A DNA stretch of 46,328 nucleotides, taken from positions 1 through 46,328 of IMG/VR virus record IMGVR_UViG_3300009425_000025, one strand, 5' to 3'. The number at the start of each line of letters is the position of its first letter. Within the stretch, counting starts at the first letter, position 1. Below the pieces are notes generated by a model. The model was not told where the DNA came from and ran no database searches. It saw nothing but the letters and a program-made list of their open reading frames with translations. The position numbers and the translations under genes are program-made. Positions 1 through 46,328 of this stretch are shown here, piece after piece. The DNA comes from a virus.

Positions 1-2178
<2,178 letters not shown>

Positions 2179-2193
2179 AGGAAGTACATAATT

Positions 2194-2469
2194 ATGGCAC
2201 TTAAAAAAGAAACAATAATAGACAAAATTGAAGTCATTGGTGGATTTAAGAAAATAGGAATAAGGGAAGCAACGGTTCTTTACGAAGGTACTGATGCAAG
2301 TGGTTGGACAGAGTTATCACGCTCAATGCACAAAAAGGTTTTAACTCCTGATGTAGATGTATCGAGTGAACCAACCGAAGTTCAAGATATAGCCAACCTA
2401 GTTTGGACAGATGCAATCAAAGCATCTTGGGCTAGTTATGTTGAAATAGTAAATCTTGAAAATGACTAA
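2194..2469 (+). CDS. Small protein following the tail fibre, unknown function
   Basis: A 91-residue soluble protein, preceded by an AAGGAAG ribosome binding site after the fibre stop. It has the pattern of short proteins that often sit directly behind fibre genes in aquatic phages (an N-terminal KKETIIDKIEVI strand, a central VREAT-like motif here IREATVLYEG, and a C-terminal LVWTDAIKASW segment). That resemblance is from memory and no function is established. It may be a fibre chaperone or a minor structural protein by position only. The stop codon lies inside the first of three TGACTAAG repeats. Confidence 0.7.
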   Translation: MALKKETIIDKIEVIGGFKKIGIREATVLYEGTDASGWTELSRSMHKKVLTPDVDVSSEPTEVQDIANLVWTDAIKASWASYVEIVNLEND

Positions 2470-2491
2470 GTATGACTAAGCTGTGACTAAG
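2463..2491 (+). repeat. Three phased TGACTAAG direct repeats
   Basis: TGACTAAG occurs at 2463-2470, 2473-2480 and 2484-2491, that is with 10- and 11-base periods, about one helical turn. The first copy overlaps the end of the upstream gene and the array precedes an AT-rich leader (2492-2546) in front of the oxygenase gene. The phasing fits a binding site for a multimeric DNA-binding protein, but could also be a simple local duplication. Confidence 0.6.
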
Positions 2492-2546
2492 TTGGGAATA
2501 CAATCACAATATAACATAATATAAAGGGAATTGAGGGTAAAAAATA

Positions 2547-3119
2547 ATGACAAAAACGGAAGAGAGAGAAGTAAGAGATGCAATCTTTGAAAAATACTAT
2601 ATTGTTGATGATTTATATGATGAAGTAGAGATAAAGAATATTGAAAAATCTATAGAACATATTAGTTATGCTCAGGCAGATACGGTTAGCAAGGACCCTG
2701 ATGATGATTACAGGGTATCTAGCGTTAAGTGGATACCTTTTGAAAACGACTGGATATACGACAGGATTTGGGAGCATTCCAATATTGCTAATAATGAATT
2801 ATGGGGATTTGATGTTATAGGGTTTAAAGACTCCGCACAATTTACAAAATATACAGCCCCTACAGGCAAATATGACTACCACCTAGACATAAACGGGGAA
2901 GGGATTAATCATCGCAAAATAAGCGTAATTTGCGCCTTAAACGATGGCTATAAAGGTGGGGGTGTAGAGTTCAAAACTGGTAGGGAGACTCACGCACTAG
3001 ATTTAAAAAAGGGTCAAGCTGTTTTTTTCCCGTCGTTTTTTTTACATAGGGTGTTGCCAATCACGGAAGGAGTAAGAAAGAGCTTGGTTCAATGGATTTC
3101 TGGAGAACCATATCGATGA
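2547..3119 (+). CDS. 2-oxoglutarate/Fe(II)-dependent oxygenase (prolyl 4-hydroxylase-like)
   Basis: A 190-residue protein of the double-stranded beta-helix dioxygenase family. The iron-binding triad is visible: His112-x-Asp114 in YHLDINGEG and His167 in FFLHRVLP, followed by Arg177 (EGVRKS), which normally holds 2-oxoglutarate. The GGGVEF strand between them is typical of the PiuC/P4H branch. Such enzymes hydroxylate proteins or nucleobases and are common in marine phages. The substrate here is unknown; the neighbouring fibre, rich in proline within Gly-X-Y repeats, is an obvious but unproven candidate. The gene overlaps the next tiny gene by ATGA, implying translational coupling. Confidence 0.85.
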   Translation: MTKTEEREVRDAIFEKYYIVDDLYDEVEIKNIEKSIEHISYAQADTVSKDPDDDYRVSSVKWIPFENDWIYDRIWEHSNIANNELWGFDVIGFKDSAQFTKYTAPTGKYDYHLDINGEGINHRKISVICALNDGYKGGGVEFKTGRETHALDLKKGQAVFFPSFFLHRVLPITEGVRKSLVQWISGEPYR

Positions 3120-3205
3120 GGTTTTTAAATATAATATTTATTTCTTATATTCTGTTTAGTATATTCTGTTTAGTTATGGATAAAAATAGGAAGTTACTTG
3201 AGTGA
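3116..3205 (+). CDS. 29-residue single-span membrane protein
   Basis: Starts with ATG overlapping the oxygenase stop (ATGA) and encodes MRFLNIIFISYILFSIFCLV followed by a short charged tail, so nearly the whole protein is one membrane segment. The stop lies just inside the next gene. Its place at the head of a run of tiny membrane proteins suggests a lysis-related or other envelope role. A 14-base tandem duplication lies within it and, because 14 is not a multiple of three, the reading frame depends on it. Confidence 0.45.
   Translation: MRFLNIIFISYILFSIFCLVMDKNRKLLE
3146..3173 (+). repeat. Perfect 14-bp tandem duplication
   Basis: TATATTCTGTTTAG occurs twice head to tail (3146-3159 and 3160-3173) inside the 29-residue membrane ORF. 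Removing one copy would end that ORF at about 17 residues. It looks like a recent replication slip. Confidence 0.85.
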
Positions 3206-3527
3206 ACAGCCCAAAACTGCTAGAAGTTATAGGGGGACTGTGGTTGATGATAACGCTATTGTTTCTATTAACCTTAAATGGTTGGGTCAGTTACTTGTCC
3301 TTGTTGCTATGCTCGTTTATGGTTATTGGCGCATTGAAAGCAGATTGGGTAACCTTGAAGAAGCGATGCTTACGGCAGATGTTAAGATTGGGGACCTTCT
3401 TGGTAAACACATCGTGGAGGAGACTTTACAAAGAGAGCAGCTAGAAGAGAAAGTAAGTTTTTATGAGAAAGAGTTTAACATAAACCCCCTAAGCTGGGGA
3501 AAAAGAAAAGGGAATCGAAAAAAATGA
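3198..3527 (+). CDS. Single-span membrane protein with coiled coil, possible holin or spanin-like
   Basis: A 109-residue protein starting with TTG, supported by an AGGAAG site a few bases upstream. Residues about 29-46 (LGQLLVLVAMLVYGYW) form one membrane span, followed by a charged, probably coiled-coil region (RLGNLEEAML to QREQLEEKVSFYEKEF) and a very basic C-terminus. The topology is common among phage holin-like proteins encoded beside a lysozyme, which is the basis for the tentative role. It overlaps the neighbours at both ends, consistent with one transcript. Confidence 0.65.
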   Translation: MSEQPKTARSYRGTVVDDNAIVSINLKWLGQLLVLVAMLVYGYWRIESRLGNLEEAMLTADVKIGDLLGKHIVEETLQREQLEEKVSFYEKEFNINPLSWGKRKGNRKK

Positions 3528-3769
3528 GTGAAGAAAAAAAGTATATTGACAAGTGTTCAATAAAACAAAAGGACTTTGAGAATGGCGGAAGTGTGTTAAA
3601 CTGCGCTTTTGGTATAGACGAGTTAAAGGAAATAGCGGTTGATGGTTGGGTTAATATTACTATTTGCGAAAGAAGGGAACCTTCGGAAAATGGAAAAACT
3701 CATTATGCTAAAGTAGACACATATAGGAGCAAGAAGGCAGACACTAAAAGTGATGACTTGCCTTTTTAG
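3524..3769 (+). CDS. Small protein with an SSB-like acidic C-terminal tip
   Basis: An 81-residue soluble protein overlapping the previous gene by ATGA. It has a compact beta-rich core (VDGWVNITICERRE, then HYAKVDTY) and ends DTKSDDLPF. The DDLPF tip resembles the DDIPF tail by which bacterial and phage single-stranded DNA-binding proteins recruit partners. The core shows no OB-fold signature that I can confirm, so an ssDNA-binding role is only a suggestion. It lies oddly inside the lysis-like cluster. Confidence 0.65.
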   Translation: MSEEKKYIDKCSIKQKDFENGGSVLNCAFGIDELKEIAVDGWVNITICERREPSENGKTHYAKVDTYRSKKADTKSDDLPF

Positions 3770-3778
3770 ATAGTTACT

Positions 3779-3931
3779 ATGCCTATGCCGTTTATGTGCC
3801 ACGAGTGTGATAAATACACAAGGAACAAAAACGGTATATGCAGCACCTGTTTAGATATGCTAGCACGACCAGCAGCACCAGCTAAACCAGAAAAAAAAGC
3901 TAGTGTCCCAAAGAAGGTTAAGGATGACTGA
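3779..3931 (+). CDS. 50-residue zinc-ribbon-like protein
   Basis: The frame from ATG 3779 encodes a short protein with two CxxC pairs, CHEC at residues 7-10 and CSTC at 21-24, followed by an Ala/Pro/Lys-rich tail. The spacing fits a small treble-clef or zinc ribbon. The TGA at 3929-3931 overlaps the start of the next gene. A GCTAGC palindrome lies inside. Function unknown; nucleic-acid or protein binding is typical of such mini-ribbons. Confidence 0.6.
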   Translation: MPMPFMCHECDKYTRNKNGICSTCLDMLARPAAPAKPEKKASVPKKVKDD

Positions 3932-4235
3932 ATTTCTAGAAGTATATTCAGAGGCGGGAATGATAGGGGTTGTGGGTGTTATGTTTTGTTTTATGGTATA
4001 TCAAAATGCCAAAAGAGCCGAAGAACAAGGAAAGTCCATAAATGATTTACAGATTGAAAACAGGGGTCAATCAGAGACTCTTGAGAATACTGAAAGTATG
4101 ATTATCAAATTAATTGAACGATGGAACAAGTCGGATGATACTTCCCTTAGACATAGGGAAGATATTCTTCGTGAAATTTCAGACTTAGCTGAGAAAGTAA
4201 GCTACCTGTCTGGAAGAGTAAATGGGAATAAATGA
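3924..4235 (+). CDS. BhlA/UviB-type holin-like membrane protein
   Basis: I chose ATG 3924 (MTEFLEVYSEAG) because it has an AAGG element just upstream and overlaps the previous stop; an upstream GTG at 3903 lacks support. The 103-residue protein has one N-terminal membrane span (about residues 12-26, IGVVGVMFCFMVYQ) and then a long amphipathic helix ending near SYLSGRVNGNK. One N-terminal span followed by a coiled coil is the usual plan of BhlA/UviB-like holin candidates. Function is inferred from topology and the nearby lysozyme. Confidence 0.65.
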   Translation: MTEFLEVYSEAGMIGVVGVMFCFMVYQNAKRAEEQGKSINDLQIENRGQSETLENTESMIIKLIERWNKSDDTSLRHREDILREISDLAEKVSYLSGRVNGNK

Positions 4236-4237
4236 TA

Positions 4238-4384
4238 ATGGATAGTCTAAGGGTCACAGGTATAAGCACAAGTTTGGGGCTTGCATATTGGACAGACCTA
4301 CTTTCCGGTGTTTTGATGTGTATAATGTTTGCGGTACAGATTTACTATTTGTATCTAAAAACAAAAAAGATAAAGGAGTCATAA
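4238..4384 (+). CDS. 48-residue holin-like membrane protein
   Basis: ATG 4238 follows the previous stop by three bases. The protein reads MDSLRVTGISTSLGLAYWTD, then a strongly hydrophobic span (LLSGVLMCIMFAVQIYYLYL) and a lysine-rich end. The short amphipathic N-terminal segment plus one span plus basic tail fits a small holin. The stop is immediately followed by the next ATG, with the AAGGAG site embedded in its last codons, so translation is coupled. Confidence 0.65.
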   Translation: MDSLRVTGISTSLGLAYWTDLLSGVLMCIMFAVQIYYLYLKTKKIKES

Positions 4385-4537
4385 ATGGAATGGTTAGCTG
4401 AAAATTGGGAAACGGTTCTTGTTGTTTTTTTCTGTTTAGAAAAAATAGTAAAGCTGTCCCCGTCAGACAAAGACGATATTCTTGTGGATGTTGTATTTCA
4501 AGGTTTAACTAAAATGATAAAGGGAGAAGAAAAATGA
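4385..4537 (+). CDS. 50-residue membrane-associated protein, paralogue of the next gene
   Basis: Begins directly after the preceding TAA, with AAGGAG in the preceding codons. It has an N-terminal hydrophobic helix (TVLVVFFCLEKIV) and a C-terminal half VKLSPSDKDDILVDVVFQGL. The latter matches the AKATPSKEDDKIVAKIKEAM of the following gene in motif and position, so the two appear to be diverged duplicates. Function unknown; the location suggests part of the lysis or membrane cassette. Confidence 0.6.
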   Translation: MEWLAENWETVLVVFFCLEKIVKLSPSDKDDILVDVVFQGLTKMIKGEEK

Positions 4538-4689
4538 GTTGGGCATCAAAATATGTGCAGAGACAAGTTAGAAAGAGAGGACTGAAGGGGTTTATCATTT
4601 GGGTATTAGACTTGGTTGCAAAAGCTACTCCGTCTAAAGAAGACGATAAAATTGTTGCAAAAATCAAAGAAGCAATGAAATCTTTTTAA
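4534..4689 (+). CDS. 51-residue protein, paralogue of the preceding gene
   Basis: Starts at ATG 4534, overlapping the previous stop (ATGA), behind a GGGAGAAG site. It has a basic amphipathic N-terminus (YVQRQVRKRGLKGF), a short hydrophobic stretch (IIWVLDLVAKA) and a TPSKEDDKI motif shared with its neighbour. A basic helix next to a short hydrophobic one suggests a peripheral membrane protein. No database family is recognised. Confidence 0.6.
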   Translation: MSWASKYVQRQVRKRGLKGFIIWVLDLVAKATPSKEDDKIVAKIKEAMKSF

Positions 4690-4751
4690 AGCCACCCTTA
4701 CGTTCAGCATAGTATTTGCTTGTCGTTGTTTAAATCTTTACATTAAGAGCG

Positions 4752-5237
4752 ATGAATCAGACGCAAATTAGACGAGTAATCCAAAAGGTCTTAAACAACT
4801 TAGGGTACGATTCAGAAGATGCCCTAGAAATGGTTTTCCTGACAGGGTTAGTCGAATCAAAATATAACTACTTAGAGCAGTTAGGTTCTGGACCAGCAAA
4901 GTCCTTTTTTCAAATAGAACCAAATACCTGCAAGGATATAATTGAAAACTATCTTTCCTACAAAATAACTACCCGTCAAAAAGTGACAGAAACAGCAAAG
5001 CTATATGATGGCTGGCATAAAGCTAGCACCGAACAATTAGCTTACCTGCTGGAAACAAATATCGCTTTTGCCATCTGTATGTGTAGGTTGCATTACAGGA
5101 GGGTCCCGACGGCTTTGCCGAAAAAAGGGGATGCTAGAGGGTTTGGAACATACTGGAAAAAATGGTTTAATACACATCTTGGGGCAGGAACCATTGAAAA
5201 ATTCCTAGAAGCAGAGGGTAGACGTAAAGACGAGTAA
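4752..5237 (+). CDS. Lytic transglycosylase-like endolysin
   Basis: A 161-residue protein with the lysozyme-like pattern LTGLVESKYNYLEQLGSGPAK followed by SFFQIEP. Glu35 in GLVES is the likely catalytic acid, and the GPAKSFFQIEPNTCKDI segment matches the GPArGlwQmEp signature of phage transglycosylase-like lysozymes. No signal peptide is seen, so it would need a holin from the cluster just upstream. It would cleave peptidoglycan glycan strands to release progeny. Confidence 0.75.
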   Translation: MNQTQIRRVIQKVLNNLGYDSEDALEMVFLTGLVESKYNYLEQLGSGPAKSFFQIEPNTCKDIIENYLSYKITTRQKVTETAKLYDGWHKASTEQLAYLLETNIAFAICMCRLHYRRVPTALPKKGDARGFGTYWKKWFNTHLGAGTIEKFLEAEGRRKDE

Positions 5238-5244
5238 AATCAAA

Positions 5245-6723
5245 ATGCCTAAAAAAGATGACAAATTCGGTGGCAAAACAACTTGGACACAGGAACAACG
5301 GGACGTTGCTGAAGATTTAATAGGAAAAAAACACTCGTATTCAGAAATAGCTCGTAGATTATGTGAATTATACCCTGAATACAACTTTACAGCCAACTCA
5401 GTTAGAAACCAAAAAAGGACAGGACGACTAGGTGTCAATCCAACCATTCCTCTTTCGGCTGACCGAGGCAGACACAGGAAATCAAAACCCAGACAGGAAA
5501 AAGAAGTTTTTACTGCTGAACCAAACAAAAAACCCGATTTTGAACCCGGTCACGATTTTTCATCTTTAGGTAATTATGCAATATTAGACTATCGTGGAGA
5601 GCAAAACCCGTCATCCCTAGAAGAATTATTAACTGCTTGTGATGTAGATAGGTCTATTTGGCAAGTAGAACGCTACGTTGTAAATAAGTGGGAAGTAGCT
5701 ATGAAGTTACAAGAGGCGATTGTTCACCGCCCATTGTTTCAAGTAAAGGCTTGGTTAGTGAGAGAAAAACCGATTGTTGTAGAGTTTCCGACAATTAAGC
5801 CAATAAACCCAATAAATGTACCCTCTCCAAAACCCTTAAATATGAAAACCTATGGCAGCAGGAAAGATAAGCTAGCATTAATTATACCAGACGCACAGGT
5901 GGGATTTTCTAGGAATTTCCAAACGGGAGAACTAGACCCGTTTCACGACAGGAGAGCATTGGACTTATGCTTGCAAATGGCAGAAAAGCACCAGCCTGAT
6001 GAAATCATCCTGCTGGGGGATATGCTAGACCTTCCAGAGTGGTCCGATAAGTTTATGATAAGCCCAGAGTTCTATTGGACAACTCAACCCGCAGTAAACG
6101 AACTCTATTGGTGGATAAAAGAACTAAGACAGCACACTAATAAAATGATATATATTGAGGGGAATCACGAGTTAAGAATGTCTAAGGCTGTTGTAAAAAA
6201 TATTATCGCTGCGTACAATTTAAAGCCTGCTAACGAACCTAATAAAAATAGCCTCACAGTTCCTACTCTGCTAGCACTTGATGAACTGGGTGTCGAATAT
6301 ATGGGTCCATATCCAGATGGAGAATATTGGATTAACGACAACTTGAGAGTGTCTCACGGGCAAATAGCAAGGAAGGGAGGCGGAAAAACCGCTTCAGCAA
6401 TCTTAGCAGACGCTAGGAACTCTGAGATTGTTGGACATATACACAGGCACGAAATGGCGCAGAAAACCGTTCATCCGAGAAAGGGCATTAAGACCTACGT
6501 TGCGTACTCTCCCGGAACGGTTGCTAGAATTGACGGGGTAGTCCCCGCATATCAAGCTAGAAACGATTGGCAACAAGGTATGGCTCTTGTCCATTTTGAA
6601 GATGATAATGGAAAATTTCAAATAGTACCATACAATATTCACGAAGGCGAAACAATGGCTGATGGGGTTATTATGAAATATAGAAAGTCTATAGTCAATA
6701 AGCTAAAAAAGACAATAAAATGA
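5245..6723 (+). CDS. HTH-metallophosphoesterase fusion
   Basis: A 492-residue protein in two parts. Residues about 12-65 (WTQEQRDVAEDLIGKKHSYS to NSVRNQKRTGRLG) form a Myb/HTH-like DNA-binding segment. Residues about 208-480 form a calcineurin-like phosphoesterase: Asp216 in PDAQVG, Asp259 in GDMLD, Asn307-His308 in GNHE, a VSHGQ strand, and His398/His400 in GHIHRH. The first motif is D-x-Q rather than the usual D-x-H. Known family members hydrolyse phosphodiesters, including DNA (SbcD/Mre11) and nucleotides. The DNA-binding head and the neighbouring recombination genes favour a nucleic-acid substrate, but this is inference. The gene ends in an ATGA overlap with the next. Confidence 0.85.
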   Translation: MPKKDDKFGGKTTWTQEQRDVAEDLIGKKHSYSEIARRLCELYPEYNFTANSVRNQKRTGRLGVNPTIPLSADRGRHRKSKPRQEKEVFTAEPNKKPDFEPGHDFSSLGNYAILDYRGEQNPSSLEELLTACDVDRSIWQVERYVVNKWEVAMKLQEAIVHRPLFQVKAWLVREKPIVVEFPTIKPINPINVPSPKPLNMKTYGSRKDKLALIIPDAQVGFSRNFQTGELDPFHDRRALDLCLQMAEKHQPDEIILLGDMLDLPEWSDKFMISPEFYWTTQPAVNELYWWIKELRQHTNKMIYIEGNHELRMSKAVVKNIIAAYNLKPANEPNKNSLTVPTLLALDELGVEYMGPYPDGEYWINDNLRVSHGQIARKGGGKTASAILADARNSEIVGHIHRHEMAQKTVHPRKGIKTYVAYSPGTVARIDGVVPAYQARNDWQQGMALVHFEDDNGKFQIVPYNIHEGETMADGVIMKYRKSIVNKLKKTIK

Positions 6724-7130
6724 GACATATGACAGAAGATGAAATGATTGAATCGCTAAACCAGACGACTGGTAGGGATGCTAGCAGAGTTGATTACGAC
6801 GAATACTCAAGGTATGATGCAGAGGACAAAAACTACATATACGAGGCGAAAGACAGAAAAAAGCATTTTTTAAGGACGATGATTGAGGATAAAAAGTTTA
6901 AAGCAAATAACGATTGGGGAGACCGTTTAGAAAAAGAATTTATTTATTTAGTCCACTCTAATGATAATATGTATATATTCAACGTCACCGAGCTTGTAGG
7001 TGAGGGATATAATTTTGGTTGGCACGAGAGACTATGTAAAAAAACAACCGATTTTGGTGAATCTAAGATGGAATTAAAGAAAGTCGGGTACATCCATCTA
7101 AATAAGGCGGTTCGAACATATAAAACTTGA
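6720..7130 (+). CDS. Putative PD-(D/E)XK nuclease-like protein
   Basis: A 136-residue protein. The stretch YDAEDKNYIYEAKDRKK has the D...E-x-K spacing of restriction-endonuclease-fold enzymes (Asp, about ten residues, Glu-Ala-Lys in a strand), followed by a helix (FLRTMIEDKKF) and a strand (NDNMYIFNV). That layout resembles small phage nucleases that process recombination or restriction intermediates. I cannot confirm the fold without a profile search. Translation is coupled to the phosphoesterase by ATGA; a second ATG lies at 6729. Confidence 0.5.
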   Translation: MRHMTEDEMIESLNQTTGRDASRVDYDEYSRYDAEDKNYIYEAKDRKKHFLRTMIEDKKFKANNDWGDRLEKEFIYLVHSNDNMYIFNVTELVGEGYNFGWHERLCKKTTDFGESKMELKKVGYIHLNKAVRTYKT

Positions 7131-7159
7131 CAGGCATTAACTTCTGTTGCTAACTTCTG
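7127..7159 (+). promoter_or_regulatory. Candidate promoter and direct-repeat operator
   Basis: A TTGACA at 7127-7132 is followed 18 bases later by TAACTT at 7151-7156, a weak sigma-70-like pair. TAACTTCTG occurs twice at 7138-7146 and 7151-7159, 13 bases apart, covering the spacer and -10. The repeat could be an operator for the HTH protein encoded just downstream. This is suggestive only. Confidence 0.3.
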
Positions 7160-7180
7160 CCAATCAACAGGGAGTATCAC

Positions 7181-7405
7181 TTGAAAGTAGCAGAAAAGAG
7201 CAATATTCAATATATAGAACGTATGTTAAGCGTGGACGAGGTTGCAGAAAACCTTAATTGTAGCGTATATACCGTTTATCGAAGACTAAAAAGCGGTGAA
7301 CTAGGTGGATTTAGAGATGGTGGAACTTGGAAAATCCCAACAAGCGATTATACTAGGTATGTAAGCAATAAGAAAGCGTATCAAGGTACTTATCCTTTAT
7401 TGTGA
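7181..7405 (+). CDS. Excisionase/MerR-type helix-turn-helix protein
   Basis: A 74-residue DNA-binding protein starting with TTG 7181, chosen because GGGAG precedes it; the internal ATG at 7223 has no such site. Residues about 15-60 show the winged-helix excisionase pattern: MLSVDEVAENLNCSVYTVYR, then LKSGELGGFRDGGTWKIP and a downstream DYTRYV. With no integrase in the window, a transcriptional or replication-control role is more likely than excision. The 3' end lies inside a 17-bp perfect inverted repeat that covers the next ribosome binding site. Confidence 0.8.
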   Translation: MKVAEKSNIQYIERMLSVDEVAENLNCSVYTVYRRLKSGELGGFRDGGTWKIPTSDYTRYVSNKKAYQGTYPLL

Positions 7406-7432
7406 ACGCTAGTGAACAATAAAGGATAAGTA
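7387..7432 (+). promoter_or_regulatory. 17-bp perfect hairpin hiding the ribosome binding site of the next gene
   Basis: TACTTATCCTTTATTGT (7387-7403) is exactly complementary to ACAATAAAGGATAAGTA (7416-7432), with a 12-base loop. The left arm is the last coding sequence of the HTH gene and the right arm contains AAAGGA (7421-7426), the only good ribosome binding site for ATG 7436. Ribosomes finishing the HTH gene would melt the stem, so the arrangement predicts coupled or regulated translation. There is no U-run, which argues against an intrinsic terminator. Confidence 0.8.
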
Positions 7433-7435
7433 ACT

Positions 7436-7753
7436 ATGAGACTATTGGGAAAGACTCCGATTGTATATTTAAAAAACTTGGATGTTGGAACACCCTTTCA
7501 CGTTCCAAACACAAGTCTTTACGGAACCATTATAAAGCACGGACAAATGGGGACTAGGGTCATAATGGACGGTTGTGTGAGGTATAACTCGGAAGGGAAA
7601 ACCTTATACGAAAGAAGAATAGAAACAATCGGAAACAGAACGGAGTGCATAAAAAATGAAAATAGATATACAAGTAGCCAACTTGAAACAATTACAGGAA
7701 TGGGTAACAAAAACACAGGCGTTAGCAGAGAAAATAGGACTTCCGAAGTTTAG
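7436..7753 (+). CDS. Small phage protein of unknown function
   Basis: A 105-residue protein whose first 70 residues (DVGTPFHVPNTSLYGTIIKH, then GTRVIMDG) form a small beta-rich domain seen in many aquatic phages without known function. The last 33 residues (ENRYTSSQLETITGMG to ENRTSEV) are Asn/Thr-rich and overlap the following gene by 98 bases in another frame. That tail may be an overprinted extension created by loss of an earlier stop. Translation should depend on opening the hairpin at 7387-7432. Confidence 0.65.
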   Translation: MRLLGKTPIVYLKNLDVGTPFHVPNTSLYGTIIKHGQMGTRVIMDGCVRYNSEGKTLYERRIETIGNRTECIKNENRYTSSQLETITGMGNKNTGVSRENRTSEV

Positions 7754-7916
7754 TTTCTTTTTTGGTTACTGCAACACTTGTAATAGAGGGGTACATTATC
7801 CAAAAAGGCTAGTAATCCACGACAATGGGGATAACTTTGATATAATGTGCGAATTATGCAACAATAAGCTATCACAAAAATATAACGGAGGGAACGATGG
7901 GGAGAGTCAAGGGTAG
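7656..7916 (+). CDS. Zinc-finger-like small protein
   Basis: An 86-residue protein with CNTC at about residues 39-42 and CELC at about 70-73, so a four-cysteine zinc site is likely. The N-terminal third (LKQLQEWVTKTQALAEKIG) is a helix. The start is supported by GGAG ten bases upstream. It overlaps the preceding gene by 98 bases and the following by 20, both unusually long for this genome. Function unknown; it sits in front of the recombination genes. Confidence 0.65.
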   Translation: MKIDIQVANLKQLQEWVTKTQALAEKIGLPKFSFFFGYCNTCNRGVHYPKRLVIHDNGDNFDIMCELCNNKLSQKYNGGNDGESQG

Positions 7917-8442
7917 TAAAATGTTTCAAGATGCAGAAGAGCAAGAGAGAAAGTTTCAAGAATCCTTAGACCAATACACGGACGACTTCTTCGGTGATGA
8001 CACGAGCGAAAACCTAGAAGTGGACAACAACAACGTAGAAAGAGTCCTCTATAGACACTCTAAGATTGAAAAAGACCTAAGTGAAATGGAAGAAAGAAAG
8101 GAAAGTAGTGAGAATTTCTATAACGACGAAATAGATAAAATTAAAAAACAACTAAAGTATCAAAGCCAATGTTTAAAAAGTTTCTTACAAGCAAGTAAGA
8201 AAAAAACAATGAAATTCCCAAATGGAACGATTTCTATTAGGAAATCAACTAAGCATCAGTATAACGGGGATGATGAAGTCTTACTAGATTGGTGCAAAAA
8301 ACAAGAGAGGGTTCTCACAACAACAATGACAAAACCGTCAAAATCTTTAATCATTAAATACATTAAAGAAACGGGATTTGCCCCCAATGATTGGGAAATT
8401 GAAGAGAAAGAGTCTTTTAACGTAAAAACAAAAGGAGAATAA
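7897..8442 (+). CDS. Gp157/Gam-like host nuclease inhibitor or recombination accessory protein
   Basis: A 181-residue protein with a GGAGG site. The central part (HSKIEKDLSEMEERKESSEN, then YNDEIDKIKKQLKYQSQCL) is a long coiled coil, followed by TMKFPNGTISIRKSTKHQYN and LLDWCKKQE. This coiled coil plus PNGT-xx-IRK beta unit plus helix matches the Siphovirus Gp157/Gam-like architecture. Such proteins protect phage DNA ends from RecBCD-type nucleases or assist annealing. The ERF-like gene directly downstream fits that context. The fold assignment is by recognition of the pattern, not by alignment. Confidence 0.6.
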   Translation: MGRVKGSKMFQDAEEQERKFQESLDQYTDDFFGDDTSENLEVDNNNVERVLYRHSKIEKDLSEMEERKESSENFYNDEIDKIKKQLKYQSQCLKSFLQASKKKTMKFPNGTISIRKSTKHQYNGDDEVLLDWCKKQERVLTTTMTKPSKSLIIKYIKETGFAPNDWEIEEKESFNVKTKGE

Positions 8443-8443
8443 G

Positions 8444-9505
8444 ATGCCTGTAAAGATACACAACAAAGAATATAAAACGGTTGCGGAGAGAATAGTTGAG
8501 TTCTATGCCAAATACGGAGGAAGCAACGAGACATCAATACATACTGAAATACTAAAAGACGAAGATAGCCTAGTACAAGTTAGGGCTACTATTTCAGTAA
8601 ATATAGAAGACGTTCAAGTTCTGTATGGAACCGGACACGCTGAAGAAGACAGACGACAGGGAATGATTAATAAGACATCAGCCCTAGAGAACGCTGAAAC
8701 ATCCGCAATCGGAAGAGCATTAGCTAGTATTGGACTAGGCGGTGAAGAGTTTGCATCGGCAGATGAATTAGTTCAGGCTCTTGCTAACCAAAAAAGTACA
8801 GCCGCCAAGAAACCTAGCACCGCTGTCACGACGAACAGTTCAGCCAGCAGCGAGAAAAATGCTAGCACAATTAACTTCGGAAAACACAAAGGAAAACCAT
8901 ACAACAAGATTCCTATTCAATATCTAGAGTGGCTGACAGGGAGACCCGACACAGACCAAGAGACTATGGAACTTGCGAAGGCAGAAATCTCAGTAAGAAA
9001 TTCAATAGGCATTGGGAATCTCACACCGCCTGATGATAAAGATGTCAAAGCCAACGATTCTTGGGAAGTGGATGAAAAAATCTTCAGCAAGGTTGCAAAG
9101 ACAGAAGAAAAACCAAAAAGCCAAACACCAAAGACGATAGAAAAAAAACAACAAAGCGTCAATGAAATGGTTGCTAGCATAGGCAACGGAGTAGCTCCTG
9201 AGTCTCCGGTTATTTCTGAGTCTCCGGTTGCTGATACTCCTTTGTCTCTAGAAAGAAGAAGAAGAGATGTTGCCAATGAACTTACTATTCTATCTCAAGT
9301 CTTAGGAATGGAGAAGTTCCAAGAAATTAAGACTAGGGAAGTTGGAGCAAAGGGATTCGCTCAATGCGAACTAGATGAGTTAGAGAAGTTGAAAGAGATA
9401 ATGGACGGCTCTATCCCAACAAAAACCAAAAAGTCCATTGAAAAACAAGAAGAACTGCTAAATAAAGTTGTCGAAACTTTTGACGGTCAGATTCTTAGCA
9501 AATAA
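8444..9505 (+). CDS. ERF/Sak-type ssDNA-annealing protein with DUF3820-like C-terminal motif
   Basis: A 353-residue protein with AAGGAGAATAAG before the ATG. Residues about 1-112 match the ERF/Sak annealing family: conserved NKTSALENAETSAIGRALA at about 76-94. A linker leads to NFGKHKGKPYNKIPIQYLEW (about 144-163), the short motif found in DUF3820 and fused to some exonucleases and annealing proteins. The rest is low-complexity and helical. Known members anneal complementary ssDNA in recombination and genome circularisation. The neighbouring Gam-like and Hjc-like genes complete a recombination module. Confidence 0.78.
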   Translation: MPVKIHNKEYKTVAERIVEFYAKYGGSNETSIHTEILKDEDSLVQVRATISVNIEDVQVLYGTGHAEEDRRQGMINKTSALENAETSAIGRALASIGLGGEEFASADELVQALANQKSTAAKKPSTAVTTNSSASSEKNASTINFGKHKGKPYNKIPIQYLEWLTGRPDTDQETMELAKAEISVRNSIGIGNLTPPDDKDVKANDSWEVDEKIFSKVAKTEEKPKSQTPKTIEKKQQSVNEMVASIGNGVAPESPVISESPVADTPLSLERRRRDVANELTILSQVLGMEKFQEIKTREVGAKGFAQCELDELEKLKEIMDGSIPTKTKKSIEKQEELLNKVVETFDGQILSK

Positions 9506-9549
9506 TGACAAGTAATAATTATTGGTTTCATAGTGAAGGAGAATACATA

Positions 9550-9774
9550 ATGAATCAAAAAAGCAAGAAGGATAAAATCAGAAATTGGCTAGAGGAAGGT
9601 AGGTCTATAACGCCTAAAGATGCTTATGAGATGTTTGGCTCGATGAGGTTAGCCTCAATTATCCACGACTTAAAAGCAGATGGATACACATTTAACACCG
9701 AGTATGTGAGAAAGGGAAACTCTAAGTATGCTAAGTATTCTTTAGTAATCCCATCAACCCTGTTCGGTTCTTGA
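9550..9774 (+). CDS. Small winged-helix DNA-binding protein
   Basis: I place the start at ATG 9550 (MNQKSKKDKIRNWLEEG), which has GAAGGAGAATACATA upstream; a frame extension to 9505 exists but has no ribosome binding site. The 74-residue product is almost entirely one winged helix: KIRNWLEEGRSITPKDAYEM, then GSMRLASIIHDLKADGYTFN, then the wing YVRKGNSKYAKYSL. Such phage proteins bind DNA and may regulate transcription or act at the origin with the initiator two genes later. Confidence 0.75.
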   Translation: MNQKSKKDKIRNWLEEGRSITPKDAYEMFGSMRLASIIHDLKADGYTFNTEYVRKGNSKYAKYSLVIPSTLFGS

Positions 9775-9775
9775 T

Positions 9776-10096
9776 ATGACTCATCCATCAAAAAGGAAAG
9801 GTAATCGTGTTGAGAATCTAGTAAAGGATATCTTTATAGGTCACGGATTTAAGTCAATCCGTGCCTATGCTAGCAACGGTTTAGCTCTGGGGGAACACGA
9901 GGAGTGCGACCTAACTGCTGAAATGTTTGGTCACAAATGGCGATTTCAAATAAAAGCTAGGAAGGTAATAGCCAAGTGGATTAAACCTAATATGGAAAAC
10001 GTGGATGCTCAAATTATCAAGCAAGATAGGGAAGAGCCATTGATAGTAATGCCATTAAGCAGATTTATAGAGGAGTTGAGAAATGCCCGACAATAA
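9776..10096 (+). CDS. Hjc-like Holliday junction resolvase (PD-(D/E)XK nuclease)
   Basis: A 106-residue protein. Near the N-terminus KRKGNRVENLVKDIF carries the conserved Glu13 helix of the archaeal Hjc family; ECDLTAEMFGHKWRFQIKAR supplies Asp45 and the Gln58-x-Lys60 pair of the PD-(D/E)XK core. Length and motif order match Hjc-like phage resolvases, which resolve branched DNA before packaging. It starts one base after the preceding stop, without a clear ribosome binding site, so is probably translationally coupled. Confidence 0.75.
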   Translation: MTHPSKRKGNRVENLVKDIFIGHGFKSIRAYASNGLALGEHEECDLTAEMFGHKWRFQIKARKVIAKWIKPNMENVDAQIIKQDREEPLIVMPLSRFIEELRNARQ

Positions 10097-10952
10097 GCCC
10101 CCGGCTTTTATGTTTTATGCCGGAGATTTCTTATCGAGCATAGATGTTGCTTTTATGGATATGGAGTTGAGAGGTGTTTACATAACTCTGTTAGCATACT
10201 CTTGGCTAGAGAACGGGATACCAAATGAAGACAGGAAATTAAAAGTTATCTTACAATGTAGTGACGAGGACACTTACTCAAGGTATAAATCTGAGGTTAT
10301 AGATGCTTGTTTTAAGCTAGAAAAAAATACTTGGAGACAACCAAGACAGGAAAGAGAAAGAGCCAAGCAACAAGAAAGAAAGGATGCTCACATTAAAGCC
10401 GGAAAAATGAGTCAAGATTTAAGGAGAGCAAGAGAAAATAAAAGGGGAAAAGGAGCATTATTGCGTGTGAGTAAAGGGAGCAACGCTCTAGAGTTGGAAA
10501 GAGAAGTAGAATTTGAAACTGAATTTTGGAAAGCGTATCCTAGAAAAACAGGAAAGAAGAAAACAAAAGCACTATATAATAAAATAAGAAAAAGCACAAG
10601 CAAAGAAGACGTAATAAATGGATTAAAAAACCATATAAAAGGTTGTTGGAGTGGGAAAGAAATTGAATTTATACCATATCCAATGACTTGGCTAAATGGG
10701 GAATGTTGGAATGATGATGCTAGCAATATATCTGGTGAGGTCACAAAGGTGATTAAGAGAACTTTTGTGAAGGTTTGCCCCGTCTGTGGAGCAACTAAGG
10801 ATGGATGCGACAAGAACTCTGTCGATGTTTGCCGTAGGCACAAACCTAGCTTTGATATGTTTTCAGAGAATAAAGTGCTAATGGACGATGATTTACTAAT
10901 GATTAATGGCATACGTTTAGATTTAGGTTTGGAATTAGTAGGAGAAAAGTAA
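10083..10952 (+). CDS. DUF1376/O-type replication initiator-like protein
   Basis: A 289-residue protein with a GAGGAG site. Residues about 5-60 (PAFMFYAGDFLSSIDVAFMD, ELRGVYITLLAYSW) match the DUF1376 N-terminal winged helix. Residues about 150-225 (FWKAYPRKTGKKKTKALYNK, then FIPYPMTWLNGECW) match the C-terminal block typical of phage O-like initiators. A zinc site CPVCGATKDGC...CRRH follows near 238-260. This protein probably marks the origin and recruits the host helicase, which fits the absence of phage polymerase and helicase genes. The origin itself is not identified; the structured region just downstream is one candidate. Confidence 0.75.
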   Translation: MPDNKPPAFMFYAGDFLSSIDVAFMDMELRGVYITLLAYSWLENGIPNEDRKLKVILQCSDEDTYSRYKSEVIDACFKLEKNTWRQPRQERERAKQQERKDAHIKAGKMSQDLRRARENKRGKGALLRVSKGSNALELEREVEFETEFWKAYPRKTGKKKTKALYNKIRKSTSKEDVINGLKNHIKGCWSGKEIEFIPYPMTWLNGECWNDDASNISGEVTKVIKRTFVKVCPVCGATKDGCDKNSVDVCRRHKPSFDMFSENKVLMDDDLLMINGIRLDLGLELVGEK

Positions 10953-11000
10953 TAAATTTAACAGAACACCCTTAGTATAAATTGGGGTGACAAATGAACA

Positions 11001-11036
11001 GAGAGCTAGTTTGGTTTGGCTATTAGTCTAGTTCTC
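11001..11036 (+). promoter_or_regulatory. Leader hairpin over an 11-codon mini-ORF
   Basis: GAGAGCTAG (11001-11009) pairs with CTAGTTCTC (11028-11036), nine pairs with one G-U. The same bases form most of a mini-ORF at 10994-11026, MNRELVWFGY, which has GGGGTG just upstream. It may be a leader peptide or coincidence. The hairpin directly precedes the larger structured element at 11041. The rest of 10953-11040 contains a short CACCC/GGGTG pair (10967-10989) and nothing else recognised. Confidence 0.45.
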
Positions 11037-11040
11037 AAAA

Positions 11041-11123
11041 ATAAGCGCAAAAGAGAGAAATCTCGATGGTGGATTATTTGGTTATTCTCCAAATTACCCA
11101 TTTTTATTCACCATCACGCTTAT
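11041..11123 (+). ncRNA. Three-way-junction RNA in the 5' leader of the 11145 gene
   Basis: ATAAGCG (11041-11047) pairs perfectly with CGCTTAT (11117-11123) as a closing helix. Inside are a hairpin GAGA-GAAA-TCTC (11053-11064) with a GNRA tetraloop, and a long arm GATGGTGGAT/ATTCACCATC (11065-11074 with 11106-11115, one G-U) capped by ATTTGG-TTATTCT-CCAAAT (11076-11094). The ribosome binding site GGAGAG for the next gene starts about 10 bases later. Nested complementary helices of this extent in 83 bases are unlikely by chance. It could be a cis-acting regulator or a processed small RNA; it is not a tRNA. Confidence 0.6.
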
Positions 11124-11144
11124 AACCTATAGACGGAGAGAAAT

Positions 11145-11612
11145 ATGGCAACAAAAAAAGAAGTAACCGCCCTGAAAGAGAAATATTATGAGGGGAAGAA
11201 GGAAGTAAATCGCCTGAATGAGCAGTTAAATCATCTTGGTGGTCATTTAAAAAATGTAATTTTTCATATAGATGAAATATACGCTAAATTACTCGTTGAA
11301 TCTGACGATGCAAAGAGGAACAGGAATTATAGTAAAAAAGACCTTATTCGCAAGATTAAAGGCATTGTAGACTATTCTATTAGATGGATTGGTGTACCAA
11401 AGAAACAAGTCTATCAATGGAACCCATTGGATTTATATAAAAACTATGATTGGTGGGAAGAGAAAAAAGAAGACAGATATTTCGTAGGAAAAGAAATACT
11501 AGATTCAATATACCCAAATGAAAAAGAACTAAAAGAAATTTTAGACGGAAGCGGCATTAGTGAGGACGAGCTAAAGACACCGGACTTGGCAGATGCTAGC
11601 ACGAAAAAATGA
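11145..11612 (+). CDS. Coiled-coil protein of unknown function
   Basis: A 155-residue soluble protein, last gene of the plus-strand left arm, with GGAGAG upstream. The first 45 residues (KKEVTALKEKYYEGKKEVNR and onward) form a helix or coiled coil; the middle holds a tryptophan- and tyrosine-rich segment (QWNPLDLYKNYDWWEEKKED). No family recognised. It is flanked on both sides by structured noncoding elements, so it may be the product they regulate. Confidence 0.65.
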   Translation: MATKKEVTALKEKYYEGKKEVNRLNEQLNHLGGHLKNVIFHIDEIYAKLLVESDDAKRNRNYSKKDLIRKIKGIVDYSIRWIGVPKKQVYQWNPLDLYKNYDWWEEKKEDRYFVGKEILDSIYPNEKELKEILDGSGISEDELKTPDLADASTKK

Positions 11613-11625
11613 AATCACATAGCTC

Positions 11626-11713
11626 AAGGTGAAGTAGCCGAAACAAATCGCCCTTCGCATTTCAACTCCGCATTAATCAATAGGGGGGCTTGATAAGTAG
11701 GTTATTTCACCTT
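11626..11713 (+). ncRNA. Structured RNA closed by a 14-bp helix
   Basis: AAGGTGAAGTAGCC (11626-11639) pairs with GGTTATTTCACCTT (11700-11713) through 14 consecutive pairs, two of them G-U. Inside, GAAA/TTTC (11640-11643 with 11660-11663) and ATCAA/TTGAT (11676-11680 with 11690-11694) give two further arms, again a three-way junction. A GGGGGGC loop could also pair with the CGCCC at 11650-11654. It begins 13 bases after the stop of the previous gene. No T-loop or anticodon arm is present, so it is not a tRNA. Confidence 0.55.
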
Positions 11714-11723
11714 AATATTTAGA

Positions 11724-11808
11724 TAGACACTAGGGAATATATATTGTAAAGTCGTTTCGTCGGCTCACAACTACCTCGGTTTACTCGCCAATTATTTCTT
11801 AGTGTCTA
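11724..11808 (+). ncRNA. Structured RNA closed by a 16-bp helix
   Basis: TAGACACTAGGGAATA (11724-11739) pairs with TATTTCTTAGTGTCTA (11793-11808) over 16 pairs with two G-U. An inner GTAAA/TTTAC helix (11746-11750 with 11780-11784) is separated by an internal loop. Its length (85 bases) and layout are close to those of the two preceding elements although the primary sequence differs. Conserved pairing with G-U replacements suggests selection on structure, on either strand. Confidence 0.5.
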
Positions 11809-11831
11809 CATCCTATCCCAATAGGCAAAAA

Positions 11832-11858
11832 AAAGGGGGAGCATTTTGCTCCCCCTTT
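11832..11858. terminator. Bidirectional intrinsic terminator between convergent operons
   Basis: AAAGGGGGAGCA (11832-11843) pairs perfectly with TGCTCCCCCTTT (11847-11858) around a three-base loop. Eight A residues (11827-11834) give the U-tract for minus-strand transcripts; TTT follows on the plus strand. It lies between the last plus-strand gene and the end of the minus-strand operon. Confidence 0.9.
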
Positions 11859-11880
11859 CTCCGTTATCTAGGTAGTCAGA

Positions 11881-12018
11881 CTAACCACTTCTTTTTATTG
11901 CTTGAATTGTAACCGAAACCACAACTGCCATTATCCCTATGGCTATTGACCAAATTAGGAACCCTACTCCCAATGCTAGCACTTGAACTATCCAACCTGC
12001 TACGTCTAGAATTATCAT
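11881..12018 (-). CDS. 45-residue membrane protein
   Basis: The frame from CAT at 12016-12018 encodes MIILDVAGWIVQVLALGVGF, then LIWSIAIGIMAVVVSVTIQA and a short basic end. Almost the whole protein is hydrophobic, one long or two short membrane spans. Its ATG shares a base with the upstream TAA (TAATG), the usual coupling here. A longer hydrophilic frame over the same DNA (to 12067) lacks such support and was not chosen. It is the last gene before the terminator; function unknown. Confidence 0.65.
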   Translation of the reverse strand: MIILDVAGWIVQVLALGVGFLIWSIAIGIMAVVVSVTIQAIKRSG

Positions 12019-12263
12019 TATTCATCCCTTTTTTGTTCTGTATCTTTATCTTCAAATAAATCATCACAATTATTCAATATGGTTTCACTTAATTGTTCGT
12101 GACTCACGCACCAATCCATTTCTTCTTCAGCTATGCCAACTTGTTCTTCCCACGATATTTCTTTAATATCTATTGGAGACATTTCTTCATCCCACCAAGC
12201 TATAATAATTTCTTCATTACTATCATAGAGAGAAAGTTTTTTAATAGCATCTTTAATTTTCAT
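12018..12263 (-). CDS. Small acidic protein, unknown
   Basis: The start MKIKDAIKKLSLYDSNEEII at 12263 has AAGGAG seven bases upstream, so I prefer it to an upstream in-frame codon at 12323. The 81-residue product is very acidic, with a WWDEEMSPIDIKEISWEEQ segment and an acidic C-terminus. Its start overlaps the end of the preceding gene by 11 bases and its stop overlaps the next start. Short acidic phage proteins are sometimes inhibitors or DNA mimics; there is no direct evidence here. Confidence 0.65.
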   Translation of the reverse strand: MKIKDAIKKLSLYDSNEEIIIAWWDEEMSPIDIKEISWEEQVGIAEEEMDWCVSHEQLSETILNNCDDLFEDKDTEQKRDE

Positions 12264-12450
12264 CTCTGTACTCCTTATAAAGTTTTTTGTAATTATATTT
12301 GTTATGAATATCCCATCTATCATATTGAGCAGATAGCTTTTTAAGTCTTTGATGCGCCTTTCCCCCTTTTTTTATTTTTCCTTTTTCTAATAATTGTTCA
12401 TAAAAACTTACTAATAAAGATGTTTTCATTTTATAATTTGTCTTAGCCAT
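12253..12450 (-). CDS. Small basic protein, unknown
   Basis: A 65-residue lysine- and tyrosine-rich protein (KTSLLVSFYEQLLEKGKIKK, HNKYNYKKLYKEYRDEN) with AAAGGA before the ATG. Predicted mostly helical and basic, possibly nucleic-acid binding. It is preceded by a spacer containing an inverted repeat (12468-12529) and overlaps the next gene. Confidence 0.6.
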   Translation of the reverse strand: MAKTNYKMKTSLLVSFYEQLLEKGKIKKGGKAHQRLKKLSAQYDRWDIHNKYNYKKLYKEYRDEN

Positions 12451-12467
12451 AGTTATTATCCTTTCTT

Positions 12468-12529
12468 ACAGGGAGAGAGGTCTGACCTTTTTCACAAGAC
12501 TAATGCACATATCTTGCTACTCTCCCTGT
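12468..12529 (-). promoter_or_regulatory. 5' leader inverted repeat with internal hairpins
   Basis: ACAGGGAGAG (12468-12477) pairs with CTCTCCCTGT (12520-12529), 10 perfect pairs. Inside, AGGT-CTG-ACCT (12478-12488) and AAGA/TCTT arms can form, again a three-way-junction shape. It occupies nearly all of the spacer in front of the gene starting at 12450. Confidence 0.5.
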
Positions 12530-12545
12530 TACATATTAGTTATGC

Positions 12546-12785
12546 TTAATCAGTTCCCTTGATTGCCTCGGCAAGAGCATTGATTCCCTTAGCCATAGCC
12601 TCGATTGATGTTCTTGGAAAAGCCACACCTTTTTTAGTAGGAATCATTTTACCGTCTTCTAGCTTAATCCAAGTCCTAATTTGGGCTAGTTGCTTACCGC
12701 CTAATTCATCGAGGGTGAATCTGATTTCTGAATTAGATTTTTCATTTGGTTTATGTACTGCTACTACGTTGTTGTCGTCGTTCAT
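12546..12785 (-). CDS. PC4/Sub1-like single-stranded DNA-binding protein
   Basis: A 79-residue protein whose core EIRFTLDELGGKQLAQIRTW (about 20-39), then GKMIPTKKGVAFPRTSIEAM and AKGINALAEAI, matches the PC4 transcriptional coactivator domain: beta strand, conserved Arg37, the PTKKG turn and the dimerisation helix. PC4-like proteins bind ssDNA and unwound promoter regions as dimers and occur in bacteria and phages. CAGGAG lies upstream of the ATG. It could serve in replication or modulate host transcription. Confidence 0.82.
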   Translation of the reverse strand: MNDDNNVVAVHKPNEKSNSEIRFTLDELGGKQLAQIRTWIKLEDGKMIPTKKGVAFPRTSIEAMAKGINALAEAIKGTD

Positions 12786-12813
12786 AACGATAACTCCTGT
12801 TTGTTTACTCGTT

Positions 12814-12872
12814 TAAAAAAATTATTGCTTGGCATATCAAGAACAATATGATAACAAGTGCTAAGTGCCAAG
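12814..12872 (-). terminator. Candidate intrinsic terminator inside the minus-strand operon
   Basis: On the minus strand CTTGGCA (12872-12866) pairs with TGCCAAG (12834-12828), enclosing a smaller TATCA/TGATA hairpin, and is followed by CAATAA and a run of seven U (12820-12814). It lies just after the 12878 gene and before the PC4-like gene. It could end part of the transcripts or be an attenuator. Confidence 0.5.
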
Positions 12873-12877
12873 TCACT

Positions 12878-13399
12878 CTACGCCTCTGCTCCACTAGAGA
12901 ACCCTGTGGTGATGTCTCCATCACCGAAGTCATTGATGAATTTTTTCATATCTGACTCGTCAATATCAGCATTTACACCCATACCAATTCCATCTTCTGT
13001 CTCGAAGATATCAACACCGTCGGGAATTATGTCAGCACTCTTACACATAGATGTCAAAGAAAGAGACATCCCTAGAACCGTTCCGAGGCTCCTGTCGTGT
13101 TGTTCGTTGTTGAAGTATGCTAGCATCATCATAGCGTCCTTTCTGCTTAGACACTCTTTACTTACTAATGCTCTGATACAATTACACAAACTATCCATTA
13201 TGTCTCCAATAATTGCCGACATATAAGCATTCATTTTCCCATCACCTTTTATATATTTTTTCATCTCGTCACTATACTCTTCAAAATCTTCATAGCTACC
13301 GAAGATATCTCTTGGATTTGGTGCATCTGATTCGATGGTTCTTCTACGGGCATCATTTAGTTTATCTTGTGTCAGGTATTTTGATTTTGCTTTGGGCAT
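12878..13399 (-). CDS. Hypothetical protein, 173 residues
   Basis: Starts behind AGGAGAGAG. Soluble and mixed alpha/beta; an RRRTIESDAPNPRDIFGSYE segment is followed by helices (MNAYMSAIIGDIMDSLCNCI) and an acidic glycine-rich tail. No catalytic motif is evident. Nine bases separate it from the gene upstream, so it is cotranscribed. Confidence 0.65.
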   Translation of the reverse strand: MPKAKSKYLTQDKLNDARRRTIESDAPNPRDIFGSYEDFEEYSDEMKKYIKGDGKMNAYMSAIIGDIMDSLCNCIRALVSKECLSRKDAMMMLAYFNNEQHDRSLGTVLGMSLSLTSMCKSADIIPDGVDIFETEDGIGMGVNADIDESDMKKFINDFGDGDITTGFSSGAEA

Positions 13400-13407
13400 T
13401 CTCTCTC

Positions 13408-13857
13408 CTAGTTAGCTTGTTCGTTTTTGTTCATAGCGATTGCTATCATTTTATTTAATTTTTTTAACTGATTTCTGATTTTTAATCCACCCTTCTTCCT
13501 GTTATATTTTTCAATAATATTATATCTGTCTTGTTTGGTTGGTGGGGTTGGATTTGTGGGGTAGCCGTTGGTCACATCAACTAAATCCACCGCTAGAGAC
13601 TCTATTTCCGTTGCTAATATTCTTAATTCGTCGTTGTCCATTGGGTAATATTCCAATGGGTCGGGAAGTCCCTTCGTTCCCAACCCCTTACTTAGCGAGA
13701 GAGTAGCTAAAATTGATTTTGTGGTATCTATCATATCAATAACTTGACCGAGTGATTCAAATAAATTTACTTCTAAAAAATCTCTTGGGAATTGGTCAGA
13801 GAAATCTGTCTCCGTTGCCCTGTTCGATGCTCTAACTTTGTCGTTCATAAAATCCAT
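13408..13857 (-). CDS. Hypothetical protein, 149 residues
   Basis: GGGAG precedes ATG 13857; a second Met four codons later is possible. Two helices (DFLEVNLFESLGQVIDMIDT, then ELRILATEIESLAVDLVDVT) are followed by a proline-rich turn (NGYPTNPTPPTKQDR) and a basic C-terminal helix. The overall shape suggests a small helical protein. No family recognised. Confidence 0.6.
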   Translation of the reverse strand: MDFMNDKVRASNRATETDFSDQFPRDFLEVNLFESLGQVIDMIDTTKSILATLSLSKGLGTKGLPDPLEYYPMDNDELRILATEIESLAVDLVDVTNGYPTNPTPPTKQDRYNIIEKYNRKKGGLKIRNQLKKLNKMIAIAMNKNEQAN

Positions 13858-13887
13858 TTCGTCGGCTCCCTTTTTAATATTGTTTTC

Positions 13888-13924
13888 TTTATTTTACCTT
13901 TCACTTTGTTCAAGGTAAAATAAA
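13888..13924. promoter_or_regulatory. 13-bp perfect hairpin in an AT-rich leader
   Basis: TTTATTTTACCTT (13888-13900) is complementary to AAGGTAAAATAAA (13912-13924), with an 11-base loop. It lies about 30 bases upstream of the start at 13857 on the minus strand. There is no U-run after it on that strand. It may stabilise the mRNA end or be processed. Confidence 0.6.
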
Positions 13925-13946
13925 TAAAACTATATTATTAACTAAT

Positions 13947-13973
13947 ATTATACATAAATAACTTAAATAGCAA
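13947..13973 (-). promoter_or_regulatory. Weak candidate promoter for the 13857 gene
   Basis: On the minus strand TTGCTA (13973-13968) and TATAAT (13952-13947) are 15 bases apart in a very AT-rich stretch. The -10 is perfect but the spacing is short. A 37-codon ORF without ribosome binding site also runs through here (13910-14023) and is not annotated. Confidence 0.25.
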
Positions 13974-14033
13974 TAGCTATCTTTGCTTGTCAGTATTGGT
14001 TTCTCCTTAGCTTTACTAAGCATAATATTTGTA

Positions 14034-14144
14034 TTACTCAAGGTTTTGGAATGGGTTAAACGGTGCTAGCACGTTGATTTTAGGAGGGGCGGGAACACCA
14101 CGAGATTCCTCAAGTGATGTTCCCTTGTCGAGAGAGAGCGACAT
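14034..14144 (-). CDS. 36-residue peptide, unknown
   Basis: ATG 14144 lies five bases after the preceding stop; the product is MSLSLDKGTSLEESRGVPAP followed by PKINVLAPFNPFQNLE. Proline-rich, no hydrophobic span. A TGCTAGCA palindrome lies inside. No clear ribosome binding site, so it would rely on coupling; it may not be a real gene. Confidence 0.4.
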   Translation of the reverse strand: MSLSLDKGTSLEESRGVPAPPKINVLAPFNPFQNLE

Positions 14145-14148
14145 AAAT

Positions 14149-14304
14149 CTATCTCTTTTTAAAGGACTCTTTAATCCTCTTGATAGCATCTTTCGTATCG
14201 GGGATAAACATATCTTTGAATGCGAAGTAAACTACAGGTACTAGAGTCCCATATACTACAACAATTATTATTACCGTTAATACATCTCCAAGTTGCTGAT
14301 TCAT
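14149..14304 (-). CDS. 51-residue single-span membrane protein
   Basis: ATG 14304 overlaps the upstream TGA (ATGA) and has AAGGAG ten bases before it. The protein reads MNQQLGDVLTVIIIVVVYGT, LVPVVYFAFK and then a charged tail KDAIKRIKESFKKR. One clear membrane span with a basic amphipathic helix behind it. A second small membrane protein of this operon lies at 11881-12018. Function unknown. Confidence 0.7.
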   Translation of the reverse strand: MNQQLGDVLTVIIIVVVYGTLVPVVYFAFKDMFIPDTKDAIKRIKESFKKR

Positions 14305-14570
14305 ACTATTCTCCTTATGTTAGATACTATTTCTTCAACATTTATTTCATCACAATGCTCTTTGCAATTAGAACATATATCAGAAAAAGATATTAAAGCA
14401 CCGCAACAATCGCTTTCCTTACTCCCCGGATAAGAATCCACCGACTCGTCATCTACCTTGACTTGGTAGGGGAACGCTAGCACTCCGTCACCTTCTGCCT
14501 CTAGAAGTACGTCAACTATTTGGTCTTTTTGAGATTCGTTTTCAACGGTTATTGTTATTATTTTAGACAT
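14301..14570 (-). CDS. Zinc-binding small protein
   Basis: An 89-residue protein with AAGGAG upstream. A beta-rich N-terminus (MSKIITITVENESQKDQIVD) resembles a small ferredoxin-like fold. A cysteine cluster DCCGALISFSDICSNCKEHC at about 55-74 then looks like a zinc ribbon. Ends ATGA-coupled to the membrane protein downstream. A TGCTAGC-like site lies in its coding part. Confidence 0.65.
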   Translation of the reverse strand: MSKIITITVENESQKDQIVDVLLEAEGDGVLAFPYQVKVDDESVDSYPGSKESDCCGALISFSDICSNCKEHCDEINVEEIVSNIRRIV

Positions 14571-14754
14571 TATTATTCTCCTTTTCTTGGATGATAAAGT
14601 CTAATACTTCTAGCATTATCATCCGTTGGTCTTCATATCCCCTGACATAATAGTCTTGGGTCTTAACTTTTTTAATAAACTCTCTCATTTTCCTTAGATA
14701 TTTAAGTATATCTTCGTCATAGTAAAGAGTTTTAGATTCTTTTCCAAAGTACAT
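14563..14754 (-). CDS. Small helical protein, unknown
   Basis: A 63-residue, charged helical protein (ILKYLRKMREFIKKVKTQDY, then MIMLEVLDFIIQEKENNNV) with AAGGAG before the start. It overlaps the zinc-binding gene by eight bases and follows the DUF7192-like gene by ten, so belongs to the same transcript. Confidence 0.6.
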   Translation of the reverse strand: MYFGKESKTLYYDEDILKYLRKMREFIKKVKTQDYYVRGYEDQRMIMLEVLDFIIQEKENNNV

Positions 14755-14764
14755 ACTGCTCTCC

Positions 14765-15655
14765 TTATTTGTAATGACCCTGTGAGTATTCCATTGTCTC
14801 TGCTAGCTTTCGTATTTCCCTGTCCAAAGTATCTACGGTAGCATCGACACTCTTGGTGTCTTTTTGTTCAACGACATAGAACACATTTGCTCTTTCTTTA
14901 GCATCTTCAGACATTTCTTTCTGATATCCCATACCGTGGTCAAATCCGAAGACACCTCTCTTGATTTGGAACAATAGGTCTCGAAGTATTCCGTTGGTTG
15001 CTATCGACATAACCCTCTGCAAATCCAACACTTCGTGACTTCTCTTTACCGGGAAGAGGACAACAAACTCCCTTACTCCGGGGAGAGAACCTTCATACTG
15101 ACAACAATAAGTAGCGTGAATCTCGACGGCATTCCCCATCCTTGTAAGAATGTCTGCTAGCACCGAAGCCGTAGCCCCTAGTCTTGCAAATTCCATCTCA
15201 TCGTTGAAGTGAGCAAGGGAGAAATTGATACCTATTCTCACATTTCTCCTCTTGTTGTCTCTCACCATTTTGTCCCAATAGTCGTCCCTATTGACCATAA
15301 CCTTGTCGATGTTAAGTTCATCTCCATCGTCACTACATCTCCTAACTCTCTTCGATGATAGTCCTTGCCCTAAGTAAGAAGTAATGTCGAGTTGTTGTTC
15401 TACTTCTTCTCGATATTTTTCAAAGAAGTCCCTTACTTTCTTACTGCTCTTGCCGATAGTAAGATTCTCGACAAGTTGCTCCCTTGTCTTAACCGACCCA
15501 TAAGTCCAATCCTTGTCGGTTATTTTGAAGACATCGTTAGTCAGACAAGCCTCGATATAGTCTTCTGCTGAATCAAATTCAAGACAGACGATTTCCTTCT
15601 CGGCACTATAGTCATATGATACATCGTTCTTTTCTGATAGAATATAATCAGACAT
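14765..15655 (-). CDS. DUF7192-like partner of MoxR-type ATPase
   Basis: A 296-residue protein with GAGGAG upstream. The section NVRIGINFSLAHFNDEMEFA, RLGATASVLADILTRMGNAV and EIHATYCC, then LFPVKRSHEVLDLQRVMSIA and RDLLFQIKRGVFGF, follows the plan I recall for DUF7192: an N-terminal strand, a helix with R/L-G-A, a G-x-V-E strand, then a V-K-x-x-x-x-L-D-L motif and a helical end. In other phages that family sits beside a MoxR ATPase and resembles the von Willebrand A partners of MoxR, although no intact metal-binding DxSxS motif is seen. The gene follows the ATPase by 14 bases, so the two proteins probably act together. Confidence 0.65.
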   Translation of the reverse strand: MSDYILSEKNDVSYDYSAEKEIVCLEFDSAEDYIEACLTNDVFKITDKDWTYGSVKTREQLVENLTIGKSSKKVRDFFEKYREEVEQQLDITSYLGQGLSSKRVRRCSDDGDELNIDKVMVNRDDYWDKMVRDNKRRNVRIGINFSLAHFNDEMEFARLGATASVLADILTRMGNAVEIHATYCCQYEGSLPGVREFVVLFPVKRSHEVLDLQRVMSIATNGILRDLLFQIKRGVFGFDHGMGYQKEMSEDAKERANVFYVVEQKDTKSVDATVDTLDREIRKLAETMEYSQGHYK

Positions 15656-15669
15656 ATTTTACTCCTCGA

Positions 15670-16989
15670 TTAAAGTGTTATTGGTTGATTGACATTGACA
15701 CCATCTAAGCTAGATACTCTCGGTTCTGCTCTCTTGTAGTTGGTGGGAAACTTCTCCATCATCTCTTCAAGATTGATTTTCGATTTCTCTTCGTCTGTCC
15801 ATTGAGCCGTCAAGTCAGCTAATGCGTAGAAGATGCTAGCTTTTGATAAGCCGCCCTCTATCTTCTTGCCCTTTCCTAGTGTCATCGGAGTTACCGATTT
15901 TTCTGCCACTACACCATTGACGGCTTGGTGAATCATTTTTGCCGAAGTGGAAAAAGCACGGGTAGAGATGTTGTATCTTAGCTTTTGGTCTCTAATCCGA
16001 GTCCTTAGTTCGAAGAGAGCATCTGCTAGCTCTTTATATTCCCCGACTATAGCTTTCTCGATTTCATTGTCGTAATCTATCGATATTACTGCTCCGGTGA
16101 ATCTATCAAGAGTTGCCATATCTTGTTGGTTCCTTCCAACGTATTGGTGACTATTTCCATACCCTGTGCTATTATCGATGGCAATAAACGAGAAGTCATC
16201 GTGACGAAATCGATACGGATTCTCTGGGTCATTTGGAGTGAACATCAATCCTTGACCATCTAGCATAGAGTTATGAATGAGAGACATATTGGGGTCAAAT
16301 CCATTGAACTCGTCGGCTACAATAAAGCCACCTTCCGAGAATGGTTTGACATATTGACCCTCAATATACCGACCATCAAATGTCGATTTCCCTAATAGTT
16401 GAGCCTCACTAACTCCGGCAGTACCGACGGCATAAGTATATTTAAACTTATCATCTTCGTCCCAATCTTTAGCCTTGGCAATTACCTTAAATAGCATCTC
16501 GGCTATTGTCGATTTCCCTGTTCCTCTTTCACCGACCATAAAAAGCTTGCCGTGAGTTATCAGTTTATCGAGACAATCTTGGTATTGAAAGTGGATTAAA
16601 TCTCCATCGACTTGGTCAAAAATTACCTTATCCTTGACGGTGATTTGGACAGGTCTCGTTACTTCCTCGACTCTCTCCTCAATCATCTCCTCGATTTTCT
16701 TCCCATACTTGTCCTCCATCTTCTCGAGAACCTTTTCCGACGAGTAGTCTCCAATCACTTTCTCCATATCCGACAGACTTTTCTGCCCTGTAGTACCGTT
16801 GTTGTCCGACGATGAACTATTCCCACTACTTTGGTCGGAAGTATCTTTACCGTCGTTACTTGGTGGATTCCAACTTCCGTCTAGAAAGCCGTCTAATTCG
16901 TGTCTTCTAGCAAAAGCCGTCCAACTTGAACTGACACCGTCAGCTTCACATTTTCTTCTAGCGGATTTTCTCATTTCTGAAACATTCAT
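15670..16989 (-). CDS. MoxR/CbbQ-type AAA+ ATPase
   Basis: I start at ATG 16989 (MNVSEMRKSARRK), which has AAGGAG upstream; a longer frame to 17094 would run through a hairpin. In the 439-residue product, residues 41-75 are Ser/Asn/Gly-rich linker. The AAA+ core then shows Walker A GERGTGKST (153-161), Walker B IVADE (223-227), a sensor Asn273 (IDNST), the MoxR-typical LDRF (294-297), and a downstream STRAF motif. Known family: MoxR/CbbQ ATPases remodel partner proteins together with a VWA-type protein, often for metal loading or complex assembly. The substrate here is unknown. The linked DUF7192-like gene is the presumed adaptor. A long hairpin lies in its leader. Confidence 0.88.
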   Translation of the reverse strand: MNVSEMRKSARRKCEADGVSSSWTAFARRHELDGFLDGSWNPPSNDGKDTSDQSSGNSSSSDNNGTTGQKSLSDMEKVIGDYSSEKVLEKMEDKYGKKIEEMIEERVEEVTRPVQITVKDKVIFDQVDGDLIHFQYQDCLDKLITHGKLFMVGERGTGKSTIAEMLFKVIAKAKDWDEDDKFKYTYAVGTAGVSEAQLLGKSTFDGRYIEGQYVKPFSEGGFIVADEFNGFDPNMSLIHNSMLDGQGLMFTPNDPENPYRFRHDDFSFIAIDNSTGYGNSHQYVGRNQQDMATLDRFTGAVISIDYDNEIEKAIVGEYKELADALFELRTRIRDQKLRYNISTRAFSTSAKMIHQAVNGVVAEKSVTPMTLGKGKKIEGGLSKASIFYALADLTAQWTDEEKSKINLEEMMEKFPTNYKRAEPRVSSLDGVNVNQPITL

Positions 16990-17054
16990 TTTGTTCTCCT
17001 TGCCTCTCTCGGCAGTTTTGGTTTTTGGCTCAAATTCCGAGCCGTTAGTATTTC

Positions 17055-17099
17055 TATAAATGATAGCATCTTCAGTTCCTTCAGATGCTATCATTTATA
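17055..17099. promoter_or_regulatory. 17-bp perfect inverted repeat upstream of the ATPase gene
   Basis: TATAAATGATAGCATCT (17055-17071) and AGATGCTATCATTTATA (17083-17099) are exact reverse complements, with an 11-base loop. It lies about 65 bases upstream of the ATPase start, in its mRNA leader on the minus strand. No U-run follows, so a processing, stabilising or protein-binding role is more likely than termination. Confidence 0.75.
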
Positions 17100-17108
17100 A
17101 ATACAAAG

Positions 17109-17127
17109 CCGTCAGTTCTTCCGACGG
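17109..17127 (-). terminator. Possible weak terminator after the 17140 gene
   Basis: On the minus strand CCGTC (17127-17123) and GACGG (17113-17109) pair around a nine-base loop, followed by CTTTGTATTTATAA. The stem is short; it may slow transcription just before the ATPase leader hairpin. Confidence 0.35.
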
Positions 17128-17139
17128 TTCTGCTTCTCA

Positions 17140-17502
17140 CTACTCGATAGTTAGCATCTCGTCGATAAACTCGTCGGTTATCAATGCTAGTCTAGACTTC
17201 GTAAAGAGTCCAACTATCGTTTTTTGAGCATAACCATAAGAGCAGTCAAACTCTGTTGCTAAAAGACTTGTATATCGAGAGATTACAAAACTTCTCCGCT
17301 GTCTATCGGTAGCTTTTTTCATCTTCAAGACATTGTGACGGTCTAATCCATCCCAGTCTCCATTTATGAAGTGAGTCCATAGTGAATATCCATAATCACT
17401 CATCGTTCCGACGGTGATGACTTCATTCCTTCCCGAATGGAACATCCCAATTTGCTGCTTATTGACGAGAAGCACTTTTTTCATCTTGTCTTTTATGTTC
17501 AT
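17140..17502 (-). CDS. Hypothetical protein, 120 residues
   Basis: GGGAGAG lies upstream of ATG 17502, which overlaps the previous stop (ATGA). Soluble, with a basic middle (RHNVLKMKKATDRQRRSFVI) and a helical end (DCSYGYAQKTIVGLFTKSRL). No family recognised; it shares a transcript with the ATPase gene downstream and may be a partner. Confidence 0.65.
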   Translation of the reverse strand: MNIKDKMKKVLLVNKQQIGMFHSGRNEVITVGTMSDYGYSLWTHFINGDWDGLDRHNVLKMKKATDRQRRSFVISRYTSLLATEFDCSYGYAQKTIVGLFTKSRLALITDEFIDEMLTIE

Positions 17503-18017
17503 TTTACTCTCCCTGTTACTATCGTTGTTGGTTGTTTGATTAACTTTCTCATATCTTCTAACTCACCGAAGACATTTTTATTGTAATTCATCACGAAGAA
17601 GAAAGCATCAACTCCATAAGTGAGATGAATCTCTCTCGGTAAACTAGCATCAATATTGCCTAGTTCTTCCTTCGTGTAGACTTGTTTCATCAAGGCTCCC
17701 TTGGTAATACCGTCGGGTATTAATTCATCGATTAACTCTTTCTCGTCGAGAAAGTCTCCATAGTCGTAACCTTGATTTCCCCGACCCTTGCTTACTTCGT
17801 CTTCTAGATGGTGCTTAATCAGAGAACCTAACTCTTTGACTAAGTCATCTAAGTCTCCTAACAAGATTCTCACTCCAAAATTGTTTGGAAAACCGTGATG
17901 TTTATTGTCACCACATTGACAAGCAGTTTTACTAGGATTATCTTCGTGCTTCTTAAAAGCATTTAATATGCCTTCTATTTCCCCTGTTAATTCGAGGATT
18001 CTGTCGATTGTGTTCAT
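17499..18017 (-). CDS. Hypothetical protein, 172 residues
   Basis: I start at ATG 18017 (MNTIDRILELTGEIEGILNA), since GGAGAG precedes it; a TTG four codons upstream is the alternative. An N-terminal helical region is followed by a Cys/His group (TACQCGDNKHHGFP, about 34-47) that may bind a metal. A helical middle and a beta-rich end (REIHLTYGVDAFFFVMNYNK) follow. No family recognised. Confidence 0.65.
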   Translation of the reverse strand: MNTIDRILELTGEIEGILNAFKKHEDNPSKTACQCGDNKHHGFPNNFGVRILLGDLDDLVKELGSLIKHHLEDEVSKGRGNQGYDYGDFLDEKELIDELIPDGITKGALMKQVYTKEELGNIDASLPREIHLTYGVDAFFFVMNYNKNVFGELEDMRKLIKQPTTIVTGRVK

Positions 18018-18034
18018 TTTACTCTCCAAGCTGT

Positions 18035-18062
18035 GACGGTGCTAGAACATTCTAACACCGTC
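18035..18062. promoter_or_regulatory. Leader hairpin with GCTAGAA core
   Basis: GACGGTGCTAGAA (18035-18047) pairs with TTCTAACACCGTC (18050-18062), 12 of 13 positions, with a two-base loop. It ends about 12 bases before the GGAGAG site of the 18017 gene. It shares the TGCTAGAACA...TCTA-CACCG plan with the hairpin at 18595-18620. Confidence 0.75.
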
Positions 18063-18071
18063 GGTTTTAGG

Positions 18072-18497
18072 TTATAATATCATCTCAAGAAGTACATCTT
18101 CGGTTTGATTTTCCTTGTACACCAAGACCATCCAAGATGGTTGAGGTGATTCTCCTTCCTTGACGATGAAGTAGTCGGAATTTTTAATCCATTCCAGTTC
18201 TCCAGTCCCACCGAGATGCTCTTCGCATTCTTTCCAAGACCATTCTCCCATTTCGAGATTTTTGTCCCAATCGAGTCTATTCTCGTCGATATAGGCTTCC
18301 CATAAGAGATGCTCTTTCATCACGGAGAACCAAGACTCGTCGTTGAGTCTATAGTCGGGGTGAATAGTGCATCTTTGGATTTTTCTCTCTTCTGCCGACG
18401 GTGGAAGAGCTAATTTCTCTTTGTATCTGTCAAAGTATGCCTTGAAATGCTCTAGCTTCTCGACGACTCTCTCGACGAGTTGTTTCTTATGTTTCAT
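18072..18497 (-). CDS. Hypothetical protein, 141 residues
   Basis: AGAGAGAG precedes ATG 18497. A helical, charged N-terminus (RVVEKLEHFKAYFDRYKEKL) is followed by a tryptophan-rich acidic part (ENRLDWDKNLEMGEWSWKEC). No motif recognised. Hairpins stand directly before its ribosome binding site and after its end. Confidence 0.65.
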   Translation of the reverse strand: MKHKKQLVERVVEKLEHFKAYFDRYKEKLALPPSAEERKIQRCTIHPDYRLNDESWFSVMKEHLLWEAYIDENRLDWDKNLEMGEWSWKECEEHLGGTGELEWIKNSDYFIVKEGESPQPSWMVLVYKENQTEDVLLEMIL

Positions 18498-18511
18498 TTT
18501 ACTCTCTCTTT

Positions 18512-18529
18512 ACCGTCACTAAAGACGGT
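18512..18529. promoter_or_regulatory. Small leader hairpin before the 18497 gene
   Basis: ACCGTC-ACTAAA-GACGGT is a perfect six-pair stem. On the minus strand it ends just before the AGAGAGAG ribosome binding site. On the plus strand it is followed by GGTTTTT. Confidence 0.55.
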
Positions 18530-18543
18530 GGTTTTTCGTTAGT

Positions 18544-18573
18544 TGGTCTGTCTTCTTCAGGACGAGTAGACCA
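18544..18573. promoter_or_regulatory. Hairpin in the spacer 18498-18637
   Basis: TGGTCT (18544-18549) and AGACCA (18568-18573) pair, with an inner GTC/GAC pair. It is the middle of three hairpins filling this 140-base spacer. Confidence 0.45.
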
Positions 18574-18594
18574 GTTCTCGTCGATACTGCTCTG

Positions 18595-18620
18595 GCGATG
18601 CTAGAACAATCTAGCACCGC
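18595..18620. promoter_or_regulatory. Hairpin with TGCTAGA/TCTAGCA stem
   Basis: GCG-a-TGCTAGA (18595-18605) pairs with TCTAGCA-c-CGC (18610-18620) around an ACAA loop. It follows the end of the 18638 gene on the minus strand and resembles the hairpin at 18035-18062. A third related spacer copy with GCGATGCTA and GCTAGAACACCGC lies at 18952-18991. Confidence 0.7.
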
Positions 18621-18637
18621 TTCGAATAGTATTTCGA

Positions 18638-18847
18638 CTATACTCTCTCGACAAATTTGCCATTTCGGTTCAGATAACCGTCACGTTTCTGACAATCTCC
18701 CGAGAGGTGACCGACGTTACCACCGACGAGTAAATCGTCGCTGATATTGATACACTTCAGCTTCAAGATTCCAATTTCAATCTCGTCGGCATTGTTACTA
18801 TTCAGATATGCGTTATATACTGCGTTCAATCGTTCGTTTTTGCTCAT
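18638..18847 (-). CDS. Hypothetical protein, 69 residues
   Basis: AGAGAGAG lies upstream of ATG 18847. A helical N-terminus (NERLNAVYNAYLNSNNADEI) is followed by a beta-rich part (IGILKLKCINISDDLLVGGN). No family recognised. Codons are rich in GAC and TCG triplets, like neighbouring genes in this block. Confidence 0.6.
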   Translation of the reverse strand: MSKNERLNAVYNAYLNSNNADEIEIGILKLKCINISDDLLVGGNVGHLSGDCQKRDGYLNRNGKFVERV

Positions 18848-18946
18848 TTTGTACTCTCTCTCTTTTTGTTGTTTTGTCGTCGATAAAACCTAGTGTTCTA
18901 TCTTCGTTTTCTTATTCTAATTCTTGTTCTCTTTCTCTTTCCATAT

Positions 18947-18997
18947 CACTAGCGATGCTATAGCGACGTTATAGATATGCTAGAACACCGCTTAGTG
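18947..18997. promoter_or_regulatory. Bulged inverted repeat in the spacer 18848-19029
   Basis: CACTAGCG (18947-18954) pairs with CGCtTAGTG (18989-18997, one bulged T). Inside, CTATA and TATAG (around 18958-18974) form another hairpin. A tiny minus-strand ORF (MEREREQELE) lies beside it and is not annotated. The rest of this 180-base spacer shows only pyrimidine-rich DNA. Confidence 0.45.
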
Positions 18998-19004
18998 CTA
19001 TGGT

Positions 19005-19026
19005 GTATTAACTCGTCGGTTAATAC
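19005..19026. promoter_or_regulatory. 8-bp perfect hairpin after the first minus-strand gene
   Basis: GTATTAAC-TCGTCG-GTTAATAC, immediately downstream of the stop codon of the 19030-19410 gene on the minus strand. No U-tract. The loop itself is TCGTCG, the hexamer enriched in this block. Confidence 0.65.
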
Positions 19027-19029
19027 TAC

Positions 19030-19410
19030 TTATCCACGAGAAGTGGACTTTGTATCCGCTAGAATCGTCAGGTCTCTTGCGAAAGTATCAGCAATCTCTT
19101 CGGGTGAGAGAAGCTTATATTCATCGAATCTTGCGAAGTGAGAAGGTTCGATATCTTCAGCAATCTCCGAGAAGCGGTCATCCTTGCCATCCGCCACTTT
19201 CTCGACGATAAAGTCCATATCGTGATGTTGTCCTGTTCTCTCTGCGTAGTCTTCGAAGAATAACTGTCTTTCTTCGTCGTTCATATTCGTTACTTCGTGA
19301 CGGTTTTGAGTGGTCACGACTGCAACGTCCTTAGTCACCGTGTCTGTGGTGATAGCAAGGTCGATTATGTCGATTGTGTCCTGTGTGTCGAACATATTGA
19401 TTGTTTTCAT
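19030..19410 (-). CDS. Hypothetical acidic protein, first gene of the minus-strand operon
   Basis: A 126-residue protein with AGAGAGAG before ATG 19410. It is acidic and Thr/Asp-rich at the N-terminus (MFDTQDTIDIIDLAITTDTV), with a helical DEERQLFFEDYAERTGQHHD middle and a C-terminal LLSPEEIADTFARDLTILAD helix. Being promoter-proximal in the leftward operon, it is expected to be early and strongly expressed. No family recognised; an anti-host role is possible by position only. Confidence 0.6.
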   Translation of the reverse strand: MKTINMFDTQDTIDIIDLAITTDTVTKDVAVVTTQNRHEVTNMNDEERQLFFEDYAERTGQHHDMDFIVEKVADGKDDRFSEIAEDIEPSHFARFDEYKLLSPEEIADTFARDLTILADTKSTSRG

Positions 19411-19728
19411 TTGATTCTCTCTCTTTAGTTATGGTTCTGTTGGTTAGTGTAGTGTGAGGGGAGCAACGTCAGAACCTTATATATTGCTCTCCGGTGATGG
19501 CACAACTTAGCACAGGAGACCAACTTGGCAAGGGACATAATGAAAATGGGCTGTTCTCACGACGATAAATAAGGTTGGCGCAACGGAAAAAAACAATGTC
19601 AACTCAACGAAAACACCGACGATGAACCGAATGCGTTGGGGGGGCGGTCCTATATCGATACCCCAACGCAGAAATTGCTAGTAATTTTCAGGTTTAAACC
19701 CGTATATTCAGCAAAAGAGAGGTATTAT
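19411..19728. promoter_or_regulatory. Divergent intergenic control region
   Basis: This 318-base region separates the leftward operon from the rightward packaging/virion operon. On the minus strand GGTTCTG/CAGAACC (19433-19439 with 19470-19476) makes a leader hairpin for the 19410 gene, and TATATA (19478-19483) with a poor -35 TTGTGC (19500-19505, 16-base spacer) is a possible promoter. On the plus side a 10-bp inverted repeat lies at 19632-19670. A 10-codon ORF at 19540 has a fair ribosome binding site but is probably spurious. Nothing else was recognised; a cos or origin function cannot be excluded. Confidence 0.6.
19632..19670. promoter_or_regulatory. 10-bp inverted repeat in the leader of the packaging operon
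   Basis: TGCGTTGGGG (19632-19641) pairs perfectly with CCCCAACGCA (19661-19670), with a 19-base loop. It lies about 60 bases before the first gene of the rightward operon. No U-tract follows. Confidence 0.6.
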
Positions 19729-19890
19729 ATGTCTGAACAATTAAAATTCTTTTATTTAAGTATTCTGGAACAGCAAAACTTCCCCGGATGGGAACTTTAC
19801 GTTTTTTTCACTACATCGCTTTTAGTTAGTATTATTTTTAGATTAAATAGAATCGAGAGGAATCAAGATGGCAAAGATACTCAAGAATAA
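19729..19890 (+). CDS. 53-residue single-span membrane protein
   Basis: ATG 19729 (MSEQLKFFYLSILEQQNFPG) has AGAGAGG upstream; the upstream frame extension lacks one. Residues about 21-37 (WELYVFFTTSLLVSIIF) form one membrane span, followed by a basic and polar tail. It overlaps the putative small terminase gene by 23 bases. Function unknown. Confidence 0.65.
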   Translation: MSEQLKFFYLSILEQQNFPGWELYVFFTTSLLVSIIFRLNRIERNQDGKDTQE

Positions 19891-20617
19891 AAAAGGAGAA
19901 GACTTCTATGTATATAGTGCAGAAGAGGCTGACAAGATGGGTATATTATACAGGTCGGACGATTGGCGCAAAGCTGAAATCGATGACCACATTCTCACAA
20001 CAGACAAGATGGTTATTAAGGTCCTTGGTAGAGATATTGAAAAACCTCTGCACGCTCGCAAAGGAACTGTTTATCTTATTACTGGTTTTGGGAGGCATCC
20101 TATTTCTAAGAATAGTATATTCTCTGGATTCGTTAATGCTAAAAAGGAAAGAGTAGATGTCAGACAGACATTCAAGCAAAAAATATTCGCTGATTATCTC
20201 GTTACATACGGTAACAGCAACGAAATGGGTATGTGGGATGCAGACTCAATCATTAACGCATACCAAGCTGTCTATCAAGACAACCATTCCACGAACAGCC
20301 TTAAACGTGGCTTACATATATTAAAGAAAGAACACATAAAAAAACACATAGCAATCAAAATGAATATAAGACCAACATTATTAGATAACCAGATAGACGA
20401 TGATTATATCGTACAGGGATATAAAACCCTGCTGGAAGGCGCAGACGTTCCGCCTGCGACAAAGTTAAATACATTAAATAGACTCTCAGCACTCCTAGGT
20501 CACGATGATAAAGACAGGACAGAAACAACGGAACAAGTAGTGATGATTAGTGATGGTGAGTTGAAGAAACTAGCGGGTTATCGTAAAAAAATTGCCGAAA
20601 CAACAAGTATTAGTTAA
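19868..20617 (+). CDS. Putative small terminase subunit
   Basis: A 249-residue protein with GAGAGG upstream. The call rests mainly on position, two genes before the large terminase, and on the C-terminal half. There a helical region (KEHIKKHIAIKMNIRPTLLD, then ATKLNTLNRLSALLGHDDKD) resembles the end of phage small terminases, where repeated A-K-L-x-x-L-x-x-L helices precede a regulatory tail. The N-terminal half has unusual beta-rich sequence and no clear HTH. Small terminases recognise packaging sites and control the large subunit. Confidence 0.6.
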   Translation: MAKILKNKKGEDFYVYSAEEADKMGILYRSDDWRKAEIDDHILTTDKMVIKVLGRDIEKPLHARKGTVYLITGFGRHPISKNSIFSGFVNAKKERVDVRQTFKQKIFADYLVTYGNSNEMGMWDADSIINAYQAVYQDNHSTNSLKRGLHILKKEHIKKHIAIKMNIRPTLLDNQIDDDYIVQGYKTLLEGADVPPATKLNTLNRLSALLGHDDKDRTETTEQVVMISDGELKKLAGYRKKIAETTSIS

Positions 20618-20828
20618 GAAAACTACCAATACGGATTTCCATACCTATGAGATAGTCCATACAGCAGATATAGATGAAAAAAAGCTAGCTACGTTGGTCC
20701 TAAACGACAAGGAGTACCAAGTTGACGGGACAGTAGCAAAGATGTTTATTACTATGTGCGACGAGATAGACATTTATTACAGCCTATTTAATGAATTAAA
20801 AGACAAGAGTGGTTATGGAGAATCTTGA
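20592..20828 (+). CDS. Small protein between terminase subunits
   Basis: A 78-residue frame starting with TTG 20592, overlapping both neighbours (26 and 20 bases). It is beta-rich (DFHTYEIVHTADIDEKKLAT, then LNDKEYQVDGTVAKM) with a helical end. The double overlap argues for a real, translationally coupled gene. Function unknown. Confidence 0.6.
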   Translation: MPKQQVLVKKTTNTDFHTYEIVHTADIDEKKLATLVLNDKEYQVDGTVAKMFITMCDEIDIYYSLFNELKDKSGYGES

Positions 20829-22455
20829 TGCCAAATTAAACTTACTTAGCGGGAAAGAGAAAGTTGATATGCTAAGGGCTATGTATTTGGACATATTTTT
20901 TTTCGCTGAAGTATTATTTGGTGATGCAGAGAACTCGATGCACTACCATTGCCGTGCTGAGTCCCCCCATTTTCATAAAGAGATAGCAGAAAACCTTTTA
21001 AGGTTGAATGTTGGCGAGAAAATTGCGATAGTTGCACCTAGGGACCACGCAAAAAGCACATTTATTAACTTAATATACCCTTTACATAGGATTTTATTCG
21101 GTGAAGAGCGTTTTATATTGCTTATATCTGAGTCTGAGATGCAATCTAAGTACAATTTAGAAAGTATTGGCAATGAGGTCGAGTTTAACCCAAAAATAAA
21201 ATTTTTCTTTGGAAATAGGATGGGGTCAACGTGGGGAAAAGAGGAGAAAGAGTTCGTAGGAGCATATGCAACAGACGGTTCTATAAAAATAAAGACAAAA
21301 GTGCTTGTTCGTGGTACTGGTCAAAAAGTCAGGGGCTTAAAGTATGGAGCATATCGACCAACTCTTACTATTATTGATGACGGAGAGGGAGAGGCAAACA
21401 CAGCAACACCAGTTTTAAGGGATAAATTCAAAAGATGGCTAAATGCTGCCGTAATTCCGGGTTCTGGGGACGCTAAAATGATTTTTATTGGAACAATAGT
21501 AGACGAAGAGAGTTATTTGAACAGAATTGCGGGTCCAAAAGCCTATGATAGGGACGGTAACTATAAAATAAAGTCGTGGAAGTCGCTATTTTACCAAGCA
21601 ATCATACAAGATACCCCAAAAGGGATTTTTGTCAGTTCGGGTAAGGAAAAAAAGGACAAAAACGGTACTCCGGCTGTTCTTTGGCACGATAGAAGACCTT
21701 ATAAGTGGCTAGCAGCAGAAAGAGATAGATTGAAGTCTGAGGGAGATATATCGTATTTCTACCAAGAGTACCAGAATATACCAATGGATGATTCTTTTAG
21801 GATATTTAAAAAAGATGACATTCAGTATTGGGACGGAAGGTATTTAAGGCAAGATAACTACAATTTTATAATTAATAAGGGAGTTCAGGTCCCAGTTAAT
21901 ATATTTATGGGCGTTGACCCGGCAAGTAGTGAAAATATTAAAGCAGACTATACGGTTGCGATGGTTGTAGCCGTTGATGATAAGTATAATATATATGTGG
22001 TAGATATGTTTAGAGGTCAAGTAGCTCCTATGGATGGAGTGACCGCAATCATTAATTTAGCAGACACATATCATCCTAAAGACATTAGAGTAGAAAAGAC
22101 GGGTCACGCTATGTTATCGGACTATCTAATGAGATTAGGTAAGGAAACTGGAAGATTTTTACCAATTACCCCAAAAGATGCTATTAAGTCTAAGTTTTTC
22201 AGGATTAAAGAGATGCAACCATTATTTGCTAGTAAAGCTATCTTTCTAAAAGATAGCCAATATGAACTTGAATCTGAGCTGCTAGCATTTAGAGAACACG
22301 GAACATTTAAAAAAGACACACTTGATGCTTTAAGATGGGCAACTGAAGATATATACCCAAATAGGCTCCAGAGAGGCGAGAAAGGCATATGGGAAACTTC
22401 TATGCCAAAAACCCTTGCTTGTGACTGGGAAACGGGTGAAATTTATAGTGCATAA
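20809..22455 (+). CDS. terL: Large terminase subunit (ATPase and nuclease)
   Basis: A 548-residue packaging motor. The ATPase shows a variant Walker A APRDHAKST (76-84) and Walker B LTIIDDGE (186-193), both typical of phage large terminases. The C-terminal RNase H-like nuclease has Asp370 in GVDPAS, the following YTVAMVVAVD strand, and a late acidic residue Asp506 in LDALRW. It translocates DNA into the prohead and cuts it. Start is GTG 20809 or ATG 20815; neither has a strong ribosome binding site, and overlap with the previous gene suggests coupling. Confidence 0.95.
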   Translation: MVMENLDAKLNLLSGKEKVDMLRAMYLDIFFFAEVLFGDAENSMHYHCRAESPHFHKEIAENLLRLNVGEKIAIVAPRDHAKSTFINLIYPLHRILFGEERFILLISESEMQSKYNLESIGNEVEFNPKIKFFFGNRMGSTWGKEEKEFVGAYATDGSIKIKTKVLVRGTGQKVRGLKYGAYRPTLTIIDDGEGEANTATPVLRDKFKRWLNAAVIPGSGDAKMIFIGTIVDEESYLNRIAGPKAYDRDGNYKIKSWKSLFYQAIIQDTPKGIFVSSGKEKKDKNGTPAVLWHDRRPYKWLAAERDRLKSEGDISYFYQEYQNIPMDDSFRIFKKDDIQYWDGRYLRQDNYNFIINKGVQVPVNIFMGVDPASSENIKADYTVAMVVAVDDKYNIYVVDMFRGQVAPMDGVTAIINLADTYHPKDIRVEKTGHAMLSDYLMRLGKETGRFLPITPKDAIKSKFFRIKEMQPLFASKAIFLKDSQYELESELLAFREHGTFKKDTLDALRWATEDIYPNRLQRGEKGIWETSMPKTLACDWETGEIYSA

Positions 22456-22483
22456 CTTATGAATATAAAGGATATAGAATAAA

Positions 22484-24520
22484 TTGGCAATAAAGCAACC
22501 ATACGGAAAATCCGGTCCATACCAGAAGATAGAAGACAGTTACGGTCTTAATGACCTCAACTCTGATGAAATTCGGGATGAGTGGTTTCGCTATGAAAAA
22601 GCTAACTCTGAGTGGAGAGTCCAAATTTCCGATGATGAATCTTTTTATTTAGGGAATCAACTCACAGAAAAACAGAAAGAATATCTTCAAAGCGTGGGGC
22701 AACCACCGGAGTGCAATAATAAGATTAGACCAGCAGTTGAGCAGGTGCTAGCAAATGTAGCGTCAGCCTCTCCAACTTGGTCTGTGCAGCCAGAAGGAAA
22801 AACAGATTCAGAGATAAGTTTTATATTCTCTCAATTAATGGATAGAATATGGTACGATTGCGACGGGGACCATAGTTTTAGAAAAATGGTCCGAGATTTC
22901 TTAGTAAAGGGAATAACATACGCATATGTTTACCCCGACTGGCAAGGAGATGGAGGATTAGGGAGCATAAAATTAAAGAAGATGGCTCCAGAATCTATAT
23001 TCGTAGACCCAAATTCCATATTACCAGACTTTTCTGATGCTAGCAGCATAATATATAGTGATATTATGACCAAAAAGCAGGCTAAGACTTTATATCCGTC
23101 ACTAGAAAAAGTAATTGACGATGCTATGCCAGAACAATGGGGCAATGAGAAGTCTAGTGGTAACTTTAATAGGGATTATGTTATTTCTAGGTCAGATAGT
23201 TATAATGAGCAAGAAGACGAGAGAGTAAGAAAGTTTGTAAGATGGTCTAAGGTTTCATTACCAAAAATGCGAGTTACGGAGATGACTACCGGATATACTA
23301 GTATTTTAGAGAAAGAACAATGGGATGAGATGAAAGAAAGCCCTGATTACGCAAAATTTGTAGAAGCTGGTGAAATAACAGCTCAGGAAATTTTTCAAAC
23401 AGTAATTAGAGAAACTTGTATGTTTGGGGACGTTATGGGCTATGATTATATATTGCCACTTACTGAATACCCAATTATTCCAGCTTGCAATGAACACGCA
23501 GCAAATCCATACCCTAGCGGAGATGTTCGTCACGCAAAGACTCCTCAGCGTATGTTAAATAGAACTGAGGCATTATTAATTGCACACACAAATGCAACGG
23601 CTAATTTTAAATTAATTTACGAAGATGGTGCAATAGACCCAGAAGAACTGGGAAAATGGTCTATTCCCAATGCTGTTATAAGAGCGAATCCCGGTGCTAT
23701 CTCAGGTGGCAAAATAAAAGAATATACACCAAACTCTTTAAGTTCTCAGCTATATAACGAGAAAAGTAGGTATGAAGTAGATATAGAGCAGGTTTTTGGC
23801 TCCTATAAGTTTTCTCAAGGAAACCCAGACGCTAGTCCGGGTACGGTAGGTGAGGCAGGTCTTATTGACGAGGCTGTAGCTAAAAAGCAGAATTGGAAGA
23901 TATTACCAGTATATGATATGCTAACTAGGGCTGCTAGCATATGCGTACAATGGATACCTCACATCTATGACCAGCAAAGGGTGTTAAGGTTTGTTAATCC
24001 GCAAGGTGACGATAAGGAAGTTCAATTAAATTTACCAGTTGAAGATAAGACTGGTGCAGTAAACAAGATGTATGATATGACTACCGCAAAAGCAGACATT
24101 AGAGCAGTAGTAGGTAGCACAAGGGCTAAAAACCCATTAGCAGATTTAAACAGGGACATTGGATTAATGCAAGCAGGTATTTATGATAAAACCCAAGTTA
24201 TTATGAATATGCAATCTGATATTGACAAAGGGGCATTACTAGAGAGGCAGGGCGAAATTTCGCAATTATCTCAACAAGTTCAGCAATTAACAGAGCAAGT
24301 TAAAACATTATCCGGTGATATACAGACAAGAGAACGAGAAGTTTTCCACCAGAAGATGAGAGCTGAAGTTGCAGAGGCAACTAAACCAATAGCTGGAGCA
24401 GTTGCAAATATAAAAGCGAGAACAAAAATTGAAGAAGCTCGGCAGAAGGACAGTTCATCCAAAGCTGAGGAACAGGTAAACTCAATGATAGCTGCTAATT
24501 CTCAAAACGGAATGGCATAA
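22484..24520 (+). CDS. Portal protein, P22-like
   Basis: A 678-residue protein starting with TTG 22484, downstream of AAAGGA. Characteristic portal features: FRYEKANSEWRVQISDDESF early, CNNKIRPAVEQVLANVASAS near 80-100, and LKKMAPESIFVDPNS. A long helical C-terminal barrel region follows (QLSQQVQQLTEQVKTLSGDI). Length and motifs fit the large P22-type portals of short-tailed phages. It forms the dodecameric ring through which DNA enters and leaves. Confidence 0.85.
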   Translation: MAIKQPYGKSGPYQKIEDSYGLNDLNSDEIRDEWFRYEKANSEWRVQISDDESFYLGNQLTEKQKEYLQSVGQPPECNNKIRPAVEQVLANVASASPTWSVQPEGKTDSEISFIFSQLMDRIWYDCDGDHSFRKMVRDFLVKGITYAYVYPDWQGDGGLGSIKLKKMAPESIFVDPNSILPDFSDASSIIYSDIMTKKQAKTLYPSLEKVIDDAMPEQWGNEKSSGNFNRDYVISRSDSYNEQEDERVRKFVRWSKVSLPKMRVTEMTTGYTSILEKEQWDEMKESPDYAKFVEAGEITAQEIFQTVIRETCMFGDVMGYDYILPLTEYPIIPACNEHAANPYPSGDVRHAKTPQRMLNRTEALLIAHTNATANFKLIYEDGAIDPEELGKWSIPNAVIRANPGAISGGKIKEYTPNSLSSQLYNEKSRYEVDIEQVFGSYKFSQGNPDASPGTVGEAGLIDEAVAKKQNWKILPVYDMLTRAASICVQWIPHIYDQQRVLRFVNPQGDDKEVQLNLPVEDKTGAVNKMYDMTTAKADIRAVVGSTRAKNPLADLNRDIGLMQAGIYDKTQVIMNMQSDIDKGALLERQGEISQLSQQVQQLTEQVKTLSGDIQTREREVFHQKMRAEVAEATKPIAGAVANIKARTKIEEARQKDSSSKAEEQVNSMIAANSQNGMA

Positions 24521-24540
24521 CTAATAAGCAAGGAGCATCT

Positions 24541-25452
24541 GTGGAAAACACAACAGAAGAACAAGTCAATGAGCAAGTAGAAGACACTCAAGAAGATGGT
24601 AACTTTAATCTCGTAGATGAACTAGTTTCATTTAATAAAGGAGAAGAAAGCCCAGAAGAAGGTGCTGTAACAAACGAGGCGGAATCTGACAATAATGAAA
24701 AGGTTGAGGAATCAGAATCCCAACAGGAAAGTACCGAACAATGGTTAATAGATAACAAGTTTAAAGACAATGATGATGGAAGGCAGAAACTAGCCGATTC
24801 ATACAAGAGTCTGCAAAGCGAATACGATAAAATGCGTAATAGTCCCGAATTACCACAGGACGCTCAAGACGCTATCAAGTTTGCTGAGTGGGTTGCTAAT
24901 AATGATGATGCTAGAACAGCCTTGGAAGGACTTGTTAACTCACCGGAGCAAAGTATTGTAGAAATCCCAGAGGATTTTGACCAATTAGATATATATACAG
25001 AAGGCACTTCGTCTAATGATTGGTATAAGGCAACTCAGAATCAGCAAAGGACTGAAATGAAAGACCAGATACTATCGGAAGTAAAGAGTGAATTTCAACA
25101 ACGAGATAATAAAGTTCAGGAAGAAGCAGAAGCTCGTAATATGTACGCCTATTTACAGGCAGAACATAATATGGACGAAGCTGAAGTAACTGATTATTTA
25201 AGCTTTATTAAGGAGGAAGATAATTTTTCCCCCCAAAATCTTGTTTCAATGTATAGAACGTCTAAGGGAACTCAGCCACGAACTAAAACAACTACAAAAC
25301 ATTCGGAGAGTAACCCTTCTCGGAAGGAACTACCTGCTGGAGTAAATGCAGCAGTCGGTGGTGGTTCAAACCCCCCTGCTAGCAACAATCCAGTAGATGA
25401 CCTAATGAAGAGTTTAATGGGAAACTCAAAGAGGAATGTTTTTCAAGACTAA
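24541..25452 (+). CDS. Scaffolding protein
   Basis: A 303-residue, very acidic and helical protein starting with GTG behind AAGGAG. The N-terminus is Glu/Gln/Asn-rich (TTEEQVNEQVEDTQEDGN), the centre is coiled coil (QILSEVKSEFQQRDNKVQEE), and the C-terminus after a low-complexity linker is short and basic (DDLMKSLMGNSKRNVFQD), as needed to bind capsid subunits. Placement between portal and capsid genes supports the call. Confidence 0.8.
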   Translation: MENTTEEQVNEQVEDTQEDGNFNLVDELVSFNKGEESPEEGAVTNEAESDNNEKVEESESQQESTEQWLIDNKFKDNDDGRQKLADSYKSLQSEYDKMRNSPELPQDAQDAIKFAEWVANNDDARTALEGLVNSPEQSIVEIPEDFDQLDIYTEGTSSNDWYKATQNQQRTEMKDQILSEVKSEFQQRDNKVQEEAEARNMYAYLQAEHNMDEAEVTDYLSFIKEEDNFSPQNLVSMYRTSKGTQPRTKTTTKHSESNPSRKELPAGVNAAVGGGSNPPASNNPVDDLMKSLMGNSKRNVFQD

Positions 25453-25465
25453 TTAGGAGTCTATA

Positions 25466-26959
25466 ATGGCTGAAAACTACGGAAGTGGTTATGCAAAATT
25501 CACGGACGGGTCCGCAAGACAAGTCCTTGAATTAGGAAGTAAAGTTCATTATTTCAACCCCTCAGATACACCTATCTTTTCTATTATGGGTCGTACAAGC
25601 ACTCGCTCAACTCCTGTGCCTAAATTTGAATGGATGGAAGATGAACATTTTATTAAACGCTCAATAACGCTTGTTGGTCACACAGACACAATCGGTGGAA
25701 ATGCTATTTTAAATGGTGCTACTGATGGCGATGGAACTGTCGCTGCCTCTGGTGATAACCAATTTCAATCTGTTCTTACGATGAATAGACAGGCACAGTT
25801 GGAACTCTTTGAAATAGGCGGTGTCTACTCAGTAAAATCAAATGCCGCTGCTGGTACTGTTAACGGAGTTGACGGAACTACTGCTCAATACGTTATGGTT
25901 ACTGCTATTGGATATCAAGCTGCACATAAAGGTCAGACCAATTCTGACAGAGATGTCTGCTTTGAATCTGTAGCCGTGGCTGGTAGTGCTGCTACCCTTA
26001 GTGATAGCACAGGTGCTGTTTTTGTAAGTACCTCAGCTTCGACTAAGTGGGACATTGAGTATGTTGGTACTGCTGGCAATCCTACAACTGGGACTAAAAA
26101 GGGTTTTGAATACCAAAGCTCTGATAATTCTGGTGACTACGTTGCTCACGTTTGGAATATGCACGGACCTTCTCAGGGTTACAATGAAGGTGCGGGCGTT
26201 AGTGCAATGAGTACAAAGAAAGTTCGTAGACTATCTAACTACACTCAAATTTTTCGTGAACCATTCTCGCTTACTCGCACAATGCGTGTTTCTAAGCAGT
26301 ATGGTGAGCAGGAATTTGCTAGGTTACAATCTCGCAAACTTACCAAAATCAAAGGCGACCTTGAATGGGCGTTGATGATGAATGGTGATGCCGATGCTGA
26401 TGCTAGTGCTATGAACCCAAAGCGTACTTTTATGGGCTTTGGACTTAATGGTTCTGGTGGAGCTATTGCTTCAAATGACGGTCGTAGTAATACTGCCTTT
26501 CAATTTGATGCTAATGGTGATGCTACTGACATTGACCATATGGACGAAGTTGTTGCTAACATCTTCCAAGATACCATTAATGGTTCAATGAATAAAGTTG
26601 CTCTTTGTTCTAACAAATGGTTACGGAAGCTTGTTACAGCAGTTCGTAAATCTTCTGGTGCTACCTTGAATGCCGAAATGGGTTCTGGAGTTACTAGCGG
26701 GATGCGTGTTACTAAGCATTTTGGACCAGTCGGTGAACTATCGTTTATTCCTCATCCATTGTTAAATGGAGCATATGAGGATTACGCTCTAGTAATCGAC
26801 CCTGCTAACATTGATATGCGCCCTCTGGCACAATCCGATATGCAACTGCGTAACGACATTGTGAAAGATGGTACTGATGGAACTGTTAGTGAATGGTTGT
26901 ACGAAGGTGGACCGGAAATTAGGAATGAGCAAACTCACGCTATTTTAAAGCTGATTTAA
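25466..26959 (+). CDS. Major capsid protein, SU10-like HK97 fold
   Basis: A 497-residue protein. The N-terminus (VLELGSKVHYFNPSDTPIFS, IMGRTSTRSTPVPKFEWMED) and the central block QIFREPFSLTRTMRVSKQYG, EQEFARLQSRKLTKIKGDLE, WALMMNG match the SU10-type capsid family. A serine- and glycine-rich insertion lies at about 80-210. It is followed by a strong terminator, as often seen after highly expressed capsid genes. Confidence 0.85.
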   Translation: MAENYGSGYAKFTDGSARQVLELGSKVHYFNPSDTPIFSIMGRTSTRSTPVPKFEWMEDEHFIKRSITLVGHTDTIGGNAILNGATDGDGTVAASGDNQFQSVLTMNRQAQLELFEIGGVYSVKSNAAAGTVNGVDGTTAQYVMVTAIGYQAAHKGQTNSDRDVCFESVAVAGSAATLSDSTGAVFVSTSASTKWDIEYVGTAGNPTTGTKKGFEYQSSDNSGDYVAHVWNMHGPSQGYNEGAGVSAMSTKKVRRLSNYTQIFREPFSLTRTMRVSKQYGEQEFARLQSRKLTKIKGDLEWALMMNGDADADASAMNPKRTFMGFGLNGSGGAIASNDGRSNTAFQFDANGDATDIDHMDEVVANIFQDTINGSMNKVALCSNKWLRKLVTAVRKSSGATLNAEMGSGVTSGMRVTKHFGPVGELSFIPHPLLNGAYEDYALVIDPANIDMRPLAQSDMQLRNDIVKDGTDGTVSEWLYEGGPEIRNEQTHAILKLI

Positions 26960-26985
26960 CTCTAGTTCTAGTTTTAAACTAATCG

Positions 26986-27012
26986 AAGGGGCATTCTTTA
27001 TGTCTGCCCCTT
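26986..27012 (+). terminator. Intrinsic terminator after the capsid gene
   Basis: AAGGGGCA (26986-26993) pairs perfectly with TGCCCCTT (27005-27012) around an 11-base loop and is followed by TGATTT. The U-tract is modest, so partial read-through to the connector genes is expected. Confidence 0.75.
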
Positions 27013-27030
27013 TGATTTACAGGAGATACA

Positions 27031-27912
27031 ATGTTATACGCAGAAGCTTATGAACTACTAGATATTGTCCTTACGGGACATTCAACAAGCGTTCCATTAA
27101 CAGCAAAGCTGAAAAGAAGATTCTTTGATGACGCTGTTAATATGATGAATAATCTATATGTGAGAAATATCGAAGAAGAAGTATTCTCCGGGAATGGGGC
27201 AACAACAAAATTTGTTTTTAGTAACGATAAGGCAAGCACTAGAATATATCAAGTATCTTTTAAAGACAGCAATGGATACAAAGACATTCCTTTTGCACCA
27301 CAAAGTCTTATTACGAACCCTGATGAAATGCTTAATCCAAGTTATGTAGTAAGAAAGGAAACTTCTCTTGGTGGTCAATATTCAGACATAACTACATCAA
27401 CTAATTCAATTAGAACCTCAGAATCTCACGGATTGTCTGTAGGCGACTATGTTAATATATTGCAAGTACCAACAATTACTCAATATTTTGTTCATTCAAA
27501 CGGTCTTCCGAAAAGAATGAAAGTGACAGAGATTGTTGATTCTACTAATTTTAAGCTTGGGGATAATGTTATTAGCGGAGTAAGTCAATCTGGGATGAAT
27601 AATGCTTGGGTACAAAACCAAGTAAACTTGATTTTTAGTAAAGCTCCGGGAGCAGGAACTGTAACAGTTAGATACTATGCTAACCCATCTCAGTCAAAAG
27701 ACTATAATGGACCCATTGATTTACCAGAATCGCTATGTAAGGCAAGTATATATTGTTGCTTGAAAGAATTATTTATAGTAGATAGTCAATTAGAAACTGC
27801 TAAGGCAATGATTGAAATAGGAAACCTATATGAAGACCAGTATAGCCTAGAGTCAACTACAAGGCAACCTCAAATAGATAAATTGCCGATGCCACTACAG
27901 GATTTCGTCTAA
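27031..27912 (+). CDS. Head-to-tail connector (adaptor) protein
   Basis: A 293-residue protein with AGGAG upstream. N- and C-terminal helices (LLDIVLTGHS, RRFFDDAVNMMNNL; LCKASIYCCLKELFIVDSQL, ETAKAMIEIGNLYED) flank a large beta insertion with SHGLSVGDYVNI. Helical ends around an inserted beta domain and the location after the capsid gene suit an adaptor docking on the portal. Assignment is by position and shape. Confidence 0.6.
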   Translation: MLYAEAYELLDIVLTGHSTSVPLTAKLKRRFFDDAVNMMNNLYVRNIEEEVFSGNGATTKFVFSNDKASTRIYQVSFKDSNGYKDIPFAPQSLITNPDEMLNPSYVVRKETSLGGQYSDITTSTNSIRTSESHGLSVGDYVNILQVPTITQYFVHSNGLPKRMKVTEIVDSTNFKLGDNVISGVSQSGMNNAWVQNQVNLIFSKAPGAGTVTVRYYANPSQSKDYNGPIDLPESLCKASIYCCLKELFIVDSQLETAKAMIEIGNLYEDQYSLESTTRQPQIDKLPMPLQDFV

Positions 27913-28808
27913 TGAAAAGTTCATCATATTATTTTAAAGTAAGAAATTTAGTAGGAGACCTATCTGACCCAAAATTTGTTAGTGGGGCATTGTCAAATAC
28001 TGCTTCTGAAATAATAAACATTCTTAATCCTGAGTATTATTATTTAGTTGCTCAAGAAATATTAACAGGTGCAACAGACGCAGTAAACAACATTGTTGTC
28101 GTAACGGACCCATTAGACAGTAATAAACAAGGTTTTACATTTGAAAACGATAAAATATTAAGTATTTCCGTAAAAGGAGTGGGGGCAAACGGTAGCGATG
28201 TAATGTACAGGCGAGCAAAAAGAGTAGATTCTAAATGGATAGATTTTATAAGAAATGGTGATAGCTTGCTAGCACCAACATCCCAAGAACCTGTATTTAT
28301 ACGAAAAGGTAAATCTGTTTGGGTATATGGTATAGATACTCCCAATAATACGAATGATTTTTTGAAGGTGCAGTATGTCTCTTATCCGTCCTTATCCTAT
28401 TTGGATAATTACGGTACTGGTATTTTCCCAGAGGAGCTTGAGCCTGCTTTAATTATGGGTGCTGCTGCTAGGGTAAGATTAAAAGAATTATCGGAAATTG
28501 ACGATAAAATAACCACAACACTAGGAACTACTATAGGTGGAGGTGGATTATCTGGGGCAAATACCCAATTAGCAAATGAAGATTTAGCATATTCAAAGGC
28601 TTATCTAGAAGAGCATAATTCACGGGTCCAAGAAATGCTAGCACAAGCCCAAGCTCATTCCGTTAGCACGCAGAGAGCTGGACAAAAATACACACAACTA
28701 ATGGGAGAAATAGACAAGCTGTCTCAGAATTTCTACACCAACTTACTACCGTATATAGATGGAAAGGTGAACGAGAAGATTATGCAATCTGGTTCTAAAG
28801 ATGGCTAA
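27912..28808 (+). CDS. Head-tail joining protein (putative)
   Basis: A 298-residue protein overlapping the previous stop by one base (TAATG). A helical N-terminus is followed by a beta-rich middle (VVVTDPLDSNKQGFTFENDK, DDIVM-type strands) and a glycine-rich turn (TTIGGGGLSG). A long coiled coil closes the protein (YSKAYLEEHNSRVQEMLAQA and onward). Position between adaptor and tail propeller proteins suggests a second connector or stopper. Confidence 0.55.
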   Translation: MKSSSYYFKVRNLVGDLSDPKFVSGALSNTASEIINILNPEYYYLVAQEILTGATDAVNNIVVVTDPLDSNKQGFTFENDKILSISVKGVGANGSDVMYRRAKRVDSKWIDFIRNGDSLLAPTSQEPVFIRKGKSVWVYGIDTPNNTNDFLKVQYVSYPSLSYLDNYGTGIFPEELEPALIMGAAARVRLKELSEIDDKITTTLGTTIGGGGLSGANTQLANEDLAYSKAYLEEHNSRVQEMLAQAQAHSVSTQRAGQKYTQLMGEIDKLSQNFYTNLLPYIDGKVNEKIMQSGSKDG

Positions 28809-30300
28809 CCAAAGAGAGATATTAAAAATAGTTGATTTTTCTGGTGGATTAAATAATAACGCATCTTCTACAAATATAAAAGAGAATGAAGCGGCAAAGC
28901 TAACTAATTTAAAAACAGATAAATCAGGTTCGTTACTATCTATAAAGGATGCTGAAAAAGCAGCTAGTATATATGATAACTTACCAACATATAATGGGTC
29001 CGGTGGACAGTCTTCTTTAGCTGGTAGGGGAATATTTGGTCACGGCTCTGATTATTCATTAGCAAATAATGAATCCGTTGGCGTGCCAAATAGTCAAGAA
29101 TATTTAGTGTACCACCCGATTCCAAAATTTTATTCAATCGACATACATAGCAAAGTAGAAAAAGATTGGTATAGGGGGAAAATGCAATTTAAATCTGCGG
29201 ATGGAACTATTCCCCAAACTGGAAGTATGGTTCCTTCATACTATATTCATAATGGAATGGTAAGAGCGTGTGATAGTGACTTTTCTCACGATATTGTCCC
29301 AAGATATCACGGTTATATTAGTAAAAAGTTTTTTTTAGATGGCGATAAAGTAGCTTACCAAACCTTGGGTAAATGGCAATCAGGTGACGCTAAAATACAA
29401 TCATTAACTGAATTAGGATGCAAGGTCCAATGGGTTGACACATCTACTACAAATCCTGTTAATGATACACTTGGTCAGCCCGGAACAATAACCCTTGGCA
29501 TAAAATCAGTAGATAACGTAGGTTCTTGGAACGGTCAATATAAAGTTGGGGTTTCTGCTGTTTACTTTGGGCAAGAAGGAGAGATAACAGAGGCTCTTGA
29601 AACTACAGACGCTGGAGTAGCCTCTACTGATAAATATATGTATCTAAATATGGCATCCATACAGGTAGAGCTTTATTTAACGGTAGGCTCAACTGCTAAT
29701 GGAATAAACGATGCACATATTTTAAAAGACGATAGAATAGACGCATTGAGAGTTTACGTTCAAAGAGAGGCGGATGAAAACTGGTATATGTTATTTGAAA
29801 CAAATTTAGAAACAGGGCATAAAGCCACTAATTGGCTACATAACTACAACTCAGGAACTGATACTGCTAAAGGTGTTATTTCTACTGGAAATATTACCAT
29901 ATCGAGTTTTGGTAGTGCGGCTGGTTCAGCGGAACACAACCACTCAGTCTTAATAGATTTTGGGACGAATGAAACCACTATGGATGGAGAGGTTTATAAA
30001 TTAATGGTCCAAGGTTTTTATCAGACACCTATGTTTGTGACATTTGAAAAAGGGCTGACTCAAACACAGGTCGTAACTCTCCCCGTTACTAACCCTATTA
30101 ACAATACTGACGCTAATATAGACACAATGTTTAAATATACGCTACAGAATCAAACAAATATGCCAATGATGGTAAAATCTATAGAAAAGACGATTACAAA
30201 CAACGATGATAAACCTACTGACTATAATATTAATACTCCCGTTATAGTGGACAAGTGGGCAGACTATGAGACCGCAGCATCTTCTCAGGGAGACTTATAA
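28801..30300 (+). CDS. Tail hub/propeller protein, first part
   Basis: A 499-residue protein overlapping the previous gene by eight bases. The N-terminus ILKIVDFSGGLNNNASSTNI and KENEAAKLTNLKT has the FSGGLN...EA..L.N motif that begins phage tail stabilisation proteins of the P22 gp10 kind. The rest is beta-rich. In relatives I recall, this motif and the later propeller blades are in one polypeptide; here the blades continue in the next gene, which starts right after this stop. Confidence 0.6.
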   Translation: MANQREILKIVDFSGGLNNNASSTNIKENEAAKLTNLKTDKSGSLLSIKDAEKAASIYDNLPTYNGSGGQSSLAGRGIFGHGSDYSLANNESVGVPNSQEYLVYHPIPKFYSIDIHSKVEKDWYRGKMQFKSADGTIPQTGSMVPSYYIHNGMVRACDSDFSHDIVPRYHGYISKKFFLDGDKVAYQTLGKWQSGDAKIQSLTELGCKVQWVDTSTTNPVNDTLGQPGTITLGIKSVDNVGSWNGQYKVGVSAVYFGQEGEITEALETTDAGVASTDKYMYLNMASIQVELYLTVGSTANGINDAHILKDDRIDALRVYVQREADENWYMLFETNLETGHKATNWLHNYNSGTDTAKGVISTGNITISSFGSAAGSAEHNHSVLIDFGTNETTMDGEVYKLMVQGFYQTPMFVTFEKGLTQTQVVTLPVTNPINNTDANIDTMFKYTLQNQTNMPMMVKSIEKTITNNDDKPTDYNINTPVIVDKWADYETAASSQGDL

Positions 30301-32721
30301 ATGGCTCTAGCACCTCAATTAAATTTTTCAGACACCTATGTTAGTGAGAATGGTTTAAAACCTAAGTTTCGCATAGAACACGAAGTTTATGGTAATTCAA
30401 CTCACATTATGTGGGTAACTATAGGATTAGCTAGCTCAAGCACTTATGTGCAACAGGATTTAGGTCTTTTAGGAACTGCTTACCCTTCTGCAAGAAGCGC
30501 ACATAACGTATCTGCTTGGTTAATGTCTCTGACTGGGCAGGCAGAATCTGATTCAATCGTCCGAATTTTATCCCCCACTAGAGTGCCATCGAATTTGGAA
30601 TTATGGACAAAAGATTTAACTGCTAACACAGAATATGTTATTCAGGGGTGGGTTAAGTATATAGGTCACGATGGTGGAGTACAAACTTTCAAACGAAGCG
30701 TAACTGTCGCAACAACCACATCGGATACATTTACAATGGGAACACAAGCCGTTCCTATTTATAAGGGAGTCGGTTCAAATGAGTATGTTTTTGCCAATAT
30801 TAATACCCAGAATTGTTCTGCTAGTATAATTCATCAACAGGGCATTGCTGATAATACTATAGATGGCTCAACTTATGCTTGGGCTACTGGTGTAGACTTA
30901 ACTGTTAGGGGGCATATTAGGTTTGCTAGTTCAACTACTATGTCTGATACTATACAGGGGACTACTTCATCTAATGAAACACGGCAATATTGGAGACTGA
31001 AAATAAAAAATTTAGTAAATAATAATATAACGTACTTCCCAAGCTCAACCACAGTTAATACCTTTTACCAAACAGCATTTCAAGACCCATTGGAAATTTC
31101 AGACGCTTCTTTTTTAACTTCATCTTCTTTTTCAATAAATGCTTCGGTGCAAGAACATCGATGTTCTGCCGCTACTATGACAATACAAGTTGCCACTAAT
31201 TCTAGTTTTACTGCTGGCTTAATAGACCATACTAGCTCACAACTAACTATTGGCGAATATGAAATCGATGAAACATTAACTGAGTCTACTGCTTTAACAT
31301 CATCGGAATTGCTCAATGGACATACTAAATATTGTCTAGTTACTGGATTAGCTGGTTCGACTGAATACTTTGTTAGGGCTAAAATAATTTCAACTAATGT
31401 ACCATCAACCGTCGCCTATTCAATAACGAGAAGAATTACAACGACTACAGTAAAACTGGCTGTAAAAACGCCATCAAAACATCAAGTTGGATACTTTTTT
31501 CAGGGCAACTTTACAGCATATAGAAAATTGGAAAAATTAGATATGCCAGAATTTTCCCCGTCTTGGAAGAGTGCTTGTATGATTAATAGCGTAGCATATT
31601 TAGGAAATGTTAAATATAAAGATACTGATGGCTCCATTGTCTATAAACCGGACCGAATATTAAAAAGTTTACCATTGCAAGTGGACACCTTTACTAAACA
31701 CAATTTTATAGACGTAGCAGTAGAAGACGGAGATGATATAATTGCATTAGAGTATATGGGAGAAAAACTTATGCAATTTAAAAAGAATAAATTGTATATA
31801 ATTAACGTAGGTGCTGAATATGAATATTTAGAAGCAACATTTGATGGCGTTGGAGTGTCGTCTCCATCAGCTGTGTGTAAACTTCCATATGGAGTGGCTT
31901 TTGTTAATCAGAGTGGGTGTTATATTTACGATGGTCAAAAGATTATAAATTTATTACAAAAAGAAGACAAGCACATTATAAATAAAAAAGTTTGGTCTGA
32001 TTTTATATCTGATAACTCGATGATTGGATACATACAAGAAAAAAACGTGCTATTGATTACTGATTCAGCTGGGTCAGTATCTGCTGGTAATTGTTACATA
32101 TTTGATATAGACGCAAAGTGTTGGCTTTATTATAAAGGGGGACTTCCAGCGAGCTTTAAAACAAACTTTATTACAGACACAACAGGAAAAACTCTATTTG
32201 CATCTGGTCTAAGTGGACACTATTATTATCCGCAAATTGAAGAAGGCGGGAATGATGAGTTTACTTACCAAACAAAAGAACTGGATTTTGGAGACCCAAC
32301 AAGCCTTAAAAAGATTTATGTAATAACAATATCGTATGCCAATGCTGGTATGCCCGACCAACCAATATTGACATATTCTACAGACTCTGGTAAAACATTT
32401 AAACATACCGAGACAGGTGGATTTCAAAATCATAATGAGAATACGGGTTGGTACAATGCTACATTTAAATTGCAAAGCCCAGACCTTACAACATATAATT
32501 ATCCAACTTGTAACACATTAATATTAAGAGTGTCTACAATGAATATTTTAGAGGGATACACCAATTTTCAATTAAATGAAATAAACGTAGAATTTAGAAA
32601 ACTCCATAAAAGGTTAACAGCCTCTACTATCGATACATCGACAGTAACTACTGGAACAACTAGTAATCCGTCAGTATCAGGTTTTGACCAAATGGCTATA
32701 CAGGGTGATGCCTCAGACTAA
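30301..32721 (+). CDS. Tail hub/propeller protein, second part, with fibronectin-like N-terminus
   Basis: An 806-residue protein whose ATG directly abuts the previous TAA. Residues about 1-390 look like two or more fibronectin-type beta domains (SSSTYVQ, LTANTEYVIQGWVKY; LAGSTEYFVRAKI is a classic Fn3 end). Residues about 400-690 (SPSWKSACMINSVAYLGNVK, DDIIALEYMGEKLMQFKKNK, LPYGVAFVNQSGCYIYDGQK) are beta-propeller blades. It probably completes the tail tip or closes the portal channel with the preceding protein. Confidence 0.6.
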   Translation: MALAPQLNFSDTYVSENGLKPKFRIEHEVYGNSTHIMWVTIGLASSSTYVQQDLGLLGTAYPSARSAHNVSAWLMSLTGQAESDSIVRILSPTRVPSNLELWTKDLTANTEYVIQGWVKYIGHDGGVQTFKRSVTVATTTSDTFTMGTQAVPIYKGVGSNEYVFANINTQNCSASIIHQQGIADNTIDGSTYAWATGVDLTVRGHIRFASSTTMSDTIQGTTSSNETRQYWRLKIKNLVNNNITYFPSSTTVNTFYQTAFQDPLEISDASFLTSSSFSINASVQEHRCSAATMTIQVATNSSFTAGLIDHTSSQLTIGEYEIDETLTESTALTSSELLNGHTKYCLVTGLAGSTEYFVRAKIISTNVPSTVAYSITRRITTTTVKLAVKTPSKHQVGYFFQGNFTAYRKLEKLDMPEFSPSWKSACMINSVAYLGNVKYKDTDGSIVYKPDRILKSLPLQVDTFTKHNFIDVAVEDGDDIIALEYMGEKLMQFKKNKLYIINVGAEYEYLEATFDGVGVSSPSAVCKLPYGVAFVNQSGCYIYDGQKIINLLQKEDKHIINKKVWSDFISDNSMIGYIQEKNVLLITDSAGSVSAGNCYIFDIDAKCWLYYKGGLPASFKTNFITDTTGKTLFASGLSGHYYYPQIEEGGNDEFTYQTKELDFGDPTSLKKIYVITISYANAGMPDQPILTYSTDSGKTFKHTETGGFQNHNENTGWYNATFKLQSPDLTTYNYPTCNTLILRVSTMNILEGYTNFQLNEINVEFRKLHKRLTASTIDTSTVTTGTTSNPSVSGFDQMAIQGDASD

Positions 32722-32963
32722 TGGTTGATTTTCTTAAACTATCGCCACTTGCTCAAGGTCTTAAAGGTGGAAATAAATTAAAATCCTTACTTTCAGGAAG
32801 GGTAAAAATAAGAAATGGTATGCCTAGCATAAAAAAAATGAAAGAAGGTCAGTCATTATACTGTAAAATTAAGGACAACATATACAATATTATCAAGTAT
32901 AAAGGTAAATTGTATAAGGTTAAATATGCAGAATCAACAGATATAGATAGTGAGGAAAATTAA
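32721..32963 (+). CDS. Small basic protein, unknown
   Basis: An 80-residue protein overlapping the previous stop by one base. Lys-rich, with SGRVKIRNGMPSIKKMKEGQ and a beta end NIYNIIKYKGKLYKVKYAES. By position it is a minor virion or assembly protein. No family recognised. Confidence 0.6.
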   Translation: MVDFLKLSPLAQGLKGGNKLKSLLSGRVKIRNGMPSIKKMKEGQSLYCKIKDNIYNIIKYKGKLYKVKYAESTDIDSEEN

Positions 32964-34415
32964 ATGGCTTATAAAGCACAGGCATCATTTTCATCTGGAG
33001 CAGTAGGAAATCCACTAGACGCATTAAACCAATTCAAAAAAGATATGGGCAGGGTTAAGGTAAATGATGTTTCTACTCAGCAATTACAACATATAGAAGA
33101 CAAAGATAATCAATTTAACAGGATTGTCGAGGGTGGAATGGATTTGGCTGCTACAGAAGTACCAGTTGGTATGGAAATGGTAAATGGTGAATCAGTACCA
33201 AAGACAGAACAATTTTGGAAAACTGCCAAAAGAGAAGTTACGCCATATGTTAAAGGAGCTGCTGCTAAGGTTGGTCAAATTGCTAGCGGTATTAAAAAGA
33301 AAGCATCTAGCCTCGGCAATTATATGGAAGCTAGAAAAGCTAATAACCTTACGAAAGAGATAGAAACTAGCCATTATGACCGCCCAATGAGCGAAGTTCA
33401 AGAAAACGAATGGAATCGGGAAGAAAACGACCAGCAGTTTGAATATATGAAACAGAGAAGGAATGAACTTGCAGCAGGAGAAGCTGACGAAGGATATTCT
33501 GGTGAAGGCGAAGAAAGATTTAAGAATCCATCTGGAATGAATCAAATTGGCGAAATGGAAGGTCGTGTGCCTGAAGATGGGCAGTCAAAAAATATTGATA
33601 CTGAAGGATACTATGACCCAAACTACGACTATGTTCAACAAACTAAAGACAAAGAAACAGAAAGGGTTGCAGAATTTCGCCAAAAACAGAAACAATTAAA
33701 ATGGGATAATGAAGACAGAGCAATAATGCTGAATGAATACGATAAGCTTACTAAGGAAGGGGAAATATTAGATGATAAAGCAAAGAAATCTGCTGAAGTT
33801 GTTGAACAAAATAAAAAAGTAGCAGATGGGAGAGGTGCTTTCATTAATGAGGCTGGAAAGTATAATAAAGACGGAAGTTTAAATAAAGACTATGAAGGAG
33901 GAAGTCTATATAATGCGAAAAATTACAATAAAGACGGGAGCATAAATACAGACTATATTGCCAAACAAGCAGCTGCTGGTGCTGTAACAGAAGAAGTTAT
34001 TAATGAGATTAAAGAATTAAAATACCAAAGCAAGATGTATGGAGATTGGGCAAAAGGAAAGGGTAACAATGCGGTTCGTTTAGCAGAATTGGGAAAGGAA
34101 AATGGTTTATCCGAAAAACAGAATAATGAGTTACGTTCAGCCGTTGATAAGTATAAAAAAGACCACCCAAAAGCTGCAGAAGAGGCTATTGAAGCATTTG
34201 AAGCAGCTTATTACAAATCCCTATCAGGCAGGAAAAAGAAGAAAATAAATTTAAAGAAAAAAACAATTCCTAAGCGTAAAGTATCTGGTGGGGCAAAACA
34301 GACTGAAGAGTCTGGGCAGGAATATTCAGACAGAGTGTACGGAAAAAGTATCTACAGAAAAAAGAACTTCACACTCCCACGACAGTCTGCGGAAGGATAT
34401 ATAAATAATGAGTAA
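32964..34415 (+). CDS. Putative internal virion/ejection protein
   Basis: A 483-residue, highly charged, mostly helical protein with GAGGAAAATTAA before its ATG. It has long coiled-coil stretches (DKETERVAEFRQKQKQLKWD), a duplicated YNKDGSxNxDY element (about 305-335) and a strongly basic end (GRKKKKINLKKKTIPKRKV). Three such helical genes before a giant protein resemble ejection-protein clusters of podoviruses (T7 gp14-16, P22 gp7/16/20). The role is inferred from order and composition. Confidence 0.5.
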   Translation: MAYKAQASFSSGAVGNPLDALNQFKKDMGRVKVNDVSTQQLQHIEDKDNQFNRIVEGGMDLAATEVPVGMEMVNGESVPKTEQFWKTAKREVTPYVKGAAAKVGQIASGIKKKASSLGNYMEARKANNLTKEIETSHYDRPMSEVQENEWNREENDQQFEYMKQRRNELAAGEADEGYSGEGEERFKNPSGMNQIGEMEGRVPEDGQSKNIDTEGYYDPNYDYVQQTKDKETERVAEFRQKQKQLKWDNEDRAIMLNEYDKLTKEGEILDDKAKKSAEVVEQNKKVADGRGAFINEAGKYNKDGSLNKDYEGGSLYNAKNYNKDGSINTDYIAKQAAAGAVTEEVINEIKELKYQSKMYGDWAKGKGNNAVRLAELGKENGLSEKQNNELRSAVDKYKKDHPKAAEEAIEAFEAAYYKSLSGRKKKKINLKKKTIPKRKVSGGAKQTEESGQEYSDRVYGKSIYRKKNFTLPRQSAEGYINNE

Positions 34416-35676
34416 AACTCAAGCTAAAAAAGAATTGTCTGGTATGGCACTTAAACTGAAGCTTCAGAAAAAAGCTATCAAGTATTTACAAGAAAGATAT
34501 GATAAAAAGAAGGCATTGGCTAATTCTGACCTATGGAGTCCAGAAGAGCAAATATACAATGAATTAAAACATTTTGATGGCAAAGATATTATGCCAAATA
34601 GAGATGTCCCAAGTCCAGAGGAAGGAATCTTAGAGGATATAGAAAACTTTGAAGATAACCCGAAGTTGAAAGATAGGTCAACGTGGGAGTATATGAAAGA
34701 TGAAATGAAAGAAAAACCATTACTGGAACAATTAAAAGACGTAGGCAAGGGATATGGCAAGATGTTTCAACAAGCGAAAGATATGAAAGTAATGGTCCCG
34801 AAAAGTGAGGAAAGGGTAGGCAAAACGACACAGCAAGAGAAAGGTTACTCAAATAAAGCAAAGAATGCTATGAAAATAGCAATGAAGTCACAAGGCAAAC
34901 AAGATGACCACCTATATAAAGCCTCAAACGGTGAAGAATGGGAGGTAAATGCCGATGAATTTAAATACCTGAACTCTGACAAGGATGGCGGACAAAAGGA
35001 CCGTGAAGGCGTTATTGAGAAAATTGGGTCTGGCGATATAAACCCAGAAACCGGAAGGCGAAGATTCTTTGTTATAACTGGAAGCGTTTTACTTGCTGCT
35101 GCCGCTACGGGGGCAATAGTTAAGGGAGTTCAGGGCTGGAACAAAAGACGTAAACAGAGAAATGCTTTAAAAACCCAAGATAAAGAATACAATAAGAAGA
35201 TAGCCGAAGCAGAAGCAGCTAAAAAAGAAGGCTATGAAAATGAAATGGAATTGCAGGGTGAGATGAGGGCGCAAGCTAAAATGCAATCAAATGCAGAGTT
35301 TGATGCCTTTGCTAATGAAGCAAGTAGTTCAATAGCAAAAGTAGGGGATATGTCTAAGAAACAAAAAGGACTGCAAACAGGGGTCGTAGCTCAAAGCAAC
35401 GAAGTTCAAGATAAATTAATCACAGATGCTGGTATAAATAAAAACAGAATGACTACAATGGCATATGGAAATTTGGACAGAAAATCAAAAAGTAATTTTA
35501 GTGAGATACGAAAATCATCTAAGTCAATAATAGACGACTTGAAAGCAGGAAAAGCAAATGTCAACACAGCAATAGCTAATACAAAGGGAATTGCAAATGT
35601 CTTAGAAGATGGGATTTCTGGGGCTAGCACAGGATTAAAGTTTGCAACTACGTTTGGAACTATGCCCGGTGCGTAA
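34408..35676 (+). CDS. Putative internal virion protein with a membrane segment
   Basis: A 422-residue helical protein overlapping the previous gene by eight bases. A hydrophobic segment FFVITGSVLLAAAATGAIVK at about 214-233 is followed by a basic patch (GWNKRRKQR) and a coiled coil rich in Glu/Ala/Lys. A membrane-inserting helix in an otherwise soluble virion protein fits a DNA-ejection channel component. Inferred from position and topology. Confidence 0.5.
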   Translation: MSKTQAKKELSGMALKLKLQKKAIKYLQERYDKKKALANSDLWSPEEQIYNELKHFDGKDIMPNRDVPSPEEGILEDIENFEDNPKLKDRSTWEYMKDEMKEKPLLEQLKDVGKGYGKMFQQAKDMKVMVPKSEERVGKTTQQEKGYSNKAKNAMKIAMKSQGKQDDHLYKASNGEEWEVNADEFKYLNSDKDGGQKDREGVIEKIGSGDINPETGRRRFFVITGSVLLAAAATGAIVKGVQGWNKRRKQRNALKTQDKEYNKKIAEAEAAKKEGYENEMELQGEMRAQAKMQSNAEFDAFANEASSSIAKVGDMSKKQKGLQTGVVAQSNEVQDKLITDAGINKNRMTTMAYGNLDRKSKSNFSEIRKSSKSIIDDLKAGKANVNTAIANTKGIANVLEDGISGASTGLKFATTFGTMPGA

Positions 35677-35691
35677 TAAAGGAAAACTAAT

Positions 35692-36825
35692 ATGAGCCAA
35701 TCATCATATCAACAAGGTCAAAGGTCCAGAGGGTCCGTGCAATCTTCAACAGACGAATGGGTAAAAAAGCAAAATGCAATAATAAAGGCTAACCAGCCCG
35801 GTGCTGAAAAAGTATCATACACTCAACGCAAAGGTTCCGACGTAGCGAAAGACGTTCGATTTAGAGATATGGATATTGAGGAAAGCAATATATACGAAGA
35901 ATCCAGCACAGGAAAAATCACCGAATCAGCACTAACGAAAGATGCCCCTGTTGGTCCTAAACTTAAAGCCACAGAATCCAAGGACGACCTTTATCATAAT
36001 CTTACTAGCGTTGACCCTACTACTAATGATTTTAAAAGCTGGTCTAAATTAAGCGAAGCAGGTGAGGAAGTTGAGACAAGATTTGAAGACGTAGCTACAA
36101 GAATGTTCTCTCAGGATGAAACGGGGAAATATCACTATACAGGAGGTGTGTGGGATAAGCTAAGAGGTCAATCTAGCCAAATAGCGGACCCAAGAAATAC
36201 AGGAGATTTGGAGTTTTTAAATACAATAAAAAGCGAATGGGGTGGAGGTGCAGAAGCTCAACAATTTGATTTATCTATGTCTAATGTAGAAAGGGCAAGA
36301 GATATTGTAGAGAGAACAGTCTTTAACTTTAAAACTAAAAAGCTAGAGTATGTCCCGACGGAAAAAGATAGGAATAAATCTGGAGTCGTCTTAAACGATA
36401 TTATTAATTTTTCAGCAAAAGGTGTTAAGAACAGCACAATAAAAAGAGGTGATTATGAAACTTGGTTCAATCAAACTTCGTATGATGGTAAGAACCAAAA
36501 CAAAGATGGAAAGACTCTTCGTACTATGCCAGTTGACTTGCCATTATATGTGGTACAAGCCAACGAAGATGGTCTTTTTACTTTTGTCAAAAATCCAAAC
36601 ATACCCGGTCTTGACGAATATTTAAAGACACAAGAGCATTTTAAGACAGATGCCGCAAGATTAAATAGCGTACTTTCTGTAAAACAGAAAAGGATAGGTG
36701 ATTTAAACCCAGCATTGTTCCAAACTATGATAAATGACAATAAGAGTGTTAAGGGAGTGTCCCCTTCTGATTATACTACTAGAGCTAAAAGTTTAATCAC
36801 CGATTTTCAGCTAGATATCGATTAA
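35692..36825 (+). CDS. Putative virion protein, 377 residues
   Basis: AAAGGAAAA precedes ATG 35692. Soluble, polar, with a FKSWSKLSEAGEEVETRFED helix and a beta-rich C-terminal half (LPLYVVQANEDGLFTFVKNP). It lies between the ejection-like genes and the giant gene and ends three bases before it. Possibly a chaperone or component of the ejection complex. Confidence 0.5.
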   Translation: MSQSSYQQGQRSRGSVQSSTDEWVKKQNAIIKANQPGAEKVSYTQRKGSDVAKDVRFRDMDIEESNIYEESSTGKITESALTKDAPVGPKLKATESKDDLYHNLTSVDPTTNDFKSWSKLSEAGEEVETRFEDVATRMFSQDETGKYHYTGGVWDKLRGQSSQIADPRNTGDLEFLNTIKSEWGGGAEAQQFDLSMSNVERARDIVERTVFNFKTKKLEYVPTEKDRNKSGVVLNDIINFSAKGVKNSTIKRGDYETWFNQTSYDGKNQNKDGKTLRTMPVDLPLYVVQANEDGLFTFVKNPNIPGLDEYLKTQEHFKTDAARLNSVLSVKQKRIGDLNPALFQTMINDNKSVKGVSPSDYTTRAKSLITDFQLDID

Positions 36826-36827
36826 AG

Positions 36828-39800
36828 ATGCCAAAAAAAATCACAATAAAGAATGCTGCGGCTCAAGTAAGAGAGCATTTAAAAAATAAAGACTCAGATT
36901 GGTATGATAAATCTGGAATAGCTGACAGCTCTGACGAGTATGTTGCTTATGAAATACTTGGGAAAAGCGAATCAGATTTCCTACAGGAAGATGCTAGCAC
37001 GACTGCTACCACAAAGCAACCTGTTGATAATACTGTACTTACCGAACAGCCAGATGTTATTAAAGATGTTGTATCGGACACCAGCACAACAAAGCTAGCA
37101 CCATCAGACACATCTACAATCGAGTCTGGTAATGACTTAGGTCCATTAACTTCTACGGCTCCATTACCGAAGTTTCCATTTAGCTCATTTTTGGATACGA
37201 ACAACCCTGCCGAGCAGTTATTAAATGAAGAGTTGAAGTCAACTGTTGCTAATAGTCAATTTGAAGATGAACAGGGAAACATTGTTGATTTAACATCTAA
37301 GGAAGTATTCTCACCAACAAGTCCAGATTCAAACAGCTATAGACTATCCCATACTGTAGACGACCTAGATTACCAAGAAACTGTTAAAGCAGCAGAAGAT
37401 GGGAAAATAGCCCCTACTGATAAGTTAACAGGATTAGTAGGCAAAAAAGAAGAAGTCCCATTTGATACTGCAAACTCTGAACTGAATAGGAAAAACTTAC
37501 TTGCAGCCAATGAAGATGTGGTAGAGACAAGTCGTGATAGCATTTTAAAGCATCCTAATGGGGAACCTTTAAAAGTAAAGCTAGCAGAGACAGCAGCTAG
37601 GCGGTTTGAGTCAGCATACACAGAATTAGAAGGAAAGGGGATTGAGTTACAAGTGTCGTCTGCGCTAGTGCCATATAATGTGCAAATGCAAAACTATCAA
37701 AGATATTTAGAGAATAAAAAAGCAGGTAAAAATGTGGCTTTTGTTGCACATCCTGATTCTTCTTTCCATACAGCTGGTTATGCTGTCGATTTAGCTAGAG
37801 ATGGCAGAGATGGCAAGTTTGGAATGGAAGAAAATATAGAAGAAATAGCAGAAGTTATGAAGAGACACGGGTGGAACCAGCACCCAGATGAGTGGTGGCA
37901 TTTCTCAGTTGACCGCCTTGATAGAGTTTTAAATCCAAAAGAAGAAGACAAAAGTGGTGTAGTTGATTTAAAACAAACAAAAGAAGAAGATGCGCTTGAT
38001 ATTATAAGTATTGAGCCTACTAATTTTACAGAGTTAGAGCTTTGGGAGTCTGAAGATGGAAAAATTAAATTATTTGATGGAGGTATGTCTCAGGCTCAGA
38101 TATTAGACTATCATATAGAGGAAAGCCATCCTGAAATAGCTAATATAATCACTAAAGCTGGAATATCTTTAAATGTTGACAAACCGGGTATATTTGGAAA
38201 CCGTATTGACGCAACTACTACTGCTCAGATAATGTTTAAAGATATGGACCCTGAACTTATAAAAAAGGCTAAAAAACAATTTCAAACACAGCTGAGAGAG
38301 GAATGGCTAGCGTCAAGCCCAAAAATTGACCCACTAACAAACAATTATGAGCTTACGCCAGAACAGTATAAAAAGATTTATGACAATCAAATAAGTGGCT
38401 CAAAAAAGATTGGTGAATCATTTTTGCCAGATAACTGGGGATTTGCTTGGAAAAGAGTTTTTACTAGAGCTTACGACAACTCTTTATCTGGTAATATCTA
38501 TGCTCAGAGACATAATCTACAAATGTCTCACATAAGCACTATAGACAATATGCTAGTATCAAAAGGTGTTATGCCCGAATTAAACAATTTTGAAAACGGA
38601 ATGGCTGCTGTTCTAACTTTTATGATGCCGTATGATGCTACATTAATGGCTGCTGTACTAGCTTCTTCTGGACCAGTAGCGGCTGCTGCTATGAAAACCC
38701 CCGCTGGAATCCCGACTGTGAGATGGTTGACTAATTTTGCCGTTAAGCACGGAGCTGCAAAAGGGAAGAACGCAGAAACGGTAGTAAGGAAAATAGTCAG
38801 GCACGCAATGACGCTTGAGAATGGCGTTGGTCTTTTTAGGGCATCTCAAGTTTTTGGCTTATACGATGCGTCTTTGACAGCATCTGTTCAACCTTGGGGC
38901 GAAGACCCAGTAATGATAAACAAGCTAGATTCTTTAGGCAATCTAACATTTGACGAATCCGGTAGACCTTATCAGGAAGTTGACCCAAACAGTAAGGGAA
39001 GTAAGATATGGGCAGCTTATTTACACGGAATGGGTATGGGGGCGTTACTACATTCAACCAATATATTTATTGGTAAGCCAATCGCAAATAGGATGCTAAA
39101 ATCCGACCTTCCATATTTTTTAAATAACAGAGCTACTCAAACTATTGCCTCAGTAATTCCAGAATGGCTTGTATTTACGGGTGCGTCTTATAAAGACGCT
39201 GATAAGCACGCAAGAACAGGTGTTAGACATCAGCTAAATGTAGAAGGCAATCTTAATCCTACTAATGAGGAAGTGAATGCACGATACCAAGAACAAGGCG
39301 GAAGTCTAAAAACGGCAAAGCAGTCGGCTATAGACGCTGCTTCTTTTATACTGATAATGAGGTCAATGAGTGCGGCTTTCCCGGCAACAATGAAGGCTTT
39401 ACAGAAACCAGAGATATCTATAGCTAAAAAACAGGCACTTGCTCAAAAAGTACACAACGCCCATATCAAAAACCCTGAAAAACCATTAGCCGATATTATA
39501 ATAGAGGTGGGGAGATTAGAGGGAATAAATATGGAAGGGGAAGTTGGTACGCATTCATTGCACAACATTCAAAACTTAAAAATAGGCAAAGACGGAAAGC
39601 CTATATTTAATCCAGAAATATATCCAGAGATAGAAGTAAGAAAAATCGCAGAAGCAATGGGCATTAAAGAACACAAAAAAATACCCATAAAAGAGCTAAT
39701 AGAGCAGGTCTATGAATTAGACCAGAGGATGTTCAAAGAGTTTGTTTTGAAAAAGTATCAGCAGCAAGAATTAGATAAAGTTGGAGACAGAAAAGGGTTA

Positions 39801-42800
39801 TCTGAAATAGATAAAGCAAATCATATAATAGATGCTGAAAAAATTATTAATGATAAAAATATTTCTCCAGAAAAAGCAGCAAAGCTACTAGTAGAAGAAC
39901 AATTAGAATTTGGCTTTACTCCATTAGAATCCTCTGCATCAATTAAGAAAATTACATCATCCGTAAAAAAACAAATTGTAGAAGTTGAAGTTAAAGAACC
40001 CCTTGCTCCAAAAGAGACAGTAAAAACTCCTATTAAAAAGCCATTAACAGCAAAACAAAAAGCAACAAAAGCAGCAAAAGTAGCCAAAGCCGAGTCAAAT
40101 AAAATAGAAAAAGAAGAAAGAGTAAAGACTAGAGCAGAAAAAAAGAAGATTGATGCGATTAACAAATCCGCACAAAAGCAATTAGAAAAAATTCAGGCTC
40201 AAGTAGAGGAAGCAGTTTTTTTACAAGAGAATAACATAAAGCAAGTTGACGTAAAAAGCTCTAAGGACATAAAAAAGCCACACGGATTTAAAGAATTAAC
40301 AGAAATAATAGACGGGAAAGAAGTCCCCCTAATGGGTGGAATCTTTAAGGGGAAAAAAGTATTTGATAATATAGCGCAGTTTGAGGCTTGGAGAGCAAAA
40401 TTGCCTAAGAAATTTAGTGATACTGTTGCCGTTTTAGTCAAGAAAGCTCAGGGTGGCAAAGTAACAGCACAAGCATTTGTAAAATCTACACCTGATGTAA
40501 AGATGGTAGGCGGGAAAGAAACAAAGGGTCCGGGTTTAGTTGACAAACAGCGACACCAAATGGATGCCGAGTATGCTTTAGCTATGACTAGACTAGAAGA
40601 TTTTGGAGACGTTAGGCAGTTGAGAGACCCTAGCCGTCAGGCATACGGGCAAATGGAGAAGTGTTATGAGTATGTTCAACAGATAGACATACTCCAAAAG
40701 CAAAGAATCAATATGAATCAAGAATTATTAGAATATCAATTAAGAAAAAAGTCTAAACCAATAGGTGAATTTGAACTACAGTATGAAATTAATCCCGGAA
40801 AAGAATACATCATAGCCTTAAAAAACAGCGCACACGCAACAAATGCCACTATAAAATCTCACAAGAGACAAATTAACAGGATATTATCTAACGAAGTTCT
40901 TGCAAAAAATATTTCTAAAAAGATGATACTTCTTTCTAAGAAAATGGGAGTTGAATTAACAAACCCCAAAGCTACTGCAAAGGGATTTATTGATTGGAGT
41001 GGGGGAAAAAAGCCAGACACAATGAATCAGACAGTTTTAGATTTGTTAAAAGAAGATATAATAATTGACTTAACAGAATACGTCTCAAGGGCTTTTTCTA
41101 AATCAAACAAGTCTTTAGCGCAACTTAGTCCTACTGAAATTGGGAGGATGCTAGCAGAGCATCACGGATTGCCTAAGAAAACAGTTACTGATGTTATAAA
41201 GTCCATAGGTATGGAGGACGTACGGAGATTAATAAGAGCTGAACAAACCGCAGCTACTATAGAAAAAATGAATCTGCGCCCGATTGACAAGACACTACCA
41301 GAAAGTACGGTTCCAGTTACTAAAGAAATGCAAAGCGTATTAAAAATATATGCAAAACATTTTAATATTGACATAGAGAAAGCTGGTATGCTTTTAGAGC
41401 TTGTTGATTCTATGGAGGGTACTAAACCAAACAATGTTCCCGGTATATTAGACGCTAAAATTGTTAGACCAACTGCAACATTTGAACAACAAATAGAAAG
41501 GCTAGGCAACCCGAAGAAGTTGGCAAAGATAGATGAATTATGGACTGCTCTACACAACTATCCTAGGGGCGGTAAAGATGCTTTGACTGGCTTTAAGGAA
41601 GCATTTGATGACCTACCGCTTGTTGCTGTATATAATAATATGAAAATGGCTCAGTCAATAATGGCGAACTTGGACAAACCTAAAGTACATTCTAAAACTT
41701 TTGAAAAAGACCACGAAGCAGCTTTAAATAAACATCAAGCAATTTCGCAAACAGTAGAAAACTTTGACTCAACAATAGGTTCTACGCTAAGGAATATTGG
41801 GAATATAGGTTTCACCGATAAGATGTTGCAAAAAATGTCAGGCAAGTTTGGAATAGATATGACGGATGACCGTTTTCAAATATTAACAAATAACAAAAGG
41901 TTTAATCCTGAAGGAAGAGACAAGAATTTTAAACCAACATCTGCGCCAGAAATCATAATAGACCAAATATTAAATGCGGGAGAAGCGGGATTGGAATGGT
42001 ATAGAGCTATGTTGTTAATGTCTTTCGGTCCAACTGTTAAAGCTGTTTTTGGAGACACTATGCACTCTTTTGGTATGAGGGCTGTTGATGGAATTGATAG
42101 AATGGTATTTAGAACTGGGAAAAACTCTACAATCTCAAAATTAGACGCACTTGATAAGAAGTATAAAGGTAATGCCCTAATAGAGGCAAAAACAAAAGTT
42201 CTTAGAGAAGCTGTGGATTCAGGAAAGCTAACCAACGAGTGGTTTGAGATGGAATATGCAGACATAGCGGAAAAAAGAACCTATAAGATGTTGAGGGATG
42301 AGACAAAAACCATAATGATGGAGATGCTTGCGGATGGCTCAGAACTAAACCCATTAATTGGATTAGAGTGGAGAGCAGGAAGCGCAGGAATATCTTCAAA
42401 CTTACAACGATACTCGTCTAATCCTAACTCACCTGCTACTAAAGGGCTAAAAATATTTGATGCAGCAGTAAATGCGACAGGTCTAGTAGTTAGAGGCTGG
42501 GGTCAAAACTGGATGGGGGCGATTGATAACGCATATAGGCAGCCATTTAAAATGAGAGAATTTCACAGGCTTGCTATGCACGAGGGAATAACTGATTTCA
42601 TAAAATTGAATGAGGGCAAAGTACCTGATATGAGAAAATTAAAAGACAGAAATCAGGTTATGGAAAATGTCGATAATATTCTCAAGGACACAACTGGGAA
42701 ACAGTATATTAGAATAAGTGAATCTGCCAATGCTTATGCCTCTAGAGTTACATTCCAAGATAAATTTTATTCAGATTTTGCACAAAAATTGTCTTCATTT

Positions 42801-45290
42801 AGGATTGCGTCAAACAATCAGCCAACAACGAGAGCCTTAGCTATAGTTTCAAATTTAGCAGTTCCATTTTTAGTATCTAATGTAAATGCTTGGAAAATAG
42901 CAAACGAATGGCTACCAACTGCTCCTCTTACGCCTAGTTTTTGGGGGGATATGGCTACTGCTTACCCAGAAACGGTTGGTAAGTACCTTGGAGCATTTAA
43001 AGTCTTTGCACCTCTTGATAGAAGATTTGGAGGCAGCCCTAACGCAGCGGCTTTAGCGAAGGGAGAAATAAGAAAAAGATTTATGAAAATGGCACTAGGT
43101 GGTGGCACAATACTAAGTATGGCTACTGTATTTATGAAACTGAGAGAAGCAGAGAATGTAGAAGATGCAGACAAAATACAGTACGATAATCAATTCGACA
43201 TTATGATTAGGAAAAAGCAGCAATATGAAGCAGTAAATCTTAAAAGAGGTATGGGCATACAATCGGATGGCATCCCAGCAACAACTGCGCCATTAAGTTT
43301 TTTGACAGGTGATGACTGGGAAGGAACTGGCTCTTGGACATTTAAAGGTGCGGACCCGCTATCCACATTCTTGAATGTGATGGACCCTACATACCAATTT
43401 GCTAATGCCGCTACTCAAGAAATGAAAATAGCAGCAAAAAAATCAATAGAGGCGTTTGAATCTGTTGTACCCGGATATACAAAAGCTGTTACTAAAATTG
43501 CTGACGCAAGAGAGAGTGGAAATGAGAAAGAGTATGATGCGTCTATCTGGGACTATGTTAAAGTTATGGCTAATGGGGTTGAGGACTCACCACCTCTTCA
43601 GCTATGGGATACTATTAATAAATCTACTGACCCGAATAACCCTAATCACGGAAGAGTGTGGGATTTATTTAGGGGGAAAATAATGTCTAACTTTGAAAAC
43701 CCCACAGTATTGAGACAGCTATTAAGGGGTAGATATGGAAAGCATTTTCAACAATATCAAAAAGAGCAATATGACGAAAATGGATTAATGTTTACCACAG
43801 CAGAGCATTATGGAATAACAATTCCTTTCTTAGAGAAAGCAACCGGGGTAAGCCAAAGAGATATATTAAAATCCGTAGGTATGAGAAGCCCTATGTATGA
43901 TAATATTGCTTTTCAGGATAAGCCAAGACTAGCAGATGCCGAGCTAATGGAAATGGAAGAGGCTAGAGGCTTTACATTTGAAAGCATTGCTGCACTAACA
44001 GAATACAATGCTGAAGAAATAGAGAGACAAATTGAAATGCCGTATAGCACAGTTGGTTTTACTCAAATAAAGGGTTCAGAAAAGTTTCCCACTATAACAA
44101 TACTTGGTGATTTTATCCCACAAGGAGGAGGCATTGAAAGATTCTTTGGATTAAATCTTGTTAAAAACAGCAATGACGAGGCAAGCAACGAACTTACTAA
44201 AGAATATTTATGGCTTGAGTCTCAAAAAGCAAGTCTACAGTCTGTATTTGGAGATGACCCGTCTATTTCTATTGAATTATTCAATGTTTCACCAGAAGAA
44301 AAAGGAATAATAGATAATAATATGGCTCCGTACAAAGCCACTATGAAACTAGATGAAAAAGATAATTTCCGAAGAAGAAAAATGATTGGAGATTTATATA
44401 AACAGAAAATGTCATCTATTCTTCTCGATAAAGAAAGTCTTTTAGGAATCTCATACAAAAGAATAAAGGATGAAATTTCCAAAAATACTAAAGAACTAGA
44501 ATCAATAGAGGATAAAAATAGCACAGAATATATGAACTTAGATGGATTAAGACAGAGGCATATTGGAGAACTAGCTGGAATCTGGAACACAACAGCTCGC
44601 TCTATAAGACACGTTGTAGACTATACTGTATTTGGAGAAGAGTTTAATAATATGAAATTCTGGAGAGACCATATGGACACCTACACCAATAACCAAGGAA
44701 ATCTTAAATTAGAATTTCAAGCATTATACCCAGAAGCAACACCGGAAGAATGTAAACAGCTTGCCAAGGATTTTCAAGAAGTAAGCAATACCCCTAGTTA
44801 CTCAGGGAGCAAGAGAAATATGATGTATAGTGAAATATACAGAAAATGGGCTAAGTCTAAGGGCATAGACAGAGACCATATAATGGACGAAGACAATATA
44901 GCGAATATGGCACGGGGATTAGAGGGTAATGATATGATTCCTCAAAATAATGCTTATCAACTTGATTTAACCGATGAGAAGAGAAAAAGCCTTGGTAGAA
45001 ATACAGGAGCCATTGAGAAAGCAACCGAACTTCCCAAAAAAAGCTGGAATGACGAAGACTACCCTAAGCGTAGAAAAGGGTTAGGGAAATTTAGTCTCAA
45101 GAGGGACTATGGGTTTCAACTCAATGACGGAACAAAAGAAAGCAGTAAAATATTTTCAAATCAACACCAATATTCAATAAACGCAGATACGGGAACAGAT
45201 GAGTTTGGATACCCAACAGATGCAAATGATTACCAAAAAAGAACAAAAGGTAGTAATATCCTAAGTAAAATAAAACAATTTAAGAAGTAG
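36828..45290 (+). CDS. Giant virion protein with M15 D,D-peptidase domain
   Basis: A single uninterrupted frame of 2820 residues, 18 percent of the window. Residues about 265-370 form an M15/VanY-like zinc peptidase: SSFHTAGYAVDLAR gives His314 and Asp321, DEWWHF gives Glu355 and His358, the full zinc and catalytic set. This family cleaves peptide stems of peptidoglycan. Hydrophobic stretches occur near 593-622 and 2003-2020 (LAIVSNLAVPFLVSNVNAW), and a Lys/Ala-rich helical region at about 1045-1125. No RNA polymerase motifs were seen, unlike the giant N4 virion polymerase. The likely role is to enter the envelope with the genome, cut peptidoglycan and help DNA in, as T7 gp16 does with its transglycosylase. 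Confidence 0.75.
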   Translation: MPKKITIKNAAAQVREHLKNKDSDWYDKSGIADSSDEYVAYEILGKSESDFLQEDASTTATTKQPVDNTVLTEQPDVIKDVVSDTSTTKLAPSDTSTIESGNDLGPLTSTAPLPKFPFSSFLDTNNPAEQLLNEELKSTVANSQFEDEQGNIVDLTSKEVFSPTSPDSNSYRLSHTVDDLDYQETVKAAEDGKIAPTDKLTGLVGKKEEVPFDTANSELNRKNLLAANEDVVETSRDSILKHPNGEPLKVKLAETAARRFESAYTELEGKGIELQVSSALVPYNVQMQNYQRYLENKKAGKNVAFVAHPDSSFHTAGYAVDLARDGRDGKFGMEENIEEIAEVMKRHGWNQHPDEWWHFSVDRLDRVLNPKEEDKSGVVDLKQTKEEDALDIISIEPTNFTELELWESEDGKIKLFDGGMSQAQILDYHIEESHPEIANIITKAGISLNVDKPGIFGNRIDATTTAQIMFKDMDPELIKKAKKQFQTQLREEWLASSPKIDPLTNNYELTPEQYKKIYDNQISGSKKIGESFLPDNWGFAWKRVFTRAYDNSLSGNIYAQRHNLQMSHISTIDNMLVSKGVMPELNNFENGMAAVLTFMMPYDATLMAAVLASSGPVAAAAMKTPAGIPTVRWLTNFAVKHGAAKGKNAETVVRKIVRHAMTLENGVGLFRASQVFGLYDASLTASVQPWGEDPVMINKLDSLGNLTFDESGRPYQEVDPNSKGSKIWAAYLHGMGMGALLHSTNIFIGKPIANRMLKSDLPYFLNNRATQTIASVIPEWLVFTGASYKDADKHARTGVRHQLNVEGNLNPTNEEVNARYQEQGGSLKTAKQSAIDAASFILIMRSMSAAFPATMKALQKPEISIAKKQALAQKVHNAHIKNPEKPLADIIIEVGRLEGINMEGEVGTHSLHNIQNLKIGKDGKPIFNPEIYPEIEVRKIAEAMGIKEHKKIPIKELIEQVYELDQRMFKEFVLKKYQQQELDKVGDRKGLSEIDKANHIIDAEKIINDKNISPEKAAKLLVEEQLEFGFTPLESSASIKKITSSVKKQIVEVEVKEPLAPKETVKTPIKKPLTAKQKATKAAKVAKAESNKIEKEERVKTRAEKKKIDAINKSAQKQLEKIQAQVEEAVFLQENNIKQVDVKSSKDIKKPHGFKELTEIIDGKEVPLMGGIFKGKKVFDNIAQFEAWRAKLPKKFSDTVAVLVKKAQGGKVTAQAFVKSTPDVKMVGGKETKGPGLVDKQRHQMDAEYALAMTRLEDFGDVRQLRDPSRQAYGQMEKCYEYVQQIDILQKQRINMNQELLEYQLRKKSKPIGEFELQYEINPGKEYIIALKNSAHATNATIKSHKRQINRILSNEVLAKNISKKMILLSKKMGVELTNPKATAKGFIDWSGGKKPDTMNQTVLDLLKEDIIIDLTEYVSRAFSKSNKSLAQLSPTEIGRMLAEHHGLPKKTVTDVIKSIGMEDVRRLIRAEQTAATIEKMNLRPIDKTLPESTVPVTKEMQSVLKIYAKHFNIDIEKAGMLLELVDSMEGTKPNNVPGILDAKIVRPTATFEQQIERLGNPKKLAKIDELWTALHNYPRGGKDALTGFKEAFDDLPLVAVYNNMKMAQSIMANLDKPKVHSKTFEKDHEAALNKHQAISQTVENFDSTIGSTLRNIGNIGFTDKMLQKMSGKFGIDMTDDRFQILTNNKRFNPEGRDKNFKPTSAPEIIIDQILNAGEAGLEWYRAMLLMSFGPTVKAVFGDTMHSFGMRAVDGIDRMVFRTGKNSTISKLDALDKKYKGNALIEAKTKVLREAVDSGKLTNEWFEMEYADIAEKRTYKMLRDETKTIMMEMLADGSELNPLIGLEWRAGSAGISSNLQRYSSNPNSPATKGLKIFDAAVNATGLVVRGWGQNWMGAIDNAYRQPFKMREFHRLAMHEGITDFIKLNEGKVPDMRKLKDRNQVMENVDNILKDTTGKQYIRISESANAYASRVTFQDKFYSDFAQKLSSFRIASNNQPTTRALAIVSNLAVPFLVSNVNAWKIANEWLPTAPLTPSFWGDMATAYPETVGKYLGAFKVFAPLDRRFGGSPNAAALAKGEIRKRFMKMALGGGTILSMATVFMKLREAENVEDADKIQYDNQFDIMIRKKQQYEAVNLKRGMGIQSDGIPATTAPLSFLTGDDWEGTGSWTFKGADPLSTFLNVMDPTYQFANAATQEMKIAAKKSIEAFESVVPGYTKAVTKIADARESGNEKEYDASIWDYVKVMANGVEDSPPLQLWDTINKSTDPNNPNHGRVWDLFRGKIMSNFENPTVLRQLLRGRYGKHFQQYQKEQYDENGLMFTTAEHYGITIPFLEKATGVSQRDILKSVGMRSPMYDNIAFQDKPRLADAELMEMEEARGFTFESIAALTEYNAEEIERQIEMPYSTVGFTQIKGSEKFPTITILGDFIPQGGGIERFFGLNLVKNSNDEASNELTKEYLWLESQKASLQSVFGDDPSISIELFNVSPEEKGIIDNNMAPYKATMKLDEKDNFRRRKMIGDLYKQKMSSILLDKESLLGISYKRIKDEISKNTKELESIEDKNSTEYMNLDGLRQRHIGELAGIWNTTARSIRHVVDYTVFGEEFNNMKFWRDHMDTYTNNQGNLKLEFQALYPEATPEECKQLAKDFQEVSNTPSYSGSKRNMMYSEIYRKWAKSKGIDRDHIMDEDNIANMARGLEGNDMIPQNNAYQLDLTDEKRKSLGRNTGAIEKATELPKKSWNDEDYPKRRKGLGKFSLKRDYGFQLNDGTKESSKIFSNQHQYSINADTGTDEFGYPTDANDYQKRTKGSNILSKIKQFKK

Positions 45291-45297
45291 GTTAAGT

Positions 45298-45930
45298 ATG
45301 GCAGCACAAAACAACTTAATGATAGAAGCCGGAACCGACTATGAATCAATCGTATATATAGGAGTCGGTGATGCCTCTTACTCATTTACAAATAAAGAGT
45401 TTAGAGCAACCTTGAATGCTACTTACGGCGGAGGAACGCATCTAAGTTTCTCGATTAAAGAAGACTCAGCCAATAAAAAGATAACTTTATCGTTACCACA
45501 AAACATTACAGCAACACTTGCGTCTGGAATTTGGTATTGGGATTTAATCGAAAACGAAAATAAGTCTTTTTTAGTTGCAGACCAATTAGGTTCTGGAGCA
45601 GGTGGCAACGCATTTACTACAGTTAGTGGGGACGCTACTGTAGAGGTAAACTGGACTGGACACGGACTTACTTCAGACGATAAAGCTATAATAACTAGCT
45701 CTTCTAGTTTGCCGGGCGGATTCGCAAATGGTGCATTAGATGGAACAAAAACCATAACAATCGTGGATGATAATAATTTTACTTTTGAGGCAGGAGGGAC
45801 GGCAAACGCATCAGCAACAGCCGGATTCGCAAATGTTAATTCTACTTTCAAAACAAGCAGACTTCTAGAAGGGGATGTATTGGTCACTCCATATGTAACC
45901 AATAGAACTGACGGGGAGGCAAGCACATAA
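45298..45930 (+). CDS. Tail fibre or tail-tip accessory protein
   Basis: A 210-residue, beta-rich, Ser/Thr/Gly-rich protein. The part VNWTGHGLTSDDKAIITSSS, then GALDGTKTITIVDDNNFTFE and GTANASATAGFANVN, matches a repeat seen in phage baseplate and fibre proteins (GHGL..D...I, NFTF, ATA). The stop shares one base with the ATG of the following fibre gene. It probably connects the fibre to the tail. Confidence 0.6.
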   Translation: MAAQNNLMIEAGTDYESIVYIGVGDASYSFTNKEFRATLNATYGGGTHLSFSIKEDSANKKITLSLPQNITATLASGIWYWDLIENENKSFLVADQLGSGAGGNAFTTVSGDATVEVNWTGHGLTSDDKAIITSSSSLPGGFANGALDGTKTITIVDDNNFTFEAGGTANASATAGFANVNSTFKTSRLLEGDVLVTPYVTNRTDGEAST

Positions 45931-46328
45931 TGGCTAGCATTCAGGTAAGACCGCCAACAAGTTTTTCTATTAAAACAGCTACTGCTGGTTCGGCAGTTTC
46001 AACCGCTGTAACCGTTGGAACATCTACTCCGGCTACTAGCACAGGAAATCTTTGGTTTGATACTGCCGTTGGATTTTTAAAAGTATATGATGGTAGTAAT
46101 TGGGACGCTCTAGGGTTAGTTGACTCTGACAATGATGGTAGATTTGAGTTTGATTCTACTTCTAACGGAGTATCTGCATTAACAAATGGTCTGATAGCAT
46201 CTTTTAGCAATAATGGTACAAGTATATTTTCTATTACCTATGATGGAATTACAAAACTAAGAAAAATAACAGGTTCTGCCCCAGCGGCAGTAACTGGAGG
46301 CACATATACCGATGGAGATGATTGGTAT
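45930..46328 (+). CDS. Tail fibre protein, N-terminal part (3' end outside window)
   Basis: ATG 45930 opens a frame that stays open to the last base, 133 codons exactly. It has the fibre-type motif GNLWFDTAVGFLKVYDGSNW at about 40-59 and beta-rich sequence after it (GLIASFSNNGTSIFSITYDG). The last codon boundary falls on base 46328, so the frame continues without a shift into the collagen-like frame at base 1. If the molecule is circular the joined fibre is 858 residues. A GCTAGC site lies at the start codon. Confidence 0.8.
   Translation, partial: MASIQVRPPTSFSIKTATAGSAVSTAVTVGTSTPATSTGNLWFDTAVGFLKVYDGSNWDALGLVDSDNDGRFEFDSTSNGVSALTNGLIASFSNNGTSIFSITYDGITKLRKITGSAPAAVTGGTYTDGDDWY

Follow-up and report, generated by a model that had tools for sequence, protein, structure and literature searches.

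The Locus and Its Genes

In a 46-kb virus record, analysed here as a whole and called the window, a set of structured elements lies at the 3′ end of an operon read along the + strand, past a gene of the replication-initiation type and around a second gene, which we term gene X. The features are listed below; z-scores compare the folding energy of each element, as RNA, with that of 200 dinucleotide-preserving shuffles.

10083–10952, + strand: replication-initiation-type gene, upstream of the elements, matching PHROG replication initiation and primosomal families (E 1.8e-21 and 2.8e-19)
10987–10996, + strand: GTGACAAATG, directly 5′ of the leader hairpin, recognised by alignment, with TGACAAATG identical in the related loci L005 and L007
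11001–11036, + strand: leader hairpin A, with a 9-bp stem and a loop containing GGTTTGGC (11013–11020); z -3.54; stem different, yet kept, in L005, L007, and other loci
11041–11123, + strand: element 1, a three-way junction; z -5.54; 18 of 18 pairs kept in three phages
11135–11140, + strand: GGAGAG, which is probably the Shine-Dalgarno sequence of gene X; for the most part unpaired in the predicted ensemble
11145–11612, + strand: gene X, 155 aa, with an HLGGHLKN motif, predicted helical; 36 homologous loci
11626–11713, + strand: element 2, with a 14-bp closing helix, a long arm, and a 26-nt loop; z -4.41; no divergent homologue found
11724–11808, + strand: element 3, with a 16-bp closing helix, a three-way junction by minimum free energy (MFE); z -4.57; positional counterpart in L007
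11832–11858, - strand: operon-end hairpin, recognised by sequence and fold, with a U tract only on the - strand

The initial annotation had seen at 11145–11612 a single gene of unassigned family beside a replication initiator, and this holds: the upstream gene has the PHROG matches given above, and no family was found for gene X. A comparison of gene X with Pfam and the PDB gave no significant match, and its AlphaFold2 model, of modest confidence, has no structural neighbours and no recognisable RNA-binding fold.

Relatives were collected in two ways. A profile search of IMG/VR with gene X led to the 36 loci, near-identical copies of the window included; a second set, with the nuclease-like gene at 9776–10096 as the query, comprised 80 loci among the matches listed, of 123 related places. 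A nucleotide search with the region against 50,697 phage records produced chance-level matches only and no close relative of the window, and the homologue of gene X from locus L057, searched as protein, was not found in these 50,697 phage records. Since gene X and the pattern of element C (see below) are also missing from the genomes of 84,980 species (one genome per species), no prophage or host was identified.

Folding Energies and Strand Preference

The three elements of 83–88 bases closed by long helices, and the leader hairpin at 11001–11036, had been proposed from the letters alone. Their coordinates and helices proved right, and all four structures fold far better than their dinucleotide-shuffled controls: element 1 has an MFE of -24.7 against a shuffled mean of -11.3, and the observed energy was matched by 0 of 200 shuffles for each large element and by 1 of 200 for the leader hairpin. 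In a scan of the whole window, 11041 and 11721 rank with the most structured positions, and 11621–11710 stands out too (z -3.56). However, the total count of long helices in the window is not above that in shuffles, so that only the individual z-scores and the comparative evidence carry weight.

On the - strand, elements 1, 2, and 3 fold less well (z -3.88, -1.30, and -3.14) than on the + strand, which is the operon sense. Such a difference would be expected of a + strand RNA in which G-U pairs are of importance. It also bears on the proposal that the elements form part of a replication origin, or some other cruciform acting at the level of DNA, as their position adjoining the replication-initiation-type gene might suggest. 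Such a reading appears exceedingly improbable: the G-U pairs are on the mRNA strand and the other strand folds worse, the elements track gene ends and recur at gene boundaries in the relatives, the strand specificity is found again in L007 (see below), and the region has no iterons and only one short direct repeat.

Element 1

Element 1 is built from a 7-bp helix, P1 (11041–11047/11117–11123), a 4-bp arm capped by GAAA, P2 (GAGA-GAAA-TCTC, 11053–11064), and a 10-bp arm, P3 (11065–11074/11106–11115), which carries the tip TTTGG-TTATTCT-CCAAA (11077–11093). Besides near-identical copies, two independent versions were found, one in L005/L006, where gene X is 48% identical, and one in L007, where it is 44% identical. 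The window, L005/L006, and L007 share the same layout: the replication gene, a hairpin with a TTGGC-containing loop, a three-way junction, and gene X.

The helices of the window had been fixed by folding before the comparison with the relatives was made. In a hand-made structural alignment of three distinct sequences only, all 18 pairs counted across the three helices are standard in 3 of 3 phages, and 10 of them have changed on both sides. P1, for example, reads ATAAGCG/CGCTTAT, TTCGGCA/TGCCGAA, or TTAGGCA/TGCCTAA, and P3 reads GATGGTG/CACCATC as against AGGCTAG/CTAGCCT, while the GNRA arm AGAGAGAAATCT is invariant and the tip contains CTCC in all versions. Judged from these alignments, element 1 is confirmed as an RNA structure maintained by compensatory change. 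Neither energies like those of shuffles nor helices without compensatory changes were found for element 1 or for the leader hairpin.

The fold of element 1 is not predicted to sequester the Shine-Dalgarno sequence of gene X, which is largely open in the ensemble. The suggestion of a riboswitch-like leader finds no support here: the predicted fold leaves this site largely open, no metabolic gene is associated with the region, and there is no match in Rfam.

In L034, an element of 87 nt with a 10-bp closing helix (L034:3873–3959; z -4.25) lies directly upstream of gene X. It has no sequence similarity to element 1, of which it is a positional analogue in a distant relative.

Leader Hairpin A and Its Closing Helix

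Hairpin A of the window, with its motif GGTTTGGC, is the counterpart of a GGTTGGC hairpin (loop GGUUGGC) of the related phages. At least 20 related loci have this hairpin just past the replication gene; the motif usually lies in its loop, and the stem sequence varies from phage to phage. In 17 of the 18 loci examined, the hairpin is enclosed by a further helix of 9–18 bp that runs from the end of the replication gene to the first codons of the next gene. No more than 3 of 100 shuffles reach the observed score of this closing helix in 16 of 17 loci (the exception being L036), and no more than 3 of 60 do so in 27 of the 29 distinct sequences of a larger set, counts that are not independent because many of the loci are related. 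The helix itself is made of different sequences: GGGGC/GCCCC, GGGAGCGCG/CGCGCTCCC, GGGGTATA/TATACCCC, GGAGTATAG/CTATACTCC, and GGGACTCG/CGAGTCCC. On inspection, one strand of the helix coincides with or lies close to the stop codon, and the other strand usually lies within about 10 nt of the next start codon.

Because both strands of the closing helix are coding, amino acids on the two sides have changed together: as read from the sequences, a replication protein ending in GA-stop goes with YAP in the next protein, and one ending in GV-stop goes with YTP. Without selection on the RNA, such paired codon changes would be difficult to account for. The comparison shows hairpin A, as a predicted structure, to be maintained by compensatory change in the related phages. 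L087, which has no recognisable gene X, has this arrangement too, its helix being 14 bp long (z -4.8); there, a second structured element lies 3′ of hairpin A (L087:2654–2740), with a 12-bp closing helix, GGGGGUCAUAUG/CAUGUGGCCCCC, and a z-score of -4.2.

Translational coupling calls for a conserved helix that links the upstream gene's end to the downstream start, and such a helix is thus present around hairpin A in the relatives. It was not found in the window, where there is only the 9-bp stem, or in L005 and L007 (hairpin stems of 9–13 bp for the three). In the window, GTGACAAATG opens possible short leader reading frames (10987–11030) that run into hairpin A; L005 and L007 preserve neither their sequence nor their length.

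Elements 2 and 3 and the End of the Operon

The first two elements had both been read as three-way junctions. This is right for element 1; element 2 is, by MFE, one long arm with internal loops. It contains CTCCGCAT (11666–11673), the sole stretch that it shares with element C, and no divergent homologue of it was found among the related loci. Element 3 contains CTCACAACTACC (11764–11775). In L007, the stretch from gene X to the operon end contains a structure with a 17-bp closing helix of unrelated sequence, which folds with a z-score of -3.1 on the mRNA strand as against +0.14 on the other strand, and which has ACAACTACC in common with element 3; it is plausibly, from position and sequence, the counterpart of this element. 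The structure of elements 2 and 3 is thus shown by energy and, by evolution, hardly (element 3) or not at all (element 2). As for the initial claim that structure is maintained, compensatory changes bear it out for element 1 and the leader hairpin, and element 3 has the one plausible counterpart only. Elements 2 and 3 were also considered as members of the element C family and rejected, the covariance model R1 yielding only non-significant matches to this pair, one of 6.3 bits (E 0.38 in 1 kb) and one of 3.4 bits (E 1.6).

A terminator had been placed at 11832. The hairpin is there, and on the + strand its stem is followed by UUUCUCC. Since a long U tract is only read on the - strand, the hairpin would primarily be the terminator of the convergent operon, or else a weak one for the + operon. 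Because this convergent terminator separates the convergent operon from the elements, the idea that these are antisense RNAs to the convergent transcripts is disfavoured.

Further Elements in Related Phages

At these same sites, the related phages have further elements, C and D. Element C is characterised by GGCGCGCAUG, the loop ACUCACAACUAC, and the arm UUGCUCCGCAUCAGCAA. A covariance model built from 12 sequences matches 25 loci at E 7e-8 or better, the 12 matching by construction. In the 12 distinct sequences, 92.3% of the cells are paired, and 9 pairs have changed on both sides, as against a shuffled mean of 2.2 and with 0 of 500 shuffles reaching this number; moreover, the unpaired sequence is conserved more than the helices. 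The exact pattern occurs in IMG/VR in 14 contigs only, all of this phage group, and element C, searched as DNA, was not found in the 50,697 phage records.

Element D lies between gene X and the operon-end hairpin and consists, in most phages, of a helix, AACAAC/GUUGUU, and an inner CUCC hairpin. Individual folds give a similar hairpin in most D elements. Single D sequences are no more stable than shuffles (z -0.4 and -1.8), so that it is conservation that argues for this element. RNAalifold found no structure in a MAFFT alignment of D, which was misaligned.

The motif CUCC recurs in the loops of elements 1, C, and D, and it resembles an anti-Shine-Dalgarno sequence. One explanation would be that the elements are trans-acting small RNAs of the phage, cut from the operon mRNA, whose exposed loops (CUCC, ACAACUAC) pair with other messages of the phage or host. 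The high conservation of the unpaired sequence of element C would fit, as would the position of D and of elements 2 and 3 at the 3′ end of the operon, like that of small RNAs derived from 3′-UTRs. We consider this unlikely, however: the closing helix of hairpin A takes in codons of the two adjoining genes and thereby points to a function within the mRNA, candidate internal promoters do not exceed chance, and the pairing in trans that was proposed between the loop of C and D fails in several phages.

Between hairpin A and element C, the related phages have a small Cys-rich gene, probably encoding a zinc-binding protein (L028:3917–4174, L029:5010–5243, and equivalents), which, from its sequence, is a possible RNA-binding regulator. 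Its Cys-rich nature, the conserved loop sequences, and the presence of elements on both sides of gene X, in L034 as in the window, would all suit another explanation, in which the elements are binding sites through which an RNA-binding protein of the phage, either gene X or the small Cys-rich protein, regulates its own operon. This seems quite unlikely, given that gene X has no recognisable RNA-binding fold, that an A-type element and a D-like hairpin occur in L087 with no recognisable gene X, and that the small Cys-rich gene is absent from that place in the window.

Known Classes of RNA

No match to Rfam 15 at the gathering score was found in the window or in 16 related loci. A relaxed search of the window yielded weak matches only, mostly to the operon-end hairpin; a weak tmRNA match on element 1 is taken as chance, and ARAGORN found no tRNA or tmRNA genes. 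A type III toxin-antitoxin RNA was rejected, since the region has no tandem repeats and its one short two-copy repeat is inside gene X. Among the functions suggested at the outset, a regulatory RNA or leader is still the best class.

A Possible Mode of Action

These structures exceed chance in stability, belong to the mRNA strand, and adjoin stop and start codons, and hairpin A and element 1 are maintained. At about even confidence, we favour the reading that a single phage operon mRNA carries them where its cistrons meet, as RNA structures acting in cis. The structures in the gaps would probably control the translation of the neighbouring genes or the lifetime of the messenger, the most likely role being translational coupling together with control at the 3′ end or between cistrons.

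The operon mRNA would comprise, in order, the replication gene, leader hairpin A, element 1, gene X, elements 2 and 3, and the operon end, and we infer that the elements act within it, in cis. In the relatives, hairpin A and its closing helix would keep the start of the next gene shut until the ribosome that finishes the replication gene melts the helix. Element 1 would be the equivalent boundary element ahead of gene X, and elements 2 and 3 (and D in the relatives) would be 3′-UTR structures with a role in stabilising the 3′ end or defining it. Contact sites for a factor of the host or phage, or for tertiary folding, might be provided by the unpaired stretches that are conserved (GGUUGGC, the GNRA arm, ACAACUAC, and CUCC).

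The geometry of stop and start codons is that of the established RNA-unfolding model of translational coupling (PMC12548453). For the window, a coupling role is proposed by analogy, because the long closing helix is absent there and the predicted fold leaves the Shine-Dalgarno sequence of gene X open. Near-invariant loops, moreover, exceed the needs of coupling, which argues against coupling alone. A more speculative idea, which we think improbable, is that this phage lineage expresses its replication operon as a single structured messenger, in which the conserved loop of each dedicated boundary module (GGUUGGC; the GNRA arm; ACAACUAC/CUCCGCAU; CUCC) is read by one factor of the phage or host, in an undescribed post-transcriptional control of the whole operon. 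A simpler explanation would be that the elements are signals for mRNA processing or stability only, such as RNase III sites or protection of the 3′ end, and that neither coupling nor a specific regulator is involved. Long simple hairpins at other boundaries in the window are in line with this, but elements 1 and C are branched and have invariant loops and arms, beyond what processing needs, and we regard it as very unlikely that processing is all there is.

Known Systems and Significance

In the phage MS2 coat-lysis and E. coli rpmI-rplT pairs, which are translationally coupled, an inhibitory structure lies at the downstream start (PMC12548453). Like these, the hairpin A helix of the relatives is near a downstream start and could be opened by a ribosome translating the upstream gene. 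Unlike these, it joins the stop and start regions of two genes of a replication operon, encloses a hairpin whose GGUUGGC loop is conserved, and has several other structured boundaries beside it in the operon. Coupling is here predicted from sequence, and the window is without the long closing helix.

Phage mRNAs also have intercistronic and 3′-UTR structures such as RNase III processing sites. The present elements share with them stable helices between cistrons and differ in being branched and in having invariant loop sequences. The c4-type antisense RNA of phages has exposed loops that could pair with ribosome-binding sites. The elements resemble it as phage RNA with exposed loops able to do so; they differ in having no Rfam match, in their sense orientation within the operon, and in that no immunity or antirepressor module was identified. 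Comparative genomics has supplied candidate structured RNAs curated in Rfam (PMC2864571, PMC8040213), and the elements are likewise intergenic and supported by covariation, but no Rfam family matches them in the window or the 16 loci.

Structured boundary elements and translational coupling are known kinds; what is new is their set in one operon and the coupled codon changes. Several structured RNA elements with no Rfam match, at least three of them backed by compensatory change, are added from one operon of an uncultivated phage group, including a case of the codons of two proteins changing together and keeping an RNA helix. They offer directly testable predictions on the means by which tightly packed phage operons adjust expression gene by gene with no additional promoters.

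Other Features of the Window

Strong hairpins occur at further gene boundaries of the window (7385–7428, 13870–13920, 17050–17100, 18500–18620, 18860–19000, and 12468–12529). That at 7385–7428, of about 19 bp, encloses the stop codon of one gene just ahead of the next start, and an element with ACAGGGAGAG/CTCTCCCTGT on the - strand is also among the structured boundaries.

A collagen-like protein, marked by long G-x-T repeats, is encoded by a reading frame (706–2178, +) that lies in the only G+C-rich part of the window. An AAA ATPase (15670–17094, -) matches a PHROG family labelled “porphyrin biosynthesis” (cobS-like), and the protein adjoining it (14765–15655) has a weak DUF7192 match. The palindrome TGCTAGCA, the commonest 8-mer of the window, is present in 24 copies against 0.64 expected, and GCTAGC is present in 40 copies and is frequent in most related loci (L034 and L036 being exceptions); these palindromes may be a phage-specific DNA motif for packaging, segregation, or modification.
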